Source: Parvularcula mediterranea (GTDB lineage Bacteria > Pseudomonadota > Alphaproteobacteria > Caulobacterales > Parvularculaceae). From it: DNA of 64,000 nt. Both the position numbers and the translations under genes were made by a program. Positions 1 to 64,000 of the stretch are shown here, in pieces. Within the stretch, counting starts at the first letter, position 1. Every line of letters starts with the position of its first letter. The DNA is taken from assembly GCF_013085255.1 (NCBI RefSeq), contig NZ_JABFCX010000003.1:877288-941287 (forward strand), given 5' to 3'. The notes below the pieces were generated by a model. The model was given only the letters and a program-made list of their open reading frames with translations, was not told the DNA's origin and did not search any database.

Positions 1-318
1 AACGGCGAAGAGCGCTGCATCGCCTGCAAGCTCTGCGAAGCCGTCTGCCCGGCTCAGGCCATCACCATCGAGGCCGAACCCCGCGAGGACGGCAGCCGCC
101 GCACCACGCGCTACGACATCGACATGACCAAGTGCATCTATTGCGGCTACTGCCAGGAAAGCTGCCCGGTCGACGCGATCGTCGAAGGCCCGAACCTCGA
201 ATTCGCCACCGAGACCCGCGAAGAGCTGTTCTACAACAAGGACAAGCTGCTCGCGAACGGCGACCGCTGGGAGCGGGAAATTGCCCGCAACATCGAACTC
301 GACGCGCCCTATCGCTGA
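1..318 (+). CDS. nuoI: NADH-quinone oxidoreductase subunit I (3' part only)
   Basis: This is the C-terminal 105 residues of the peripheral-arm subunit of respiratory complex I that carries the two 4Fe-4S clusters N6a and N6b; the start lies outside the window. Two ferredoxin motifs are visible: CxxCxxCxxxCP at visible residues 6-17 and a second at 45-56. The tail with FATETREEL and YNKDKLL is typical of NuoI. The stop is at 316-318. In most alphaproteobacteria nuoI is followed by nuoJ; here the next gene is queE, and it overlaps the nuoI 3' end if its TTG start is used. Confidence 0.95.
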
Positions 319-1048
319 CCTGAAGCTCGCCGTCGACGATGTCGGCGGTCCGGAGATCTTTCGCTCGTTCCAGGGCGAAGGCCCGATGCAGGGGCGTGTG
401 CGGACGTTTATCCGCCTGTCAGGCTGCAACCTCCACTGCCGCTGGTGTGACACGCCCTACACGTGGAACTGGCAGGGTACGAACTACCGTCACGTGGACA
501 GCGAGAAGTTCGCGCCCGCCAAGGAGATGACCAAGCTCGGTCTCGCCGAGGCGCTGGACCGCATTGTTGCGCTCAATGCCCCTGGCGTCGTCATCACGGG
601 CGGTGAACCGCTGATGCAGCCCCGCCAAGTCCTCGCGCTGACCCAGGCCATCAAGGGCACGCGGGCCGACATCTCCGTCGAGATCGAGACAAATGGCACC
701 CTCGCTCCGCACCCGGACCTTATCGAAGCCGTCGACCTCTTCATGGTCTCCCCCAAGCTCAGGCATTCGGGCAACGATCCGGAGGTCCTCTCCCTTGGCA
801 TCGAGAACTTCCGCGAGGTGAAAAACGCGCAGTTCAAGTTCGTCGCCAAGCGCCAGACCGACGTCATTACGGTGAGCCAGGCGACGAGAGGCATCGACTC
901 GCGCCGCGTCTGGATCATGCCCGAGGGCCGGAACGCCCGTGCGCTGAACAATTCGCTGAGGAAGATTACAAGGGCGACGTTACGGCGAGGCTTCAACCTC
1001 ACCGACCGCCAGCATATCCGCCTCTTCGGCGACAAGCGCTCGACCTGA
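281..1048 (+). CDS. queE: 7-carboxy-7-deazaguanine synthase (radical SAM)
   Basis: QueE converts 6-carboxy-tetrahydropterin to 7-carboxy-7-deazaguanine in queuosine/7-deazaguanine biosynthesis. The N-terminal FRSFQGEG stretch (about 27-34) and the radical-SAM motif CX3CX2C (Cys49, 53 and 56, reading CNLHCRWCD) are clear. The SAM-binding GGEP follows at about 107-110. The longest reading starts at a TTG at 281 inside nuoI. A CTG at 320 just after the nuoI stop is the other option, and no ATG precedes the conserved region, so the start is uncertain. Either way the gene looks translationally coupled to nuoI. It converges with the next gene, with only 3 nt between stops. Confidence 0.92.
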
Positions 1049-1051
1049 ACG

Positions 1052-1738
1052 CTAGCCCGTGACGCTCGCAGACGTTGCGGCGGTAGAGCCTGCGATGGTC
1101 GCCGCCAGGATGGCGGCCTTGACCGCTTCGATGGCCTGCGCGGTCGCCTCGGCAGCGGGACCCGATCCCTCGCTGATCTCCTTGATGCGGTCCTTGTGCT
1201 CTTTCAGCTTCGCCTTGTCGAAGTTCCGGCGGAGGAGCCCTGCGCTGTTTGCCAGCGCAATCAATACCGCATCGCGCGCCGTCGGCGTGCCGAAATTGAA
1301 CATCGCCATCTCAAGGCGCCGTTTGAGCGCTGCTTCGGGTTCGGGATTGGCTTCGGGATAGACCGTATAGGGAAAGATCCAGAGCGCCTTCTTCTGTTCA
1401 CGCCGCAGGATCCCCTTGTCCACGAGAACCTGGCGCAGCGGTTCGAGAAATTTCCTCCGCCCACCCACTTGCGTAACCAGGCGCTGCGGCTTGCGGTCGA
1501 GGCCTTTCTCTTCCCACGCGGCGAGCACGGCATCCGTATAAGGATGGCTCATGGGAGGCGTGGCGCTTTTGACGAAGCGCAGCTTCTTCCCCTCGCCGCG
1601 GGGTTCGAGCGCCTCTTGAAGCACGAGTTCAGCCAGCGCTGCGCCCGCTGCGAGGTAAGACGGGTAGGCGCCGACCTGCCGCCCCGACACATCGTCGAGG
1701 GCAAGCAGCAGCACCTCTTCAGGAAGGTTCAGTGTCAT
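1052..1738 (-). CDS. GPP34 (Golgi phosphoprotein 3-like) family protein
   Basis: The protein has 228 residues. Its start (MTLNLPEEVLLLALDD), the GAALAELVLQ helix, the later KGILR/IFPYTVYPE segment and a helical C-terminus follow the GPP34 fold. Eukaryotic members (GOLPH3) bind phosphatidylinositol-4-phosphate; the function of bacterial members is mostly unknown. The extreme C-terminus (about 195-228) is Ala/Thr-rich and low in complexity. It is a stand-alone gene, convergent with queE and 49 nt downstream of the uvrB 3' end, so read-through from uvrB is possible. The family call is good; the role is unknown. Confidence 0.8.
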   Translation of the reverse strand: MTLNLPEEVLLLALDDVSGRQVGAYPSYLAAGAALAELVLQEALEPRGEGKKLRFVKSATPPMSHPYTDAVLAAWEEKGLDRKPQRLVTQVGGRRKFLEPLRQVLVDKGILRREQKKALWIFPYTVYPEANPEPEAALKRRLEMAMFNFGTPTARDAVLIALANSAGLLRRNFDKAKLKEHKDRIKEISEGSGPAAEATAQAIEAVKAAILAATIAGSTAATSASVTG

Positions 1739-1787
1739 GAAAGCCCCTTTCTCTTAAGTAAGATATGGGGACGATCATGCCCCGCCG

Positions 1788-3965
1788 CTAGCTCGCGGCG
1801 AGATCCAGTTCCTGAAGCTTCTTGATTTCATCGCGCAGCTCCGCCGCCTTCTCGAAGTCGAGATCGGCTGCCGCTTCGCGCATCTGCTTCTCCAACCCGG
1901 AGATATGCGCCTGCAGGTTCGGACCGGGCGCGTAGGCCGCCCGCTCTTCTGCCATGGCGCCCATGCCGGTCTTGGGCGAGGTGAGCTTCTGCGAGGAGAA
2001 GGTTGTGCCCATCGCAGCCTTGGTCGCCTCGTCATCGCTGTCGACGATCTCGGCGATCTTGGCACTGACGGATTTCGGTGTGATGCCGAACTTCTCGTTA
2101 TGGGCGAGCTGCTTCTCACGGCGGCGGGTGGTCTCGGCCAGCGCCCGCTCCATCGATCCGGTGATCGAGTCCGCGTACAGAATGACCCGTCCCTCGACGT
2201 TCCGCGCAGCACGGCCAATGGTCTGCACGAGCGAGGTCTCGGAGCGAAGGAAGCCCTCCTTGTCCGCATCAAGAATACCCACGAACTTACACTCAGGGAT
2301 ATCGAGGCCCTCGCGCAGGAGGTTGATGCCGATGAGCACGTCGAAGACGCCCCGGCGCAGATCGCGGATGATCTCGATCCGCTCCACCGTGTCGACGTCG
2401 GAGTGCATGTAGCGCACCTTCACGCCCTGGTCGTGCATGTATTCGGTGAGGTCTTCCGCCATCTTTTTCGTCAGTGTCGTGACGAGGGAGCGGCCGCTGT
2501 CCTTGGCGACTTTCTTCACCTCGTCGATGACATCGTCGACCTGGCTGAAGTTGTTCTCCGAGACCGGACGGATTTCGACAGGCGGATCGACAAGGCCCGT
2601 CGGCCTAATGACCTGCTCCGTGAAAACGCCAGCGGTGCGGTCAAGCTCCCAAGGCCCGGGCGTTGCCGAGACGTGGAGGGTCTGGGGCCGCATCGCGTCC
2701 CACTCCTCGAATTTGAGGGGGCGGTTATCCATGCAGCTCGGCAGGCGGAAGCCATACTCCGCAAGCGTCCTTTTCCGCGCGTAGTCTCCTTTGAACATGG
2801 CGCCGATCTGCGGAATCGTCACATGGCTTTCGTCCGCAAACAGAAGAGCGTTCTCAGGCAGGTACTCGAAAAGCGTGGGCGGCGGCTCACCCGGGGCGCG
2901 GCCTGTCAGGTAGCGCGAGTAGTTCTCGATGCCCTGGCACGAGCCCGTCGCCTGCATCATCTCAAGGTCGAACTGCACCCGCTGTTCAAGCCGCTGCGCT
3001 TCGAGGAGCTTTCCCTCCTGATGGAGGATCGGCAGCGTCCGTTCGAGCTCCGCCTTGATGTCCTTCATGGCGCGGGACAGCGTCGGCCGCGGCGTCACAT
3101 AGTGGCTGTTCGCATACAGACGAACCTTCTTGAGGTTCTGGATGCGCTTGCCCGTCAGGGGGTCAAACTCGACGATCTCCTCGATCTCATCACCGAAGAG
3201 CGTGATCCGCCAGGCGGCATCTTCGTAGTGCGCCGGGAAAATCTCGATCGTATCGCCCCGTGCACGGAAGGTCCCGCGCTGGAAGGCCTGGTCGTTGCGC
3301 TTGTACTGGAGGGCCACGAGGTCAGCGAGCAGCGTCTTCCGCTCGATGCTTTCGCCTTCTTCCAAGTCGAAGACCATCGCCGTGTAGGTCTCCACCGAGC
3401 CGATACCGTAGATGCAGGACACTGAGGCGACGATGATCACGTCATCCCGTTCGAGAAGAGATCGGGTCGCGGAGTGCCGCATGCGGTCGATCTGCTCGTT
3501 GATCGTCGATTCTTTCTCAATATAAGTATCTGTACGCGGAACGTAGGCTTCGGGCTGGTAGTAGTCGTAGTAGCTGACGAAATACTCCACGGCGTTGTTC
3601 GGGAAGAACGCCTTGAACTCGCCGTAGAGCTGTGCCGCGAGGGTCTTGTTGTGGGCAAGAATCAGCGCGGGACGCTGGGTCGCTTCGATCACCTTGGCCA
3701 TGGTGAAGGTCTTGCCTGAGCCCGTGACGCCGAGAAGCACCTGGTCCCGCTCATGCACCTTCACGCCGTCGACCAGCTCGTCGATGGCTGCAGGCTGGTC
3801 GCCCGCAGGCTCGTAGTCGGAGACGACCTGAAACCGCTTGCCGCCCTCCATCTTGGAGGGGCGCTCGGGCCTGTGGGGCGTCCACTCAGCAGGCTTCAGG
3901 CGGCCGTGATAGGTGGCAATCGCTTCGGAAAAGCCCTGGTCGTCGGGCAGGATCTTGTCGGACAT
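1788..3965 (-). CDS. uvrB: Excinuclease ABC subunit B
   Basis: UvrB is the damage-verifying helicase-like subunit of nucleotide excision repair, working with UvrA and UvrC. Walker A (GVTGSGKT) is near residues 79-86, the Tyr-rich beta-hairpin ([12 protein letters not shown]) near 132-143, and the Walker B DESH and helicase motifs follow. The C-terminal UVR coiled coil is present ([19 protein letters not shown] region). An ATG at 3965 (MSDKILPDD) gives 725 residues. The longer reading from 4064 adds a non-conserved stretch that overlaps the likely promoter region, so the shorter start was chosen. Confidence 0.97.
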
Positions 3966-4099
3966 GGGGGCTATGTAGTGCCCATCACCTTCCCGCGACA
4001 GGGGCGCGATGCGCGCAGCTGATGCGGAACTTACCGGCCCCTTAACGCTGTTTCTCCTGCACATCGCCGGAATGGTCCGGCCAATATCAGGAGGTCCCC

Positions 4100-4267
4100 A
4101 TGCTTGGTTGGGCTCTTACGTTTTTCATCGTCGCACTCATCGCCGCAGCCCTTGGCTTTGGCGGGGTCGCAGGCGCCGCTTCGTCGATCGCCGTCATCCT
4201 CTTCTGGGTGTTCCTGGCGCTCTTCGCAGTCTCGCTGATCCTCAGGGTCGTACGAAAAGCCCGCTGA
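4100..4267 (+). CDS. DUF1328 (YtjA-like) small membrane protein
   Basis: This 55-residue peptide has two hydrophobic helices (about 2-18 and 28-47) and the [10 protein letters not shown] start, AALGFGG turn and short Arg/Lys tail (RKAR) of the DUF1328 family. Such peptides are common near stress genes in proteobacteria and their function is unknown. A strong ribosome binding site (CAGGAGG) lies a few bases before the ATG. It sits 87 nt upstream of dps in the same direction and diverges from uvrB. Confidence 0.82.
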
Positions 4268-4354
4268 CCCGCGGTGCGGCATCCCATCCAATGATGGAAC
4301 TTTAGTGCGGCGGGGCCTGTCTCCGCCGCACAACTATTTTTGCAGGAGACAGTC

Positions 4355-4879
4355 ATGACTGACGCCCACAAGATCGACGCACCGGAACATGTCGTAGAGA
4401 GCGGCCTCGACCGCGATGGCCGCAAGGAGCTGTGCGACATGCTCGGCGGCGCGCTGGCCAGCACCTACGTCCTCTACCACAAGACCCACGCCTACCATTG
4501 GAATGTCACGGGTCCGCTTTTCTACTCAGTCCACAACCTGACTGAAGAGCAGTATGAAGACATGGCCGCAGCGATTGATGAGCTCGCCGAGCGCATCCGC
4601 GCCCTTGGCTTCCCCGCTCCGATCGGCCTCAAGGCCTACACCGAGCAGAGCACCATCTCCGACGTCACCGAGACGCCTGACGCTGGCACGATGATCCGTG
4701 AGCTTGCCCTCGACAACCAGCACATCGCTGGCTCCATGCGGAAGATCGTCGAAAAGGCCGAAGAGATTGGCGACAGCTTCACCGCAGACTTCGTCACCGG
4801 CCGGATCGGTACACACGAAGAGAACGGCTGGATGCTCTCCGCCCTCGCCATGGGCGATGAGCGCACCAAGACGCCGTAA
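4355..4879 (+). CDS. dps: Dps family DNA-binding ferritin-like protein
   Basis: Dps forms a dodecameric iron-oxidising shell that protects DNA in starvation and oxidative stress. The four-helix ferritin-like core is visible. The ferroxidase residues lie in the HAYHWNVTGP stretch and the downstream EDMAAAIDELAERIR helix, as in the family. The protein has 174 residues from the ATG at 4355, which has GGAG seven bases upstream; a TTG at 4340 is not needed. A GGAAC at 4296-4300 resembles half of a stress promoter, but no GTT sits at the right distance. An intrinsic terminator follows directly. Confidence 0.93.
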   Translation: MTDAHKIDAPEHVVESGLDRDGRKELCDMLGGALASTYVLYHKTHAYHWNVTGPLFYSVHNLTEEQYEDMAAAIDELAERIRALGFPAPIGLKAYTEQSTISDVTETPDAGTMIRELALDNQHIAGSMRKIVEKAEEIGDSFTADFVTGRIGTHEENGWMLSALAMGDERTKTP

Positions 4880-4906
4880 GCGACAAGAATTCCTCCCTAG
4901 ACTGGT

Positions 4907-4933
4907 GCGGCGCCCTCGGGCGCCGCCTTTTTT
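4907..4933 (+). terminator. Intrinsic terminator of dps
   Basis: A perfect 9-bp inverted repeat (GCGGCGCCC / GGGCGCCGC, 4907-4915 and 4918-4926) is followed by a run of T at 4928-4933, 28 nt after the dps stop. It overlaps the extreme 3' end of the opposing gene at 4932, so it may also shape that transcript. Confidence 0.85.
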
Positions 4934-5309
4934 ATGCGCCCGGTCTCGCGCAAGGAGCGTCAGAGCGAGATGCATACCAGGGGATGAGGAAGTCGCGACC
5001 ACGGGAAAGGGTCTGGCCCTCGATCACGCCATCGTCGCGCCAACGGCCTGAATGGTAGTACTCGCCAGTCCCATCCTTCGTCACCGAGACGAATGCAGGC
5101 GTCCCGTCATTGGCCGTGACTTTGCCGATGAGGAAAGGCGAGCCGTAGAAGCTGCCGACCAGTTCCTGACCTTCTGCTTGAGGCTCCTCGAGCACCAGCA
5201 CCGTCTCGCTCGGGGGCGCCTCGGTGTTGTAGAACATGCAGACCTTGTAGGTCCCGGCGATGAGCTGTGAGGACAGGAGAAGGGCAGCAAAAACTTCCAT
5301 CGCCGCCAT
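4932..5309 (-). CDS. Small probably exported protein of unknown function
   Basis: From the ATG at 5309 this encodes 125 residues. The first ~19 (MAAMEVFAALLLSSQLIAG) look like a signal peptide, and the rest is a beta-rich globular domain with the motif KVTANDGTPAFVSV and an acidic/aromatic segment (GEYYHSGRWRDDG). A second ATG at 5300 is equally possible. An upstream in-frame extension would overlap the anti-sigma candidate, so it was not used. It lies downstream of the sigma/anti-sigma pair in the same direction and might be co-transcribed. No family is recognised. Confidence 0.6.
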   Translation of the reverse strand: MAAMEVFAALLLSSQLIAGTYKVCMFYNTEAPPSETVLVLEEPQAEGQELVGSFYGSPFLIGKVTANDGTPAFVSVTKDGTGEYYHSGRWRDDGVIEGQTLSRGRDFLIPWYASRSDAPCARPGA

Positions 5310-5367
5310 GTAGGCGCGACCGCGCAAGAGAAAAGCGGCTCCTGTCAGAGCCGCCTCTTCGAAACCA

Positions 5368-5625
5368 TCAGGCGTTTGCGCTGATCCGCTGCCTGCGTTT
5401 GGCAAGGAGACGATCAATCTCCGCCTTCAATACCGTATCTTTGTAGATCTCGTCCTTCACCGCACGAAGGTCGAAATTGTTGCGTAGGTACCGGGCAGCA
5501 CGTTCCAGAGGAAGATCCCTCTCCGCGAGGAAATTCTCCACGGCCCTTCGACGGTCGCTCGTAAGCTCACCGTCGATGTAGGCGTGAACGTCTTGCTCCG
5601 TAATCAGGTAAACTTTGTTGTCCAT
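5368..5625 (-). CDS. Putative soluble anti-sigma factor (cognate of the upstream ECF sigma)
   Basis: This 85-residue protein has the VHAYIDGELTSDRRRAVENF stretch (about 13-32), which resembles the first helices of anti-sigma domains in membrane regulators. It continues in a helical, charged tail (KAEIDRLLAKRRQR). There is no membrane segment, no HxxxCxxC zinc motif, and no resemblance to NepR. It starts 7 nt after the ECF sigma stop, which supports partnership. Anti-sigma function is inferred from these two facts; it could instead be a sigma chaperone. Confidence 0.6.
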   Translation of the reverse strand: MDNKVYLITEQDVHAYIDGELTSDRRRAVENFLAERDLPLERAARYLRNNFDLRAVKDEIYKDTVLKAEIDRLLAKRRQRISANA

Positions 5626-5632
5626 GCACCAT

Positions 5633-6163
5633 TTACACGGTGGCGGCGCTTGCAGTTCCCTGTTCTTCGTTACTTTCCAGAAGATCGCGAAGGCGCGAAC
5701 GGGCGCGGCTCAGGCGCGACCGGACCGTGCCGACAGGAACTTCAAGAAGTTCAGCGGCTTCCTCGTATTTGAGACCCTCAATCGCAACAAGCGAGAGAAC
5801 GACTTTGTCGTTGTGCGGCAGCTCGGCGAAACCTTCGACGACGTCGTTGTAGTGCATTTTTTCCTCCTGAAGGGCACCGATGGAGAGTTTGGATTGGGGA
5901 GCGTCGTCCATGTCGACGGCGATGCCCCGGACTTTGTCGCGGCGGATCTGGTTCAAGAAAACGCGGCGGCAGACGGTGAACATCCAGGAGCGCAGGTTTT
6001 CACCGTCGAAGAGGTGCTGCTTGCGGAGGCAACGCTCAACGCAGTCCTGGACCAGGTCTGCGGCGCGATCTTCGTTGCGCGTCAGTGTGTAGGCAAAGCG
6101 GTGAAGCGCCGGGAGGCAAGCATTCAGTTCGCTCGTAGAAATCGTGTTTGCAGTGCTGTTCAT
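5633..6163 (-). CDS. ECF-type RNA polymerase sigma factor
   Basis: The protein has 176 residues from the ATG at 6163, which has GGAG seven bases upstream; an upstream extension to 6265 was rejected. Region 2 spans about 17-75 (LPALHRFAYTLTR, ADLVQD, LRSWMFTVCRRVFLNQIRR). Region 4 spans about 113-162 (AELPHNDKVVLSLVAIEG, then the EVPVGTVRSRLSRARSRLR helix-turn-helix). Region 2 resembles alphaproteobacterial EcfG/RpoE-like factors. It forms a two-gene operon with the anti-sigma candidate and lies near phyR and an HWE kinase, so it may be the general-stress sigma factor. That assignment is inference. Confidence 0.9.
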   Translation of the reverse strand: MNSTANTISTSELNACLPALHRFAYTLTRNEDRAADLVQDCVERCLRKQHLFDGENLRSWMFTVCRRVFLNQIRRDKVRGIAVDMDDAPQSKLSIGALQEEKMHYNDVVEGFAELPHNDKVVLSLVAIEGLKYEEAAELLEVPVGTVRSRLSRARSRLRDLLESNEEQGTASAATV

Positions 6164-6353
6164 TAGTAACTCCGACCTTTCTGGCCTGAGAGAAGCATTA
6201 CCGAAACGCTGATAGCCGGTCAAAGAGTATCGCGTGAGTTGCCGGTTCCGCTCTATCATCAACAATCGCCTGCATCACTTGCTTATAGCAATCATAATCA
6301 GTGCGATGAATGGTCTATACATACCACTCTTTGTACATACTCAGAGTTTTCGG

Positions 6354-6382
6354 AGTGACATGAGTGACCCACTCATGTCACT
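6354..6382. repeat. Perfect 13-bp inverted repeat, candidate operator
   Basis: AGTGACATGAGTG (6354-6366) and CACTCATGTCACT (6370-6382) are exact reverse complements around a 3-nt centre. No T-run follows, so it is not a terminator. A further CACTCATGTC half-site overlaps and continues to 6388. It lies about 90-115 nt upstream of the entericidin-like gene and 190 nt upstream of the sigma gene. Confidence 0.6.
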
Positions 6383-6413
6383 CATGTCCAAACCCACGGC
6401 ATTGCACGCACGC

Positions 6414-6439
6414 GGAACCAGACGCGCCGAAGCGGCGTT
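6414..6439 (+). promoter_or_regulatory. GGAAC-N17-CGTT, EcfG-type promoter candidate
   Basis: GGAAC at 6414-6418 and CGTT at 6436-6439 are separated by 17 nt, matching the known general-stress sigma (EcfG) consensus GGAAC-N16/17-CGTT. Transcription would begin about 6445, leaving a short leader with the AGGAAAGGA ribosome site before the ATG at 6471. Chance matches to so short a motif are possible. Confidence 0.5.
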
Positions 6440-6470
6440 CCTGCATCGCCGTCAGGAAAGGATCGGATCC

Positions 6471-6596
6471 ATGAAATTGCTGGCACGCCTGCTCGCTGCA
6501 GGCTTCTTCATCGCCGCTCTCGCCGGTTGCGAGACCATCAAGGGCGCTGGTGAGGACATTGAAAACCTCGGCGAGGAGATCGACGAGGAAGTCTAA
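6471..6596 (+). CDS. Entericidin A/B-like small lipoprotein
   Basis: This 41-residue lipoprotein precursor starts MKLLARLLAAGFF and has the lipobox LAGC with cleavage before Cys21. The mature peptide (CETIKGAGEDIENLGEEI) is acidic and has the ETxKGAGxDI pattern of the entericidin family. In enterics these are toxin/antidote lipoproteins controlled by stress sigma factors; many alphaproteobacteria have single copies of unknown role. The ribosome site is AGGAAAGG. The EcfG-like promoter just upstream suggests general-stress control. Confidence 0.82.
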   Translation: MKLLARLLAAGFFIAALAGCETIKGAGEDIENLGEEIDEEV

Positions 6597-6604
6597 GAAG
6601 ACGC

Positions 6605-7567
6605 CTAGCGGGGGGAGGTATCCGCGGCTGCCCGCGCCTCTCCCCCACCCACTCCGGTGACGGACACACGCAGCTGCCCGCCCGAAACATCCCAAGCACA
6701 GGCCCCGTTGAGATAGCTCCGGGTAAGGTGCTTCACGATCGTCATGCCGAAACCGTCGATCAGGTCAGCGTCCTTGACCTCGGTCGGCTCGATCCACTCG
6801 ATGCCGAAATGTGCGCCCTGGTGCCACCAGCGAAGCTCCGCGGTTTTCCCTTGCGTGAAGGCGCCGTGCTCGTGGGCATTGGAGGCGAGCTCGTGGATGA
6901 TGAGCCCCATGGCGGATGCCTGCCCGGGAGAAAGCTCAAGCGGCTCCCGGCAGATGGTCACGAGGGGGTTCTGACCAATGATTCCGTTGGCCAGCGTCAC
7001 CATGCTCACCGACTGGCGAATGTTCTCAGGCCGCAAGGGGTCGATGCCGCTGTTGCTGAACGCGACGTTGAGCGCATTGATCCGGGAAATCGTCGCCACC
7101 GAAAAGGCATCGACATCTTCTGCGTAGCGCGCCGAGAGCGAGATCAGCGCCGTCACCACCGACATGATGTTCCGCACCCGGTGATTGAGCTCGAGAACCG
7201 CCTGGTCGGCCCGCCGCTCAGCAGCGATCGCCCGCGCTTTAAGATGCCTGAGCTCCGGCGTCACATCGGAAACCATGCCCGTGATCAGACGATTGCGGAC
7301 GCTCCCGCGAATGAGGATGTCGCGCTGCTGGGCGTCATCGCCGACGAGGGGCACGAGGAGCTGGAGACGTGACGCCCCTGAGAAAATCCTGCGGAGTTGC
7401 GAGCCATATTCACGCCGCACGGCTGCGGGGACCCGGGACCAGAGACCACGGAGTGTCTCAGGTCCCTCGATATGGAGAGGCGCGAGAATGCTGTGGGGGA
7501 CGGCCGCAGACGCTTCAAAGCGAATGCTGAAGGGGTGTATGCCGAGCTGTTCGGACGAGGACACCAC
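6605..7567 (-). CDS. HWE-type sensor histidine kinase with PAS-like N-terminus
   Basis: The protein has 320 residues and no membrane segment. An N-terminal ~105-residue segment ends in a GMVSDVTPE-type PAS/PAC signature. The dimerisation helix carries the phospho-acceptor His129 in LNHRVRN, characteristic of HWE/HisKA_2 kinases. The ATPase domain has the N-box HELASNAHEHGA (Asn230) and a glycine-rich lid (DGFGM, about 272-276). Kinases of this family are the usual partners of PhyR, and phyR is 0.3 kb upstream. A small RHH-like gene ends 15 nt before its start, probably in the same operon. Input signal unknown. Confidence 0.88.
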   Translation of the reverse strand: MVSSSEQLGIHPFSIRFEASAAVPHSILAPLHIEGPETLRGLWSRVPAAVRREYGSQLRRIFSGASRLQLLVPLVGDDAQQRDILIRGSVRNRLITGMVSDVTPELRHLKARAIAAERRADQAVLELNHRVRNIMSVVTALISLSARYAEDVDAFSVATISRINALNVAFSNSGIDPLRPENIRQSVSMVTLANGIIGQNPLVTICREPLELSPGQASAMGLIIHELASNAHEHGAFTQGKTAELRWWHQGAHFGIEWIEPTEVKDADLIDGFGMTIVKHLTRSYLNGACAWDVSGGQLRVSVTGVGGGEARAAADTSPR

Positions 7568-7582
7568 TCCGCCAGCGATCCG

Positions 7583-7789
7583 TCAGGACGAGCCGCGCAG
7601 CGTCTTGAGTTTCTCTTCGGCTTCTTCCGGCCGTTCTTGTGTGAGACTCAACCCAAGCGCGATGAGCTCGCGCACCGCTGAAGAGCGGTTTTCCGCACGG
7701 TTGTCGAAACGCCAGTCATCAATGTTCTGCAGCTCCGAGTCGGTGACCAGGATCTGAAGCTTGGAAAGGCGTTTTTCGTTGGAAGCCAT
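7583..7789 (-). CDS. Small ribbon-helix-helix-like protein
   Basis: This 68-residue protein starts at MASNEKRLSK. A predicted strand (KLQILVTDSELQNID) is followed by helices containing RAENRSSAVRELIALGLSL. This is the pattern of CopG/Arc-type ribbon-helix-helix DNA-binding proteins, with a charged helical tail (QERPEEAEEKLK). It lies between phyR and the HWE kinase and is probably co-transcribed with the kinase. It does not resemble NepR. It may bind DNA or act as a small adaptor; function unknown. Confidence 0.65.
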   Translation of the reverse strand: MASNEKRLSKLQILVTDSELQNIDDWRFDNRAENRSSAVRELIALGLSLTQERPEEAEEKLKTLRGSS

Positions 7790-7849
7790 GCGGCTCACAT
7801 TTCTCCGAAAGTGCGGGTGCTAAAAAGTTCCGGCAGAACCGTTCTGGTC

Positions 7850-8617
7850 CTAGGCTCTACGGGCGTCAAGGCAGTGAACAACCGCTGCCCGCACGTTGTC
7901 GGGAGTGTAGGGTTTGCTGATGACGAAGTCTGGTTCGATCTCATCGCCCTGGAGGACACGGTCAGGGAACCCGGTGATGAAGACCACGGGGCAGTCATGG
8001 GATTCGTTGATCTCGAGGACGGCATCGATACCCGTCTCTCTCCCGTCAAGGTTGTAGTCCGCGAGGATGATGTCAGGCTTGCTCGCCACCGTGACGTTGA
8101 CGGCTTCCTCGGCAGAGGAGGCTTCGCCAGCCACTTCGACGCCGAGGCGCTCGAGAATGCTCCGGATATCGGCCGCGATGAGCGGCTCGTCTTCAACCAC
8201 CACGGCCCGGGCCTGGCGCTTGATCGTCAGGGCCTGACGGGCTTCGCGAAGGGTCGCAGCGGGATCGCCTTCGAGGCCGATCACCTTGGCCGCCTGAGCC
8301 GGCATGAGGCCCATGACGTCGCACATCAGGAGCAGCAGGCGTTTGTCGTCAGGAGGCTCGGGCAGAGCATCGATGAGGGCGGCGTCGGAGAAGAGCACCG
8401 GCTTCACCGGGCGCTCCGTCAGCGCCATGCGCCACGAATGCATGAAGGCGGACATGACATCCACGACCGACGACGAGGATGACCCCGGGTCGATCGAGAC
8501 GCGGGCCATGGTCATGCGCATCAGTTCATCACCGATCAAGCGGTCCGCAAAGACCGCACGGGAGAACTGGCGCACAACGCCCAGCGGAGGTCTCGTCATG
8601 ATGTTCAGCACAGACAT
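7850..8617 (-). CDS. phyR: PhyR-type response regulator (sigma-like domain plus receiver)
   Basis: The protein has 255 residues. The N-terminal half resembles a degenerate ECF sigma factor (VVRQFSRAVFADRLIGDELM near 14-33, then a region-4-like helical part to about 130). The C-terminal half is a receiver with acidic pair Glu142/Asp143, phospho-acceptor Asp187 in ILADYNLDG, Thr215 and Lys235. In the known system phosphorylated PhyR sequesters the anti-sigma NepR. I chose the ATG at 8617, preceded by AAGGA; the upstream ATG at 8650 lies on the -10 element of a GGAAC-N16-CGTT promoter. No NepR-like gene is visible nearby. Confidence 0.88.
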   Translation of the reverse strand: MSVLNIMTRPPLGVVRQFSRAVFADRLIGDELMRMTMARVSIDPGSSSSSVVDVMSAFMHSWRMALTERPVKPVLFSDAALIDALPEPPDDKRLLLLMCDVMGLMPAQAAKVIGLEGDPAATLREARQALTIKRQARAVVVEDEPLIAADIRSILERLGVEVAGEASSAEEAVNVTVASKPDIILADYNLDGRETGIDAVLEINESHDCPVVFITGFPDRVLQGDEIEPDFVISKPYTPDNVRAAVVHCLDARRA

Positions 8618-8641
8618 GATGTCCTTCGAAACTCCCTCACG

Positions 8642-8666
8642 AACGATCATGCAGAAAAAGAGTTCC
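8642..8666 (-). promoter_or_regulatory. GGAAC-N16-CGTT, EcfG-type promoter of phyR
   Basis: Reading the minus strand, GGAAC (8666 to 8662) is followed after exactly 16 nt by CGTT (8645 to 8642). This is the canonical general-stress sigma promoter of alphaproteobacteria. Transcription would begin near 8635, so the protein must start downstream, at 8617. It implies autoregulation of phyR by its own sigma factor, as known elsewhere. Confidence 0.65.
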
Positions 8667-8698
8667 CGCCAATTTGACGGATGTTTGATTTTATAGCG

Positions 8699-9118
8699 TC
8701 AGCCATCACTTCTCGCCGTCCATTGTGTCGCGAACAGGAAGTCACGCGTCGCAAGCAGGAGCCGCCGGACGTCATCGATCGAAAGCGCCATGATTTCAGC
8801 AGCATCTTCGACGCTGAACTCTTCGATGACGACCAGGGCGAAGGCGACGCGCTGGTGATAGGGAAGGAATGAGAACCGGGCGACGAACGATCTTGGCGGC
8901 TGTCCGGAAAGATCAGGATCATCCCGCGATGCTTCATCGAGGCGCGAAAGGAGGGCCCGGAACGCCTCCCTGATCCGGTCGTCCGAAGACGCGCGCAGGC
9001 CATCGTCCATAGCGTCGAGGGCCCCAAAGGCCGTCGCGCTGGACGAGGCGATGCAGAGCGCAAACCGGCTCAGCCGGGCATAGACGCTCTCGTCGACGGA
9101 TGTTCTCACCTGCTCCAT
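8699..9118 (-). CDS. Stand-alone sigma-like protein (degenerate sigma region 2/4)
   Basis: This 139-residue protein has a region-4-like second half: FLPYHQRVAFALVVIEEFSVE, then DAAEIMALSIDDVRRLL, aligning with LPxxxRxxLxLxxxEGxSxxEAAExL and the recognition helix. The first half (ARLSRFALCIASSS) weakly resembles region 2. The DNA-recognition helix lacks the usual GTVxSRLxRAR residues, so it probably does not act as a normal sigma factor. It lies directly upstream of phyR, whose N-terminal domain is also sigma-like, so it may be a decoy domain without a receiver. That is inference; it may also be a decayed sigma gene. Confidence 0.6.
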   Translation of the reverse strand: MEQVRTSVDESVYARLSRFALCIASSSATAFGALDAMDDGLRASSDDRIREAFRALLSRLDEASRDDPDLSGQPPRSFVARFSFLPYHQRVAFALVVIEEFSVEDAAEIMALSIDDVRRLLLATRDFLFATQWTARSDG

Positions 9119-9172
9119 CGGCTACAAGCTAGTCCGCAGTTCCATCCGCGGCCAGCGATTCAATCAGGAAAT

Positions 9173-9922
9173 TCAGTTCTTTTCCTGAAGCAGCCGGACA
9201 TTGTTCGCGTCGAGATGGAGATAGAGAGACGAGAAGTCCGCGAGGTCTTCGAGGGCCTCACGGTTCTTGAAGATCACCTCGGAACGGTGCCGCGAAATGA
9301 GGTTCGACTTCTCAAGGAAAGAGAACACCCGGCTCACATGGACGTAGGAGAGCCCAAGAGCGTCTGCGACATGCATCTGGCCGATCGGCATGACGAAGCT
9401 GTTCTCCTCGGCCTCGCCGATGATCGCGAGCCTCGCGTGCAGCTCCAGCAGAAGGTGTGAAACCCGCTCGCGGGCGCTTCTGCGGCCATTCCTGACGATC
9501 TGCTCGCGCAGGATGGATTCCTCCTGCACCGTGGACCACCAGATCCCCGGCGCGAGGGCGCTGCCTGAACTGAAGAGCTCAAGGACGCGATCGCGGGACA
9601 CGGCCGCGATCTCGAGGTCCGTGAGAGCCGCCACTGTGTGGTCAGCCTTCTGACCGACAAAGACCTGAAGGTCGAAGAGATCGCCGGGAAGCATGAAGTT
9701 GACGACCTGCTTGCGGCCATCGCCAAGCCCGATCGAACGGGACGCCCAGCCCTTGCAGACGACGAATGCCTCCTCCGCCTCGGCTCCGCGCTCAACGATG
9801 ACGTCGCCGGGACCGAAGGTCCGGCTTTCCGCACAGATCTGGTCGAGCACTTCGGCCATGTCGCTGTGAAGCGTGGTGTAGTGGGAAAGACGCTTGAAAA
9901 GGGCGTCTGTTCGCATCGACAT
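9173..9922 (-). CDS. Crp/Fnr family transcriptional regulator
   Basis: The protein has 249 residues. An N-terminal cyclic-nucleotide-binding-type beta barrel spans about 12-125 (FGPGDVIVERGAEAEEAFVV, then MLPGDLFDLQVFVG), followed by a long dimerisation helix and a C-terminal winged helix. The recognition region is HVADALGLSYVHVSRVFSFL (about 190-210). No FNR-type N-terminal cysteine cluster is seen, so it does not look like an Fe-S oxygen sensor. A GGAAC-N16-AGTT site lies upstream. It neighbours the phyR block and may extend the stress circuit. Confidence 0.88.
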   Translation of the reverse strand: MSMRTDALFKRLSHYTTLHSDMAEVLDQICAESRTFGPGDVIVERGAEAEEAFVVCKGWASRSIGLGDGRKQVVNFMLPGDLFDLQVFVGQKADHTVAALTDLEIAAVSRDRVLELFSSGSALAPGIWWSTVQEESILREQIVRNGRRSARERVSHLLLELHARLAIIGEAEENSFVMPIGQMHVADALGLSYVHVSRVFSFLEKSNLISRHRSEVIFKNREALEDLADFSSLYLHLDANNVRLLQEKN

Positions 9923-9972
9923 CGTTCTGCGTCTCCGGCTCGTCGGCCACGCGGAAGCGGCCTCGGATATTT

Positions 9973-9997
9973 AACTAGTGCTAAGACGCGAAGTTCC
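9973..9997 (-). promoter_or_regulatory. GGAAC-N16-AGTT, EcfG-type promoter candidate for the Crp-family gene
   Basis: On the minus strand GGAAC (9997 to 9993) is followed by 16 nt and AGTT (9976 to 9973). The spacing equals that of the phyR promoter; the -10 differs at one position. The predicted transcript starts about 40-45 nt before the gene. Confidence 0.45.
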
Positions 9998-10054
9998 ACG
10001 TCATTCTGCCGGGACTTGTAGGGGGATTTTGAGTCACTTTGACAAGTGATTCCT

Positions 10055-11341
10055 TCAACTATCCCCGGAACTTGGCAGAATGAACTGGGCTGATAATCCT
10101 CCCGATGTCCTATTTGTGAGAACCAAGCGGCCCTGATGCGCTTCGGCGACACCGCGGGCGATGGCGAGGCCAAGACCGGCGCCACCATCCTGCCTGTTTC
10201 TTGATCCTTCGGCCCTAGTGAAGGGCTCCTGCATCCGGACAAGGTCATCATCGGCAAGGCCGGGACCGTCATCGTCGATGCAGAAGGATATCCCTTCCGG
10301 CGCGTGACGCACGGAGAGCTCAGCCCGCCCGGCGAAGCGCGAAGCATTGTCGATCAGGTTGCGGAGTGCGCGGAGGATCGATTCAGGTGCGCCGGTGATG
10401 GTGGCGGCATCCACATGGCCGATGGTCAGGACGTCCTCGCCGTAATGGGCCCTCAGGCGGCGCACGAGAGCATCGGATCTCACCTCCTCAAACGTCCCAC
10501 CGGTCGTGCTTTTCGAGAACGTCAGGATATCGTCGAGGGTCTGGGCGAGGCCTTCAATACTGTCGATCATCTGGTCGCGAAGGCGCTCATCCTCGATTTC
10601 CTCGACCCTGATCCTCAAGGAGGCGAGCGGCGTCCTGAGGTCGTGGCCCACCGAGCCGAGCATCACCGACCGCTCCTCCAGCGCCGCAAGAGTCCTGCCC
10701 TCAAGGGCTGCGAAGGCATCGCACAGCGCCTGGACGTCGGGCGGGCCTCCCTCGGGCAAAGGGGGTGCGGGACGGCCGGTCAGGAAGCCATCGGCGGCTT
10801 GGGTCAGGGTCCTGAGGGGCTGGGCCACGGCCCTGCCAAGCCAGACCGCCGGTAGGATGAGCACCAGCGCGAGAATGCTGGTCTGGAGCGTGATCGCCGC
10901 CCACGAGATGCCCCTGCCCCTTGGGTTCGGTGCGCCTGCCAGCAGCCACCGGCCATCGGAGAGCTGCACCGCTGCGGCCAGCATGCGGCGCCCACGATGC
11001 TTCGCCTCGAAGACGGCATGGGCCCTGTCCTGATAACCGTCCGCGACGAGGGCCTCGCCAAGGAGTTTCGTGCCGCGCTCCACTTCGGTGCGGTTCGGCG
11101 GCAGCTCGCGCTCGATCTGGAAGCCGGGACGGCGCTGCAGCCGCCTCGTTGCGAAGCGGCTGGTCTCAGCGACCCGCAGGGCCTGCACCGCGCGCTCCAC
11201 AGCGACGGCCTCGGCGCGTTGGGCTCGGAGATTGCCTTCGACGTTCACCAGGATGACGGCGTTGATCACCTGACCGATCACCACCAGAGCGACGGTCAAC
11301 AGGATGAGCCGCGAAGCAATACCGAAGCGCGGGGCCTTCAC
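10055..11341 (-). CDS. EnvZ-like membrane sensor histidine kinase
   Basis: The 428-residue kinase has two transmembrane helices (about 12-32 and 147-168) enclosing a ~110-residue periplasmic sensor, then a HAMP linker. The HisKA domain carries the phospho-acceptor His in SVGHDLRTPLASLR. The ATPase domain shows LRNLIDNASRFA, DDDGPGL and GAGLGLAI. The periplasmic part is Arg-rich (FATRRLQRRPGFQIE). The start overlaps the upstream response regulator stop by 4 nt (ATGA). It is the third gene of an EF-hand/regulator/kinase operon, so Ca2+ or envelope stress is a possible input. Confidence 0.93.
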   Translation of the reverse strand: MKAPRFGIASRLILLTVALVVIGQVINAVILVNVEGNLRAQRAEAVAVERAVQALRVAETSRFATRRLQRRPGFQIERELPPNRTEVERGTKLLGEALVADGYQDRAHAVFEAKHRGRRMLAAAVQLSDGRWLLAGAPNPRGRGISWAAITLQTSILALVLILPAVWLGRAVAQPLRTLTQAADGFLTGRPAPPLPEGGPPDVQALCDAFAALEGRTLAALEERSVMLGSVGHDLRTPLASLRIRVEEIEDERLRDQMIDSIEGLAQTLDDILTFSKSTTGGTFEEVRSDALVRRLRAHYGEDVLTIGHVDAATITGAPESILRALRNLIDNASRFAGRAELSVRHAPEGISFCIDDDGPGLADDDLVRMQEPFTRAEGSRNRQDGGAGLGLAIARGVAEAHQGRLVLTNRTSGGLSAQFILPSSGDS

Positions 11342-12060
11342 CGGGTCCGCACCTTGGCAGCAAGGCTATAGCCGCCGCCCCTGATCGTCTTGATGAGCGC
11401 TGGCTCCGAGGGCTCGCGCTCGACTTTCTTCCTCAGGCGGCTGACCTGATTGTCCACCGAGCGGTCGAAGACATCGGCGCGCCTGTTCTGGGTCAGCTCA
11501 AGAAGGTCGTCACGGTTCACAACCCGCCCGGCCCGCTCCGCGAGCACGTGGAGCAGCTTGAACTCTCCGCCAGTGAGCGTGATCTCGGCCCCATCCCGGC
11601 CGATCAGGCGCTGGGTGGTCAGCTCGAGGGTCAGATCGTCGAAGGTCATTGCCTCAGGCTCGCTCTCGGGCGTCGCTCGGGCACCGCGGCGGAGGACAGC
11701 CTTGATACGCGCCGTCAGCTCACGCGGGCTGAAGGGCTTCGCCACATAGTCATCGGCGCCGAGTTCAAGGCCAATGATCCGGTCGGTCTCTTCGGTTCGC
11801 GCCGTCAGCATGATGACAGGCAGGTTCTGGCTGCCGACGAGATAGCGGGCGAGACTGAGGCCATCCTCGCCCGGCATCATCACGTCGAGGAGCGCGATAT
11901 CGAAGCGTCCTGCAGCGACCAGCTCCCTGGCCTTCGCCGCATCGTGCGCTTCCTCCACGTCAAAGCACTCCCGCCGCAGGAAAGCGGCGAGAGGCTCGCG
12001 GATCGTGGGCTCGTCATCGACAAGCAGGACTCTGGTACGCGCTGCCGAGACGTCGTTCAT
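11338..12060 (-). CDS. OmpR/PhoB family response regulator
   Basis: The protein has 240 residues. The receiver domain has acidic residues in VLLVDDEPT, phospho-acceptor Asp59 in IALLDVMMPGEDG, and the Lys of AKPFSPRE. The C-terminal winged helix includes LTGGEFKLLHVL and RSVDNQVSRLRKKVE, then IKTIRGGGYSL. It is cotranscribed with the kinase (4-nt overlap) and starts 2 nt after the EF-hand gene stop. The three genes form a tight operon. Confidence 0.95.
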   Translation of the reverse strand: MNDVSAARTRVLLVDDEPTIREPLAAFLRRECFDVEEAHDAAKARELVAAGRFDIALLDVMMPGEDGLSLARYLVGSQNLPVIMLTARTEETDRIIGLELGADDYVAKPFSPRELTARIKAVLRRGARATPESEPEAMTFDDLTLELTTQRLIGRDGAEITLTGGEFKLLHVLAERAGRVVNRDDLLELTQNRRADVFDRSVDNQVSRLRKKVEREPSEPALIKTIRGGGYSLAAKVRTR

Positions 12061-12062
12061 GC

Positions 12063-12461
12063 TTATCCGCGCTTCTTCTTCATCCGGTCGCGCATGCCCT
12101 CACGGGCAGCTTCGCGCTCTTCGTCGGAGATGACGCCGTCGCCATCGGTATCGACTTCATCGAACCGTTCGCCGGCATGCTCCAGCATCTCATCGAGGCT
12201 GACATAGCCGTCGTCGTTGATGTCGTGCTTGTCGAACATCTTCTCGGCATGGCGCGCGCGGCGGCCACGGAGCTGGCCTTCGAGCTCTTCGAGGGTGACA
12301 AAGCCGTCGGCGTTCTCGTCCATCTCGGCAAAGCGGTCTTCGGCTTTCTGGAGAGCTTCATCGCGGGTCACGGGACCACTGTCGCGTCCACCAGGATGGG
12401 CATGGGCGGCACCGGTCACGGCGATCAGGGCAGCGGCCAGAAGGGGCAGAGTCTTGGTCAT
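12063..12461 (-). CDS. Exported EF-hand calcium-binding protein
   Basis: This 132-residue protein has a signal peptide (MTKTLPLLAAALIAVTGAAHA). Three canonical EF-hand loops follow, reading DENADGFVTLEE, DINDDGYVSLDE and DTDGDGVISDEE, and the C-terminus is basic (RDRMKKKRG). It should reside in the periplasm. As first gene of a two-component operon it could buffer or report Ca2+ to the kinase, or be a target of the system; both are inference. Confidence 0.88.
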   Translation of the reverse strand: MTKTLPLLAAALIAVTGAAHAHPGGRDSGPVTRDEALQKAEDRFAEMDENADGFVTLEELEGQLRGRRARHAEKMFDKHDINDDGYVSLDEMLEHAGERFDEVDTDGDGVISDEEREAAREGMRDRMKKKRG

Positions 12462-12483
12462 GCTGTCATTCCTTTATCGAGGA

Positions 12484-12502
12484 GGAACGGACCATCCGTT
12501 CC
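12484..12502. promoter_or_regulatory. Perfect palindrome upstream of the EF-hand/two-component operon
   Basis: GGAACGGA (12484-12491) and TCCGTTCC (12495-12502) are exact reverse complements with a 3-nt spacer, 23 nt before the EF-hand start codon. The position fits an operator overlapping the promoter or leader of the operon. Confidence 0.5.
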
Positions 12503-12635
12503 GATGAGAACGATGTGCGCACCTCATGTCACCGGCGCTTGCCAGCGAGGCTTCCTTCTGTCGCAAAATGTAACCGCATTGTCCCTTATCAGGCGATTGA
12601 CGCGCGGCCCCGCCCGCGCCATAGAGCCTCGCTCT

Positions 12636-12712
12636 GGCGGAGTAGCTCAGTTGGTTAGAGCAGCGGAATCATAATCCGCGTGTCGGGGGTTCAAGTCCCT
12701 CCTCCGCTACCA
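12636..12712 (+). tRNA. tRNA-Met (CAT), elongator type
   Basis: A full 77-nt cloverleaf can be folded by eye. The acceptor is GGCGGAG with CTCCGCT (first pair G-U), the D stem GCTC/GAGC, the anticodon stem GCGGA/TCCGC with loop ATCATAA, and the T arm GGGGG-TTCAAGT-CCCTC. The anticodon is CAT and the 3' CCA is encoded. The sequence resembles alphaproteobacterial elongator tRNA-Met; lysidine-modified tRNA-Ile is less likely. A T6 run at 12713-12718 follows immediately. Confidence 0.95.
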
Positions 12713-12876
12713 TTTTTTGATCTCCCGGGCCGTGGGCCCTCCGATGGGGCGGCGCATCAGCGCCGGACACACACTTGTGCGCCTTCGGGCGGAAGCGTTT
12801 GGCTGATGGCCATGTTGGGTGCGCTTGGAACCTTTTTGCTCAGGCCTTAGCCTTGTCCGAAAAAAGGGAGAGGGAC

Positions 12877-13419
12877 ATGGCTTCACCTGAGGAGCAGCTG
12901 GCGACGATGCTGGCGAACCTGCCTGAAAAGACGGGCAAGCCGCTGGGCGATTGGCAGAAGCTGATCGCGTCTGAAGGGCTCGAGAAGCATGGGCAGATCG
13001 TCAAGTTCCTGAAGACCGAGCACGGCGTCACCCACGGGTTTGCCAACCTGATCGCAGCGAAGGCGCGCGAGATTGAGACACCTGCAGACCCGGTGACTGA
13101 GCAATATTCAGGGGCGAAGGCTGGTTTGAAGCCCATCCACGACGCGGTGATGGCCTATGCGATAAGTCTCGGGAGCGACGTCGAGGTGGCGCCGAAGAAA
13201 TCGAGCGTCAGCCTGAGGCGGAAGAAGCAGTTCGCGCTCATCACCCCGGCGACGAAAACGAGGGTCGACCTCGGTCTCGCCCTCAAGGGTGACGAACCAA
13301 CCGAGCGCCTCGAAACCTACAACGCCATGTGCAGCCACCGGGTCCGGCTCGAGAACCCCGAAGACTTCGATGACGAAGTTAAGGCCTGGATGGCCGAAGC
13401 CTACGAACGCGCCGGCTGA
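12877..13419 (+). CDS. DUF4287/DUF5655 domain protein
   Basis: The protein has 180 residues from the ATG at 12877, which follows GGGAGAGGG. The N-terminal part (about 10-60, LPEKTGKPLGDWQKLI, HGVTHGFANLIA) is the DUF4287 pattern. The C-terminal part (about 75-175, KAGLKPIHDAVMAYA, KKSSVSLRRKKQFALI, RVDLGLALKG) is the DUF5655 transport-associated-like fold. Function is unknown. It stands alone between the tRNA and a hemolysin III gene. Confidence 0.8.
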   Translation: MASPEEQLATMLANLPEKTGKPLGDWQKLIASEGLEKHGQIVKFLKTEHGVTHGFANLIAAKAREIETPADPVTEQYSGAKAGLKPIHDAVMAYAISLGSDVEVAPKKSSVSLRRKKQFALITPATKTRVDLGLALKGDEPTERLETYNAMCSHRVRLENPEDFDDEVKAWMAEAYERAG

Positions 13420-13520
13420 CCAAGGAGCGTTGCTCCAAGGCGAGACAGCTCCTCGCGAAGGCCCACAAGCGTGGGCCCGGCGCCCCTGCGCCGCCCCACC
13501 GGAGCGCCTGCGGCGCGGGA
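13420..13520 (+). other. Cluster of short GC-rich hairpins downstream of the DUF4287 gene
   Basis: At least two perfect stem-loops lie in tandem: GGAGC-GTT-GCTCC from 13424, then GCCCAC-AAGC-GTGGGC. Further GGCGC/GCGCC pairings run to about 13515. None ends in a clear T-run. The cluster may act as a 3' end or stabilise the upstream mRNA. Confidence 0.4.
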
Positions 13521-13615
13521 GATAAAATATTGTGAACCATAACGAAACGTGACGTGTTCACTGAATTGCGCTCGGTCTCGGTGCAGTCGGGCTCAGTTCT
13601 TGCTAGGGGGTATGC

Positions 13616-14311
13616 ATGAGTTCGACATTCGCCAACGCTGCCGAACGCGCCCACACTGCCGCTGAAGAAGTCTGGCACGCAGTGACCCACGGGGTGGGGA
13701 TCGTGCTGGCGGTCATCGCCCTCGTCTTCCTCGTTTTGAAAGCCACCATGATGGGAGGCGCCAAGGAGATCACCGCGGTCTCGATCTATGGCGGCTCGGC
13801 GGTGCTCCTCTACCTCGCCTCGACAGTCTATCACGCCGCTTTCAAGTCGACGTTCCAGCCCTTCCTCGAAGTGGTGGATCACGCGGCGATCTACCTGAAG
13901 ATCGCGGGCAGCTACACGCCGTTTGCGCTAATCACCCTGCCCACGGGTTCGGGGATGGCGATCCTTATAACCGTATGGGCGATGGCTGCGATTGGCATTG
14001 TGGCGAAGTTCGTCCTGCATTTCGTGGACGGGCACATCCGCAAGTATGACTGGATCAGCCTCGCCGGTTATGTCGGCATGGGCTGGGTTGCCGTCTTTGT
14101 GCTGTGGCCGCTGTTCACGAACCTGCCGCTGGCAGGCTTTGTCTGGCTTGTCGCAGGCGGGCTCTGCTTCACTGTTGGTGCAGGGTTCTTTGCCTGGAAG
14201 TCGCGCATGTACACCCACGCGATCTTCCACGTCTTCGTTCTGGCAGGAAGCGTCTGCCACTTCGTGGCGATCTACGGCTTCGTCCTCGGACAGAATGGCG
14301 GCGCGGCTTAA
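13616..14311 (+). CDS. trhA: Hemolysin III family (PAQR-type) membrane protein
   Basis: This 231-residue protein has seven predicted membrane helices. The family motifs are the early EEVWHAVTHGVGI segment, SxxYHAAF (about 80-88), DHAAIYLKIAGSYTPF (about 90-105) and the late HAIFHVFVLAGSVCHFVAIY segment. Conserved His and Asp residues in these suggest a metal-dependent PAQR hydrolase fold. E. coli TrhA modulates membrane energetics; haemolysis is a historical label. Single gene. Confidence 0.92.
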   Translation: MSSTFANAAERAHTAAEEVWHAVTHGVGIVLAVIALVFLVLKATMMGGAKEITAVSIYGGSAVLLYLASTVYHAAFKSTFQPFLEVVDHAAIYLKIAGSYTPFALITLPTGSGMAILITVWAMAAIGIVAKFVLHFVDGHIRKYDWISLAGYVGMGWVAVFVLWPLFTNLPLAGFVWLVAGGLCFTVGAGFFAWKSRMYTHAIFHVFVLAGSVCHFVAIYGFVLGQNGGAA

Positions 14312-14325
14312 GGGCCCGAAAGCCC

Positions 14326-15840
14326 TTAGAACACACCCCCGACCCTGAGCGCTGCGAAGGCTGCAAGGCCGAGCACGATGAGCGCCGTGCCTTTGAGCAG
14401 CAGACGCGCCTTGGGATCCGAAGCTGGCTGCGGGCGCAGGCCTTCCGCGATCATCGGCGTCACCGACGGGAAGGCAGCCAAACGCTGGGCACCCGGCAGA
14501 CGGTGAATCATCCGGACAATCGGGCGGAGCTTGTGCTGGTGGCCTTGCGGTACGTCGATCGCGAGGACGACGGGCATGCCGTCGCGGCGGTCGAGGCTGA
14601 CCGTGCGGTAGCTGAGCTTGGCTTCGGAGAGCTTAGAGAGAACCTGTGAGTGGTCCTTCGCCTCACGGCCCACCGTGGGGATCGAGTAGAGAAGGCGCGC
14701 GTAAGGATAGCCGCCTTCCTGCTGCACCTGCGGCAGGCCATCATCGTCGAGGCCCGGCGTGTGGCGGAGCGGCGTGTCCTTGCCCTTTTTCAGCGAACGG
14801 CCGCTGTCGAAGAAACGCTCGACCGCTGCGATGTCGCCGGACATCAGGTCAGCGCGGGTCGCGCCGCGCCTTGGCAGGGCCGAGGTCGCGATGAACGAGG
14901 TCCGCACCCGGTCTGCGCCAGCCATCTCGGCCTCGAGGACCTTGTAGTCGCTGTCGAAGCTGTAGCCGCCATCGCCCAGCGCTTTGTCGAAGCTGAGAAG
15001 GACGCCGATCAGCGGCTTGGAGTGGTTCGCGCCGGAGGTCTTCGAGACACGCTCCTGACCGCCGGGGCCGTACTTGGTGTGAACCTCGCGCTCGGGGTCG
15101 AGAAGCTCTGCCGCGCGGGAGAGGCCCTCGCGATAGGTATCGGTGCCGTCGGGCAGCTGCTGCACGTCGATACCGCGGGCACGCAGGCCCTCAACGGCCG
15201 CGGCGCAATGGCGGAGCGCGTCGTTCGAGGCGTAGACCGTACCGATCCGGCCGCGATATTTGCGCTGCTTCTCGGCATTCCACTGGAAAGCGCGGGTGCC
15301 GGTGGCATCGAAGCTGTCGGTGAAGCCTGCCTGATCGACCTCGTGAATCATGTCCGTGGGGACGGCGAGGACGTAGTTGCTCTCCGCCACATACTCGCCG
15401 AGCACCTGCTGCGGAAAGTCCATGAGCGCCGAGAGCGTATCGGTATTGAAGCCGCCATGCTCGTCATAGAGCGGGAGGACGCCGACTTGGGCCTGACCGG
15501 AAACGACGGCGGCGGCGGTCGATTCGGCGGACGCCCGTGGGCTCGTCCAGGTCTTGAAGGCTGCGCCGCCTGCCGTAGGCGCGCTGGCCGGAGCCGCTGC
15601 GGCATTGCCGAAGGAGCGGCGTGTGCCCGAGCCATAGAGGCTCATGGAGAGGTCCGACGAGGTGATCTCGCGGCCCGAAAGGTCCTGGCTCGCACCAGGC
15701 GCAGCGCCGTTTCTGGCGCCCCCGCCATTGACCGCCCGAGCCCTTGTGGGGTTCCTGAAAAGGTCAGCGGCAATCTGCTCGGCGACCCATGCGCCAAGGC
15801 CATGACGCTCATCCATGAACGCGACGAACTGATTTGCCAC
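14326..15840 (-). CDS. Divergent prephenate-dehydratase/ACT-like protein with C-terminal membrane anchor
   Basis: The protein has 504 residues from a GTG at 15840 with GGGAGG upstream. After a low-complexity N-terminus, the AESTAAAVVSGQAQVGVLPL segment (about 105-124) and later TVYASNDALRHCAAAVEGL resemble the two lobes of the prephenate dehydratase fold. The catalytic TRF motif is not found. A stretch near 380-445 (YARLLYSIPTVG, LSKLSEAKLSYRTVSLDRR, PVVLAIDV) resembles an ACT domain. Residues about 480-500 form a single hydrophobic helix, predicting a tail anchor. Catalysis is doubtful; it could be a membrane-tethered aromatic-ligand sensor. Function not established. Confidence 0.6.
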   Translation of the reverse strand: MANQFVAFMDERHGLGAWVAEQIAADLFRNPTRARAVNGGGARNGAAPGASQDLSGREITSSDLSMSLYGSGTRRSFGNAAAAPASAPTAGGAAFKTWTSPRASAESTAAAVVSGQAQVGVLPLYDEHGGFNTDTLSALMDFPQQVLGEYVAESNYVLAVPTDMIHEVDQAGFTDSFDATGTRAFQWNAEKQRKYRGRIGTVYASNDALRHCAAAVEGLRARGIDVQQLPDGTDTYREGLSRAAELLDPEREVHTKYGPGGQERVSKTSGANHSKPLIGVLLSFDKALGDGGYSFDSDYKVLEAEMAGADRVRTSFIATSALPRRGATRADLMSGDIAAVERFFDSGRSLKKGKDTPLRHTPGLDDDGLPQVQQEGGYPYARLLYSIPTVGREAKDHSQVLSKLSEAKLSYRTVSLDRRDGMPVVLAIDVPQGHQHKLRPIVRMIHRLPGAQRLAAFPSVTPMIAEGLRPQPASDPKARLLLKGTALIVLGLAAFAALRVGGVF

Positions 15841-15940
15841 GGTGAGGCCTCCCACTCCTGAAAGGACAAGTTAACGCGCCTGAAAGGTTTACGCCAGTGC
15901 TGCGCCGTGTTTCTCCTAGAAGAGAAGAGCGAGTGGGCAG

Positions 15941-16516
15941 ATGAGACAGGTTTTCCGCGTAGTCTGGGCCCTTGCCCTTTGTGTTCTGGCGGCCTGCGCC
16001 ACGCCTCCGAAGCCCTCGGAGAACACTGGACAGCGCGTTGTCGGCACCGTGGGCAACCGCGCCGTGATCCCGACGAGAGCGCCAATCTTCCCCCAGATCA
16101 CCGCGAGGAACCTCGACGGGCAGGCCGTGAGGCTGCCTTCAGGCCTCCCCGGCGCGCGGAGCCTCGTGGTGATTGCCTTCGAGATCGACCAGCAGTCCGT
16201 GCTCGAGGAATGGAGCCGGGCTTTCGGGCTGGAGACAGCCCGGAGCGTTCCGTGGGTCGGGATCGCTGCCCCGGCACCCGGGTACGAGATCTTCTCCGAC
16301 GCGATCACGTCCCGGCTTCGTTCGGAGACACCGCGGGCATCGGACCGGAAGCGGCTCTTTACCTTCTTCGACCGGAATGCGCTTCTGGCCGGGCTTCAGG
16401 TCAGTTCAGTTTCGGAGCCGCTGATCCTCGTGGCTACCCGCGACGGGGACGTGGTGACGATGGTCAGGGGACGCCCGACCACCGAAAAGATCCGTAGGCT
16501 GCGCTCGGCCTTATAG
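15941..16516 (+). CDS. Lipoprotein with thioredoxin-like fold lacking cysteines
   Basis: This 191-residue precursor has a lipobox LAAC at about 16-19. The mature part follows the order of a thioredoxin/peroxiredoxin-like domain: [16 protein letters not shown] (substrate-like beta turn), [14 protein letters not shown] where CxxC would normally sit, [13 protein letters not shown], and a final [19 protein letters not shown] strand pair. No cysteine pair remains, so redox activity is unlikely. Its end overlaps the 3' end of hslU on the other strand. Function unknown. Confidence 0.6.
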
Positions 16517-17818
16517 GATGAACTTGGAGAGGTCCTGGTTGCCCGCGAGGCCTTCGAGAGCATCCTCGACGAAGGCCTTGTCGATCGAAATCGTCTCGCC
16601 CGAGCGGTCAGCGGCGGAGAAGCTCACATCTTCGAGGACCCGCTCGAGGATCGTCTGGAGCCTCCGTGCACCGATATTCTCGACGCTCTCGTTCACCCGG
16701 GCCGCCATGTCGGCCAGGGCGTCGATACCGTCTTCCGTGAATTCGAGGGTGACGTTCTCAGCACCAAGAAGCGCTTCATACTGACGAAGAAGGCTCGCCT
16801 CGGTGTCGGTGAGGATGGCGCGGAAATCGTCGCGGGTGAGGGAGGAGAGCTCCACCCTGATCGGCAGGCGGCCCTGAAGCTCAGGCAGCAGGTCAGAAGG
16901 CTTGGCGAGATGGAAGGCGCCCGATGCGATGAAGAGGATATGATCCGTCTTCACCGTACCGTGCTTGGTCGGCACGACCGAGCCTTCGATGAGCGGGAGG
17001 AGGTCACGCTGCACGCCTTCGCGGCTGACGTCCCCTGATCCGCGCTCGGAGGATTTGGCCACCTTGTCGATCTCATCGAGGAAAACAATGCCGTCATTCT
17101 CCACCGCCGAGAGGGCTTCCTGGGTGATTTTCTCGTCGTCGAGGAGCTTATCGCTTTCCTCATCGATCAGCGGTTTGAAGGCATCTTTGACCAGCAGCTT
17201 CTTTTTGGACTTCTGCTGTCCGAAGGCGCCCTTCATCATGTCGGAGAGGTTGATCATGCCGACCGAGCCGCCGGGCATTCCGGGGACGTCGAAGCTCGGC
17301 ATGCCTTTGCCCTGGTCGGTAACTTCCACCTCGACTTCCGTGTCGTCGAGGAGGCCGTCGCGCAGCTTGCGGCGGAAGGACGTGCGGGTCGCCTCGCCAG
17401 CCTGCGGGCCCACGAGGGCGTCGATGACGCGCTGTTCGGCGGCGTCCTGGGCGCGGGCCCTGACCTCTTCTCTCCTCCGCTCACGGACGAGCTGGAGAGC
17501 CACCTCCACGAGGTCCCTGACGATGGAGTCGACGTCGCGGCCGACATAGCCGACCTCAGTGAACTTGGTGGCTTCGACCTTCACGAACGGTGCGCCGACG
17601 AGCTTGGCGAGCCTGCGGGAGATCTCTGTCTTGCCGACGCCGGTCGGGCCGATCATCAGGATGTTCTTCGGCGTCACTTCATCCTTGAGCTGACCTTCGA
17701 GCTGGCGGCGGCGCCAGCGGTTCCTGAGGGCGACAGCGACGGCGCGCTTGGCATCGCGCTGTCCGATGATGAAGCGGTCAAGCTCGGAGACGATTTCGCG
17801 GGGCGTGAGGTCGGTCAA
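16511..17818 (-). CDS. hslU: ATP-dependent protease ATPase subunit HslU
   Basis: HslU is the AAA+ unfoldase ring that feeds the HslV peptidase. The 435-residue protein begins [16 protein letters not shown]. Walker A is GPTGVGKTE (about 57-65), Walker B VFLDEIDK (about 250), and the intermediate I-domain lies between. Sensor and arginine-finger regions follow ([12 protein letters not shown]), and the C-terminus LSKFIL is the conserved tail that docks into HslV. It is the last gene of an hslV-DUF2809-hslU operon, starting 3 nt after the DUF2809 stop. Confidence 0.97.
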
Positions 17819-17821
17819 GGC

Positions 17822-18184
17822 TTAGCGTTTCTTTCCGAAGGAGAGGTCGGCGAAATAGGCGATGGCAGCGCCCGCGCCATAGGCGAGGAAGTCGAAGGCA
17901 TCGAAGGTGCGGCCAAAGGCAAGACGAGCGAAGGCGCTGTCTGCGATGCCGAGCTGACCTGCGATGTCGATCACCTGCCCAAACTCCACCGCAAAGGCGA
18001 CGGCAAGGACGAGGATCGCAGCAAGACCTTTCGGCATCATCGTCACGGTACGGACGACGAGATAGAGCCAGACAACGACCAGAACGTCACCGCCGTGGGT
18101 CCTGACGATGCCTGTGCCGAAGGTGGCGATGAGAGCGAGGACGAGCGACAGGATGCCTGTCGCGAGAAGATAGTACATGCGCAT
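17822..18184 (-). CDS. DUF2809/VanZ-like small membrane protein inside the hslVU operon
   Basis: This 120-residue protein has four predicted helices (about 5-25, 33-50, 55-75, 95-112). The signature is EFGQVIDIAG, then LAFGRTFDAFDFLAYGAG, as in DUF2809 (related to VanZ). Its start overlaps the hslV stop by one base (TGATG), and its stop is 3 nt before hslU. Translational coupling is therefore likely. hslV and hslU are usually adjacent, so this insertion is unusual. Function unknown. Confidence 0.75.
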   Translation of the reverse strand: MRMYYLLATGILSLVLALIATFGTGIVRTHGGDVLVVVWLYLVVRTVTMMPKGLAAILVLAVAFAVEFGQVIDIAGQLGIADSAFARLAFGRTFDAFDFLAYGAGAAIAYFADLSFGKKR

Positions 18185-18717
18185 CAGGAGATGACCTCCA
18201 TGGTGATCTTGTCGTTGGTGAAGACGTCGATCTTCCCAGCAATGGCAAGCGCCTCGCGGGCGATCTCCTCTGCGGGAAGGTCAGTATTCTGAATGAGGGC
18301 GAGGGCCGCGGACTGGGCATAGTTGCCGCCGGAGCCAATGGCGATGACCCCGCCCTCTTCCATGGCCTCTGGTTCGATCACGTCACCGAGGCCGGAGATC
18401 ATCAGCGTGGTCTCCGAATTTGCGACGATGAGAAGCGCTTCGAGCTGGCGAAGGGCGCGGTCGGTGCGCCAGTCCTTGGCAAGCTCAACGCAAGCGCGCG
18501 TCAGCTGGGTGGGGTACTGCTCAAGCTTCGCCTCGAGCCGTTCAAGGAGCGCGAACGCATCTGCCGTCCGGCCAGCAAAGCCTGCGACCACCTTCCCGCC
18601 AGCGATACGGCGGACCTTGCGCGCGTCGCCCTTGGAAATGGTCTTGTCCATCGAGACCTGGCCATCGCCGCACACGGCAACCTGCCCGTTCCTGCGAACA
18701 GCGAGAATGGTGGTCAT
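18184..18717 (-). CDS. hslV: ATP-dependent protease peptidase subunit HslV
   Basis: HslV is the proteasome-like threonine peptidase of the HslVU complex. The protein has 177 residues from the ATG at 18717. MTTILAVRR is the family start, exposing the catalytic N-terminal Thr after Met removal. GDGQVSM, ARKVRRI and [14 protein letters not shown] follow as expected, and [15 protein letters not shown] is the conserved C-terminal block. An upstream in-frame extension to 18819 was rejected because it would bury the catalytic Thr. Confidence 0.97.
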
Positions 18718-19021
18718 GGACAGGCTCCCTACGAAAGACGCGTGGCCCCTGAGATAAGAAGCCGAAGCGCGGTCGCTAGCAGGGCATTCAAGAGGATGAA
18801 AGCCGCTGCTTGGAACCAACCGGCATGTCCTCTTCCAGTGAGGCTGCGAGCGCTGCCGATTTCCTCACCTTCCAAGTCTTTAAAATAGTTCGATATTCTA
18901 AGCTCGGCACTCCACATTCGGTTTGATTTTCAAACTTATCTCTTGAATGTCCGATCTGTTTGCATTACAAACTATACTGCAGGAACAATCCTGCGGGAAT
19001 GAGGATCAAGGAGATTTCACG
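18718..19021. other. Intergenic region between hslV and the DUF2141 gene
   Basis: The region holds no convincing gene. A 62-codon minus-strand frame with one hydrophobic stretch (18729-18917) was considered and left out. The part around 18890-18990 is AT-rich and presumably contains the divergent promoters, but I could not assign a clear -35/-10 pair. Confidence 0.4.
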
Positions 19022-19393
19022 ATGTTCGCCACTGCCATGCTGCTGCTCGCCCCGCTCACCGTCATCGTCGATGGCGTCGAGAGCGATGCTGGGACCTTCT
19101 ACGTCTCGGTGCAGACCGAAGAGACCTACATGCAGCCAACCGGCACGGCCGGCTCTCGGACCGACGCCCAGCCCGGCACCATGACCTTCGAATATGACGT
19201 GCCCGCCGGCAGCTATGCCGTGTCGGTCTGGCATGACGACAATGGCAATGACGTCTTCGACCGTCAGGCCAACGGCTTCCCGGAGGATGGCTGGGCCCTC
19301 TCGGGCAATGGCGGCTGGCAGTACTCAGATGTCGAAATCATCGTCCCTGCCGATGGCACCACCGTGCGCCTTGAAATGACCTACCCGGAGTAA
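19022..19393 (+). CDS. DUF2141 family exported protein
   Basis: This 123-residue protein starts at MFATAMLLLAPLTV, a short signal-like hydrophobic segment, after an AAGGAG site. The domain has the DUF2141 hallmark YDVPAGSYAVSVWHDDNGND followed by GFPEDGWALSGN. Members are small secreted beta-sandwich proteins of unknown role. The HDDNGND loop may bind Ca2+. It is monocistronic and converges with the DUF952 gene. Confidence 0.8.
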   Translation: MFATAMLLLAPLTVIVDGVESDAGTFYVSVQTEETYMQPTGTAGSRTDAQPGTMTFEYDVPAGSYAVSVWHDDNGNDVFDRQANGFPEDGWALSGNGGWQYSDVEIIVPADGTTVRLEMTYPE

Positions 19394-19401
19394 TCCGCCC
19401 A

Positions 19402-19752
19402 TCAGGTCCCAAGCTCGGGGATGCGATGCGCCCCATCCTCCCCGGGCACCAGCCGCTCGCTGCGCACCACCGCGGCGAGCGGCAGTTTTGCGTAGAGGTG
19501 GGGAAAGAGCTGACCTCCGCGCGAGGGCTCCCAGCGCAGCGCATCGGGGAGCGCGCTCGTATCGACGAACGCCAGAACGAGCGGCCCCGCTCCGCGGAAA
19601 TGCTTGGCCAGCGTCTCGCCTGTCTGGGCAGCGGTGGAGAAGTGGATGTAGCCGTCCTCAATGTCGATCGGCGCGCCGATGGTCTCGCCGTCCGCCTTGA
19701 GAGCCTCCCACTCGGCGGGGCGGAAGATCTTGTAGATGATCCGGTCGCTCAT
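19402..19752 (-). CDS. DUF952 family protein
   Basis: This 116-residue protein has the YKIFRPAEWEAL start, the IEDGYIHFSTAAQ motif (about 31-43) and the LRWEPSRGGQLFPHLYAKLP block (about 72-91) of DUF952. This is a small family with an ADP-ribosyltransferase-like fold. The start at 19752 (MSDRIIYK) was chosen because upstream codons belong to the opposite-strand SDR promoter region. The two genes diverge by 75 nt. Function unknown. Confidence 0.85.
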   Translation of the reverse strand: MSDRIIYKIFRPAEWEALKADGETIGAPIDIEDGYIHFSTAAQTGETLAKHFRGAGPLVLAFVDTSALPDALRWEPSRGGQLFPHLYAKLPLAAVVRSERLVPGEDGAHRIPELGT

Positions 19753-19827
19753 CGGCGGTGCCTTTCTCATTCCCTGCGCTGTTTTCGTCATTTGGCGCAG
19801 CGCGCGGTGCTCTCTATTCTTAAGGCC

Positions 19828-20775
19828 ATGATCGAGCATCGCCAGAAGACATTTGTCGTTACAGGGTCCAACACCGGCATCGGCTTTGAAACGGCCAAGG
19901 CCTTCGCCGAGTTGGGCGGAAGGGTCATCCTCGCCGTCCGGGACGAGGCCAAGGGCCAGGCCGCAGCCGACGACATCTCCAAGGTGACCGGTAATGACAA
20001 GGTGGCGGTCCTCCATCTCGACCTTGGTGATCTCGCGAGCATCCGGAAGGCTGCCGAGGCGCTCAAGGGCGAAGAACGGATCGACATTCTCGTCAACAAT
20101 GCCGGGCTCGCGACGACATCGGACGGAGAGACCAAGGACGGCTTCGAGCTGATCGCAGGGGTCAATCACATCGGCACCTTTGCCTTCACCGAGGCGATCA
20201 TGGGCAAGCTCCTCGAGACAGCGCGCACCCGGGGCGAGTGCCGGGTCATCAACCTCTCTTCCGCTGCGCATCAGTTCGCGCGGAAACTCGATCCCGAAGA
20301 CCTCTTCCCGGAAAAGCGCGGCATGGCCCGCGATGCCTATTCGGAGAGCAAGCTGATGAACCTCCTCCACGTGCGGGAGATGGCGCGGCGCTATGGCCGG
20401 CTGGGGATCAGAGCCCATGCTGTGCACCCGGGTTTCGTAAGCTCCGACTTCGGAAGGTCGAACCATTTCCCCGGTGCCTGGCAGGCCGTCTTCATGCTGA
20501 CGAAACCGCTGCAGATCAGCCCGGCAAAAGGCGCGCGGACCACCATCGCTGCCGCACTGTCCGATGACGGAGCATGGAACAACGGCGTCTACTGGGACAA
20601 GGAGAAGCCCGCGACGCCGACCCTGCCGGATGACCCCGACCGGGTCGCGCGGATGCTCTGGGACGAGACCGAACGCCTCCTCGCCGAAAAGGGCTTCATT
20701 GTTGAGCGTGACGCAGAAGAAGACGCGGACCTCTTCGCCAGCCAGACGAGCACCCTTTTCCCGAACGGGCTCTAG
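19828..20775 (+). CDS. Short-chain dehydrogenase/reductase (retinol-dehydrogenase-like)
   Basis: This 315-residue SDR has cofactor motif TGSNTGIG (about 12-19), NNAG (about 87-90), the catalytic Ser in INLSSAAH, and YSESK (about 168-172) supplying Tyr and Lys. The HPGFVSSDFG loop after the active site and the C-terminal extension fit the long-chain/retinol dehydrogenase-like subgroup. Arg in VRDEAK after the second strand suggests NADP(H). The substrate is unknown. Its 3' end overlaps the opposing response regulator by 4 nt. Confidence 0.88.
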   Translation: MIEHRQKTFVVTGSNTGIGFETAKAFAELGGRVILAVRDEAKGQAAADDISKVTGNDKVAVLHLDLGDLASIRKAAEALKGEERIDILVNNAGLATTSDGETKDGFELIAGVNHIGTFAFTEAIMGKLLETARTRGECRVINLSSAAHQFARKLDPEDLFPEKRGMARDAYSESKLMNLLHVREMARRYGRLGIRAHAVHPGFVSSDFGRSNHFPGAWQAVFMLTKPLQISPAKGARTTIAAALSDDGAWNNGVYWDKEKPATPTLPDDPDRVARMLWDETERLLAEKGFIVERDAEEDADLFASQTSTLFPNGL

Positions 20776-21422
20776 TCCCCCTCCTTGATGAGGCCTTCCT
20801 TGACCGCGGCGGCCATCAGTGCGGCCGCGGACTTCACACCGAACTTGCCCATCAGGCTCGCGCGGTGCTTCTCGGCCGTCCTTGGCGAGATGCCCTGCAG
20901 CTCCGCAATTTCCTTCGTCGTCCGTCCCGAGACGATCATGGCGAGGGTCTGGTGCTCGCGCGGCGTGAGCCTCGTTGGCCCTGACGCGCCGTCCATCGCA
21001 GCCTGGCACTCAGGCGCGATGAATGTCTGACCACGGAGGATTACGGGAAGCTTCTCGTAGAGGATGGCCATCGGCGCGCCCTTGTAGAACATGCCCTCCA
21101 CCCCCTGCTCTTTCAGGCTCGCCAGCACGCCGCCCTGAGTGACCGATGAGTAGATGACGATCTTCGTTTCGGGGGACCAGCGGCGGATATCATTGAGGAT
21201 CTCACCACCTGACGCGAGGGGCATGGTGATATCGAGAACGAGGAGGTCAGGGCGGTGCTTCTTGACTGCGGCCAAGGTCTCAAAACCGTCGCCGGCCTCA
21301 GCCAGAATCTCGAGACCCTCAGGCGTCACGAGACCGGGTTTCGCGAGCGCCAATGCAAGCCCATCACGGACAATCTGATGGTCGTCGGCGAGGACAACCG
21401 TCTTGCGCACGCTGTCCGTCAT
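20772..21422 (-). CDS. NarL/FixJ family response regulator
   Basis: The protein has 216 residues. The receiver domain starts TVVLADDHQIVRDGL, with phospho-acceptor Asp in DLLVLDITMP (about 62). The C-terminal LuxR-type helix-turn-helix includes LTPREHQTLAMIVSGRTTKEIAELQGISPRTAEKH. It overlaps the upstream kinase stop by 4 nt, so the two form a two-component operon. Targets unknown; the adjacent VPLPA-CTERM gene is one candidate. Confidence 0.93.
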   Translation of the reverse strand: MTDSVRKTVVLADDHQIVRDGLALALAKPGLVTPEGLEILAEAGDGFETLAAVKKHRPDLLVLDITMPLASGGEILNDIRRWSPETKIVIYSSVTQGGVLASLKEQGVEGMFYKGAPMAILYEKLPVILRGQTFIAPECQAAMDGASGPTRLTPREHQTLAMIVSGRTTKEIAELQGISPRTAEKHRASLMGKFGVKSAAALMAAAVKEGLIKEGD

Positions 21423-22813
21423 TGCTCACGAGCCGCCGGGACGGTGATGGCGAACAAAAGACCGCCGCCCTTGAGGAGCTCGTTTTCGAGACCGAAGCCA
21501 AACTCTTTCGTCAGGGAGCGGACAATAGGCAATCCCAACCCAGAACCTTCGCTGTCCGCAGACTTCTCGCCGCGCCTGAATGCTGCCTCGAGTTCTGCCT
21601 CCGACAGGCCCCGACCATTATCAGCAACGACGATGGCGATGGCACCGCCCCGCCGTTTCGCGCCGACGAGGATCCGCTCCGCCCCTGAATGACTGATCGC
21701 GTTGGTCGCCAGGTTGGAGACCACCCGCATAAGAGGGGTCGCCGGCGCGAAAACAGCCCGGGCGGAGCTGACCATCCGAAGGTCGATCCCTGCCTGTTCG
21801 GCATCGCTTTCGAACAGGTGACGAAGGGTTGCGAAGAATGCCGTGAGGCTGATGTCTTCGGAGAGCGCATTGCCTTCATCCTTGGACGGAAGGCCGTGAC
21901 CCGCGCTTCCGCCAACATAGCCGTCGCTCAGATCATAGAGATGGTCGGCGAGCCTGCGCAGCCGCTCCCTCGGCTCGTCAGGGAGAGCTGATGCATCAAG
22001 CTCCGCACGGATCGAAGCGATGGGCTGGCGGAGGTCGTGGCTAACATCGGAGAGGCGCCGGGTCCGCTCGATGATTTCGGACTGCGCTTCGGAATAGGCC
22101 CGTTCGAGGCGCAGGAGCTCGCTCGCCTGGCTTGCCTGAAGCTCGACCGCCATGAGGCGTTCCCGCAGTGCATCGGCGTGGGAGCGGCGCATGTCGAAGA
22201 GGGCGTAGCTCACGGTCAAAATCGTCAGTAGGGCAACGATTGCAAAGGAGCCCCTGAAGATCCACTGCGTAGCCGTCGGGTCCCAACCGCCAAGTAGCGT
22301 AGCGCCCAGGAGAATGAGGCTCAGCATCCCGGCCGTGCCGAGCGCTATACCGGCCGATGGATTGACCTTCCCTTCGCTGGTCTTCCACGTCATCGCCGCG
22401 GTCCCGTTGGAGATGATCATCCCCACAAGGAGGATATTGAAAAGAAGCACCGGCACCTGGTCGAGGGGTAGGGTCAAGGAAATAAGCGCCGCGGCACAGG
22501 CTCCGAGCACGGTAAAAAGTGCCGGCCTTGTCCATGATGGCCCTGCCTTCCCGCCCGATGCGATGTAGGCGAGCCAGTAGCCGTATCCTGCGTAGATCAT
22601 TCCGTAGAGGTACGAAAACCGGATTACGCCAGTTTCCGGAAGGCCGAAAAGGGTCACGAGCCACTCCTCGATCACGAAGAGCAGCCCAAGAGTCAGGACG
22701 AGGAGGACACCATATCCAGTGGCGATCCTGTTCCCCATCCCTTCAGTCACGGCGATGAAGCTGAGGCCGAGCGTGAGGAACAGGGAGTAATAGGTGACGT
22801 CCCAAATCCCCAT
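21419..22813 (-). CDS. Multi-pass membrane sensor histidine kinase
   Basis: The protein has 464 residues from the ATG at 22813 (MGIWDVTYYS), preceded by GAGAGGAGAAG. The N-terminal half (about 1-205) contains about seven hydrophobic helices, then a coiled coil. The HisKA box reads DVSHDLRQPIASIRAEL, a type common in kinases paired with LuxR-type regulators. The ATPase domain has SNLATNAISHSG, ADNGRGL and GSGLGLPI. It is cotranscribed with the NarL-type regulator downstream. The signal is unknown but is probably sensed in or at the membrane. Confidence 0.9.
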   Translation of the reverse strand: MGIWDVTYYSLFLTLGLSFIAVTEGMGNRIATGYGVLLVLTLGLLFVIEEWLVTLFGLPETGVIRFSYLYGMIYAGYGYWLAYIASGGKAGPSWTRPALFTVLGACAAALISLTLPLDQVPVLLFNILLVGMIISNGTAAMTWKTSEGKVNPSAGIALGTAGMLSLILLGATLLGGWDPTATQWIFRGSFAIVALLTILTVSYALFDMRRSHADALRERLMAVELQASQASELLRLERAYSEAQSEIIERTRRLSDVSHDLRQPIASIRAELDASALPDEPRERLRRLADHLYDLSDGYVGGSAGHGLPSKDEGNALSEDISLTAFFATLRHLFESDAEQAGIDLRMVSSARAVFAPATPLMRVVSNLATNAISHSGAERILVGAKRRGGAIAIVVADNGRGLSEAELEAAFRRGEKSADSEGSGLGLPIVRSLTKEFGFGLENELLKGGGLLFAITVPAAREQ

Positions 22814-22875
22814 GCCTTCTCCTCTCACCTCAGTGCCTGGCCCTCCCCGCAGAGGAAGAGGGCCTGACCTTCCTG

Positions 22876-23919
22876 TTACTTCGCTTTTCGCCGCCGCAGC
22901 AAACCGCCGACTGCAAAGACCGAGGCCATGAGCGGGAGGGCGCCGGGGATCGGGACCTCCGAGATGGTGTCGTCGAAGATGGTGATGGATCCGAGGCCCT
23001 GGGACTTGAAGCCGCTGTACAGCAGCGCGAAGCCCGGAATATTGGCGAGGTCGAGAGAGCTCGACTCCACCTCCACCCCGGCATCGCCCACGCAGAGCCG
23101 TCCATTATCATCATCCCTCGCCGGGTTCCCGCAACCGAAGCCCAGGGATGCGCCGAAGTCTCCGCTGACAGACAGGCCGAACACGCTGCTGAAGGCATTG
23201 CCGACGCCGATATCGCCGACGCTCAGGTCCCATCGTCCCACTTCGCCGAGATCGAAGTTGAAGTTGTCGACCCCGGAGTTGCCGATAGAGAAGATGCTGC
23301 TGACGAAGGTGCCGGTAACGGCATTCCGTGCCGTCAGCGTGCCGGAGATCCCTGTCAGGTCGAGGGTCGAGCGCTGGGTCGCGTTGGCGGAGACGCCGCC
23401 ACCGATCGAAATGCCCGGGATCTCCGGCGTGCCGACCCTAGCAAAGCCCTGGCTATCCCGGCCCGTGCCGCTGCTCCTGATCGTGGAGCTTCCCGATGCG
23501 CTGAGGCGGTAGCCCCGATCGATCAGGCTGACATCGCCGATGTTGAGGAAGCTCGTCGCCACTCCTGCTTCGAACCCGGCGCCAAAATTGGTGTCGAAGT
23601 CCGCATCGGCAGACCCCAATAGCGCCAGCATGACGCTGCCCGCTTCGCTCAAGCCGATGCTGTCATCATATTGAGCGGTGAAGTCGAGATCGACCGAGGA
23701 GTCCACGGTGCCGGTGCTGGCCTGTGCTTCGGCGAAGATCTGGGCTCCGCTGGGCCCGATCCTGAGACTGTCCGAGAAACCGGCGGCGCTGCGGCCTCCA
23801 AAGATGTTCTGATTGCTGACGCTCCCTGAAGTGCCCGCATTCACGGTCACGGGCGCTGCCGATGCGGTGGCAAGCGCGACGGGCGCGGCGGCGGCGATGG
23901 TGAGTAGTGTTTTGAGCAT
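22876..23919 (-). CDS. Exported protein with VPLPA/PEP-CTERM-type sorting signal
   Basis: This 347-residue protein has a signal peptide (MLKTLLTIAAAAPVALATASA). A beta-rich, Ser/Gly/Asp-rich domain follows. The C-terminal sorting signal is VPIPGALPLMASVFAVGGLL plus RRRKAK (about 322-347), a Pro-rich motif, one hydrophobic helix and a basic tail. Proteins of this type are processed by exosortase-like enzymes and often linked to exopolysaccharide. It lies 62 nt downstream of the membrane kinase gene. A second such protein is at 27670. Function of the passenger domain unknown. Confidence 0.78.
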   Translation of the reverse strand: MLKTLLTIAAAAPVALATASAAPVTVNAGTSGSVSNQNIFGGRSAAGFSDSLRIGPSGAQIFAEAQASTGTVDSSVDLDFTAQYDDSIGLSEAGSVMLALLGSADADFDTNFGAGFEAGVATSFLNIGDVSLIDRGYRLSASGSSTIRSSGTGRDSQGFARVGTPEIPGISIGGGVSANATQRSTLDLTGISGTLTARNAVTGTFVSSIFSIGNSGVDNFNFDLGEVGRWDLSVGDIGVGNAFSSVFGLSVSGDFGASLGFGCGNPARDDDNGRLCVGDAGVEVESSSLDLANIPGFALLYSGFKSQGLGSITIFDDTISEVPIPGALPLMASVFAVGGLLRRRKAK

Positions 23920-24095
23920 AGCTCCCTCCGTTCTGATGGAGGCAGATGAGCAGCGGAGGCCCTACGCCGTTATGGGTAGTCTTACCCAAACGCTGCCGCG
24001 ATGCTGAAAATTGGCAGCAATCCTGCCGCAGGAAAGGGCCTAGGCATTCTCAACCCTCCTCTGCTAGGCGGCGCGTTCCCTTTGAAGGACAAGGC

Positions 24096-24695
24096 ATGAC
24101 CAACCGCATCGCAGAGAGGCACCGCAAGACGAAGGAGACGGACATCACCGTCCGGCTCGACCTCGACGGCTCGGGCAAGGCTGATGTCTCGACCGGTATC
24201 GGTTTCCTCGACCACATGCTCGAGGGCTTTGCGAAGCATTCCCTGTGTGATCTCACCGTGCGCGCGGAAGGCGACCTGCACATTGATGGCCACCACACGA
24301 CCGAGGATGTCGGCATCGTCATGGGTCTCGCAGCTGCCGAGGCGCTGGGCGATATGAAGGGCATCACGCGCTTCGGCCATGCCTACATCCCGATGGACGA
24401 GACCCTGACCCGGGCTTCGATGGACCTGTCAGGGCGGCCCTACCTCATCTGGAAGGCCGAGTTCACGCGGGACAAGATCGGCGAGTTTGACACCGAGCTC
24501 TTCAAGGAGTGGTTCCACGCCTTCGCGACCAATGCGGGCGCCTGCCTGCACGTTGAAAATCTGTATGGAACCAACAACCACCACATCGCGGAGAGCTGCT
24601 TCAAGGCCACCGCGAGGGCCTTCAAGATGGCGGTTTCGCTGGATCCGCGGATGGCTGGCTCGATCCCCTCGACCAAGGGATCGCTCGGCTCCTGA
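24096..24695 (+). CDS. hisB: Imidazoleglycerol-phosphate dehydratase
   Basis: HisB performs the dehydration step of histidine biosynthesis. The 199-residue protein shows the monofunctional form (no phosphatase domain). The two metal-binding motifs are [11 protein letters not shown] (about 68-78) and [12 protein letters not shown] (about 166-177); GIGFLDHML lies near 34-42. The ATG at 24096 follows GAAGGACAAGG. It is the first his gene here, followed by a small cysteine-containing protein and then hisH, hisA, hisF and hisE. Confidence 0.97.
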
Positions 24696-24797
24696 CCCCG
24701 CTCGCGCGATAACATAGCGCTTGCAACGTGGTTAATGCTTTCTATGGTTTCGCCACTGCCGTCAGAAGGCAGGAAACGCTATTCTAGGGAAGAAACC

Positions 24798-25037
24798 ATG
24801 TTTGCATCGCTCATCGCATCGGCGCTCGCGCTGACCGCCGTTCAATCCGAAGCTGAGTGGAAAGCAGCCTGCGAAGCCTACCAGGCCGAGTATGGCGGCG
24901 AAGCCGATTGCGGCTGCCTCGCAGAGAAGGTCGCCGGTGACGCTGACCTCGCCGCGATGTTTTCCGAGATCACCTCGCCGGACGATTTCGCCGATGCTCC
25001 GGAAGAAGTCATCGAAGCGGTTTCCGACTGCAGCTAA
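24798..25037 (+). CDS. Small exported four-cysteine protein within the his cluster
   Basis: This 79-residue protein begins MFASLIASALALTAVQS, a likely signal peptide. The mature part has Cys at CEAYQ, CGC and the terminal DCS (four Cys) in an acidic helical context (SPDDFADAPEEVIEAVSDC). A good ribosome site (AGGGAAG) precedes it and an intrinsic terminator follows, so it may be its own transcription unit inside the his cluster. No family is recognised. Confidence 0.65.
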   Translation: MFASLIASALALTAVQSEAEWKAACEAYQAEYGGEADCGCLAEKVAGDADLAAMFSEITSPDDFADAPEEVIEAVSDCS

Positions 25038-25065
25038 GCAGTCGGGCCATCAGGCTTTTGAAGAA

Positions 25066-25094
25066 GGGCGTGCCATTGCGGCGCGCCCTTTTTT
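25066..25094 (+). terminator. Intrinsic terminator between the small cysteine protein and hisH
   Basis: GGGCGTGCC (25066-25074) pairs with GGCGCGCCC (25080-25088), nine pairs with one G-U, across a 5-nt loop, followed by T6 (25089-25094). It lies 38 nt upstream of the hisH start and would partly separate hisB from hisHAFE. Confidence 0.8.
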
Positions 25095-25131
25095 GTTGCG
25101 CTGCGACGGGGAGGCGCTAACCCGCCCGCCT

Positions 25132-25755
25132 ATGCCTACCGTATGCGTTATCGACTATGGAGCCGGGAACCTGCACTCCGCCGTGCGCGGCCTTGAGCGC
25201 GCTGCGCCCGACGCCAGCTGGCGGGTCGCGGTCAGCGCCGAACCTTCCGAAGTGCTGGCTGCTGACCGGATCGTCCTCCCCGGCGTTGGAGCCTTTGCGA
25301 GCTGCGCCGCTGGCCTGAGGGCAAGGCCCGGGCTTGTGGACGCGCTGGTCGAAGCGACCGCCGAGCGGAAGCTTCCCTTCCTTGGTATTTGCGTCGGGAT
25401 GCAGCTTCTCGCGGACCTTGGCGAGGAGCATGGCGAGGTGGAGGGCCTCGGCTTCGTCTCCGGCAAGGTCCGTGCCCTGAAGGCCGATGGCCTCCGGCTT
25501 CCGCACATGGGGTGGAACGAAGTTGTTCCGGTTGCGGATCACCCTCTCCTGCCGCCTGAAGGCGATGCCTATTTCGTGCACAGCTTCATCTTCGAGGCCA
25601 CCGACGAGAGTGATATCATCGCGGCCGCTGACTATGGCGAGCGGTTCCCCGCTGCCGTGGCGCGGGAAAACGTCGCGGGTGCGCAGTTCCACCCTGAGAA
25701 AAGCGGCGCCTACGGACAGGCTTTCCTCAAGAATTTTCTGGAGTGGCGACCATGA
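25132..25755 (+). CDS. hisH: Imidazole glycerol phosphate synthase, glutaminase subunit
   Basis: HisH releases ammonia from glutamine and channels it to HisF. The 207-residue class I amidotransferase has CVIDYGAGN at its start. The nucleophile Cys lies in FLGICVGMQLL (about 80-90), and the His/Glu pair in GAQFHPEKSG (about 183-192). The ATG at 25132 has a weak upstream ribosome site. The stop overlaps the hisA start (ATGA). Confidence 0.96.
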   Translation: MPTVCVIDYGAGNLHSAVRGLERAAPDASWRVAVSAEPSEVLAADRIVLPGVGAFASCAAGLRARPGLVDALVEATAERKLPFLGICVGMQLLADLGEEHGEVEGLGFVSGKVRALKADGLRLPHMGWNEVVPVADHPLLPPEGDAYFVHSFIFEATDESDIIAAADYGERFPAAVARENVAGAQFHPEKSGAYGQAFLKNFLEWRP

Positions 25756-26483
25756 CCGCTTTTGAACTCTGGCCCGCGATCGACCTCAAGGGAGGCAAGG
25801 CCGTGCGCCTCCTCCGCGGGGACATGGACAAGGCGACGACCTATGCGGACAATCCCGCGGACCAGGCGAAGAGCTTCCGCGAGAGCGGTTTCGAGCGCCT
25901 GCACGTGGTCGACCTCGACGGCGCTTTCGCGGGCAAGCCTGCCAACGCAGATGCTGTCGAAGCCATCCTGAAGGAGACCGACGCGAAAGTGCAGCTTGGC
26001 GGCGGCATCCGCGATCTTCAGACGGCGGAGCGTTGGCTCAAGCTTGGTATCTCCCGGGTCATCCTCGGCACCGCTGCCGTGAAAGACCCTGAGTTCGCGC
26101 TCGCTGCCGCCCGCGCGTTCCCCGGACAGGTGGTGCTGGGCCTTGATGCCAAGAACGGTTTTGTCGCGACCGAAGGCTGGGACGAGGCATCGTCTGTCAC
26201 GGCTGAAGAGCTGGCCGCCAAATTCGACAAAGCACCCTTTGCAGCGATCGTCTACACCGACATCCTGAAAGACGGCGCGCTCGAAGGTCCGAACGTCGAG
26301 GCCACCCGCGCGCTGGCCAAATCAACGAAGCTGCCAGTCATCGCCTCGGGCGGCATGTCGTCTACGGATGATCTCCGCGAGCTGGCTGCGCTGAAAGGCG
26401 ACGGCATCGCTGGCGCGATAATTGGCAAGGCGCTCTACGAAGGCCGGATCGAGCCCAGGGCTGCGATCGAGGCCGTGCGATGA
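25752..26483 (+). CDS. hisA: ProFAR isomerase (HisA)
   Basis: HisA isomerises the phosphoribosyl-formimino intermediate of histidine synthesis in a (beta/alpha)8 barrel of 243 residues. The first catalytic Asp lies in [29 protein letters not shown] and the second catalytic Asp region [13 protein letters not shown] follow. The last phosphate motif is [12 protein letters not shown]. It overlaps hisH and hisF by 4 nt at each side, indicating translational coupling. Confidence 0.96.
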
Positions 26484-27247
26484 GCCTCAAGACGCGCCTC
26501 ATTCCCTGCCTCGACGTCAAGGACGGGCGCGTGGTGAAGGGCGTCAATTTCGTCAGCCTGCGTGACGCTGGCGACCCGGTCGAAGCCGCTGCCGCCTATG
26601 CCGAGGCAGGCGCGGACGAGATCTGTTTCCTCGACATCACCGCGAGCCATGAGAACCGCGGCACGCTCCTCGAAACTGTGACCCACACCGCGCAAGAGGC
26701 CCTCTGCCCCCTGACGGTTGGCGGCGGTGTTCGGTCTGCGGAGGATGTGCTGGCGCTCCTGCGCGCAGGGGCGGACAAGATTGCCATCAACTCCGCCGCC
26801 GTGCGTGACCCTGCGGTGCTCACGGCTTCGGCTCTTGCCGCAGGTTCGCAGGCCGTGGTCTGCGCCATCGACGCCAAGAACGTAGCGCCCGGCAGATGGG
26901 AAATCTTCACACATGGCGGCCGCAAGCCCACAGGGATCGACGCTGTTCAGTTTGCTGAAGAAGCCGAGCGCCGGGGTGCTGGCGAGATCCTGCTGACGTC
27001 GATGGACCGTGACGGCGTCAAGACCGGTTACGACGTCGAGCTTCTGAAAGCCGTCACCTCAGCCGTGAACATCCCCGTGGTCGCATCGGGCGGCGCAGGC
27101 GAGCTGCACCATTTATCCGAAGCCGTCACCGTAGGCGGAGCATCCGCAGTTCTCGCGGCCAGCATTTTCCACTTCGGCACCTTCACGATCGAAGAGGCGA
27201 AGAAGGCGATGATCGCGGACGGGGTTCCGATGAGGAGGACATGGTGA
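26480..27247 (+). CDS. hisF: Imidazole glycerol phosphate synthase, cyclase subunit
   Basis: HisF closes the imidazole ring using ammonia from HisH, producing IGP and AICAR. The 255-residue barrel has catalytic Asp in [17 protein letters not shown] (about 11) and in [15 protein letters not shown] (about 131), with TVGGGVRS and VASGGAGE as phosphate motifs. It is coupled to hisA (ATGA), and its end overlaps the hisE start. Confidence 0.97.
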
Positions 27248-27570
27248 GCAAGATCGGCAACGCCTTGGACGGCCTGACGAAACGTATCGAAGCCCGCCGG
27301 GGCGATGATCCGTCCACCTCCTATACGGCCAAGCTCCTGTCGGAGGGCAAGGCCCGCTGCGCCAAGAAGATGGGCGAGGAAGCCGTCGAGACCGCGCTTG
27401 CCGGCGCTCTCGGTGACAAGGAGGAGCTCGCCGCGGAGAGCGCCGATCTCCTCTACCACCTCGCGGTCCTCCTTGAGGCCAATGGGATCAGCTTCGACGA
27501 GGTCGCGGCAGAGCTTGAGAAGCGCGCCGGAACCTCCGGCATTGCCGAAAAGGCTTCACGAGAGCGTTAG
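27241..27570 (+). CDS. hisE: Phosphoribosyl-ATP pyrophosphatase
   Basis: HisE hydrolyses phosphoribosyl-ATP to phosphoribosyl-AMP. The 109-residue all-alpha NTP-pyrophosphohydrolase has metal-binding acidic residues in [13 protein letters not shown] (about 43-55) and [16 protein letters not shown] (about 64-79). The ATG at 27241 overlaps the hisF 3' end by 7 nt. It is separate from hisI, which is not in this window. Confidence 0.95.
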
Positions 27571-27669
27571 ACATTCACGTTAGAAGCGTCCGCTGGCACG
27601 CGGGCTGCATCGTTCCAGTCATACGCAACGCCTGGCGCATCCTCCGCGCCAAACGGAGACTGAAACGAG

Positions 27670-28299
27670 ATGAACCGCTTCGCTAACGCCGCTCTCGCAG
27701 CCATCGCCGCCCTCGGCTTTTCAACCGCTAACGCCGCAACCCTGATCGGGGTGACGGGCGAGGCCTGGGACTCGCCGAACAACATCAACTCGCTCTCGGC
27801 AGCGCTTGCTGAGATCACTAGCCGCGATGCTGACACGCTCTTCGACCTGACCCGGATCGACTTCCCCAACGGATCGACCGGCAGCTTCAGCGATAACAAC
27901 ACGCTCTCCACCTTCCTCGGTAGCCTCGGCACGATCACCAGCGGTATCGACTTCCCGAAGCTCCACGACACGGTCATGCGCTTCTCAGGCATGATCGAGC
28001 TGGGTGCGGATGACACGCGCTGGTCGGTGGGTTCGGACGATGGCTTCCAACTGACCATCGACAACGAAATCCTTGGTCAGCAAGGCCGCCGCGGCTTCCG
28101 CTACACGAGCGGTGACCTCGACTTTGGCCCGGGCCTCTATGCGTTCGAGCTCGTCTACTTCGAAGATGGCGGGAAGACCGGTGTCGAGTTCCTGGTGAAC
28201 AATCAGCTTGTCGACAATGTCGAAACGCCTCTCCCGGCAGCGGGCGTCCTGATGGCAGCAGGCCTCGCAGCGTTCGGCATCCGCCGCCGCAAGGCCTGA
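27670..28299 (+). CDS. Exported PA14-like protein with VPLPA-CTERM sorting signal
   Basis: This 209-residue protein has a signal peptide (MNRFANAALAAIAALGFSTANA). The passenger resembles a PA14-type carbohydrate-binding fold around MRFSGMIELGADDTRWSVGS, DGFQLTIDN and FELVYFEDGGKTGVEFL. The C-terminus is TPLPAAGVLMAAGLAAFGI plus RRRKA, an exosortase-type sorting signal. It probably is attached to or released at the surface. A terminator hairpin follows. Confidence 0.82.
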   Translation: MNRFANAALAAIAALGFSTANAATLIGVTGEAWDSPNNINSLSAALAEITSRDADTLFDLTRIDFPNGSTGSFSDNNTLSTFLGSLGTITSGIDFPKLHDTVMRFSGMIELGADDTRWSVGSDDGFQLTIDNEILGQQGRRGFRYTSGDLDFGPGLYAFELVYFEDGGKTGVEFLVNNQLVDNVETPLPAAGVLMAAGLAAFGIRRRKA

Positions 28300-28324
28300 C
28301 CTCTCAAGAACAACGGGAAGGACG

Positions 28325-28354
28325 GGGCTTCTCGGCTTAGCCGAGGAGCCCTTT
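28325..28354 (+). terminator. Hairpin terminator overlapping the opposing kinase stop codon
   Basis: GGGCTTCTCGGC (28325-28336) pairs with GCCGAGGAGCCC (28340-28351) with one G-U, loop TTA, then TTT and a pyrimidine-rich stretch. The loop is the stop codon of the opposite-strand PfkB kinase gene. It probably ends the VPLPA-CTERM transcript. Confidence 0.55.
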
Positions 28355-29341
28355 CTCTTGGGCGAGCTTGCGGAGCGAGACCTCCGGACGTGCGCCCTTG
28401 TGGCTGATGACTTCCGACGCACAGAGGGAGCCGAGCTTGCCGCAGGACTTGAGGTCCATGCAGGTGGTGAAGCCGAAGAGCCAGCCAGCGGCGTAGGCAT
28501 CGCCCGCGCCGGTGGTGTCCACAAGCTGCGCTGGCGGGATGGCGTCCACGTGCTCGATCTCGCCTTGCGGGCCGAAGACCATCGAGCCCTTCTCGCTCAT
28601 GGTCACAGCGCCCCAGAGGCAGAACTCGGCCTTCATGGCCTTGGCGGCTTCCATGGCATCGTCGTGGCCGGTCAGAGCCTTCGCCTCGTCATGGTTGGCG
28701 AAGATCATGTCCACGGTCTCCTTGAGGAAGGCGACCAGGGGCTCGAAGTTGCGCTCGACCATGCCTGAGTCCGAGAGGGTCATGGCGACGAAGCGGCCAG
28801 CCTTTTTCGCGCGGCGCGCAGCCTCACGGCAGGCTTCGCGGCTTTCGGGGGCTTCGAAATTGTAGCCTTCGAGGTAGCAGATCTGGGCGGTCTCGAAGTC
28901 ACCCTCGAGGACGGCGGCGGGGGTGATGTCCCCCGCTGCGCCGAGGTAAGTGGCCATCGAACGCTCCGCATCGGAGGTCACGGAGATGAGGCAGCGGCCC
29001 GAGGGCTTCCCGTCGGTGACGTTCGGCGTGTCGAAGATGACGCCGGTGCCGCGCAGGCTCTCGCGATAGGCATTGCCGTGCTTGTCGTCGGCCACCGTGC
29101 CGATGAACCGGGCCGTGCCGCCAAGGCTCGCGATGCAGGCGCAGGTATTCCCGGCTGAACCGCCAGCCACCATCACCGTGTCCGTAAACTCTTCCGCGTG
29201 CGAAATGGCCTCGGCCTTTTCGGTGTCGATCAGGATCATGCCGCCTTTGGGCACTTCGAATTTCGCAAGAAACCCTTCATCAACCTCAGCAATGACATCG
29301 ACAATCGCGTTTCCGAGCGCAGCCACCTGGATATCGGCCAT
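28337..29341 (-). CDS. PfkB family kinase, probably adenosine kinase
   Basis: This 334-residue ribokinase-fold protein has the PfkB N-terminal signature in VAGGSAGNTCACIASLGG (about 56-73) and the C-terminal signature DTTGAGDAYAAGWL with its catalytic Asp (about 286-299). The start MADIQVAALGNAIVDV and overall length fit bacterial adenosine/inosine-type kinases. A ribosome site AAGGATC precedes the ATG at 29341. The start codon shares the palindrome CATG with the divergent lipoprotein gene. Confidence 0.85.
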   Translation of the reverse strand: MADIQVAALGNAIVDVIAEVDEGFLAKFEVPKGGMILIDTEKAEAISHAEEFTDTVMVAGGSAGNTCACIASLGGTARFIGTVADDKHGNAYRESLRGTGVIFDTPNVTDGKPSGRCLISVTSDAERSMATYLGAAGDITPAAVLEGDFETAQICYLEGYNFEAPESREACREAARRAKKAGRFVAMTLSDSGMVERNFEPLVAFLKETVDMIFANHDEAKALTGHDDAMEAAKAMKAEFCLWGAVTMSEKGSMVFGPQGEIEHVDAIPPAQLVDTTGAGDAYAAGWLFGFTTCMDLKSCGKLGSLCASEVISHKGARPEVSLRKLAQEKGLLG

Positions 29342-29759
29342 GTTTGATCCTTCTTTCAGACCGCTGCGGGTTAGAGGCGCAGCGCTGCTTCTGTCCACCG
29401 CTTCCTTGCTGACCGCTTGCGCAACGTCGTCAGGCGATAGCGCGCGGGGCGACGATGCGCTGGGCCAGCTCATCGGCAGAGAAACAGGTGAGGAGGCGCC
29501 GGTGGAAACCCGCCTCAAGCCCGGTCCTGATGCGACCTTATTCATCGGGCGGGACGTCAGCCTTCTTGAGCGTCTGGTCGGTGCGCCTGCGCTGGTCCGG
29601 CGGGAGGGACCCAATGAGTTCCGCCGCTATGACCTTCAGCGCTGCCGCATCTACGCCATCGTGGCGCCTGCGGGCGGCGATGTGGCGTCCTTGAGGACCG
29701 GCGCGCTGAACGCAGGCGGTAAGGCGCCGAGCTTCTCGACCTGCACCGCAGGGCTTTGA
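29340..29759 (+). CDS. Small lipoprotein of unknown function
   Basis: This 139-residue precursor has an Arg-containing n-region (FRPLRVRG), a hydrophobic core (AALLLSTASLLTAC) and lipobox LTAC. The mature part includes ETRLKPGPDATLFIGRD, LLERLVGAPALVRREG and NEFRRYDLQRCRIYAIVAP, a pattern seen in small alphaproteobacterial lipoproteins with a strand-rich domain. The ATG at 29340 overlaps the kinase start codon on the other strand (CATG). No better start keeps the signal peptide, but the ribosome site is weak. Confidence 0.65.
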   Translation: MFDPSFRPLRVRGAALLLSTASLLTACATSSGDSARGDDALGQLIGRETGEEAPVETRLKPGPDATLFIGRDVSLLERLVGAPALVRREGPNEFRRYDLQRCRIYAIVAPAGGDVASLRTGALNAGGKAPSFSTCTAGL

Positions 29760-29812
29760 CCCGAAGCCCGGTGCGGCGCACATTTGAAAGCTAGGGCCCG
29801 TTAGGAGAGCGA

Positions 29813-31549
29813 ATGAGCGATACCCAGTCCGTGAAGGCGCCGAGCGAGGATCCCAAGGGCTGGCTCTGGCGGAGCGTCAAACCCTACACCCGACCCGAGA
29901 TGGCCGCGATGCTGATGCTCGGCTTCGCATCGGGCCTGCCGCTCTATCTTGTGTACCAAAAGACCGCTTTCTGGCTGCGTGAGGAAGGGATTGAGCTTTC
30001 CACCATCGGGTACTTCTACTGGCTAGGGCTTTTCTATTCCTTCAAGTTCGTCTGGGCACCGATCATCGACCGGCTGAACGTGCCGGGGCTGACGAAGAAG
30101 CTGGGGCACCGGCGGTCATGGATGATCGTCTCGATCATCGGGACCATGGCGGGCCTTTCCATTGCCGCGTTCAGTGACCCCTCCGAAGGGCTGACCCAGA
30201 TCATCCTCGGTACGCTGATCCTGGCCTTCTCAGGTGCTACCCTCGACGTGTCGATTGACGCCTGGCGGATCGAAAGTGCGCCGAGCGAGGAGCAGGCCTC
30301 GATGGCGGCATCCTATTCGTTGGGGTATCGTGGTGCGCTGATCTTCTCAGGGCTCGCGCTGGTGCTGGCCTCATGGTCGTCTTGGACGGTCAGCTATCTC
30401 GTGATGGCCGCAGCCATGGGCACGACAGCTGCGCTCGTCCTCATCATCCGTGAACCGAAGACCGTGAAGAAGCAGATCGCGCTCAGCGACCTGCCGCTCT
30501 TTGCCGGCCCCGCACAGGCGGCGGCGGTGGCGCTTTTTCTCTTCGGCTTTGCGAAGGTCTTCGTCTGGATGAACTTCGCCGAAATCCTTGTGCATCTTCT
30601 GGCGGGGGCTGCCATTGGCGCGCTCGCGCTCGGCAAGATCGCCTTCAAGGGCACCAAGATGGACCTGCCTTGGCGCGCGGCCCTTGCGGGGCTCGGCGCG
30701 CTCTATGTCTACTCCCGCCCAGTCCTTGAGAGCACCGTCGGCCTCCCGGCCAACGAGCAGTTCGCCAAGCTCGCCGTCGTGGCTCTCACAATCGCTGCCC
30801 TCGCGGGCCTCGTCATGGCGATGGTGAAGGCGTCGCAGGCGACCGAGGGCAACCTCAACCTTCAGGACCCAGAGGCCAAGCGCGGCAGGGTCTTCATGGT
30901 CTACGCTCCGCCGCTTCTCCAGGTGATCGACCGGTTCGGCAAGGTGATCGTCCCGATCTTCATCCTTGTGCTGATCTACCGTCTGTCGGACTTCACCATG
31001 GGTGTGATGGCGGTGCCGCTTTATGTGGACCTCGGGTTCGACAAGGGGATGGTCGGCGCAATCCAGTCCGGTCCCGGTGTCATCTCGACCTTCATCGGCC
31101 TCTTCCTTGGCGGGCTCGCGGCAGGTGCCTTCGGCATCACGCGGAGCCTCGTCTTTGGCGCGATCCTGACCCTTGTGACCAATGGAGCCTATGCGTGGTT
31201 CGCAGGCAGCGCGACGGGGGATGATATCGGCTTCCTGACCTTCGCGATCTGTGCGGACAATGTTGCCGGCGGGTTCGTCACGACGGTCTTCATTGCCTAT
31301 CTTTCGAGCCTCGTGGACCCGGCCAATGCTGCCACTCAATACGCGCTCTTCAGCTCGATCTACGCGACCCTCAACAAGTTCGTAGCCGGATTTTCAGGGC
31401 AGATGGCCGAGGCCCTTGGCTGGGTGAACTTCTTCCTCCTGACGGCGAGCTACGCGATCCCTGCCGGACTGCTGGTGATACTGGTCGCGGTGCTCCAGAA
31501 GCGCTACCCGCCCAAGCCAGTCGCTGCGGTTGGGGAACCTGCAACATGA
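29813..31549 (+). CDS. AmpG-like muropeptide permease (MFS)
   Basis: This 578-residue inner-membrane transporter has about 14 helices. The early FASGLPLYLVYQKTAFWLRE block and KFVWAPIIDR loop match AmpG, which imports anhydro-muropeptides for cell-wall recycling. A loop of about 60 residues near 300-370 (QEDP-like NLNLQDPEAKRGR) separates the halves. In some bacteria AmpG controls beta-lactamase induction, but no ampC/ampR is near. It overlaps the next gene by 4 nt, so the two are coupled. Confidence 0.87.
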   Translation: MSDTQSVKAPSEDPKGWLWRSVKPYTRPEMAAMLMLGFASGLPLYLVYQKTAFWLREEGIELSTIGYFYWLGLFYSFKFVWAPIIDRLNVPGLTKKLGHRRSWMIVSIIGTMAGLSIAAFSDPSEGLTQIILGTLILAFSGATLDVSIDAWRIESAPSEEQASMAASYSLGYRGALIFSGLALVLASWSSWTVSYLVMAAAMGTTAALVLIIREPKTVKKQIALSDLPLFAGPAQAAAVALFLFGFAKVFVWMNFAEILVHLLAGAAIGALALGKIAFKGTKMDLPWRAALAGLGALYVYSRPVLESTVGLPANEQFAKLAVVALTIAALAGLVMAMVKASQATEGNLNLQDPEAKRGRVFMVYAPPLLQVIDRFGKVIVPIFILVLIYRLSDFTMGVMAVPLYVDLGFDKGMVGAIQSGPGVISTFIGLFLGGLAAGAFGITRSLVFGAILTLVTNGAYAWFAGSATGDDIGFLTFAICADNVAGGFVTTVFIAYLSSLVDPANAATQYALFSSIYATLNKFVAGFSGQMAEALGWVNFFLLTASYAIPAGLLVILVAVLQKRYPPKPVAAVGEPAT

Positions 31550-32691
31550 GTATCATCGCGGACGAGGTCGGCAAGCGGAAGAACGCGCGCTCGCTCTCCT
31601 CTTTCTTCTTCGGCGTCGGGATCTTCGTCCTCGCAGGGTTCATCCTGTGGATCGGCCAGGGGGTCCTGATCCCCTTTGTCATCGCGGCGTTTCTCAGCTT
31701 CCTGATCGTCACGGTGAAGCGGCGGATCGAGCGGCTTCCGGGCCTGGGACGGTTCATCCCTGAAGCGTTGAGCTTCACGCTCTCCTTCGCCTTCATCCTC
31801 GCCATCATGTTCGTCCTTGTCGCGATCATCCGGAGCAACATCGAAGCTGTGGTGGCAGCCGCGCCGGGATATGGCGAGCGGCTTGGCGAGATCTGGCGGG
31901 AACTGACGGTCTTTGCGGACACGATGCCGTTCGGTGCTGATATCCGTGAGGGTCTCGACAATTTGCAGGCCAATGCGCTGGAAGTGACCCAAGGCTATCT
32001 CGGCGGCGTCGCAGCCATTGCCCGCGGGCTCGTCGGCAGCCTTGTTACCGTCTTTCTGTACACGGCCTTCATCCTGGTTGAGCGCGGCAGGCTCCTGTCC
32101 AAGCTCACCAAGATTGCCGGACCTCATGGCGCGGATAAGCTGGTGTCGGACGTGATCGACGACATCCAGCGCCTCGTCAGAACCTACATCTCGGTCAAGA
32201 CGCTGACGAGCTTTATCGTCGCCGTGATCTCCTTTGTGATCATGATGCTGCTCGGGATCGATTTCGCTGGGTTCTGGTCACTTCTGATCTTTGCGCTGAA
32301 CTTTATTCCCGTGATCGGCTCGATCATCGCCGTCATCCTCCCGACGCTGCTAGCACTCGTGCAGCCGGGCGGCGGGCTTGGCCTTTTCATTCTGACGGGC
32401 GTGCTCCTGACCACGGCGGAGCAGGTGGTGGGCTCGTTCATTGAGCCGCGCATGATGGGTCAGTCGCTGAACCTTTCGCCCCTCGTCATCCTCTTGAGCC
32501 TTGCGGCTTGGGGATCGCTCTGGGGTATCGCTGGCATGTTCCTCTGCGTACCGATGACCGTTGCGATCATGATCATCCTCGCGCAGTTCGAGGCGACCAA
32601 GCCGGTGGCGATCCTGTTGTCGGATAATGGCGAGATCGATGCGCTGCAGCGCGGCTACTCGGCTCCGGTGGGAACGCCTTCTGCAGACTGA
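31546..32691 (+). CDS. AI-2E family (PerM/YdiK-like) membrane protein
   Basis: This 381-residue protein has about eight helices arranged as in the AI-2E exporter/PerM family. These are two N-terminal helices (ILWIGQGVLIPFVIAAFLSF), a long cytosolic/periplasmic helical section with DIQRLVRTYISVKTL, and a C-terminal bundle including NFIPVIGSIIAVILPTLLAL and EPRMMGQSLNLSPLVILLSL. Transported substrates vary and cannot be read from sequence. It is coupled to the AmpG-like gene (ATGA). The 3' end overlaps wecG-like on the other strand by 37 nt. Confidence 0.88.
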   Translation: MSIIADEVGKRKNARSLSSFFFGVGIFVLAGFILWIGQGVLIPFVIAAFLSFLIVTVKRRIERLPGLGRFIPEALSFTLSFAFILAIMFVLVAIIRSNIEAVVAAAPGYGERLGEIWRELTVFADTMPFGADIREGLDNLQANALEVTQGYLGGVAAIARGLVGSLVTVFLYTAFILVERGRLLSKLTKIAGPHGADKLVSDVIDDIQRLVRTYISVKTLTSFIVAVISFVIMMLLGIDFAGFWSLLIFALNFIPVIGSIIAVILPTLLALVQPGGGLGLFILTGVLLTTAEQVVGSFIEPRMMGQSLNLSPLVILLSLAAWGSLWGIAGMFLCVPMTVAIMIILAQFEATKPVAILLSDNGEIDALQRGYSAPVGTPSAD

Positions 32692-33422
32692 GCGCTCTTC
32701 TCCTTGCGGACGGCAAGGAGGAAGCCAGCTGCATCGACGGTGTAGCGTTTGAAAAGCCTTACAGGCTCCTGCCGCAAGCGATGCAGGAACTCGATGCGCA
32801 TGTTCTGCATCCACATCGGCGCGCGTGAGACTTTCTCCGCGAGGAAGTCGAAGAGCGCGCCGACGCCCATCGCTACCGGCGCGCGGATAGCATCGGCGTG
32901 GCGCATGATGAACTTCTCCTGAAGTGGATTGCCCATGGCCACCAGAAGAAGATCCGTCTGCGCATCGTTGATTTCTTCAACGATCATGGACTCGTCTTCA
33001 GGCTTGAAGAAGCCGGAGCGGAGGCCAACGATCTCGTGGCGCGGGTCGATCTCAGCAATCTTGGCAGCCGCCCCTTCGGCGATCCCAGGCTCTCCTCCAA
33101 GGAGGTAGATACGCAGCGGTTTCAGGCTTTCGCGGAAGATGCGAGGCGTCAGGTCGGTCCCATTGAGATTCTCAGGGAAAGGCTCGCCAAGCTTCATCTT
33201 TGCGCCAAGGTCGAGGCCGACACCATCGTTGAGAAGCATCATCCGTGCAAGGACGTCACGATACTCGGGGTCTTCCTTGGCAAGCATCAACGTATTGGCG
33301 TTGCAGATCCCGATCCTGAGCGGGGTCCGCTTCTCGATCGCGCTTTCGAAGGCGTCGAAGAATTCCGCACCCGTCCTGAACGGGATCTCCAGCCCTGCGA
33401 ATGTGAAGACCTTGCCAGCCAT
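32655..33422 (-). CDS. WecG/TagA/CpsF family glycosyltransferase
   Basis: The protein has 255 residues. The family motifs are NANTLMLAKEDPEY, the NDGVGLDLGAK donor/catalytic loop (about 64-74), NGTDL (about 87-91), the IYLLGGEPGIAE Rossmann motif, LLLVAMGNPLQEKFI and GVGALFDFLAE. Members add N-acetylmannosamine-type sugars to lipid-linked intermediates of surface polymers. The start is 7 nt after oxyR on the same strand, so it may share the oxyR transcript. It may serve exopolysaccharide synthesis together with VPLPA-CTERM proteins, but no other EPS gene is in view. Confidence 0.88.
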   Translation of the reverse strand: MAGKVFTFAGLEIPFRTGAEFFDAFESAIEKRTPLRIGICNANTLMLAKEDPEYRDVLARMMLLNDGVGLDLGAKMKLGEPFPENLNGTDLTPRIFRESLKPLRIYLLGGEPGIAEGAAAKIAEIDPRHEIVGLRSGFFKPEDESMIVEEINDAQTDLLLVAMGNPLQEKFIMRHADAIRAPVAMGVGALFDFLAEKVSRAPMWMQNMRIEFLHRLRQEPVRLFKRYTVDAAGFLLAVRKEKSAQSAEGVPTGAE

Positions 33423-33429
33423 CGATTCC

Positions 33430-34332
33430 TCAGCCCACCGCCGCTGCCAGAACCGGCGCCAGCGCCTCTGCCTCTTCGCGCCGCCTCAAGGACCTGCGCC
33501 ATGCGAGGCCAAGGCTGCGAGACGGTGATGTACCATCAGGGTCTTTCAAAGGAATGACGCTGAGGCCATCCGCGAGCCCCTGACCCACAGCGAGTTTGGG
33601 GAGCAGCGTCACGCCGAGCCCTGAACGGACCATCTGGACGAGGGTGAAGAGGCTCGTTGCGGCGAAGCTTGACCCATCCCTTGGCCGGGGAAGGCGGCAG
33701 GCCGACAGCGCATGGTCGCGCAGGCAGTGGCCGTCCTCAAGCAACATAAGGGGCTCGCCGAGGAGCTCCTCGGTCGCGATTTCCTCGCGCTCCGCCAGCG
33801 GGTGATCCTCCCGGCAGACGAGGAAGAAAGGGTCCTCGGCAAAGACCTCGCAATCGAGCCCGTCGCCCTCGATCGGCAGGGCAAGGACAGCCATGTCGAG
33901 CTGATCGGCCCGCAGAAGCTCGACCAAGTTCGCCGTCAGGTCCTCGCGCAGGAAGGCTCTCAGCTCCGGGAACGCACCCTCCATCCGCGGCATCGCAGCG
34001 GGCAGGAGGAACGGCCCGATCGTCGGGATGAGACCGAAGCGATAGCTCCCATCAAGCAGCGGCTTGGCCGTCGAAGCCGCCACCGTCAGCTCCCGCGCAT
34101 CGGCCAAGAGGTCCTCCGCCCGGCGCCGCACTTCCTCACCGGAAGGCGTCAGGGCGAACCCCTTCGCCGAACGGTCGACCAGCACCGCATCGAGGGTCGC
34201 TTCGAGTTCCTTGATCCCCGAGGAGAGGGTCGACTGGGAGACGAAGCACGCCTCCGCTGCGCGGCTGAAAGAGCCGGTGCGGCAGAGTGCCTCGTAGAAC
34301 TGGAGCTGGCGGAGGGTTGGCAGGTGCTGCAT
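33430..34332 (-). CDS. oxyR: OxyR-type LysR family peroxide sensor
   Basis: This 300-residue LysR-type regulator has an N-terminal winged helix (PTLRQLQFYEALCRTGSFSR, then FVSQSTLSSGIKELE). The C-terminal domain carries the peroxide-sensing pair in LLEDGHCLRDHALSAC, matching OxyR Cys199 and Cys208. It is divergent from ahpC across a 124-nt region containing a LysR-type dyad. It probably activates ahpC-ahpD on disulfide formation and represses itself. Confidence 0.93.
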   Translation of the reverse strand: MQHLPTLRQLQFYEALCRTGSFSRAAEACFVSQSTLSSGIKELEATLDAVLVDRSAKGFALTPSGEEVRRRAEDLLADARELTVAASTAKPLLDGSYRFGLIPTIGPFLLPAAMPRMEGAFPELRAFLREDLTANLVELLRADQLDMAVLALPIEGDGLDCEVFAEDPFFLVCREDHPLAEREEIATEELLGEPLMLLEDGHCLRDHALSACRLPRPRDGSSFAATSLFTLVQMVRSGLGVTLLPKLAVGQGLADGLSVIPLKDPDGTSPSRSLGLAWRRSLRRREEAEALAPVLAAAVG

Positions 34333-34337
34333 AGCCT

Positions 34338-34375
34338 ATCGATAAATCCGATTGAGGGGCGCTACAATATCAATT
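34338..34375. promoter_or_regulatory. OxyR-type operator between oxyR and ahpC
   Basis: ATCG-N7-CGAT (34338-34352) is a perfect dyad with the LysR T-N11-A core and the ATAG-N7-CTAT-like spacing used by OxyR. ATTGA at 34351 and TCAAT about 14 nt later form a second dyad overlapping the likely ahpC promoter. Its place directly upstream of oxyR supports autorepression. Confidence 0.55.
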
Positions 34376-34456
34376 TGCCACGCGATGCAGTTCGGACCAT
34401 GTGTCTCCTCGAGGGCGGAAGACCCTCACAGAGATTCAGACCATTTGGAGATACGC

Positions 34457-35002
34457 ATGCTTGGTGTTGGTGACCGCATTCCCGATTTCAAAGTTGTCGG
34501 TGTGAAGCCGAAATTTATGCAGCATGAGCAGAACGGCGAGAGCGCGTTCGAAGACCTCACCCAGGACAGCTTCGAAGGTAAGTGGAAGGTCATCTTCTTC
34601 TACCCGAAGGACTTCACCTTCGTCTGCCCGACCGAGATCGCCGAGTTCGGCCGTCTGGCCAGCGAATTCGAAGACCGCGATGCTGTGGTCCTCGGCGGTT
34701 CGACGGACAACGAGTTCTGTAAGCTCGCTTGGCGCCGTGATCACCCCGACCTCAACGAGCACCCGGCCTGGTCGTTTGCAGACACCACCGGCAGCCTCGT
34801 CGACGGCCTCGGCATCCGCTCGGAAGAAGGCGTTGCGCTGCGCGCGACCTTCGTCGTCGATCCGCACGGCGTGATCCAGCACGTTTATGTAAATAATCTG
34901 AACGTGGGCCGGAACCCTCAGGACACTTTGCGCGTTCTCGATGCACTTCAGACGGACGAGCTCTGTCCCTGCAACCGCCCTCTGGGTGGTGACACGCTCT
35001 AA
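34457..35002 (+). CDS. ahpC: Peroxiredoxin (AhpC/Prx1 type)
   Basis: This 181-residue 2-Cys peroxiredoxin reduces H2O2 and organic hydroperoxides. The peroxidatic Cys is in PKDFTFVCPTEIAEF (about 44-58) and the resolving Cys lies in DELCPCNRPLGG near the C-terminus. The arrangement resembles the actinobacterial/alphaproteobacterial AhpC that pairs with AhpD rather than AhpF. The ATG at 34457 has TTTGGAG just upstream. ahpD follows after a long hairpin. Confidence 0.95.
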   Translation: MLGVGDRIPDFKVVGVKPKFMQHEQNGESAFEDLTQDSFEGKWKVIFFYPKDFTFVCPTEIAEFGRLASEFEDRDAVVLGGSTDNEFCKLAWRRDHPDLNEHPAWSFADTTGSLVDGLGIRSEEGVALRATFVVDPHGVIQHVYVNNLNVGRNPQDTLRVLDALQTDELCPCNRPLGGDTL

Positions 35003-35059
35003 GCCTTTGAAGCCATGACCGTTGTTCGCACCTGCCCTGCCCCTTAGCGAACTCGGTTT

Positions 35060-35114
35060 GAAGCGTTGGTCCGGATACCTTCCCCCCCTGCCCTGATGTC
35101 CGGACCAACGCTTC
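35060..35114 (+). terminator. Long stem-loop between ahpC and ahpD
   Basis: GAAGCGTTGGTCCGGA (35060-35075) and TCCGGACCAACGCTTC (35099-35114) form a perfect 16-bp stem with a 23-nt pyrimidine-rich loop, followed by CTTTTC. It can act as a leaky terminator or as a 3' stabiliser of the ahpC message, making ahpC more abundant than ahpD. Confidence 0.75.
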
Positions 35115-35151
35115 CTTTTCTTCCCTGACCACAATTTCGATGGAGGTCCGC

Positions 35152-35685
35152 ATGTCGCTCGACGCCCTGCGTGAGCAGCTCCCTGCCTACGCGAAAGACA
35201 CCAAACTCAACCTCGGCAACCTCGCCAGTGATGACTCGCTGGATGAGCAGAAGCGCTGGGGCACGTTCCTCTCCTGCGCCATCGCAGGCCGGAACCCTGA
35301 CGTGATCAAGGCGATCGCCGCCGAAGCGAAAGAGAAGCTCTCCGAAGAGGCTTTCACCGCCGCCAAGGCTGCTGCTGGCATCATGTCCATGAACAACGTC
35401 TTCTACCGCTTCGGCCACGAGGCGGGGAACGAGGTCTACAAGACCATGCCTGCGAAGCTCCGCATGACGATCATCGGCAACCCCGGTGTCGAGAAGGTCG
35501 ACTTCGAGCTCTGGTCTCTGGCCGTTTCCTCGATCAATGGCTGCTTCATGTGTGTCGACAGCCACGAGGCGATCGTCCGCAAGGCGGGCCTGACGTCTGA
35601 GCAGATCCAGACCGCCGTGCGCATCGCTTCTGTGGTTCAGGCCGCCAGCGTCATCGTCGGCGCGGAAACAGCCCTCGAAGGCTGA
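35152..35685 (+). CDS. ahpD: Alkylhydroperoxidase AhpD
   Basis: AhpD recycles AhpC by a CxxC couple linked to lipoamide/dihydrolipoamide. The 177-residue all-helical protein has the active motif NGCFMCVDSHE (about 128-138), with the Cys pair, Glu/His relay and conserved Asp. The ATG at 35152 follows TGGAGG; the upstream ATG at 35140 lies in the ribosome site region. It is co-oriented with ahpC and probably in the OxyR regulon. Confidence 0.94.
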   Translation: MSLDALREQLPAYAKDTKLNLGNLASDDSLDEQKRWGTFLSCAIAGRNPDVIKAIAAEAKEKLSEEAFTAAKAAAGIMSMNNVFYRFGHEAGNEVYKTMPAKLRMTIIGNPGVEKVDFELWSLAVSSINGCFMCVDSHEAIVRKAGLTSEQIQTAVRIASVVQAASVIVGAETALEG

Positions 35686-35706
35686 CACGTCCCACTCAAT
35701 GACCGT

Positions 35707-35949
35707 TTACTGAGGAACCCTCTTCTGGCTGACGCTGGAGGAGGGTTCCTTCGTTTCAGGGTCACCGATCGTGAACGGCGCCCGGAAGGAGATCGTTTTC
35801 TCCCCCGCGATCAGCTGCTCGGCCATGCCCAGCGGCCCAGCCGCCCGGGGCACAGCACCAAGAAGCAGGAACAGAGTCAGGATCCAGAGGACCGGCAGGC
35901 TAGAGAGCCACCGCCTTGAGGAACGGATTGCTCGCTGTGTCATGGGCAT
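35707..35949 (-). CDS. Small single-pass membrane protein in the fliL operon
   Basis: This is a predicted peptide of about 80 residues (ATGs at 35970, 35949 and 35943; start unsure). It has a basic N-terminus (RAIRSSRRWL), one helix (PVLWILTLFLLLGAV) and a short soluble tail with FRAPFTIGDPETKEP. It overlaps the 3' end of the DUF6468-like gene, suggesting coupling. It occupies a position where other alphaproteobacteria keep small flagellar accessory genes. No family is recognised. Confidence 0.5.
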   Translation of the reverse strand: MPMTQRAIRSSRRWLSSLPVLWILTLFLLLGAVPRAAGPLGMAEQLIAGEKTISFRAPFTIGDPETKEPSSSVSQKRVPQ

Positions 35950-36427
35950 CGGCCGGGCGGCTGCGGTCATGATGATCGTCTCTCTCGTGCGGGTTGTCGC
36001 GGTTCAGCTTGCTCATCCGGGCCGAGACTTCGAGGGCCTTCGACAGCGCCTGAATCTCAAGCTCGGCGCGTCGCATGAGCGGGGTGATGGCGTCTTCCGT
36101 CAGGGTACGTGCTTCTTCACACTGGCGCAGGTGGCGGACCATCTGCCCCTCCATCGTGTCGAGTAGGTCGTCGATTTCCACACGCTTGTCCTTGAGGGCG
36201 TAGGCGCGCTCATCGAGCTCTCGGACCGCTCCCTGGAGTTGCTCGCGCAAGTCTTCGACGGCAGCCGAAGATGCCTCCGTCGCCTGCGCCAGGGTCGTGA
36301 GCGCCGCGCCTATACCGCTCTCCGTCCGCTGCATTTTCTTCAGCGTCCTCTGAAGCTTGAGGCAGTAGAGCGCCGCGCCAAGGGCCGCCATCAGGACGAA
36401 TGCGTCTGCGTAAAGATCAAAAGGCAT
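35900..36427 (-). CDS. DUF6468-like flagellar-associated membrane protein
   Basis: The protein has 175 residues from the ATG at 36427 (MPFDLYADAFVLMAALG). One N-terminal transmembrane helix is followed by a long coiled coil (about 25-145, KLQRTLKKMQRTESG, then LREQLQGAVRELDERAYALKD) and a charged His/Asp-rich tail. Proteins of this layout directly follow fliL in alphaproteobacterial flagellar operons. The start lies 8 nt after the fliL stop. Its role in the motor or basal body is inferred from location. Confidence 0.7.
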   Translation of the reverse strand: MPFDLYADAFVLMAALGAALYCLKLQRTLKKMQRTESGIGAALTTLAQATEASSAAVEDLREQLQGAVRELDERAYALKDKRVEIDDLLDTMEGQMVRHLRQCEEARTLTEDAITPLMRRAELEIQALSKALEVSARMSKLNRDNPHERDDHHDRSRPADAHDTASNPFLKAVAL

Positions 36428-36435
36428 GGTCTCTC

Positions 36436-36939
36436 TCAAATCAGGACGAAGTCAGTCACGAGCAGTGTCTGGAACTGGCCGCCGAGTATGTCTTTCGCTG
36501 CGGGCACCAGCGCTTCTTTCAAGGCGCTGAGGCCCTCACCGCCGCTCAGTGTCGCGGGGTCCACCGTATACGCACCTTCGAGGATCGCATTGCGGAGCGG
36601 AAGGCGCATGGGCTCAGCCGCCGTTGCATCGGTCACCTCCACCGCAACGGCAAAGCGCATACGCACCGCACGTGTTCGGCCATTGCTGGCGTTCAGCGAG
36701 ATGACGAAGGGTTCGAGCTTGAGGAGTTGCTCCTTGGCCGCTTTGCCCTTCTTCGACGTCTTCGGCTTCTTGGCAGGCGCCTCGCCGGCTGACGCGGAGG
36801 GCACGGCATCGGGGCCGAGAAATCTCATGCCAACCGCGGCACCAATGCCGATCACGACCGCAGCAGCCGCGGGCACAAGGAAGCGCGACAGGCCGCCCTT
36901 CTTTTTCTCCGCCTGCGGAAAGAGATCATCATCCTTCAT
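36436..36939 (-). CDS. fliL: Flagellar basal-body associated protein FliL
   Basis: FliL is an inner-membrane protein around the stator/basal body. The 167-residue protein from the ATG at 36939 (MKDDDLFPQAEKKKG) has one helix (LVPAAAAVVIGIGAAVGM, about 20-37) and a Lys-rich linker. The periplasmic stomatin-like domain follows (KLEPFVISLNASNGR, RMRFAVAVEV, KDILGGQFQTLLVTDFVL). It diverges from fliF and leads a three-gene operon. Confidence 0.88.
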   Translation of the reverse strand: MKDDDLFPQAEKKKGGLSRFLVPAAAAVVIGIGAAVGMRFLGPDAVPSASAGEAPAKKPKTSKKGKAAKEQLLKLEPFVISLNASNGRTRAVRMRFAVAVEVTDATAAEPMRLPLRNAILEGAYTVDPATLSGGEGLSALKEALVPAAKDILGGQFQTLLVTDFVLI

Positions 36940-37037
36940 ATCCGTCCCCTTGCGATATGGGGAACTTGTTGCAACCACAGGTAAACACTCTCTTAACGAA
37001 TTCTTCGCTAGCTCAACCTTCGATTGTGGAGGGCAAT

Positions 37038-38543
37038 GTGTTCGAGAGTTTGAAGGAAAAGGCTGGGTCCCTAACGTTGAGGCAGAAGCTCGTAGCAGGC
37101 GCTGGTGCCGCTGCGCTGTCTGCGACGCTGGTCCTGATGCTGACAATGACGGGAAGCCGCGATGAGGCGCTTCTCTACGCCGGGCTCGATCCTCAGGCTG
37201 CAGGCGAGCTGATCGCTGCTCTTGATGCGGAGGGTGTTGTTTACTCCGTGGACGGCAGCGGTATCTATGTCCCTGCAGAGGACCGCGACCGCCTGCGCCT
37301 CATGCTCGCCCAGCAGAATCTCCCTGCACCGAAAGCGCAGGGCTACGAACTCCTTGACCAACTCGATGGCTTCTCGACCACCTCGCAAATGTTCTCCGCC
37401 ACCTATTGGCGCGCCAAGGAGGGCGAGATAGCCCGTACCTTGATGACAATGCCCGGCGTTCAGGCTGCGCGGGTCCATATCGGCACGGGAGATGCCTCGA
37501 CCTTCTCCCGGCGCCGGAGTGAGAAAACGGCTTCTGTGACTCTCTCTGTCCCGAGCGGCCTTGGCGACCGGCAGGTTCAGGCCATCCGTTACCTGACAGC
37601 CCTCGCCGTTCCGGGGCTCGCGGCCACGGAAGTTGCGGTAATCGATACCGCCCGCGGCCTTCTGTCTGCTGATCAAGCTGATGGCAGTCCCGCCAGCCGC
37701 AAGGAGGCCGAGGCCATCGAGGCAGCTTTGCTCAACCTGCTCGAAGCACGGGTCGGGGTCGGCAATGCGCGGGTCACAGCGTCAGTTGATATCAACCGCC
37801 GCCGGGAAGAGCTTCAGGAGAGGGCCTTCACGCCTCAGGGTGTGGTCTCCGAAAGCATCCGCGATGAACGCAGCAGCAACGAGGCCAACGCCGACGGCGC
37901 GGTCACGATTGCTTCCGACCTACCAGACGGCGAGACAGGCGATGCCGAGAGCCGTCAGGAAACACGGGAACTCCGTGAAGAGACGAAATTCGCCATAGGC
38001 AGCACTGACCGTATGGTGGAAATCCTCCCCGGCGATGTTGAGCGCGTGACCGTTGCCGTTCTCGTCAACGATCTGCAGCAGGAAGACGGCTCTTTCACTC
38101 CGCGGGACGCCGAGGAACTGGCTGCGCTCGATGCGCTCGTTCGGGCGGCCACAGGGATCGATGAGACCCGCGGCGATGTCGTGACTGTCCGCTCCCTGCC
38201 TTTCTCTCGGCCAGCGTTCGCCGAGGGCGCGAGCAGCACGGGTGCGGCGACAGACGGGAGCGCTCCGCCCCTCCTCTGGCTCGGCGGCGGCGCGGCGCTC
38301 CTCGCGCTGGCTGCGGGTGCCGCATTCCTGACCCGCAGGAAGAAGCCGGATCTCTCTATCGAGGAGACAGCGCCTGACGATGTCTATCTCGGCGACCTTC
38401 AGCTTGCCCAAGGCGAAGGCCAATTCGTCCCGGCAGGCCAGGAGGACCCCCTCGCACTCCTTCGCAGCCGGGCGGGCGAGAGGCCCGAAGCTGCTGCCGC
38501 GATCCTCAATTCATGGCTCAAACCAAAGGACGCCTCAGCATGA
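37038..38543 (+). CDS. fliF: Flagellar MS-ring protein FliF
   Basis: FliF forms the membrane MS-ring on which the flagellar rotor is built. The gene was started at the GTG at 37038, five bases after GGAGG, giving 501 residues; upstream codons from 36957 are not FliF-like. The N-terminal helix (LVAGAGAAALSATLVLMLT) precedes ring-building domains with LYAGLDPQAAGELI, GYELLDQ and TLMTMPGVQAARVH. A second helix (PPLLWLGGGAALLALAAGA) lies near the C-terminus, followed by the cytoplasmic FliG-binding tail. It overlaps fliN by 4 nt. Confidence 0.93.
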   Translation: MFESLKEKAGSLTLRQKLVAGAGAAALSATLVLMLTMTGSRDEALLYAGLDPQAAGELIAALDAEGVVYSVDGSGIYVPAEDRDRLRLMLAQQNLPAPKAQGYELLDQLDGFSTTSQMFSATYWRAKEGEIARTLMTMPGVQAARVHIGTGDASTFSRRRSEKTASVTLSVPSGLGDRQVQAIRYLTALAVPGLAATEVAVIDTARGLLSADQADGSPASRKEAEAIEAALLNLLEARVGVGNARVTASVDINRRREELQERAFTPQGVVSESIRDERSSNEANADGAVTIASDLPDGETGDAESRQETRELREETKFAIGSTDRMVEILPGDVERVTVAVLVNDLQQEDGSFTPRDAEELAALDALVRAATGIDETRGDVVTVRSLPFSRPAFAEGASSTGAATDGSAPPLLWLGGGAALLALAAGAAFLTRRKKPDLSIEETAPDDVYLGDLQLAQGEGQFVPAGQEDPLALLRSRAGERPEAAAAILNSWLKPKDASA

Positions 38544-38806
38544 GCAAGACCCAAGCCCAGAACGCGCAACGCCCTGCTCTCAGCATCGATCTTGAGCTTT
38601 CCGTCCGTGTAGGGACTGGCGAGATCTCTCTTGAGGAAATCAGCACCCTTGAACCTGGTCGCACGATCCTTCTGAGAGAAAGCGCTGCTCGCCCGCTGGA
38701 GCTCTGCGCCAACGGCCATGTGGTTGCCCGCGGAGTGCTGGAGGATCCGGAGGGCGATGGAAGCCTTTCGCTTAAGATCACCGAGATGACGGAGCCTAAC
38801 AGATGA
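38540..38806 (+). CDS. fliN: Flagellar C-ring protein FliN (short form)
   Basis: This 88-residue protein consists of essentially only the SpoA/FliN domain: LSIDLELSVRVGTGEISLEE (about 15-34), TLEPGRTILL, LELCANGHVVARGVL and a final SLKITEM. That is the minimal C-ring/export-associated FliN. It is coupled by ATGA overlaps to fliF upstream and fliP downstream. Confidence 0.88.
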   Translation: MSKTQAQNAQRPALSIDLELSVRVGTGEISLEEISTLEPGRTILLRESAARPLELCANGHVVARGVLEDPEGDGSLSLKITEMTEPNR

Positions 38807-39537
38807 GGCTCGCCGCCATTGCGCTCTTTCTCTTGACGCTCCTCTTTACGCCGGCCTACGCCGCTGCAACGGTCTCGCCTGAAGTCGAAGGCTTCCTCTC
38901 CGGAACCATCAGCCTCCGGAACGCTGTTATCCCGACGGTGCTGCTCGTCACCTTGCTGAGCATCGCGCCGGGGCTCTTGATGATGGTGACCTGCTTTCCC
39001 TTCATCGCTATCATCTTCTCGTTCCTCCGTCAGGCGCTGGGCCTTCAGTCCGCGCCGCCGACCATGATGCTTACCAGCCTCGCGCTCTTCCTGACCTTCT
39101 TCATCATGGAGCCAGTGTTCACGGATGTTTGGACGGATGCACTCCAACCGCTCCTCGATGGGGAGATCACTGAGCTCGAGGCCGCGCCCCTCGCCGCCGA
39201 ACCGCTTCAGGATTTCATGGCGGGTCGGGTGAAGGAGGATACGCTCTTCCGCCTCGCCAACGCCGTTGGCCGTCCTGCAGAGAGTGTCGAGACTGCGCCG
39301 CTCACCGTCCTAGTACCGAGCTTTATGCTCTCGGAGATCACCCGAGCCTTCCAGCTTGGCTTTGCGATCTTCCTGCCGTTTCTCGTCATCGACCTCGTCG
39401 TCGCTTCGGTCCTGATGGCCATGGGCATGATGATGGTCCCGCCCGCTGTCGTCGCCCTCCCGTTCAAGCTCGCCTTCTTCGTCCTTGCAGACGGGTGGGT
39501 CGCGATGACCGAAGCCCTGTTGAGAGGATATGCCTGA
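38803..39537 (+). CDS. fliP: Flagellar type III export protein FliP
   Basis: FliP is a core component of the flagellar export gate. The 244-residue precursor has a signal peptide (MRLAAIALFLLTLLFTPAYA). The family motifs are MMVTCFPFIAIIFSFLRQAL, PTMMLTSLALFLTFFIMEPV, VPSFMLSEITRAFQLGFAIF and LPFLVIDLVVASVLMAMGMM. It overlaps fliN (ATGA) and fliG (TGATG). Confidence 0.95.
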   Translation: MRLAAIALFLLTLLFTPAYAAATVSPEVEGFLSGTISLRNAVIPTVLLVTLLSIAPGLLMMVTCFPFIAIIFSFLRQALGLQSAPPTMMLTSLALFLTFFIMEPVFTDVWTDALQPLLDGEITELEAAPLAAEPLQDFMAGRVKEDTLFRLANAVGRPAESVETAPLTVLVPSFMLSEITRAFQLGFAIFLPFLVIDLVVASVLMAMGMMMVPPAVVALPFKLAFFVLADGWVAMTEALLRGYA

Positions 39538-40631
39538 TGTCCGCTACTGCCGCGCCCATTGAAGAGTCCGCTGCTCAGCCCACGAACCTTCCTGTCGCGA
39601 AGGGATCGCCCGAGACTGCCGCCATCATTCTGTCGCTCCTCGAGCCTGAAACAGCCAAGGCTGTTGCCGCCTACTTCGATGAAGGACGGCTGGACCGGGC
39701 ACTCGACGCCTATGAACGCCTCGATATGGTGGATCAGGCGGAGATGCTTTCGGTCGTCAGGTCGTTCAATGCCACGCTCGATGGCGACCTGCCAGTAATC
39801 AGTGGAGGGACAAAGCGCGCGGCCTCTCTCCGCCGGCTCTTCTCAAGCCAGGAAGAACTCCCAGCCCTGCCCGGTCCTGATCAGGAGGACGAACCCCTGG
39901 CCGATCCCGGAAGCATTGCGGAGGGGGCGGAGCCCGAGGAGGTCTGGCGCTACGTCGCCGCTCTGTCGCCGGACAAGGCTGTGTCGCTCCTGCAAGGGGA
40001 GCGGCCAGGGCTTGTCGCCGCGGTCCTGTCGCGGCTTTCCCGGGACTCAGCGGTGGCGGTGCTTGGTAGCCTCGATGATGCGACAGCTGCCCGCATCTTG
40101 CTCATTAGCCTTGGAGAACATGCGCCTACGGAGGATACGTACGACGCTATCGCGGAGACCCTACGGCAGCGTGCTCCCTCACGGCTTGAAAGCGTCGGCC
40201 TCGATACGAAGGCGATGCTGACCCGGACCTCGGCGCTCCTCAACGCAATGCAGCCGCGGCGGCAAGCGGCGCTGATGAAGGGCATCGAACAGGCGGCACC
40301 CGCTGCCCATGAACAGCTCGCGCCGAACGTCCTGCGCTTCTCGACCCTGCCCGAGCGGTTGCCGAAGACGATCGTCCCCGCACTCTTCCGGGAGATGGAT
40401 GACGAAGTCACCGACCGGGCGCTCAAGCTTGCTCTTGAGACGGAGGTTCCCGTCGCTGAGTTTCTCCTCAGCTGTATCTCGCAGCGGCTCGCCGAGATGA
40501 TCCGTGAACGCGTGCGGGAGCGCCCGGCCGTCTCGCGCGAGGAAGGCGAGGAGGCGCAGGCGCTCTTGATGCAGACATTGGTTGACTGGGCGGAGGAGGA
40601 CCGCTTCGCCTTCAAGCCTCCAAAGGGATGA
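39537..40631 (+). CDS. fliG: Divergent FliG-like flagellar motor switch protein
   Basis: The protein has 364 residues. The FliG pattern of N-terminal, middle and C-terminal armadillo-like domains is visible in KGSPETAAIILSLLEPETAK, AALSPDKAVSLLQGERPGLV, AAVLSRL and the late FREMDDEVTDRALKLALETE. Usual C-terminal motor residues are poorly conserved, and a Pro/Asp-rich insert lies near 105-130. Location after fliF-fliN-fliP supports a C-ring role. The start overlaps the fliP stop by one base. Confidence 0.8.
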   Translation: MSATAAPIEESAAQPTNLPVAKGSPETAAIILSLLEPETAKAVAAYFDEGRLDRALDAYERLDMVDQAEMLSVVRSFNATLDGDLPVISGGTKRAASLRRLFSSQEELPALPGPDQEDEPLADPGSIAEGAEPEEVWRYVAALSPDKAVSLLQGERPGLVAAVLSRLSRDSAVAVLGSLDDATAARILLISLGEHAPTEDTYDAIAETLRQRAPSRLESVGLDTKAMLTRTSALLNAMQPRRQAALMKGIEQAAPAAHEQLAPNVLRFSTLPERLPKTIVPALFREMDDEVTDRALKLALETEVPVAEFLLSCISQRLAEMIRERVRERPAVSREEGEEAQALLMQTLVDWAEEDRFAFKPPKG

Positions 40632-40941
40632 CCCGCTGAAGGCCCTCAGCGGCGAGAACGTCGCCGAAGTGGCCGGTCATAGACGGCCGAACACTGATCG
40701 TCATGACGGCGTTGAGGGCAGCGAAGGCCTCCTGCCCACCCTGACCGTTCCCTGACAGCTCATCAAGAAACCTCTCCGACGCGAAGGCATGGAGCGCGTA
40801 GTGCGTCGCAGGCTCGGCACCATCCGTAGACAGCGGCACGTTATACTCCGCCCCCGAATTACCGATCGACAGGCCGAAGGCTTCTGCGTCAGCCTTGTGC
40901 TGCTGGGGCACGATGAGGACAACCGAGTGGGAATAGCTCAT
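40612..40941 (-). CDS. Third gene of the head-spike module, unknown function
   Basis: This 109-residue protein has no clear domain. It begins SYSHSVVLIVPQQHKADAEA, contains GNSGAEYNVPLS and ends with a MTISVRPSMTGHFGDVL segment. Its start overlaps the stop of the spike-like gene by one base, so it is translationally linked to the head-spike pair. Its 3' end overlaps fliG by 20 nt on the opposite strand. Small partners of this kind occur in phage-like tail or spike operons; a chaperone role is a guess. Confidence 0.6.
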   Translation of the reverse strand: MSYSHSVVLIVPQQHKADAEAFGLSIGNSGAEYNVPLSTDGAEPATHYALHAFASERFLDELSGNGQGGQEAFAALNAVMTISVRPSMTGHFGDVLAAEGLQRVIPLEA

Positions 40942-41726
40942 CAGGACACGCCCATCTTCTCTGCGACCCAGTCGCGGGCCAGGGTCTCCTCCGCCGCATC
41001 AATCACCTGGTCTGTGTAAAGAAGAAGGCCGAACAGGTTCATCTGCATCGCAGCGCTCCCGACGCCGTCCACCGCGCCGAGATAGGCAGGGGTGGAGCGG
41101 ACGGCAGGCGTGGCGGCGAGGGCTTCCACCTTCTGCTGGCCGCCTTCGACCGTGGCGTCACAGAAGCCGCCCCCGAATTTGACGATAGAGATCTGCGGGC
41201 CAGCGATCCTGAGGACGGCGGTGCGGTGATAGCTTCCATCAGCAAGCGGATATTTGGTGGCGAGCTTGGTCCCTATGGAGAGCATGTCGCTGAGGTCGGG
41301 GTTGATCCCGTCCCGGTTGCCAATCACCGTGCCGTGGGCGATGGGGTCAAGCCCTGCGACCACGGAGAAGGCCGCGCCGAAGGTCGCGCCATTGATGACG
41401 AGCACGTCGTCCACCCCGTCAAAGGCCAGCGCAGGTTTGCCGCCCACAAGCTCCAGCCGGGGCCTCGCCGCGTCGGAGGGGGCGACGGCGTCAAGGCCGT
41501 TGCCTGAGCGGTCGAGCATCCGTCCGACCACGTCGCCGATGGCGGGGGCTGGCCCCGTGCCGTCCCGGGCGATGGTCATGGAGGAAAAGTCCGAGGGGTC
41601 GAGCCAGAAGCCTGCCTCTCCCCCGTCGAAGGGCTGGGGCTCAGCGGGGGGCGGAGGCGGCGGGGCCACGGGCGCGCCCAGGGGGTAGCGCGCGCCGGGG
41701 CTGTGGGTCAGGCCAAGGCGCATCAC
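40941..41726 (-). CDS. Phage/GTA-type head-spike or fibre protein
   Basis: This 261-residue protein has a Pro-rich linker (about 22-32). A LamG/concanavalin-like beta-sandwich follows: FWLDPSDFSSMTI, DRSGNGLDAVAPS, GKPALAFDGVDDVLVI, FSVVAGLDP and LFGLLLYTDQVI. This layout is common in phage and gene-transfer-agent receptor-binding proteins. It overlaps the spike-base gene by 4 nt. By position it matches the second head-spike gene of Rhodobacter capsulatus GTA; sequence identity was not tested. Confidence 0.65.
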   Translation of the reverse strand: MMRLGLTHSPGARYPLGAPVAPPPPPPAEPQPFDGGEAGFWLDPSDFSSMTIARDGTGPAPAIGDVVGRMLDRSGNGLDAVAPSDAARPRLELVGGKPALAFDGVDDVLVINGATFGAAFSVVAGLDPIAHGTVIGNRDGINPDLSDMLSIGTKLATKYPLADGSYHRTAVLRIAGPQISIVKFGGGFCDATVEGGQQKVEALAATPAVRSTPAYLGAVDGVGSAAMQMNLFGLLLYTDQVIDAAEETLARDWVAEKMGVS

Positions 41727-41983
41727 GCGAGGCCGACGATCCCGGTGGCACTGGTCCCCGTGGCGAGGATGCGGCTGGCCAGCACCGCATACTGAACACC
41801 CGGCTGGAGCGCAGGCAGGGTCACGCTGTCACCGCCCGTGGTGACAAGCGCGACATCCCCCGCCGAGGCAACCATCAGCCCACGGATAGGCAGGGCAAGG
41901 TCACTCCCGTCAGAAGGCGTCACAGAAAACCCGCGGCTCGGCGGGCTCTCAAGCCCAGGCTGAAGCGTGGTAAGATCGGTCAT
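41723..41983 (-). CDS. Spike base protein (Rcc01079-like)
   Basis: This 86-residue protein shows the pattern of the GTA spike-base family: FSVTPSDGSDLALPIRGLMV, AGDVALVTTGGDSVTLPALQ and the C-terminal VLASRILATGTSATGIVGL. In Rhodobacter capsulatus this small protein forms the base of capsid spikes that bind the recipient capsule. It is the first gene of a three-gene overlapping operon, with no capsid, portal or tail gene adjacent. Presence of a GTA elsewhere in the genome is inferred, not seen. Confidence 0.75.
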   Translation of the reverse strand: MTDLTTLQPGLESPPSRGFSVTPSDGSDLALPIRGLMVASAGDVALVTTGGDSVTLPALQPGVQYAVLASRILATGTSATGIVGLA

Positions 41984-42086
41984 GGCATCGGTCCGTATAG
42001 CTACAGACCGGGATGGTAGGGGGTGCGGGACGGGCGGGGATAAGTCACCACTAAAAGTGCTCGCGCAGCACGCTATCTACTTCAAG

Positions 42087-43205
42087 TTAGTTTGCTTTGC
42101 TGCCTATCTTCCGACCACTTCGAGCAACATTTTGCACCTGCAACTTCTTTACCCCGGCGTCGACGTAGCGGACAAAGTCGGTAGCATCAGTGAAGTAGTT
42201 CTGAAAGACACGCTTGAGGGCTTTCAAGTCTCCGGCGCGCACCAAAACGATATCAGCTTGGCCGTCGTACCGGCGTTCTAACTCTTCGTAGCGCTTTATT
42301 GCTACTCGCATGTTCCGGAAGCCGAAGCCTTGGAGCTTTCCATCGTCTTCGAATGGATATACCAGAATCGTGTTGAGACCACCGCCGACGATCCGCGATG
42401 GGATTTGTGGGATGCGTTCATTAGACCGCCGCAAAATTCTAAGGAGGCTAGTAGCTGCATTCAGCCTACGGAACTCTCTAAGTAGGTCTGTATCTTCTCG
42501 GCCACACCACGACGAAACGGAGTTCTCTTTTGTCCGCGCAAGTATTTCAGAGCAGGCAACAAAAAAGTCGTGGTACTCTTGCGACGCTTGATTAAATTTT
42601 CCCCTGCTCCGAGTGAGAAGGTCAGCAATCTCTACCGCTGTCGCCCACGCATGTTGGACACGGGTTCGAAACTGTACTTCGATACGAAGGCCATTCCAAG
42701 CCGCTGCTGATGGTTGATAAGCCTCGTATTTGTAAACGTCATGGATACCCCGATAGCCGGTCGGCTTAGGGCGATGGAGATAATTGAACTGGTCCCTATG
42801 AGCCGTCAGCCGGTCGTGTTTCGCGCGCGACGAGTTGAACTCCTCGCGGAAGTCCAACATTTGCTCAACCGTGTCGAAGATCACCCGGCAGCCCGCAATA
42901 TCATGCATCCGTGAGAGTTGCATTTGCGGCTGCCGGGTCAATTTATCGACGATGGTCGGACGTCGTTTGAGCCGCTGACCAACAACGGCGCTCGTCCCTT
43001 TTGCTCTTCGTCGCAGAGTTGCTTGAAACGTGTTGATGACGTGGGCGTGGGCTCCCCGCCAGTTTTCGAGAACCAACCGGTCCTCTACCGACGAAGAACC
43101 CTTGCGGATTGCGTCGCCCGCCCGGTCGACGCGAGACCGGGAGTAGAGGGGTACAATTCCAGTGGCGGTTTTTGCCAATTCACGCTTCCCATCATCTTCC
43201 CTCAT
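42087..43205 (-). CDS. RelA/SpoT-domain protein, possible toxic or small alarmone synthetase
   Basis: The protein has 372 residues. The synthetase motifs are intact: RMHDIAGCRVIF (about 99-110), the KPTGYRGIHDVYKYE loop (about 147-161) and IEVQFRTRVQHAWA (about 175-188) with catalytic Glu176. There is no HD hydrolase, TGS or ACT domain. A C-terminal ~150-residue region (ILVYPFEDDG, IVLVRAGDLKALKRVFQNYF) is of unknown type. The base composition is visibly more AT-rich than its neighbours, hinting at transfer. No antitoxin gene is next to it. It might make (p)ppGpp or pyrophosphorylate another target in phage defence. Confidence 0.75.
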   Translation of the reverse strand: MREDDGKRELAKTATGIVPLYSRSRVDRAGDAIRKGSSSVEDRLVLENWRGAHAHVINTFQATLRRRAKGTSAVVGQRLKRRPTIVDKLTRQPQMQLSRMHDIAGCRVIFDTVEQMLDFREEFNSSRAKHDRLTAHRDQFNYLHRPKPTGYRGIHDVYKYEAYQPSAAAWNGLRIEVQFRTRVQHAWATAVEIADLLTRSRGKFNQASQEYHDFFVACSEILARTKENSVSSWCGREDTDLLREFRRLNAATSLLRILRRSNERIPQIPSRIVGGGLNTILVYPFEDDGKLQGFGFRNMRVAIKRYEELERRYDGQADIVLVRAGDLKALKRVFQNYFTDATDFVRYVDAGVKKLQVQNVARSGRKIGSKAN

Positions 43206-43244
43206 GACCTTCTCTGATTCGCTTAGTTGCCCAAAATATATGGC

Positions 43245-45170
<1,926 letters not shown>

Positions 45171-46034
45171 TTATTCGTGGTCGGAGGAAATAGTGATGAT
45201 ACGGGTTTCGCCGGGCTCGGCAAAGAAATCTGCGCCCGATGCCTTGAGCCAGCCGGGGACCTCGATGGCGACGTGAATGCCGACGACCTCGTCAGCGTTC
45301 ATCAGCTCGCGGGCCTCGTCCGGGCCTTCGTCGAGCCACCAGAAGGGCACGAAGGCAACGTTCGTCGCCTCCGAATCAAGGGTTTCTCGGTGGACGGAGA
45401 AATTGCCCTCAGAGCCATCGGCATCGCCAAGGTGCATGACCGATGCCTTGGTATCGAGCGTTACGCGGTAGACCATGTTGTGGACATTGGGCCAGTCGCC
45501 GGTGTGGACGACGCGCATGGCCTGAACCTTGATGTCTCCGATGGCGAATGTCTGTGCACCCTCATCGAGCGACATCGAAAAAGCCGTCACCCGGTCGAGT
45601 AAGGAAGCGTCCCAGCCTTCAGCCTCGCGCATGAAGTCGATGGCCTGCTGCGGCGCAACGAGGCGGACAGCCGGATGGGCCTTGAGATAGGTGTTCGTGT
45701 CCGCGGCCGCGAAATGGTCGCCATGGGCGTGGCTGACGAAGATCGCGTCGACACCGCTAAAGGGCGCCTCGCCTGCGAACATTGCGGCGCGCATCTCCTC
45801 GGGCACGAGGGGGAAGTTGCCGAAGCCATTGTCGAAGATCGGGTCGAAGAGGATCTTGAGGTCCCCTTGGGTGACCATCACGCCTTCATTCGCGAGATAG
45901 CGCGCTTCGGCTTCGCCGGGCTTCGGATGGGCATGCGCAAGGCCAGAGAGACCTGCAGCTAATCCGCATACGGATAGGAAAAATGGGCGCATGCCCTGAA
46001 ATCTCGCGCGGCATTGCGCGACAGTGGCTGTCAT
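45171..46034 (-). CDS. Exported metallo-beta-lactamase-fold hydrolase in the thiamine operon
   Basis: From the ATG at 46034, preceded by GGAGG at the riboswitch 3' edge, this encodes 287 residues. A signal peptide ends near AHAHPKPGE; an internal ATG at 45992 is the alternative. The metal-binding motif VSHAHGDHF (about 99-107), a later His in MRVVHTGDW and Asp in VMHLGDADGS mark the MBL fold of the UlaG-like type. It would act in the periplasm. Cotranscription with thiC under TPP control suggests a role in salvage of a thiamine precursor; this is inference. Confidence 0.83.
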   Translation of the reverse strand: MTATVAQCRARFQGMRPFFLSVCGLAAGLSGLAHAHPKPGEAEARYLANEGVMVTQGDLKILFDPIFDNGFGNFPLVPEEMRAAMFAGEAPFSGVDAIFVSHAHGDHFAAADTNTYLKAHPAVRLVAPQQAIDFMREAEGWDASLLDRVTAFSMSLDEGAQTFAIGDIKVQAMRVVHTGDWPNVHNMVYRVTLDTKASVMHLGDADGSEGNFSVHRETLDSEATNVAFVPFWWLDEGPDEARELMNADEVVGIHVAIEVPGWLKASGADFFAEPGETRIITISSDHE

Positions 46035-46118
46035 GGCCGTTCCTCCGCCGGTCCTAACCGGATCAGGTTCTAAGGGTACATCTCAACCCCGGCGGGGTGC
46101 CCCTCGGCGAGGATGGAG
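46035..46118 (-). ncRNA. TPP riboswitch (THI element)
   Basis: Reading the minus strand, GGGGCACCCCGCCGGGGTTGAG is followed by ATGTACCCTTAGAACCTGAT and then CCGGTTAGGACCGGCGGAGG. This matches the THI-box core (CTGAGA-like, ACCCTT-GAACCTGAT, GTTA--GC-GGAG). The 3' end holds the GGAGG ribosome site of the first gene, so TPP binding likely blocks translation of the MBL-fold gene and thereby affects thiC. Exact ends are approximate. Confidence 0.93.
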
Positions 46119-46165
46119 ATAGCGCTTAGGAAGGCCGGAATCAAACTGGACAGGCAGACGCGGTT

Positions 46166-47962
46166 TCAGGCAGATTTGCCCGGTGCTTGCGCGCGGCTTG
46201 CCTCGCGATCCTCAAGGCACTGCTCGGCTGCAGCAAGAAGGTCTTCGCGGCGGATGGGCTTGGCGACGAAGCCGTCAAAGCCTGCCTCGAGGAAGGACTG
46301 GACGTCGGCTGGCATGGCGTGCGCCGTGACTGCGAGCACAGGCGGAAGCACCTCACGCTTGTTCTGCGCACGAAGGCGACGCAGCACCTCATATCCATCG
46401 ATCCTGGGCATGGAGATGTCGAGTAGCACGAGATCGATATCCCCGGCGTCGAAGAGCCCAAGCGCCTCTTCGCCGCCGATGGCCGAGACGATCGCGCAGC
46501 CCTGATCCTTCAGCATCAGCTCGATCACCTTGAGGTTGACCGGGTTGTCGTCGACGGCCAGCACGCGCAGCCCTTCAAGCGCGGCGCTCTTGCGGAACTC
46601 GAGCCTCCGGTCAGCCGCGGCCCGCGTCTTGGCAGCCGCCAGCGGGATCACAGCGGTGAAGGTCGCGCCGACCCCCGCCTCTGTTTCGAGGCTGAGAGCA
46701 CCGCCCATGGCTTCGACAAGGCCCTGGCAAATTGTGAGGCCAAGGCCGGTGCCGCCATACATGCGCGTGGTCGAGCTATCGGCCTGGGTGAAGGGGTCGA
46801 AGACCTTCGCCGCGACGTCGGACGCCATCCCGATACCTGTGTCCTCGACCTGGAGGACAACGCGCTTCTGTTCATCCGTATCGAGAGTGATCGACACCGA
46901 GCCTTGATGGGTGAACTTGACGGCGTTCGAGACGAGGTTGTTCAGGAGCTGGAGGATCCGCCCGGCATCGCCGCGGTACCAGTCACCTGCTTCCTCAGTA
47001 TAGGCAGCTTTGATCTCGAGACCCTTCGCCCGCGCGTTTGACTGGTGCAGCCGCACGACCTTGTCGACGGCTTCACGCATGGAGAAGGGTGCGTTGTCGA
47101 TTTCAAGCTTGCCAGCTTCGATCTTGGAGACGTCGAGCGCGTCATTGACCAGGGCGAGGAGGAGATCGCTCGCATCATTCATGACGGCGATCTGCTCCTG
47201 GGCTTCGGCAGGAAGGTCGTTCTTGGAGAGCGCCTCGGCCATCCCGCAAATGCCGTTCATTGGTGTACGGATTTCATGGCTGAGCGTTGCCAGAAACTCC
47301 GACTTGGCCGTGCTTGCGGCCTCCGCGACGGCGCGCCCTTCTTCTGAGCGAATGCGGGCGGAGAGAAGCCTGCGACTGATCCGGTTGAAGACTGGGAAGG
47401 ACGCGATGAGGTTGAAGAGCGCCACGAGCGTCCCGAAGGTCACCGCGGCAAGGGAGGCGACGCTCTGCTCGCCAAGGACCATCGAGGCGATCGGCATACC
47501 GACGAACATGAACGCCGTTGGGATGAGCCCTGCGAAGTAGAGCTCCTTGTCGTGGTAGCAGTGGATGAAGGTGTGAAACGCCGCGCCGAACAGCCAGAGA
47601 AGCGCAAACGTCCGAAGGCCCAGATCTCCACTGAACCAGCCAAGGACCGCAATCGTCCCATAGACGAGGGTCGCCTGCCCATAGGTGAAGAGGTAGCGGC
47701 GGCGCAGGCTGTCGGGAAGCTTGCCTGCGCGGGTGGCAGCTTCGACCTCGGTGCGCACCTTCGCCTCAATGGCCTGGCTGATGAGGATTGCGGTGAAGCC
47801 GATCACGGCCGGGATGGGGCCGACGAGGATGCCGATGAAGCCGAGCGCCACGACCGCAAGGATGAGGCGCAGGCTCTGATGCTTGCTGCGAGACAGGGCG
47901 ACGGTCCTGAAGGACTGGACCTTCAGCGCCTGCTTCCTGCCCTTCGCGCGCTCAGACGTCAT
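46166..47962 (-). CDS. Hybrid sensor histidine kinase/response regulator
   Basis: The 598-residue protein has N-terminal membrane helices (about 28-62, 94-135, 143-190). The HisKA box is FLATLSHEIRTPMNGICGMA (about 224-243). An ATPase domain has LNNLVSNAVKFT, DTGIGM and GGTGLGLTICQGL, and a C-terminal receiver has phospho-acceptor Asp in DIDLVLLDISMPRIDG (about 528). It resembles BarA/ArcB-like hybrid kinases without a phosphotransfer domain, so a separate Hpt protein is probably needed. Stand-alone gene between the riboswitch operon and purA. Confidence 0.94.
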   Translation of the reverse strand: MTSERAKGRKQALKVQSFRTVALSRSKHQSLRLILAVVALGFIGILVGPIPAVIGFTAILISQAIEAKVRTEVEAATRAGKLPDSLRRRYLFTYGQATLVYGTIAVLGWFSGDLGLRTFALLWLFGAAFHTFIHCYHDKELYFAGLIPTAFMFVGMPIASMVLGEQSVASLAAVTFGTLVALFNLIASFPVFNRISRRLLSARIRSEEGRAVAEAASTAKSEFLATLSHEIRTPMNGICGMAEALSKNDLPAEAQEQIAVMNDASDLLLALVNDALDVSKIEAGKLEIDNAPFSMREAVDKVVRLHQSNARAKGLEIKAAYTEEAGDWYRGDAGRILQLLNNLVSNAVKFTHQGSVSITLDTDEQKRVVLQVEDTGIGMASDVAAKVFDPFTQADSSTTRMYGGTGLGLTICQGLVEAMGGALSLETEAGVGATFTAVIPLAAAKTRAAADRRLEFRKSAALEGLRVLAVDDNPVNLKVIELMLKDQGCAIVSAIGGEEALGLFDAGDIDLVLLDISMPRIDGYEVLRRLRAQNKREVLPPVLAVTAHAMPADVQSFLEAGFDGFVAKPIRREDLLAAAEQCLEDREASRAQAPGKSA

Positions 47963-48041
47963 GACGCCTCCCCGCGGAAGCGTAGGGATCGATGGATTAA
48001 GCGCAGCTAAAAGGTTGAATTGTTCCTATTGCCGCGGATCG

Positions 48042-49334
48042 TCAGCCTTCGAAAGGATCCTTCATCAGGATGACGTCCTCACGCTCTGGCGACGTCGAGA
48101 CGAGCACCACCGGGCGATCGAGAAGCTCCTCGATCCGGCGGACATACTTTACCGCCTCTGCAGGCAGCTCGGCCCATGACCGCGCGCCTGCGGTGGAGCC
48201 TTCCCAGCCGTCGAGCTCTTCATAGATGGGCTCAGCCCGCGCCTGCTCGCCCATCCCGGCGGGGAGGTAGTCAATCTCGCGGCCGTCGATCTTGTAGCCA
48301 ACGCAGACCTTGAGGGTCTTCATGCCGTCGAGGACGTCGAGCTTGGTGAGGGCCACGCCGTCGATCCCTGCCGTCAGGAGGCTCTGGCGGACGAGGGCCG
48401 CATCGAACCAGCCGCAGCGGCGCTGGCGGCCCGTGACGGTGCCGAACTCATGGCCGCGCTCGCCAAGGCGCTGGCCGATCTCGTCGGTCAGCTCGGTCGG
48501 GAATGGGCCAGAGCCAACGCGGGTGGTGTAGGCTTTGACGATACCGAGACCGTAAGCGGACCCCGCCGCGCCCATGCCGGTACCCGTGGCTGCCTGGCCA
48601 GCGACCGTGTTCGACGAGGTCACGTAGGGATAAGTGCCGTGGTCGACATCGAGAAGCACGCCTTGTGCGCCTTCGAAGAGGATCCGCTTGCCTGCCCGGC
48701 GGGCTTCGGCGAGCAGCTGCCAGGTCGGCGTCGCAAACGGCAGGAGGTGCTCGGCGGCTTCCTTCAGCACACCCATCACGTCATCTTCGGTGAGGGGCTC
48801 AGCGCCGAAACCGGTCCGGAGTGCGTTGTGGTGGGTGAGGAGCCGCTCGATCCGGGGCTTCAGGCCATCAAGGTCGCGAAGGTCCGCGACACGCACGGCA
48901 CGGCGGCCGACCTTGTCCTCGTAGGCAGGGCCGATGCCGCGGCCTGTGGTGCCGATCTTGCCCGCGCCAGCAGCTTCCTCGCGAAGGCGGTCGAGCTCTC
49001 CGTGCAGCGGCAGGATCAGGCAGGCGTTCTCGGCAATGGCGAGGTTCACCGGGGAGATCTTCACCCCCTGCTCCTTGAGGCGCGCGACCTCCGAAGCGAA
49101 GGCCGACGGGTCGATGACGACGCCGGAGCCGATGACCGACATCTTCCCTTCCCGGACGATACCCGAGGGGAGGAGCGAGAGCTTGTAGACCTTGCCGTCG
49201 ATGACAAGAGTGTGGCCCGCATTGTGCCCGCCCTGGAAGCGCGCGACGACCTCGGCCCGCGCCGACAGCCAGTCGACGATCTTGCCTTTGCCCTCGTCAC
49301 CCCACTGGGCTCCGATCACCGATACGTGCGCCAT
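48042..49334 (-). CDS. purA: Adenylosuccinate synthetase
   Basis: PurA joins IMP and aspartate with GTP in AMP synthesis. The 430-residue protein begins with the P-loop-like [16 protein letters not shown] (about 8-23). HNAGHTLV supplies the catalytic His; [41 protein letters not shown] and the C-terminal KLDVLDGM (base-specificity) are conserved. It is monocistronic by spacing. Confidence 0.98.
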
Positions 49335-49416
49335 GGTCCGCTCCTTGGAAAGTCCGATGGCGCCCTAGGCTTTTGCAGCCGCGAAAGAAAGGGGAGGCAG
49401 TGCCCCTCGTGGGAAA

Positions 49417-49935
49417 CTACTGCTTTGCGACCACGGTCTTGGCGATCCGGTCGTAGGGGGTACGGCCTGAGCCGATGAAGAGCGTCAGCACATAGGCGAG
49501 ACCTGCGAGGAGGCAGGCCACCTGCACGCCCGTGTTGAGGGTCGGCATCGGGTCGATGAACAGGCGGTGGCCCTCCGGCACGTACCACATGGCCATGTGG
49601 TTGATCTCCCAGGGGAGGAACTTCACCACGTTTCTGAGGAAGGCCGCACCGGCACCTGGCTTCGTGCCCTCCGTCGTTGAGACCTCAAGGCCGAGGAGCT
49701 TTTTGCCAAGCGTTGCGCCGAACGCCGCTTCGGTGCCTGCGAAATAGAGGACCACCGGGAGTGTCAGGGAGAGGAAGCCGATAAGATGCGCGCGCCAAGG
49801 CTCTGACCCCGTGCCATCGGCAAAACTCGCCCCGAGCAGGACCAGGTTGATGAACAGGAGCGCTGCCACGAGCAGCATGATCAGCATGCTGTCGACAGCG
49901 TAAGCGGTAAGTCTGCGGAGAGGCCAGGCCTTCAT
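49417..49935 (-). CDS. RDD family membrane protein
   Basis: This 172-residue protein has the opening RRLTAYAVDSMLI (the R..D.D motif of RDD proteins) and about three to four helices (10-32, 45-68, 130-150). The GATLGKKLLGLEVSTTEG loop is typical of the family. Function is unknown, possibly transport or membrane homeostasis. The ATG at 49935 (MKAWPLRRL) is 13 nt downstream of the M28 peptidase stop, so they are probably one operon. Confidence 0.85.
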   Translation of the reverse strand: MKAWPLRRLTAYAVDSMLIMLLVAALLFINLVLLGASFADGTGSEPWRAHLIGFLSLTLPVVLYFAGTEAAFGATLGKKLLGLEVSTTEGTKPGAGAAFLRNVVKFLPWEINHMAMWYVPEGHRLFIDPMPTLNTGVQVACLLAGLAYVLTLFIGSGRTPYDRIAKTVVAKQ

Positions 49936-49948
49936 CGTTCCGTCTACG

Positions 49949-51682
49949 TTAGTCGCGGCGCGGCGCTTGGCCGAGTTCTGCCGGGGCGGAGGCCGAGACC
50001 TGGCTTGCCTCGACGACAAGGCTCGACGCGCTCGCTTGCCTGCGGGCAGCCTTGCGGCTCCGCTGGGTCCGCGCTGCGGGAGCTGGCTCATTGAAGAGCG
50101 TGGCGAAGACGTCCTCTTCATTCCAACGGGGCGCGAGGTCTGCGTCCGCGATCTCCCTGACCATATCTTGGTGGAGACCGACATAGCGCGACAGCTCATC
50201 GAACCGCAGCGGAGAAGGCTGATCTGGGTCAGACGGCTGGCCAGCGAGGCGAACATCAGCCCGCTGACGGTTCACGTCCCCACCGCCGACGACGAGATAG
50301 ACCGAGGGGATGCCGCGGCGCATGAAGCTGTAATGGTCAGAACGGGTGAAGAACCCCTGCTCCGGGAGCGGGTCATGGACTTCGCGGACCCCTGCCCGGC
50401 TCAGCGATGCCGATACGAGCGGCGCGAGGCTCGTGCGCCTCGCACCGTGAGCTGTGGCCCAGCTGAAGGCGTTACCGACAAGTGGCATGTCGAGATTGAC
50501 GTTGGCCACGACGTTGGAGCCTGCGAGCACAGGATTGGCAGCGAGATAGTCCGACCCCAGAAGGTCATGCTCTCCGCCCGTCGTCGCCGCGAAGATGATC
50601 GTCCTGCGCGCAGGCTGTTCTGCAATATCCTTGGCAAGCTCGAGAAGCGCGGCGACGCCAGCGGCATTGTCGAGCGCACCATCGAAGACCATTTCGCCCT
50701 CGCGTCTTCCCAGATGGTCTAGATGCGCGGTGACGACCACAGCTTCGCCCGCAAGATAAGGATCAATACCCGGAACGATACCAACGACATTGGGGCTGGA
50801 GACACTGACCGCACGGCTGCCGAACCGCATGGAGCCTTTGAGCTTCAGCTTAACCGGCTTGGGCTGCCCTGAAGAGCGTTCGGCCTGGGCATAGTGCTGC
50901 GCAAAGGAACGACGCGCCTTGGTGAAGAGCTTCTCGGCACCCCGGCGCCCCATCACCGCTTCGCCGAGGAGCGAGCTGTGCCTCGCTGACGCTGGAACCA
51001 AACGGTCGCCTGAGTAACGCTTGAGTGCCAAGTCAGCGAAGCTTTCCACGTCCGTCTCATGGGAAGGCGGAAGGATGGATAAGAAAGCAGCGGCGCCGCG
51101 GGCTTCCGCCTGAGCGGCCTGCTGGCTTGTAAGCCATGCGCGCTCGTCAGCCGGTATCCATGAAGGTGCGCCCTTGATCGCCACAACGATCGCTCCGCGT
51201 ACATCGATCCCCTTATAGTCATCACGCCGGTAGCGTTTCGAGACGAGGCCGTAATTGACGAAGACGATCGGCGCGTGGGCGAGGCGGATGTCGTCTCGTC
51301 GCGAGAAGCCCACGATCTCCAACCCAGGTTCGAAGAGGTCCCCTTCGATCCAGAGCTTTGCGCCGCCCCTGACCCGCGGCGAGTGGACCGTGACGGGCAC
51401 AAGCTGGAAATACTCGAGCGTTGCCGAGACGGGCGTCAGGCCGAGGCTGCGGAAGCGCTCGGCCACGAACTGCGCCGCGAAATCATGCCCGCGCTTGCCC
51501 GCCTCCCGGCCCTCCATCAGGTCGTCAGAAAGCACCGCCGTGTCGAACTCGAGCCGCATGGAAGCCGGGGCCTCGGGACCTGGCTGCGTCCGTTGGATAT
51601 CCGCAGCCGGGGGCGAGGCCAGAGCGGCGGTCATGCTGCTGGCGATCACCAGCAACATCGCCCATGCCATGCGAACCATCAC
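49949..51682 (-). CDS. Exported M28 family metallopeptidase
   Basis: This protein of about 577 residues has a signal peptide (MVRMAWAMLLVIASSMTAAL). A PA-type insert (about 120-235) precedes the M28 zinc aminopeptidase domain. That domain shows VVTAHLDHLGRR, FDGALDNAAGVAALLELA and ATTGGEHDLLGSDYLAA, supplying the His/Asp/Glu ligands, and a late HYSFMRRGIPSVYLV. The start may be GTG at 51682 (spaced 8 nt from AGGAG) or ATG at 51679. The C-terminus has a low-complexity basic stretch. Peptide substrate unknown. Confidence 0.92.
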   Translation of the reverse strand: MMVRMAWAMLLVIASSMTAALASPPAADIQRTQPGPEAPASMRLEFDTAVLSDDLMEGREAGKRGHDFAAQFVAERFRSLGLTPVSATLEYFQLVPVTVHSPRVRGGAKLWIEGDLFEPGLEIVGFSRRDDIRLAHAPIVFVNYGLVSKRYRRDDYKGIDVRGAIVVAIKGAPSWIPADERAWLTSQQAAQAEARGAAAFLSILPPSHETDVESFADLALKRYSGDRLVPASARHSSLLGEAVMGRRGAEKLFTKARRSFAQHYAQAERSSGQPKPVKLKLKGSMRFGSRAVSVSSPNVVGIVPGIDPYLAGEAVVVTAHLDHLGRREGEMVFDGALDNAAGVAALLELAKDIAEQPARRTIIFAATTGGEHDLLGSDYLAANPVLAGSNVVANVNLDMPLVGNAFSWATAHGARRTSLAPLVSASLSRAGVREVHDPLPEQGFFTRSDHYSFMRRGIPSVYLVVGGGDVNRQRADVRLAGQPSDPDQPSPLRFDELSRYVGLHQDMVREIADADLAPRWNEEDVFATLFNEPAPAARTQRSRKAARRQASASSLVVEASQVSASAPAELGQAPRRD

Positions 51683-51812
51683 CGATAAGTCTCCTGCCCC
51701 GTTAACCTCTTGTTAACACATTGGACGGGGCGGAGCGAGCCTTGGCCTGAGGAATCCTTAACGCGTTCCATCCGACTTGCGGCGGCTGCGAAGGGGGCCT
51801 ACGCGCCGCGAC

Positions 51813-52820
51813 ATGGCGCGACCTCTTCCCATCCAGAAACCGACCCGCGCCGACTGGTTCGCATGGGGCATGGTCGCGCTCGGCGGCGGCTCAGCGCCTT
51901 CCGCTATCAACGTGGCCATCGAAAGCGCACCGCCCGGGGTCATTGCCTTCTTCCGCGTGTGGTCCGCCGCGATCCTCCTTCTCGCTTATGCCTACGGCAC
52001 CGGGCGCAAGGTCGCCTCGCCTATGGACGCAGAAGGCCGGCAGGTCTGGCTCTACGCGATCCTCGCGGGCGCGGCAGGCTATGCGATGCCGTTCTTCCTC
52101 TTCCCGCTGGCGCAGATGCAGGTCAGCTCAATCATGGCGGGGATCGTCATGGCGTTCCTGCCCGTGGTCGCCGTCCTCATGGCGGCACTTTTCGCAGGGG
52201 AACCGCTGACCAAGCGCTCGACCCTCGGTGTCTTCACGGCGACCGGCGGCGTTCTCGTCCTCATCGGACCAGCAATCCTCGGCGGCATGACCGCCAGTTT
52301 CATCGGCATCCTCCTCCTGCTGGTCGCAGTCTTTGGCTACGCGGTCATGGGGGTCATCATGCGTAGGGCGCCGGAATTCCCGGTACGGGGCTTCGCGACC
52401 ATGATGATGTTGGCCGCAGGCGTGATGATCACGCCGGTTCTCCTCATCACTTCGTTTGAAGGGATCAGCGTCAGGAGCTGGGCGGCGATCCTGTTCCTCG
52501 GCATCGTGCCGACAGGGATCAACGCGATCCTCATCGTCTCCACCGTCAGGCGTGCAGGTGCAGGCTTCATGGCAACGAGCGCCTACGCCTCGCCGGTCAT
52601 CGCCGTCTTCTTCGGGGTTCTCTTCTTCTCGGAGGCGCTTTTCGCCTATCAAGTCATCGGCCTGCTGACGATCTTCGCAGGCATCGCCCTGACCCAGCAG
52701 TCAGGGCCCAAAGGTCAGAAGAAAAGCTGGCCGCGCATCGTGGTTGCCGCGTTCCCGCGCAGGACGACCCGGCCTGACGACAGCTCGCAATCCGCATCCC
52801 CGCCCCGCGACGAGGCCTGA
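51813..52820 (+). CDS. DMT superfamily (EamA) transporter
   Basis: This 335-residue protein has ten predicted helices in two EamA repeats. The first is GMVALGGGSAPSAINVAIES and the second starts near FIGILLLLVAVFGYAVMG. The ASPVIAVFFGVLFFSEAL segment and the EPLTKRST loop are typical. It is probably an exporter of amino acids or other metabolites. The extended charged C-terminus (after about 290) overlaps the phzF-like gene by 106 nt on the other strand, an unusually long convergent overlap. Confidence 0.9.
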   Translation: MARPLPIQKPTRADWFAWGMVALGGGSAPSAINVAIESAPPGVIAFFRVWSAAILLLAYAYGTGRKVASPMDAEGRQVWLYAILAGAAGYAMPFFLFPLAQMQVSSIMAGIVMAFLPVVAVLMAALFAGEPLTKRSTLGVFTATGGVLVLIGPAILGGMTASFIGILLLLVAVFGYAVMGVIMRRAPEFPVRGFATMMMLAAGVMITPVLLITSFEGISVRSWAAILFLGIVPTGINAILIVSTVRRAGAGFMATSAYASPVIAVFFGVLFFSEALFAYQVIGLLTIFAGIALTQQSGPKGQKKSWPRIVVAAFPRRTTRPDDSSQSASPPRDEA

Positions 52821-53500
52821 TGGGCCTTGAACGATGTCTTGCCGAGGCGCTCTGACCAATAGGGCACCAGCATCGCGTGGAGCGAGCCGGTGAAGGGATC
52901 CTCAGGGATGCCAAGCTTCGGCGCGAACAGCCGCGAGACGAAGTCGACGTCTCTCCCTGGCGCCGTGATCCCAAGCTCGGGCACCGGGAGCGCCTCGATC
53001 GCTGCCATGTTCGGCCGCACCATGCGGACTTCGTCTTCCGTAGGCAGAACGACGAGCCAGAACTGACCTTCCAGCACCGCCTCGACATCGACGCCCAAGG
53101 CATCCACGAGGCTCGGTGGGTGCTCGACCGGGGTCGGCATGTTGGCCGGCAGGTCGAGGGCGTAGCGCCCCTTCTCGCGGCTAACCTTGAGCGTTCCCGA
53201 AAGCGTCTCGAACCGGACCTCGTCGGCCTCCAAGCCATGCTCCGTAAAGAGAGCATACCCCGAAGCCATCGTTGCATGGCCACAGAGCGGCACCTCGCCC
53301 CCGGGCGTGAACCAGCGGAGGTCGTAATGAGCCTCGCCCTTCTTCACGAGGAAGGCGGTCTCGGAGAGGTTATGCTCCTGCGCGATTTTCAGGAGGAGGT
53401 CGTCAGGGTAGAAATCATCGAGGATCATCACCGCAGCAGGGTTCCCGCCGAAAGCCTTCTCGGTGAAGGCATCGACGACGACGAAATCGTGGGTCCTCAT
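52715..53500 (-). CDS. PhzF family isomerase/epimerase-like protein
   Basis: The 261-residue protein shows the PhzF N-terminal motif DVFTEKAFGGNPAAVMIL (about 10-27), ETAFLVKKG, the TPGGEVPLCGHATMASGYAL block (about 65-84) with catalytic-type Cys/Gly-His region, and the C-terminal DPFTGSLHAMLVPYW. Most members are not phenazine enzymes; the substrate is unknown. It overlaps a TerB/DnaJ gene by 4 nt upstream, and its 3' end lies antisense to the DMT gene. Confidence 0.88.
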   Translation of the reverse strand: MRTHDFVVVDAFTEKAFGGNPAAVMILDDFYPDDLLLKIAQEHNLSETAFLVKKGEAHYDLRWFTPGGEVPLCGHATMASGYALFTEHGLEADEVRFETLSGTLKVSREKGRYALDLPANMPTPVEHPPSLVDALGVDVEAVLEGQFWLVVLPTEDEVRMVRPNMAAIEALPVPELGITAPGRDVDFVSRLFAPKLGIPEDPFTGSLHAMLVPYWSERLGKTSFKAHQASSRGGDADCELSSGRVVLRGNAATTMRGQLFF

Positions 53501-54186
53501 GCGGCTTCCCTTTCGGCCATGACCTTCTCATAAGCCTCGTTGATCGCCGCCATCCGGTGCTCGGCGATCGAGACCAACGAAGGCGGCACACCGCGCGCAA
53601 CCATGGCGTCCGGATGATGCTCCTTGGCGAGCTGGCGATAGCTCTTCTTGAGATCATCCGTCGTGATGTCGAGCGGCACGCCGAGCACCGCATACGGATC
53701 ATCTTCCTCGAGGCCGACATGCGAAGCCTTCACCCGGCGGAAGCAATCCTCCGATAGCCCAAACGCGGTCTTCGCGGTGTTCAGAAGCTCCAGCTCCCCG
53801 GGGTGCAGGACTCCGTCCGCCATCGCCACGTAGAAGAGGCAGTCCAGCACATCCTCCAGCACGGCTTCTTCGGCGCCAAACAGCTTGCCGACCTGCCGGG
53901 CATAGCTCTCGAAGCCCCCGACATCGGACTTGGCGAGGTCGTAGACCGTGCGGACGCGGCTTTCCTCGCCTGGGGGTACTTCGAAGAAGTCGAGGAAGGC
54001 GGCGAATTCGTCATCCGTCGCGATGCCGTCCGCCTTGGCCATCTTGGCTGACAGGGCGATGAGCGCGATCGAGAAGACAGCGGCATCCCGCTTCTTCCGG
54101 CGCTCTTCCATGGCGTCCATGACAGCGCCGAGGGTGCTTTCCCTCGCGCTTTCGAGAATGGCGGCGATGCGTTCCCACAAGGTCAT
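53497..54186 (-). CDS. DjlA-like protein: TerB-type domain plus DnaJ domain
   Basis: This 229-residue protein has an N-terminal helix, then a TerB-like helical domain (about 35-145, FSIALIALSAKMAKADGIAT, then FYVAMADGVLHPGELELL). A C-terminal J domain (about 163-225) carries the HPD motif in RQLAKEHHPDAMV. There is no membrane helix, unlike E. coli DjlA. It probably stimulates DnaK. The ATG at 54186 follows GAAGG; codons upstream to 54645 are not conserved-looking. Confidence 0.87.
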   Translation of the reverse strand: MTLWERIAAILESARESTLGAVMDAMEERRKKRDAAVFSIALIALSAKMAKADGIATDDEFAAFLDFFEVPPGEESRVRTVYDLAKSDVGGFESYARQVGKLFGAEEAVLEDVLDCLFYVAMADGVLHPGELELLNTAKTAFGLSEDCFRRVKASHVGLEEDDPYAVLGVPLDITTDDLKKSYRQLAKEHHPDAMVARGVPPSLVSIAEHRMAAINEAYEKVMAEREAA

Positions 54187-54291
54187 CGCGCCTTCTTGCA
54201 CGAAATGTCGCAGCGCAGCCAACCGTGACATCGTTTTTCGACGCAGAAAATTGCCGCTGGGCTGAGGCGCGGCGCGCCGTAAGTCCCCGGC

Positions 54292-55674
54292 ATGAGCATT
54301 GAAAGCCGCAACCCCGCCACCGGAGAGCTGCTTGAGCAGTTCAGTCCTGCTTCCAACGAGATGATCGAGGAGGCGCTGGATCTCGCCGTCGAGGGCCACG
54401 AAGCCCTTCGCCGCATGCCGCTCCGCGACCGGGCCGCGGGCCTGAGGCGGCTGGCGGACCTTCTCGACCAGAAGAACGAAGAGCTGGCCAGGGTTGCGAC
54501 CCTGGAGATGGGCAAGACCCTCAAGGCTGCGAAAGCCGAGGTCACCAAGTGTGCCAGCGTCTGCAGCTACTATGCCGAGCATGGCGCGGGCTTCCTGCGC
54601 GATGAGCCCGTGCAGATCGACGAGGGTTCGGCCTATGTGGCGCACCTGCCGCTGGGTCCGATCCTCGCTGTGATGCCGTGGAATTTCCCTTACTGGCAGG
54701 TCTTCCGCTTCGCCGCGCCGGCGCTCATGGCTGGCAATTCAGGACTCCTGAAACACGCATCGAATGTTCCCCAATGCGCTCTCGCGATCTCGGACGTGAT
54801 CGCCGAAGCAGGCTTTCCGAAAGGCGCGTTCCAGACCCTCCTCATCGGATCGGACAAGGTCGAAGGGATCCTCCGTGATGCCCGTATCCGCGGCGCGACC
54901 CTCACTGGCTCAGGCCCCGCAGGCTCTGCCGTGGGTGCTCTGGCGGGCGAGACGATCAAGCCGTCCGTCCTTGAGCTTGGCGGCAGCGACGCCTTCATCG
55001 TCATGCCCTCGGCCGACCTCGACGCAGCCACCGATGCTGCCTTGACAGGACGCACCCAGAACAATGGCCAGAGCTGCATCGCGGCGAAGCGCTTCATCAT
55101 CCACGAAGCCGCCTATGACGCCTTTCGCGAGAAGTTCGCGGCCAAGCTGGCTTCGCTCAAGGTTGGTGATCCGATGTCGGAGGATACCGATATCGGCCCC
55201 CTTGCCAACGCCTCCGGCCTCGACGATGTGGTGAAGGCAGTGGAGGACTCCGTCGCCAAGGGCGCAAGGCGCACCCTCGGTGCCAAACCCACCGAAATCG
55301 CAGGCATGCCGGAAGGCCACTGGTTCGAACCCGGAATGCTCGAAGACATTCCTGAGGAGGCCCCTGCCTTCAAGGAAGAGATCTTCGGCCCAGTCGCACT
55401 TCTCTCCCGTGTACCGAACCTCGATGAAGCCATCGACCTTGCCAACTGCACGGAGTTCGGCCTCGGCTCCGTGATCTTCACCAAGGACCGCAGCGAGGTA
55501 GACCACGCAGTCCGGCGGCTTGAGGCAGGCGCCACGGCCGTCAACAGGATCGTCGCCTCTGACCCGCGCCTCCCCTTTGGCGGGGTAAAAACCTCAGGCT
55601 ATGGCCGAGAGCTGGCGCGGGACGGAATGATGGCCTTCGTCAACCGTAAGACCGTGACGATCTCAGGGCTTTGA
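54292..55674 (+). CDS. NAD(P)-dependent succinate-semialdehyde dehydrogenase (Sad/GabD type)
   Basis: This 460-residue aldehyde dehydrogenase has PWNFPYWQVFRFAAPALMAG (cofactor fold, about 127-146), GSGPAG, catalytic Glu in VLELGGSDAFIV and nucleophile Cys in NNGQSCIAAKRFI (about 255-267). The shorter length and FGGVKTSGYGRELARDGMMA end match the E. coli Sad/YneI group of succinate-semialdehyde dehydrogenases. It may act in GABA/putrescine use or on other aldehydes. Single gene divergent from the DnaJ gene. Confidence 0.9.
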   Translation: MSIESRNPATGELLEQFSPASNEMIEEALDLAVEGHEALRRMPLRDRAAGLRRLADLLDQKNEELARVATLEMGKTLKAAKAEVTKCASVCSYYAEHGAGFLRDEPVQIDEGSAYVAHLPLGPILAVMPWNFPYWQVFRFAAPALMAGNSGLLKHASNVPQCALAISDVIAEAGFPKGAFQTLLIGSDKVEGILRDARIRGATLTGSGPAGSAVGALAGETIKPSVLELGGSDAFIVMPSADLDAATDAALTGRTQNNGQSCIAAKRFIIHEAAYDAFREKFAAKLASLKVGDPMSEDTDIGPLANASGLDDVVKAVEDSVAKGARRTLGAKPTEIAGMPEGHWFEPGMLEDIPEEAPAFKEEIFGPVALLSRVPNLDEAIDLANCTEFGLGSVIFTKDRSEVDHAVRRLEAGATAVNRIVASDPRLPFGGVKTSGYGRELARDGMMAFVNRKTVTISGL

Positions 55675-55747
55675 GCCGCTGCGCGCCCTGTTTGGTGATT
55701 CCTGCCCCCGACGTTAAGGAAGAACAGGACAATCGGAAGGGGCAGCC

Positions 55748-56110
55748 ATGATTGCCGCATTCACCGCACTCGCCATGAGTGCCGCGCTCCAGGGCGCACC
55801 TGAGTACAATGTCGAAGTGATGGTGCAGGACAAGAAGGGCCTCTTCGGCTCACGCGCCGTCCGCGTCAGCCGCTCGATCACCCTTGAGCCGGGCGAGTTC
55901 GAAATCGATTCAGGCGCCAACCCGATGCTTTCCGGCGAGATCGAAATGCGCGGCGATGCTGTCCGCGTGAAGATGGTGGTCTGCCGCCCGAACACCGACC
56001 CCTGCGATGTGGTCGGCCGCCCCACCCTGCGCTTCCGCGTCGGCTCCGAAGCCTCGGTCAGGGACAACGGCATCCGCTCGACCTACCAGGTGACCTTCGA
56101 GCCGGAGTGA
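55748..56110 (+). CDS. Small exported protein of unknown function
   Basis: The protein has 120 residues; the N-terminal stretch MIAAFTALAMSAALQGAPEY resembles a signal peptide. The remainder is predicted to be beta-rich, with VEVMVQDKKGLFGSRAVRV, GEIEMRGDAVRVKMVVC and RPTLRFRVG, and one Cys pair (CRPNTDPC, about 79-86). The ribosome site GGAAGGGG precedes the ATG. No family is recognised. Confidence 0.7.
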   Translation: MIAAFTALAMSAALQGAPEYNVEVMVQDKKGLFGSRAVRVSRSITLEPGEFEIDSGANPMLSGEIEMRGDAVRVKMVVCRPNTDPCDVVGRPTLRFRVGSEASVRDNGIRSTYQVTFEPE

Positions 56111-56135
56111 TCTGTGCGTCGCTCTCTTCTACGGG

Positions 56136-56164
56136 ATGGATCCTGGATCAAGTCCAGGACCCAT
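56136..56164. repeat. Near-perfect 12-bp palindromic repeat
   Basis: ATGGATCCTGGA (56136-56147) and TCCAGGACCCAT (56153-56164) form inverted arms with one mismatch around TCAAG. The sequence resembles dispersed palindromic elements common in alphaproteobacterial intergenic regions. It lies between two convergent genes. Confidence 0.6.
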
Positions 56165-56190
56165 CACGAGCGTCTGCGAGCAAAATCAGT

Positions 56191-56592
56191 CTACGGACTG
56201 AAAACGTCGTCCGCCATCTCGAAGCCTGAGAACTCGAACCCCGGCGCGACCGTGCAGCCGACGAGCGTCCAGTCGCCGAGGCACTCTGCCGCCTGCCACG
56301 CCCCCGTAGGAACGACAACCTGAGGCCGCTCGCCTGCGAGAATGTCAGGGCCCAGACGATACTCGGCCTTGCCGATCTTCAGGAGAAGCGGCGCACCCGC
56401 ATAGTAGTGCCAGACCTCCGCCGCATCGACCCGGTGCCAATGGCTCCGCTCGCCGCGCTTCAGCAGATAGTAGATTGCCGTCGACACCGACCGGCCCTCC
56501 ACTTCGCGAGGGTCACGGAAGACCTCTGCAAAGTGCCCGCCCTCAGGATGAGGCTGAAGGCTCAGGGTGCGGATGATATCATCGGCGTTCAT
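56191..56592 (-). CDS. DUF985 cupin family protein
   Basis: This 133-residue cupin has LQPHPEGGHFAEVFRDP (about 12-28), SVSTAIYYLLKRGERSHWHR with the metal-type His pair, WHYYAGAPLLL, VVPTGAWQAAE and a conserved TLVGCTVAPGFEFSGFEMA end. These are the marks of DUF985 (cupin_5). A metal-dependent isomerase or binding role is likely; substrate unknown. Flanked on both sides by palindromic repeats. Confidence 0.87.
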   Translation of the reverse strand: MNADDIIRTLSLQPHPEGGHFAEVFRDPREVEGRSVSTAIYYLLKRGERSHWHRVDAAEVWHYYAGAPLLLKIGKAEYRLGPDILAGERPQVVVPTGAWQAAECLGDWTLVGCTVAPGFEFSGFEMADDVFSP

Positions 56593-56599
56593 ACTTCAC

Positions 56600-56743
56600 C
56601 CTGTCATTCCGGGGCGCTCGCAGGGCGAGCCCGGAACCCATAATCGAAACCTGAGACCACGACGTGCACCATGAAACTGCTACTCCGCAGCGTCTTCGAA
56701 GCACGCCGATTATGGGTTCCGGACAGCGCTTCCGGAATGACAG
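56600..56743. repeat. Nested inverted-repeat element (palindromic, possibly mobile)
   Basis: CTGTCATTCCGG (56601-56612) is inverted as CCGGAATGACAG (56732-56743). Inside that, CCGGAACCCATAATCG (56631-56646) is inverted exactly as CGATTATGGGTTCCGG (56707-56722), leaving a 60-nt centre. The layout suggests two palindromic repeat units in opposite orientation, or a small non-autonomous element, between the cupin gene and smpB. Confidence 0.7.
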
Positions 56744-56746
56744 GCA

Positions 56747-57232
56747 TCACCCATAATCCTTCATGATCCGCTGCTTCTGGCGGCCCCAGTCGCGGTCCTT
56801 CTGGGTCTGGCGTTTGTCGTGGAGCTTTTTGCCCTCGGCGATGGCGATGTCGAGCTTCACCCGGCCTGCCTTGTCGAAGACCATCCGCACAGGGATGATC
56901 GTGCGGCCCTGCTTCTCCACCGCGCCGACGAGCTGGTTCATCTGGCGCTTGTGGAGGAGGAGCTTGCGGTTCCGCTTGGGCTGATGGTTCTCGCGGTTGC
57001 CGCCTGAATACTCAGGGATGTTCGCGTTGATCAGCCAGATTTCCGGCCCGTTGGGGCCATTCTCCGGCGAGCAGTAGCTCTCCGCGATGTTGGCCTTGCC
57101 CTCGCGCAGGGCCTTCACCTCGGTGCCAGTCAGCACGAGGCCAGCCTCGATCGTATCGTCGAGCTTGTACTCGAAGCGAGCCTTCTTGTTGTCAGCGATG
57201 AGCTTGCGCGTGGGGGCTTGTTTCTTGGCCAT
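56747..57232 (-). CDS. smpB: SsrA-binding protein
   Basis: SmpB brings tmRNA to stalled ribosomes. The 161-residue protein has the OB-type barrel (KARFEYKLDDTIEAGLVLTG, TEVKALREGKANIAESY, LINANIPEY), KRNRKLLLHK and the C-terminal basic tail (GKKLHDKRQTQKDRDWGRQK). It ends KDYG just beside the palindromic element. It is probably cotranscribed with dapA, whose stop is 4 nt upstream. Confidence 0.97.
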   Translation of the reverse strand: MAKKQAPTRKLIADNKKARFEYKLDDTIEAGLVLTGTEVKALREGKANIAESYCSPENGPNGPEIWLINANIPEYSGGNRENHQPKRNRKLLLHKRQMNQLVGAVEKQGRTIIPVRMVFDKAGRVKLDIAIAEGKKLHDKRQTQKDRDWGRQKQRIMKDYG

Positions 57233-57235
57233 GGG

Positions 57236-58120
57236 CTAGTGGAGATCGAGCCCGGCCAGCGCTTCGTCAACCATCAGCCGCGCTTTCTCACCGCAAGGCG
57301 TGAGGGGAAGCCGCAGGCTCTCCTCGATGAGGCCAAGCTTCGACAGCGCGTATTTCGCGGGCCCCGGCGAGGCATCGGCGAACATCGCGTCATGGAGCGG
57401 CGCGAGCTGATCCTGGATCTTGAGCGCCTCGGTATAGTCGCCCTCAGCGCAGGCCCTCTGAAGCCGCGCGCAATGCTCTGGCGCGACGTTGGCCGACACC
57501 GAAATGCAGCCCTTCCCGCCCATGGCGTTGAAGCCCACGGCAGTCATGTCTTCGCCTGAAAGAAGCACGAATCCTTCGGCGCATTCGAGGCGATGCCGCG
57601 CCACACGGTCGAGCTCGCCGGAGGCATCCTTCAGAGCCACCATGGTCGGCAGCTGCGAAAGCTCGGCCACGAGACTTTCCGACAGGTCGGTCACGGTGCG
57701 GCCGGGGACATTATAGACGATGACCGGCAGGTCGGTCGCTTCACCGAGCGCGGTGTAATGTGCCACCAGGCCAGCGCGGTTCGGCTTGTTGTAGTAGCCC
57801 GTCGTCGCCATCAGACCGTCCGCGCCAATCGCCTCGCAGCGCTCAGCCAGCGTCACCGCATCGCGGGTCACGTTCGCGCCCACGCCCCCGACGATTTTCA
57901 GGCGGCCCTCGGCCGCTTTCACGCAGCTCTCGATCACGCCGATATGCTCGTCTTCGGTGAGGGTCGCGGCCTCACCCGTGGTGCCAGCAGCAACGATCGC
58001 GGAGGTCCCTGCCTCGACCTGGCGGTCGACCAGCCGTTTGAGCGCCTTCTCGTCCACTTTCCCGCCGTAAAACGGGGTGACGAGGGCGACCATAGAGCCG
58101 GTAAGCCAGGAGGGTGTCAT
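57236..58120 (-). CDS. dapA: 4-hydroxy-tetrahydrodipicolinate synthase
   Basis: DapA condenses pyruvate with aspartate semialdehyde in lysine/diaminopimelate synthesis. The 294-residue barrel has GTTGEAATLTEDEH (about 45-58), the catalytic Tyr in YNVPGRT (about 133-139) and the Schiff-base Lys in MVALKDASGE (about 160). The ATG at 58120 lies seven bases after GGAG; the ATG at 58135 is inside that leader. It leads the dapA-smpB unit. Confidence 0.96.
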   Translation of the reverse strand: MTPSWLTGSMVALVTPFYGGKVDEKALKRLVDRQVEAGTSAIVAAGTTGEAATLTEDEHIGVIESCVKAAEGRLKIVGGVGANVTRDAVTLAERCEAIGADGLMATTGYYNKPNRAGLVAHYTALGEATDLPVIVYNVPGRTVTDLSESLVAELSQLPTMVALKDASGELDRVARHRLECAEGFVLLSGEDMTAVGFNAMGGKGCISVSANVAPEHCARLQRACAEGDYTEALKIQDQLAPLHDAMFADASPGPAKYALSKLGLIEESLRLPLTPCGEKARLMVDEALAGLDLH

Positions 58121-58248
58121 GGAATTCTCCGCCATAAACGCATGATTTCGGAACTCGGCTACGCCCCAGCGCCTTATCCTGCAAGCAGGGCTGCAAAGCT
58201 TCGAAGAATCGGGTGCGTTGGCCCCGAAATTGATTCTAGAGTGAGGGT

Positions 58249-60453
58249 ATGGACCTCAGGGCAATCATTCTCAGCGTTCTCGCGCTGGCCGGCACCGCTG
58301 CTGCGGCTCCGCCGCCATCCCTCAAGCCGGAGCCTCCGGCCTCGCCTTACATCTCGCGGGTTGAGGCGAATGTCCTCCGCGATGTCTTCGAGAGCCTCGA
58401 TGACCGCCGCTACGAGGATGCGCGGACCAGCCGCGGCGCGCTCAATGACCCCCTCGCCCGCAAGATCGCCGAATGGGCGCTTCTCTCCTCCAACGCCAAG
58501 GAGCAGTCCCTCGAAGCCTACGACATCTTCCTCGACCAGAACGAAGGCTGGCCCAACCCGATCACGCTTCAAAGAAAAGCCGAGGCGCTGATCGACAATG
58601 ACACGCCTGCCGAAGCGGTGGTCGCGTTCTTCGACACACGCGATCCAGTGTCCGGCTTCGGCAAGCTCCAGCTCGGCCGGGCGCTCATCGACCTTGGCAG
58701 TGTGGAGGTCGGCAAGACCTTCATCCGCAAGGCTTGGGTCGAGCATAACTTCACCAAGGAAGACAGCCGGGAGATCCTCAATTTCTACGGCCGCTACCTG
58801 ACCCGCGACGACCATTTCGCGAAGGCTGACCGTGCGCTCTTCAACCGCTCCACAGGCGGCGTCGAAGACGTGCAGGGCCTCCTGACCAAGAAGCGCGCCG
58901 CGGAAATCGCCGTCAGGTCGGACCTCATCCGTGGACGGAGCCGCGGCCTTGTCGAGTTCGAGCGCCTGCCACGCGACAGCCGCCGCGACCCTGGCGTCCT
59001 TCACGCGATGGTCCGCTACCTCCGACGTTCGGATAAAGAGGCTGAAGCCATTCAGATGGCAGGCTTCGCGCCTCTCAATCCGGCGAAGCTCCGCGACGCC
59101 GACGCGTGGTTCTATGAGCGCAAGCTGCTTGCGCGCTGGGCTCTGCGCGAAGGGCGGTTTGACGATGCCTACCGCCTCTCGGCCTATTCAGGCCTTCAGG
59201 AAGGCGCGGACTTTGCCGAAGCGGAGTTCATGGCCGGTTGGGTGGCGCTCAGGTTCCTCGGCGATCCGGGAAGGGCACGCGCGCACTTCGATTTCCTAAC
59301 CTCAGGCGTGACATCGCCGATCAGCCTCGCGCGCGGCAATTACTGGCTTGGCCGCGCCTATGACGCGATGGGCGATGACCTCCGCGCGAAGGCTCACTAC
59401 CTCGTCGCATCAGACTATCCGTACACGTTCTACGGCCAGATGGCGATCGAGACGCTGGGCCGTTCAGCGCCCCTCTTTGCGTTCCCCAAAGCCGAGCCCG
59501 TGAATGATGTCGACCGCGCGACCCTCTCCCAGCGCGACCTAGCACGGGCGCTCCACATTCTCGACTATATCGACCAGGACATCACGTTCCGCCGCTTCGC
59601 GCTTGCCCTTGATGGCCAGCTGACGACAGCCGGAGAGCTCAAAGCCTTTGCCGAAATCGCCCGCGACGCCCATGAGTTTGACCTCATCGTTCGTGCAGGG
59701 AAGGTGAACCGCCGCACTGGCGCGATGGTGCCCGAGATCATCTACCCGCTGGTCCCAATCCCCGCGATTGCCAAGGAATTCGCTGAAGAACCTCTCATCC
59801 TCGGGCTCAGCCGTCAGGAGTCAGAGTTCAAGGTCAATGCCTACTCACGCGCCCGCGCCAAGGGCATGATGCAGCTTCTCGATTCGACGGCCAGGATCAC
59901 GGCGAGGAAGGAGAAGATCCCCTTCTACGCCGACAAGCTCCTGACGGATGCGGACTATAATTTCACCCTTGGTGCAGCCCATCTCAGCCACCTGCTCGAG
60001 CGCTTTGGCGGCAGCTACATCATGGTCCTTGCTGGCTACAATGCCGGGCCGCACAGGGTTGATCGCTGGGTCGAAGAGTATGGCGATCCGCGAGATCCCT
60101 CCGTGGACCCCATCGACTGGATCGAGCTGATCCCCTTCTCTGAGACCCGCAATTACGTCATGCGCGTCCTCGAAAACACGCAAGTCTACCGTTCTCGTCT
60201 GAGCGAGCTGCCCTTGGGCCTTCAGCTTACAGAAGATATCACGCGCGGCTCGGCATCGACCATTGCACAGATCGGCCAGCCGCTGTCCGTACCGAAACTC
60301 TTCACGGCAGCGGACACAGCACCCGAGCCCATCCTCACCCATGAGACGTTCCCCGAGGAACCCGCAGCGCTCGTCCGCGCGGCAGGCCTGCCGGCAGGCG
60401 GGCTTACGCCGCTTTCTCCCAACGGCCGTCCGGTCCCTGTTTCCAATAGGTGA
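58249..60453 (+). CDS. Soluble lytic murein transglycosylase (Slt type)
   Basis: This 734-residue protein has a signal peptide (MDLRAIILSVLALAGTAAAA). A long alpha-superhelical U-domain (about 40-500) is followed by an SLT catalytic domain (about 510-640) with the catalytic Glu in LGLSRQESEFKVNAYS, AKGMMQLLDSTARI and VLAGYNAGPHRVDRW. It cleaves peptidoglycan to anhydro-muropeptides in the periplasm; the AmpG-like permease at 29813 could import such products. The C-terminal 60 residues are low-complexity and overlap holC antisense by 50 nt. Confidence 0.94.
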   Translation: MDLRAIILSVLALAGTAAAAPPPSLKPEPPASPYISRVEANVLRDVFESLDDRRYEDARTSRGALNDPLARKIAEWALLSSNAKEQSLEAYDIFLDQNEGWPNPITLQRKAEALIDNDTPAEAVVAFFDTRDPVSGFGKLQLGRALIDLGSVEVGKTFIRKAWVEHNFTKEDSREILNFYGRYLTRDDHFAKADRALFNRSTGGVEDVQGLLTKKRAAEIAVRSDLIRGRSRGLVEFERLPRDSRRDPGVLHAMVRYLRRSDKEAEAIQMAGFAPLNPAKLRDADAWFYERKLLARWALREGRFDDAYRLSAYSGLQEGADFAEAEFMAGWVALRFLGDPGRARAHFDFLTSGVTSPISLARGNYWLGRAYDAMGDDLRAKAHYLVASDYPYTFYGQMAIETLGRSAPLFAFPKAEPVNDVDRATLSQRDLARALHILDYIDQDITFRRFALALDGQLTTAGELKAFAEIARDAHEFDLIVRAGKVNRRTGAMVPEIIYPLVPIPAIAKEFAEEPLILGLSRQESEFKVNAYSRARAKGMMQLLDSTARITARKEKIPFYADKLLTDADYNFTLGAAHLSHLLERFGGSYIMVLAGYNAGPHRVDRWVEEYGDPRDPSVDPIDWIELIPFSETRNYVMRVLENTQVYRSRLSELPLGLQLTEDITRGSASTIAQIGQPLSVPKLFTAADTAPEPILTHETFPEEPAALVRAAGLPAGGLTPLSPNGRPVPVSNR

Positions 60454-60838
60454 CGGCGAAGCCTTCGTCCTTGTAGCTCTTCCAGGCGTCACGGGCCCGG
60501 GGAGCTTCGTCATGGCCGAAGAGCAGCACGCAGCGCTCAAAGCGCTTCATCTCCGCCGCTGACATCTCCGAACCGGGCGCAAGGAAGAGGGCCTCCGCGC
60601 CGTTCTCGGCCTCATCGCCCAAGGTCAGGAGCACAGGCTCCGCCGCGCCGCTCGTTCCATGGGGCAGGAAGCTCTCATCGCGATAGGTCCAGAGCGCCTC
60701 GTCCATGGCGTCGAGCGCCTCGCGGTCTGGCAGTTTCACCAGCGCCTTCCACCCGCGCTTCAGCGTCTTCTCGAGAAGGCTCGGCAGCACTCCCGTCGGG
60801 CTCGAGCTTTCAAGGTGGTAAAAGAAAACCTCGGTCAT
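60404..60838 (-). CDS. holC: DNA polymerase III chi subunit
   Basis: HolC links the clamp-loader to SSB. The 144-residue protein starts MTEVFFYHLESSSPTGVLPS. It has the LLEKTLKRGWKALVKLPDRE block (about 22-41), the ALWTYRDESFLPHGT motif (about 49-63) and PVLLTLG, all typical of chi. The late YWKQGPDGRWEKAA end is conserved. Convergent with the transglycosylase gene and divergent from the ELM1 gene by 96 nt. Confidence 0.93.
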   Translation of the reverse strand: MTEVFFYHLESSSPTGVLPSLLEKTLKRGWKALVKLPDREALDAMDEALWTYRDESFLPHGTSGAAEPVLLTLGDEAENGAEALFLAPGSEMSAAEMKRFERCVLLFGHDEAPRARDAWKSYKDEGFAVTYWKQGPDGRWEKAA

Positions 60839-60934
60839 GGTGAATCCGGGTTAGAGTTAACGGTCTCGCTTCTTTTTCCTTCTATCAGAAGGGTTCGTCG
60901 CCGAAAGAGAAAGCCGGCGGCGCGAGGAGGACCC

Positions 60935-62008
60935 ATGGCGGACATGCAACGCTTGCGCAAAGGATCAACGCTTCAGCAGAAGCAGCGTGCGAGGCGGATG
61001 TCTGTGACCGAGATGCGAAGAATCGTCATCTGGGCCGTCAGCGACGGCAGGGCCGGCATGGAAAACCAGGTTCTGGGCATCGCAGAAGCGATCCAGCGCA
61101 GGATCCCCGCCTCCATCGTCACCAAGCGGATCGAAGTTGACAGCGGTATCGAGAAGCTGCCGCGTTTCCTCTGGGGCAACCCGTTCGACCGCCTGACCGA
61201 CGATTCGGACAAGCTCACCCCGCCCTGGCCGGACGTCTTCATCGGCTGTGGCCGCCGGACTGTCCCTTACGCCAAGGCGCTCAAGCAATTCTGCTTCACC
61301 GTTCAGACCCAAGACCCCCGCTCGAAGGCCGAAAACTTCGGCCTCGTGGTGCCGCCGGTTCATGACCGCCTCAAGGGTCAGGGCATCGTGCCGATCCAGG
61401 GCTCGCCGAACCGCCTCTCGAAAGAGCGGCTGAAGCTCGAAGCCCAGCTCCTCAACATGTCCCTGCCGCGAGACATCCAGTTCAGGACGCCTTACGCCGC
61501 CGCCCTCATCGGCGGGCCGAGCAAGGATTACCGCTGGAACAAGCAGGCCGAGGACGGGATCATCTCCGACATCGCCGGTGCAATCCAGGCCGGCTACTTC
61601 GTCCTCGCGACCCTGTCGCGCCGGACGCCCAAGGCCTTCGCCGAGCGCCTGCGCTATGCCTTCAAGCCTTCCAAGATGTGGCTCTGGGATGGCGAACCGG
61701 TGGGCCCGATCGACAATCCCTATTTCGGCATGCTCGGCCTCGCCGAACGCGTCCTCGTCACCGAGGAAAGCGCCAACATGATCACCGAGGCCGCCTTCAC
61801 GGGTAAACCGGTCCATCTGATGGAGCTGCCGGGCGGCGGCGGGAAGTGGAAGCGCTTCCATGAGGGCCTCACCCAACGCGGTGTCATCAGGCCCGGAGCA
61901 GGTTTCACCGATGAGTGGAACTACGCCCCACTGCGCGAAACCGACAGGGTTGCAGACGAGATCATTAAGAGGCTTACTCTCCGGGGCGTCGTCGCTCCCG
62001 GAGCGTAA
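60935..62008 (+). CDS. ELM1 (mitochondrial fission-like)/GT-B fold family protein
   Basis: The protein has 357 residues from the ATG at 60935, which follows GAGGAGG. After a basic N-terminus, VIWAVSDGRAGMENQVLGIA (about 31-50), PDVFIGCGRRTVPYAKAL, FTVQTQDPR and FGLVVPPVHD mark the ELM1/DUF1022 family, related to GT-B glycosyltransferases. ALIGGPSKDYRWN and the late VTEESANMITEAAFTGKPVH complete it. In some alphaproteobacteria it is linked to surface polysaccharide or division; no more is known here. Confidence 0.85.
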   Translation: MADMQRLRKGSTLQQKQRARRMSVTEMRRIVIWAVSDGRAGMENQVLGIAEAIQRRIPASIVTKRIEVDSGIEKLPRFLWGNPFDRLTDDSDKLTPPWPDVFIGCGRRTVPYAKALKQFCFTVQTQDPRSKAENFGLVVPPVHDRLKGQGIVPIQGSPNRLSKERLKLEAQLLNMSLPRDIQFRTPYAAALIGGPSKDYRWNKQAEDGIISDIAGAIQAGYFVLATLSRRTPKAFAERLRYAFKPSKMWLWDGEPVGPIDNPYFGMLGLAERVLVTEESANMITEAAFTGKPVHLMELPGGGGKWKRFHEGLTQRGVIRPGAGFTDEWNYAPLRETDRVADEIIKRLTLRGVVAPGA

Positions 62009-62179
62009 ACCCCTACGCATTGCGCGATTTTATTCCAAAATGTTGCGGAAAAAGCTCATTTTAGCGAAATCTGTTCGCTGATGCGAAAATCGCGCGCGAT
62101 TCACATCATGTCATTCTTGTGAAGTTCCGAACCCCATGATTAACCTTGGAGGCTCTTAGGCGTCCAACGGAGAATTTTC
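62009..62179 (+). promoter_or_regulatory. Leader of the TonB-dependent receptor with a spaced inverted repeat
   Basis: GCGCGATTTT (62022-62031) is repeated inverted as AAAATCGCGC (62086-62095), with an AT-rich centre. A 14-bp self-palindrome-like stretch AATCGCGCGCGATT overlaps the right arm. The region presumably contains the promoter of the receptor gene. No Fur box was recognised. Confidence 0.4.
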
Positions 62180-64000
62180 ATGAGGACCGAACTCAAGCTC
62201 TCGTTGCTTGCAGCCACCGCGCTCGCAAGCACACTCCCTGCCCACGCGCAGGAAGCCCCGGTAAGCGACAGTGACGTGATCACGGTCACCGGCTCGCGCA
62301 TTGCCCGCGACCCCAACCTGATCTCGTCAACTCCGGTCCAGTCCCTCCAGGCTGAAGACATCCAGCTGTCGGGTGAGATCAACCTCGCCGACATCGTCAA
62401 CGACATCCCGGCCCTCGTGTCCTCGCTGACCGGCGAGAACTCGGCGACCGGTGCAAACCAGCTGAACCTTCGCGGTCTCGGCGGTGAGCGGACCCTGACC
62501 CTCGTCAACGGCCGTCGTCACGTCGCCAGCTTCCGCGGCACCCAGGCCGTCGACGTCGGCTCGATCCCGCGCGCGCTCGTTGAAAGCGTTGAAGTCACCA
62601 CCGGTGGCGCCTCGGCTATCTACGGTGCGGACGCTGTCACGGGTGTTGTGAACTTCATCCTCAAAGACGACTTCGAAGGCTTCCAGCTCGATGTTCGCGG
62701 CGGCATCTCCGGCGAAGGCGACGCTGGCAACTTCGTTGTCGACGCCATCTACGGCAAGAACTTCGCTGACGGTCGCGGCAACGCTGTCCTGACCCTCACC
62801 TATGAAGACGACGAGCAGATCACTCAGGCCGACCGTGACTGGTCGCGCGGCACGGGCATCGCGACGACCACGTCGAACCCGCTCCGCCGCATCCAGCCGG
62901 GTGATTTCTCTGGCGACCTGCCGAACTTTGGCAGCCTCGGCATCGGTGACCTGATTCCGACCGACAATGCCGGCCTCACGCTTTCCGCAGACGAGCAGGC
63001 GCTCGTTGCTCGCGCTCAGGGCGCGTCATCGCGGACTGTCCTCGAAGACCCGCGCTTCTGGCTCACCTCGCAAGAGGGCTCGATCGCTCCGACCTTCGGC
63101 GGCCGCAGCGTCACTTACGTGGACATCAACGGTAACGGCATCGCCGACTGTCAGGAGTCGCGTGCTGGCCAAACTGGCTTCCTCGCAGGCTGCTGGTTCG
63201 TCGATGGTGCAGGCCAGGTTCAGGTCTTCCAGGACGGGCTGATCGCAACCGGTGGCCTCACCGGTGCTGGCGGTAACGGTGGTCGCCTCTCGACCGACCG
63301 TGACACGCTCTTCCCGGAGACGGATCGCTTCGTCGCCAACTTCAACACGACGTACGACGTCACGGACAACTTTCGTCTCTTCTACGAGAGCAAGTACGTC
63401 CTGTCGGAATCCTCGACCTTCGCGGAAATCGACACGTTCTACGACACGCTGTTCATTCCTTCGGACAACCCGTTCATTCCGACGGCGCTCGACCCTGTCG
63501 TTGACGTCACCGGCGGTCTTCTCCTGACCCAGGACCCTGTCGGCTTCTCGGACGACAATCCGACGGTCAACGAGCGCGAGACCATCCGTCTCGTCGGTGG
63601 TTTCCAGTGGGACTACGCTGACAACCACTCGCTCGAATTCTCGGCGAACTGGGGCCAGTTCAAGAACACCCAGGAAACGACCGGTCTTTACCTCGACCGC
63701 GTTTTCGCAGCGATCGATGCTGTTGAAGACACCAATGGTGAGATCGTCTGTCGTTCGGACCTCGACCCGAACGCGTTCTACGAGATCGACTACTTCACCG
63801 CGGGTAACGGTTACGCGAACGGAGGCTTCGCTTCGAACCGCTACTACTCGTTCACCCCGGGCGATGGTCAGTGCCAGCCGTTCAACCCGTTCGGCGCCTA
63901 CGCTGCTAGCGACGCGGCTCGTAACTTCATCACCTCGCAACTCGAGAACGAGCTGACCCTGACCCAAACGGTGATCGACATCATCGCGACCGGTCTTCTC
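62180..64000 (+). CDS. TonB-dependent outer-membrane receptor (5' part, runs off the window)
   Basis: The open frame runs from the ATG at 62180 to the window end without a stop (607 codons visible). The signal peptide (MRTELKLSLLAATALASTLPAHA) is followed by the TonB-box-like DVITVTGSRIARDP and the plug domain: QLNLRGLGGERTLTLVNGRR, SIPRALVESVEVTTGGASAI and YGADAVTGVVNFILK. Beta-barrel strands follow, with long Asp/Asn-rich loops. This VTGSRI subgroup is abundant in sphingomonads and marine alphaproteobacteria and often imports glycans or peptides. Substrate unknown. The GGAG ribosome site precedes the ATG. Confidence 0.94.
   Translation, partial: MRTELKLSLLAATALASTLPAHAQEAPVSDSDVITVTGSRIARDPNLISSTPVQSLQAEDIQLSGEINLADIVNDIPALVSSLTGENSATGANQLNLRGLGGERTLTLVNGRRHVASFRGTQAVDVGSIPRALVESVEVTTGGASAIYGADAVTGVVNFILKDDFEGFQLDVRGGISGEGDAGNFVVDAIYGKNFADGRGNAVLTLTYEDDEQITQADRDWSRGTGIATTTSNPLRRIQPGDFSGDLPNFGSLGIGDLIPTDNAGLTLSADEQALVARAQGASSRTVLEDPRFWLTSQEGSIAPTFGGRSVTYVDINGNGIADCQESRAGQTGFLAGCWFVDGAGQVQVFQDGLIATGGLTGAGGNGGRLSTDRDTLFPETDRFVANFNTTYDVTDNFRLFYESKYVLSESSTFAEIDTFYDTLFIPSDNPFIPTALDPVVDVTGGLLLTQDPVGFSDDNPTVNERETIRLVGGFQWDYADNHSLEFSANWGQFKNTQETTGLYLDRVFAAIDAVEDTNGEIVCRSDLDPNAFYEIDYFTAGNGYANGGFASNRYYSFTPGDGQCQPFNPFGAYAASDAARNFITSQLENELTLTQTVIDIIATGLL

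Follow-up and report, generated by a model that had tools for sequence, protein, structure and literature searches.

A candidate head-spike module of an RcGTA-type gene transfer agent in Parvularcula, with a third gene linked to its fibre

Beside the flagellar genes of Parvularcula mediterranea lie three small, overlapping genes with the look of a phage-type head spike and no other particle genes in their vicinity. This raises the question of which particle such a spike would decorate, and what the third gene contributes to it. The window, i.e. the whole stretch of 64,000 nucleotides that was analysed (G000:C2:877288-941287, where G000 is the P. mediterranea genome), contains the following features of relevance, given in window coordinates.

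Gene A, 41983-41723, minus strand: predicted head-spike base protein of the GhsA/Rcc01079 family, 86 aa.
Gene B, 41723-40941, minus strand: predicted head-spike fibre, 260 aa from an ATG or 261 aa from an in-frame GTG.
Gene C, 40941-40612, minus strand: putative fibre partner, 109 aa, of a nameless family with the motif PLSxDGxEPxTH.
Promoter-like element, 42015..42045, minus strand: ACTTATCCCC at 42045-42036, with a 17-nt spacer after TTATCC and then CCTACC; a putative promoter.
RelA/SpoT-domain gene, 42087..43205, minus strand: Pfam E 3.2e-13; candidate defence protein PDC-S33 in PADLOC, E 4.2e-100.

The three genes follow one another in the order A, B, C and overlap by 1 nt at both junctions (TGATG), in agreement with the initial annotation, which had described three tightly overlapping small genes headed by a spike base. 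The 3' end of gene C lies 20 nt inside the end of the convergent fliG gene; the module is bordered by fliF, fliN, fliP and fliG at this end and by thiC, a kinase gene and purA at the other. Ten flanking genes were scanned, four of which correspond to FliF, FliN, FliP and FliG and one to ThiC, while the other five (a LysR regulator, a CMD family protein, a protein of the metallo-beta-lactamase fold, a histidine kinase and adenylosuccinate synthetase) include no phage genes. With the remaining ORFs of the window inspected by eye only, the statement that capsid, portal, terminase and tail genes are absent from the neighbourhood holds. The RelA/SpoT-domain gene is a neighbour outside the spike module, and occupies a slot that takes up foreign genes and is filled differently in each related genome.

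The product of gene A, which ends in ATGTSATGIVGLA, matched NCBIfam NF048002 ('spike base protein, RCAP_Rcc01079 family'; E 3.4e-25, 88.1 bits against a cut-off of 28), PDB 6tb9 'Head spike base Rcc01079' (E 2.8e-8) and PHROG 12296 'tail fiber protein' (E 1.8e-19). Judged by its sequence, it is a homologue of the Rcc01079-family spike base, and the first two matches substantiate its original identification as such. The gene A products of the other carrier species are 74–81% identical to the window's copy, and a comparison of four species gave dN values of 0.18–0.31 as against dS values of 1.1–2.2. In the gene transfer agent of Rhodobacter capsulatus (RcGTA), Asp210 is given as the capsid residue that accepts the base, together with Glu12 of the latter. 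Glu12 is kept in three of four Parvularcula base proteins and is replaced by Ser in that of G056; the capsid GDG loop, for which the published numbering and that of the chain are unmatched, is kept in G000, G052 and G054 as well as in the spike-less G050, and is changed in G053 and G057.

Gene B specifies an N terminus of MRLGLTH, a PPPPPP linker and a LamG/ConA-like domain, the last of these deduced from the predicted structure, and its product found no match in Pfam, PHROGs, NCBIfam or PDB sequences. The AlphaFold model (pLDDT 84, but 60 or lower over the first 10–20 residues) consists of a ConA/LamG-like jelly roll and a C-terminal helix, and it is this predicted fold, with no family score behind it, that bears out the earlier description of the fibre as 'LamG-like'. 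Values of VIA Z between 16 and 18.6 were obtained against a phage tailspike, arabinose-cleaving and -binding proteins and other lectin-like domains. The best of these matches was the tailspike of cyanopodophage Pan3 (9vyh chain p; Z 18.6, rmsd 6.8, 223 residues aligned), which is 14% identical, belongs to a tail and not to a head, and is nearly equalled by other ConA-like lectin domains (Z 16–18). Matches to clostridial toxin binding domains were disregarded, as they reflect the common ConA-like lectin fold and are uninformative on toxicity.

The fibres of the four carrier species begin with MRLGLTH, MRLSLSLG, MAAAALGLGL and MRLGLTH, an alternating hydrophobic pattern comprising two to three leucines, as against four leucines and an isoleucine in the RcGTA fibre as given in excerpts of PMC7296036. 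Overlapping base and fibre genes and alternating hydrophobic fibre N termini are present in phages too, and this phage-like arrangement matches the RcGTA structure paper in its excerpted text (PMC7296036). We infer that the N terminus of the gene B product binds the base. The fibres of the other carriers are 24–42% identical to that of the window, with dN values of 0.59–1.13 and dS values above 1 or undefined across the four species; a conserved base combined with a fast-evolving fibre is the pattern that would be expected of a receptor-binding part.

Gene C, announced in the initial annotation as a third, undescribed partner, found no match in Pfam, PHROGs, NCBIfam or PDB sequences, and no relative among INPHARED phages at E 0.1. 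AlphaFold, from an alignment of 22 rows, predicts a ferredoxin-like alpha/beta fold (pLDDT 91.9, pTM 0.84), for which Foldseek returned no PDB match with an E-value of 0.001 or lower; two uncharacterised viral models matched within that limit. Fold matches of the PII/ferredoxin-like type were too weak for use, reaching a VIA Z of 5.6 at most. The gene C products of the other carriers are 30–52% identical to that of the window (dN 0.44–0.97, dS above 1 or undefined in four species), and scans with gene C yielded 21 viral loci together with four loci from the genome collection, three in Parvularcula and one in Sphingopyxis yananensis.

A LamG-fibre profile, built from the four Parvularcula fibres only and with their N-terminal part cut, was run over the 1096 ORFs of the 22 gene C loci outside Parvularcula, which are mostly viral contigs. 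In 15 of these 22 loci, a LamG-type fibre and the start of gene C overlap by 1 or 4 nt, two of the matches being weak (E 0.001–0.007). The fibre ends 190 nt before the chosen C start in L069–L071, which have the same C, and lies 2.8 kb from gene C in L060, while L057, L061 and L063 gave no profile match at E 0.01, gene C being situated near the locus end in all three. A second set comprised 80 viral spike-base loci kept from 355 viral relatives, seven of which carry a LamG-type fibre and four gene C, all four being among those seven (4/7 LamG-type versus 0/73 other loci; Fisher p 2e-5 with near-copies kept in). Base, fibre and C are contiguous in the viral contigs L058, L069, L218, L223 and L227, and occur with a gap in L198; the gene just upstream of the three in L069 encodes a major head protein (PHROG 264, E 4e-95). 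At E 1, gene C is missing from all 13 spike-base regions examined in 12 other alphaproteobacterial genomes and, since it is absent from these regions and tied to the LamG-type fibre, it is not a general spike component. The third partner goes with a type of fibre, phages included, and not with head spikes at large.

The 1-nt overlap of B and C makes coupled translation likely, while the exclusive link of C to one fibre type suggests direct contact between C and the fibre; gene C probably helps to assemble or cap the fibre. Chaperones are often encoded downstream of phage fibre genes, as in the case of T4 gp38 and Tfa, and gene C resembles these tail-fibre assembly proteins, by analogy, in being a small coupled gene directly 3' of a fibre gene, although it has neither a sequence match nor a significant fold match with them. 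It is conceivable, if somewhat doubtful, that the product of gene C is instead a structural tip or cap that remains on the fibre as part of the particle. A dedicated tip would likewise be compatible with the strict coupling to one fibre type, with the compact, confidently predicted fold and with the location of the gene in the head gene region of L069; nothing in these observations separates a tip from a chaperone, however, and the frequent occurrence of chaperone genes in this very position counts against it.

Regarding the particle itself, the genome of P. mediterranea was found to contain a main GTA cluster, with a GTA_TIM domain at C2:593502-594386 (E 7.9e-136). The cluster is laid out in RcGTA-like order: terminase (Terminase_6N/6C), portal (TIGR01537), prohead protease (Peptidase_S78) and HK97 capsid (TIGR01554), followed by head-tail connector, head closure (just below cut-off), gp17-type tail completion, major tail protein (below cut-off), a tape-measure-like protein and an Rcc01695-type distal tail protein, and lastly baseplate hub, NlpC/P60 peptidase and GTA_megatron at 1430 bits. 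All of its reading frames are open, and its capsid protein matches Rcc01687 of PDB 6tb9 with an E-value of 3.7e-78. The promoter of this cluster is located about 314 kb from the spike module. The forecast that the genome would harbour a main GTA cluster elsewhere was therefore correct, as read from its RcGTA-type head and tail genes.

The two distant loci have an upstream element in common. Upstream of the gene A start, TTATCCCC is present in all four module carriers at 62, 65, 65 and 66 nt (G000, G054, G056 and G052, respectively, the last being hand-counted), as an exact ACTTATCCCC in three genomes and as AGTTATCCCC in G052. The main GTA cluster is preceded by ACTTATCC in six of the six genomes read (G000, G050, G052, G053, G054 and G057), a count from which G051, G055 and G058 were left out and in which the cluster of G056, cut by a contig end, does not figure. 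In G050 the element is found 87 nt upstream of the position at which terS starts in P. bermudensis according to excerpts of PMC6854486. The module and main-cluster promoters of P. maris share 27 identical bp, as against a maximum of 13 in random 150-nt pairs (n=1000), while the corresponding pairs in G000 and G052 share 13 and 11 nt, which is not above the random maxima of 13 and 12.

The 10-mer ACTTATCCCC occurs at 18 sites in G000 versus none when read backwards; the respective numbers are 3, 12 and 8 versus 3, 1 and 3 in G050, G052 and G053, and 26, 13 and 5 versus 1, 2 and 4 in G054, G056 and G057. Two homologous DUF2793 genes, one in G000 and one in G053 (50% identity), are likewise preceded by the element, DUF2793 being a domain that we take to mark the RcGTA tail fibre Rcc00171. 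The idea of a GTA-specific site was rejected, as 14 of the 18 sites in G000 are without a visible GTA link, e.g. before ffh and in repeats (among the relatives, loci were inspected for only 30 of 67 sites); we therefore read the element as belonging to a promoter class that is used by the GTA, rather than as a GTA-specific operator.

Control by CtrA or GafA, which had been expected upstream of position 41983, is not supported: no TTAA half-site of CtrA is present within 150 nt upstream of the module in any of the four carriers, and a search of the single genome G000 for DUF6456 (PF20057), which we take to be the GafA/GafY-type regulator, returned no protein, with a positive Caulobacter control. 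What the loci share is the different element described above, whose TTATCC presumably resembles a DnaA box. The N terminus of GafA is reported to resemble the DNA-binding domain of DnaA (PMC6363796 and PMC9638019, excerpts), and the two likenesses together are a lead only. CtrA half-sites have been reported upstream in RcGTA (PMC9638019, excerpts). Such sites characterise the regulation of a single species and are not what defines the spike.

Across 62 genomes of the family, the spike base was detected in four and gene C in the same four, all of them members of Parvularcula, one genus of ten genomes. The site is the same in each carrier, namely fliF-fliN-fliP-fliG, the convergent C-B-A, one or two variable genes, and thiC. 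That A and C recur together in 4/62 genomes, with an unchanged order and a shared syntenic location, indicates that the module is more than a chance assemblage. A tree of the GTA TIM domain (17 rows) accounts for the four carriers with one change, though with weak support (75/80). Co-occurrence of the base with the GTA_TIM marker (Fisher p 0.57) is uninformative, as the marker is already present in 48 of the 62 family genomes. In other spike-base genomes, a megatron match was obtained in seven of 13 (above cut-off in five), so that an orphan spike base is not always the sign of a GTA.

On this evidence we consider it probable that genes A, B and C together make up the head spike of an RcGTA-type GTA of Parvularcula, with the LamG fibre and C as a phage-type cassette and with a promoter element shared with the main cluster. 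By analogy with RcGTA, gene A would form a pentameric base on the capsid vertices, to which gene B would be pinned via its short alternating-hydrophobic N terminus, followed by a polyproline hinge and a LamG/ConA-like domain that may bind sugars on the recipient surface. The product of gene C would be made by translation coupled to B, and most likely acts on B during or after synthesis by folding, assembling or capping the fibre. Module and main GTA cluster would be co-expressed, each from a promoter with the common ACTTATCCCC element, and the LamG fibre together with C would represent a receptor-binding cassette of phage type. In RcGTA, a base pentamer sits on capsid pentamers, fibre residues 2–10 form a five-point star and the flexible fibre binds the capsule (PMC7296036, excerpts).

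The Parvularcula genes resemble the RcGTA spike GhsA/GhsB (Rcc01079/Rcc01080) in that the base belongs to the same NCBIfam family, the fibre gene lies directly 3' of it and encodes an alternating hydrophobic N terminus, and the genes are situated outside a main cluster that is complete in the same genome. They differ in the length of the fibre (260 aa versus 325 aa in RcGTA) and its fewer star positions, in the LamG-type receptor domain and the overlapping third gene, and in having neither CtrA half-sites nor a DUF6456 protein but a promoter that shares ACTTATCCCC with the main cluster. Several of these points speak against the proposed assignment to the GTA, namely the shorter star motif of B, the lack of DUF6456 and the fact that the element is not GTA-specific, as do the restriction of the base to 4/62 genomes when the GTA marker is present in 48/62 and, for gene C, the want of a homologue of known function and of significant fold matches.

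It is unlikely that the module is the leftover decoration cassette of a lost prophage, retained by chance or for another use and forming no part of the GTA. All three genes do have phage relatives, the adjoining slot collects foreign genes, and the five viral contigs in which base, LamG fibre and C occur together have the identical order, in L069 behind the major head protein; those modules, however, reside in phage contigs, whereas that of Parvularcula stands alone with the particle genes 314 kb away. None of the four Parvularcula modules lies within a prophage, no other phage gene was seen by eye in the approximately 20 kb surrounding the module in three relatives, and none was present among the ten scanned neighbours in the window. 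Furthermore, a mere remnant is difficult to reconcile with open frames at one syntenic site in four diverged species, with the low dN of gene A relative to its dS, and with a promoter element common to module and GTA cluster. That the base-fibre pair serves the cell surface or the export of polysaccharide, rather than a particle, is most improbable. Such pairs are found amid polysaccharide genes in three f13-family genomes (L113, L114 and L118), and two f13 genomes are without megatron; the Parvularcula module, by contrast, sits among flagellar genes and thiC, in a genome that also encodes a complete GTA whose promoter carries the same element.

The location of a base-fibre pair outside the main cluster is already known from RcGTA. 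As far as our searches reach, the novel aspects are the third gene, with its link to LamG fibres across phages, the occurrence of the module in Parvularcula and the promoter element common to module and main cluster; no earlier report of gene C or of the ACTTATCCCC element was found in open-licence papers (main texts, without supplements). More tentatively, gene C may found a family of dedicated head-fibre partners, and the LamG-type cassette to which it belongs may move between phage head spikes and a domesticated particle, where it would come under the GTA's own type of promoter, beside a slot that gathers anti-phage defence genes. If this tentative proposal is true, capturing such a cassette from phages would let a GTA alter the range of recipients it reaches. 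Studies of GTA head spikes come from Rhodobacter capsulatus, in which the spikes reportedly attach to the capsule and control which cells receive the DNA. A further lineage whose fibre is of another type and has a small partner linked to it renders testable both the role of this partner in phage-type head fibres and the retargeting of GTAs through borrowed phage receptor-binding cassettes, and the shared promoter element gives access to the control of the GTA in bacteria for which the search for DUF6456 (GafA-like) found none. Among the spike-less Parvularcula, for which a reading of G055 yielded no clear gene order, fliG is followed by flgI in G057 and by a GcrA-like gene in G058 (labels assigned by eye).

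A slot separates the spike module from thiC, and its gene content differs in every one of the four Parvularcula genomes that carry the module, and PADLOC matches were obtained within it in three of the four, while the slot of the Parvularculaceae MAG returned no defence match with this tool. The slot, which looks like a small defence hotspot adjoining GTA genes, occupies the following positions in the window and in three comparison loci, and its PADLOC matches are listed below them.

Window 42087-43205
L029:6417-8443
L028:7862-9486
L030:13747-14268
Window gene, 42087-43205: candidate PDC-S33, RelA/SpoT domain
P. maris: type II-A retron, RT and NDT
P. lutaonensis: candidate PDC-M41 A and B

Within the GTA protease gene, a further (AC)TTATCCCC was observed at an identical codon position (L-I-P) in five genomes, at the sites below.

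L021:16066 (G000, the window genome)
L093:9976 (G052)
L024:5018 (G054)
L027:8105 (G053)
L094:7320 (G057)

In some of these five genomes, bases resembling TTAGGATG come after this motif at promoter distance, and the motif is possibly an internal promoter ahead of the capsid gene; mere codon conservation is also a possible explanation. The promoter-like element ACTTATCCCC was seen at non-GTA sites, being kept approximately 180 nt upstream of ffh (labelled by eye) in two Parvularcula genomes (L075 in G000 and L151 in G052). A 60-nt stretch containing ACTTATCCCC also occurs in the window genome as two near-identical copies (G000:C2:138354 and 139268; L080/L081), one on each side of a small ORF that by eye is similar to a REP-associated transposase.

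In two further genomes of the genus Parvularcula, G051 and G055, the GTA_TIM profile was matched in fragment only (91-92 of 299 positions), from which it would appear that the GTA there may be divergent or decaying.

Pairs of a spike base and a long fibre adjoin polysaccharide genes, encoding a sugar dehydratase, O-antigen ligase, glycosyltransferases and YjbH, in L113 (genome G337), L114 (G268), L118 (G186) and L119 (G273); the GTA megatron profile gave no match in G186 or G400. In the viral contig L069, the fibre gene (1446-4130) is interrupted, between its N-terminal and C-terminal LamG-type parts, by an ORF that by eye resembles a GIY-YIG homing endonuclease.
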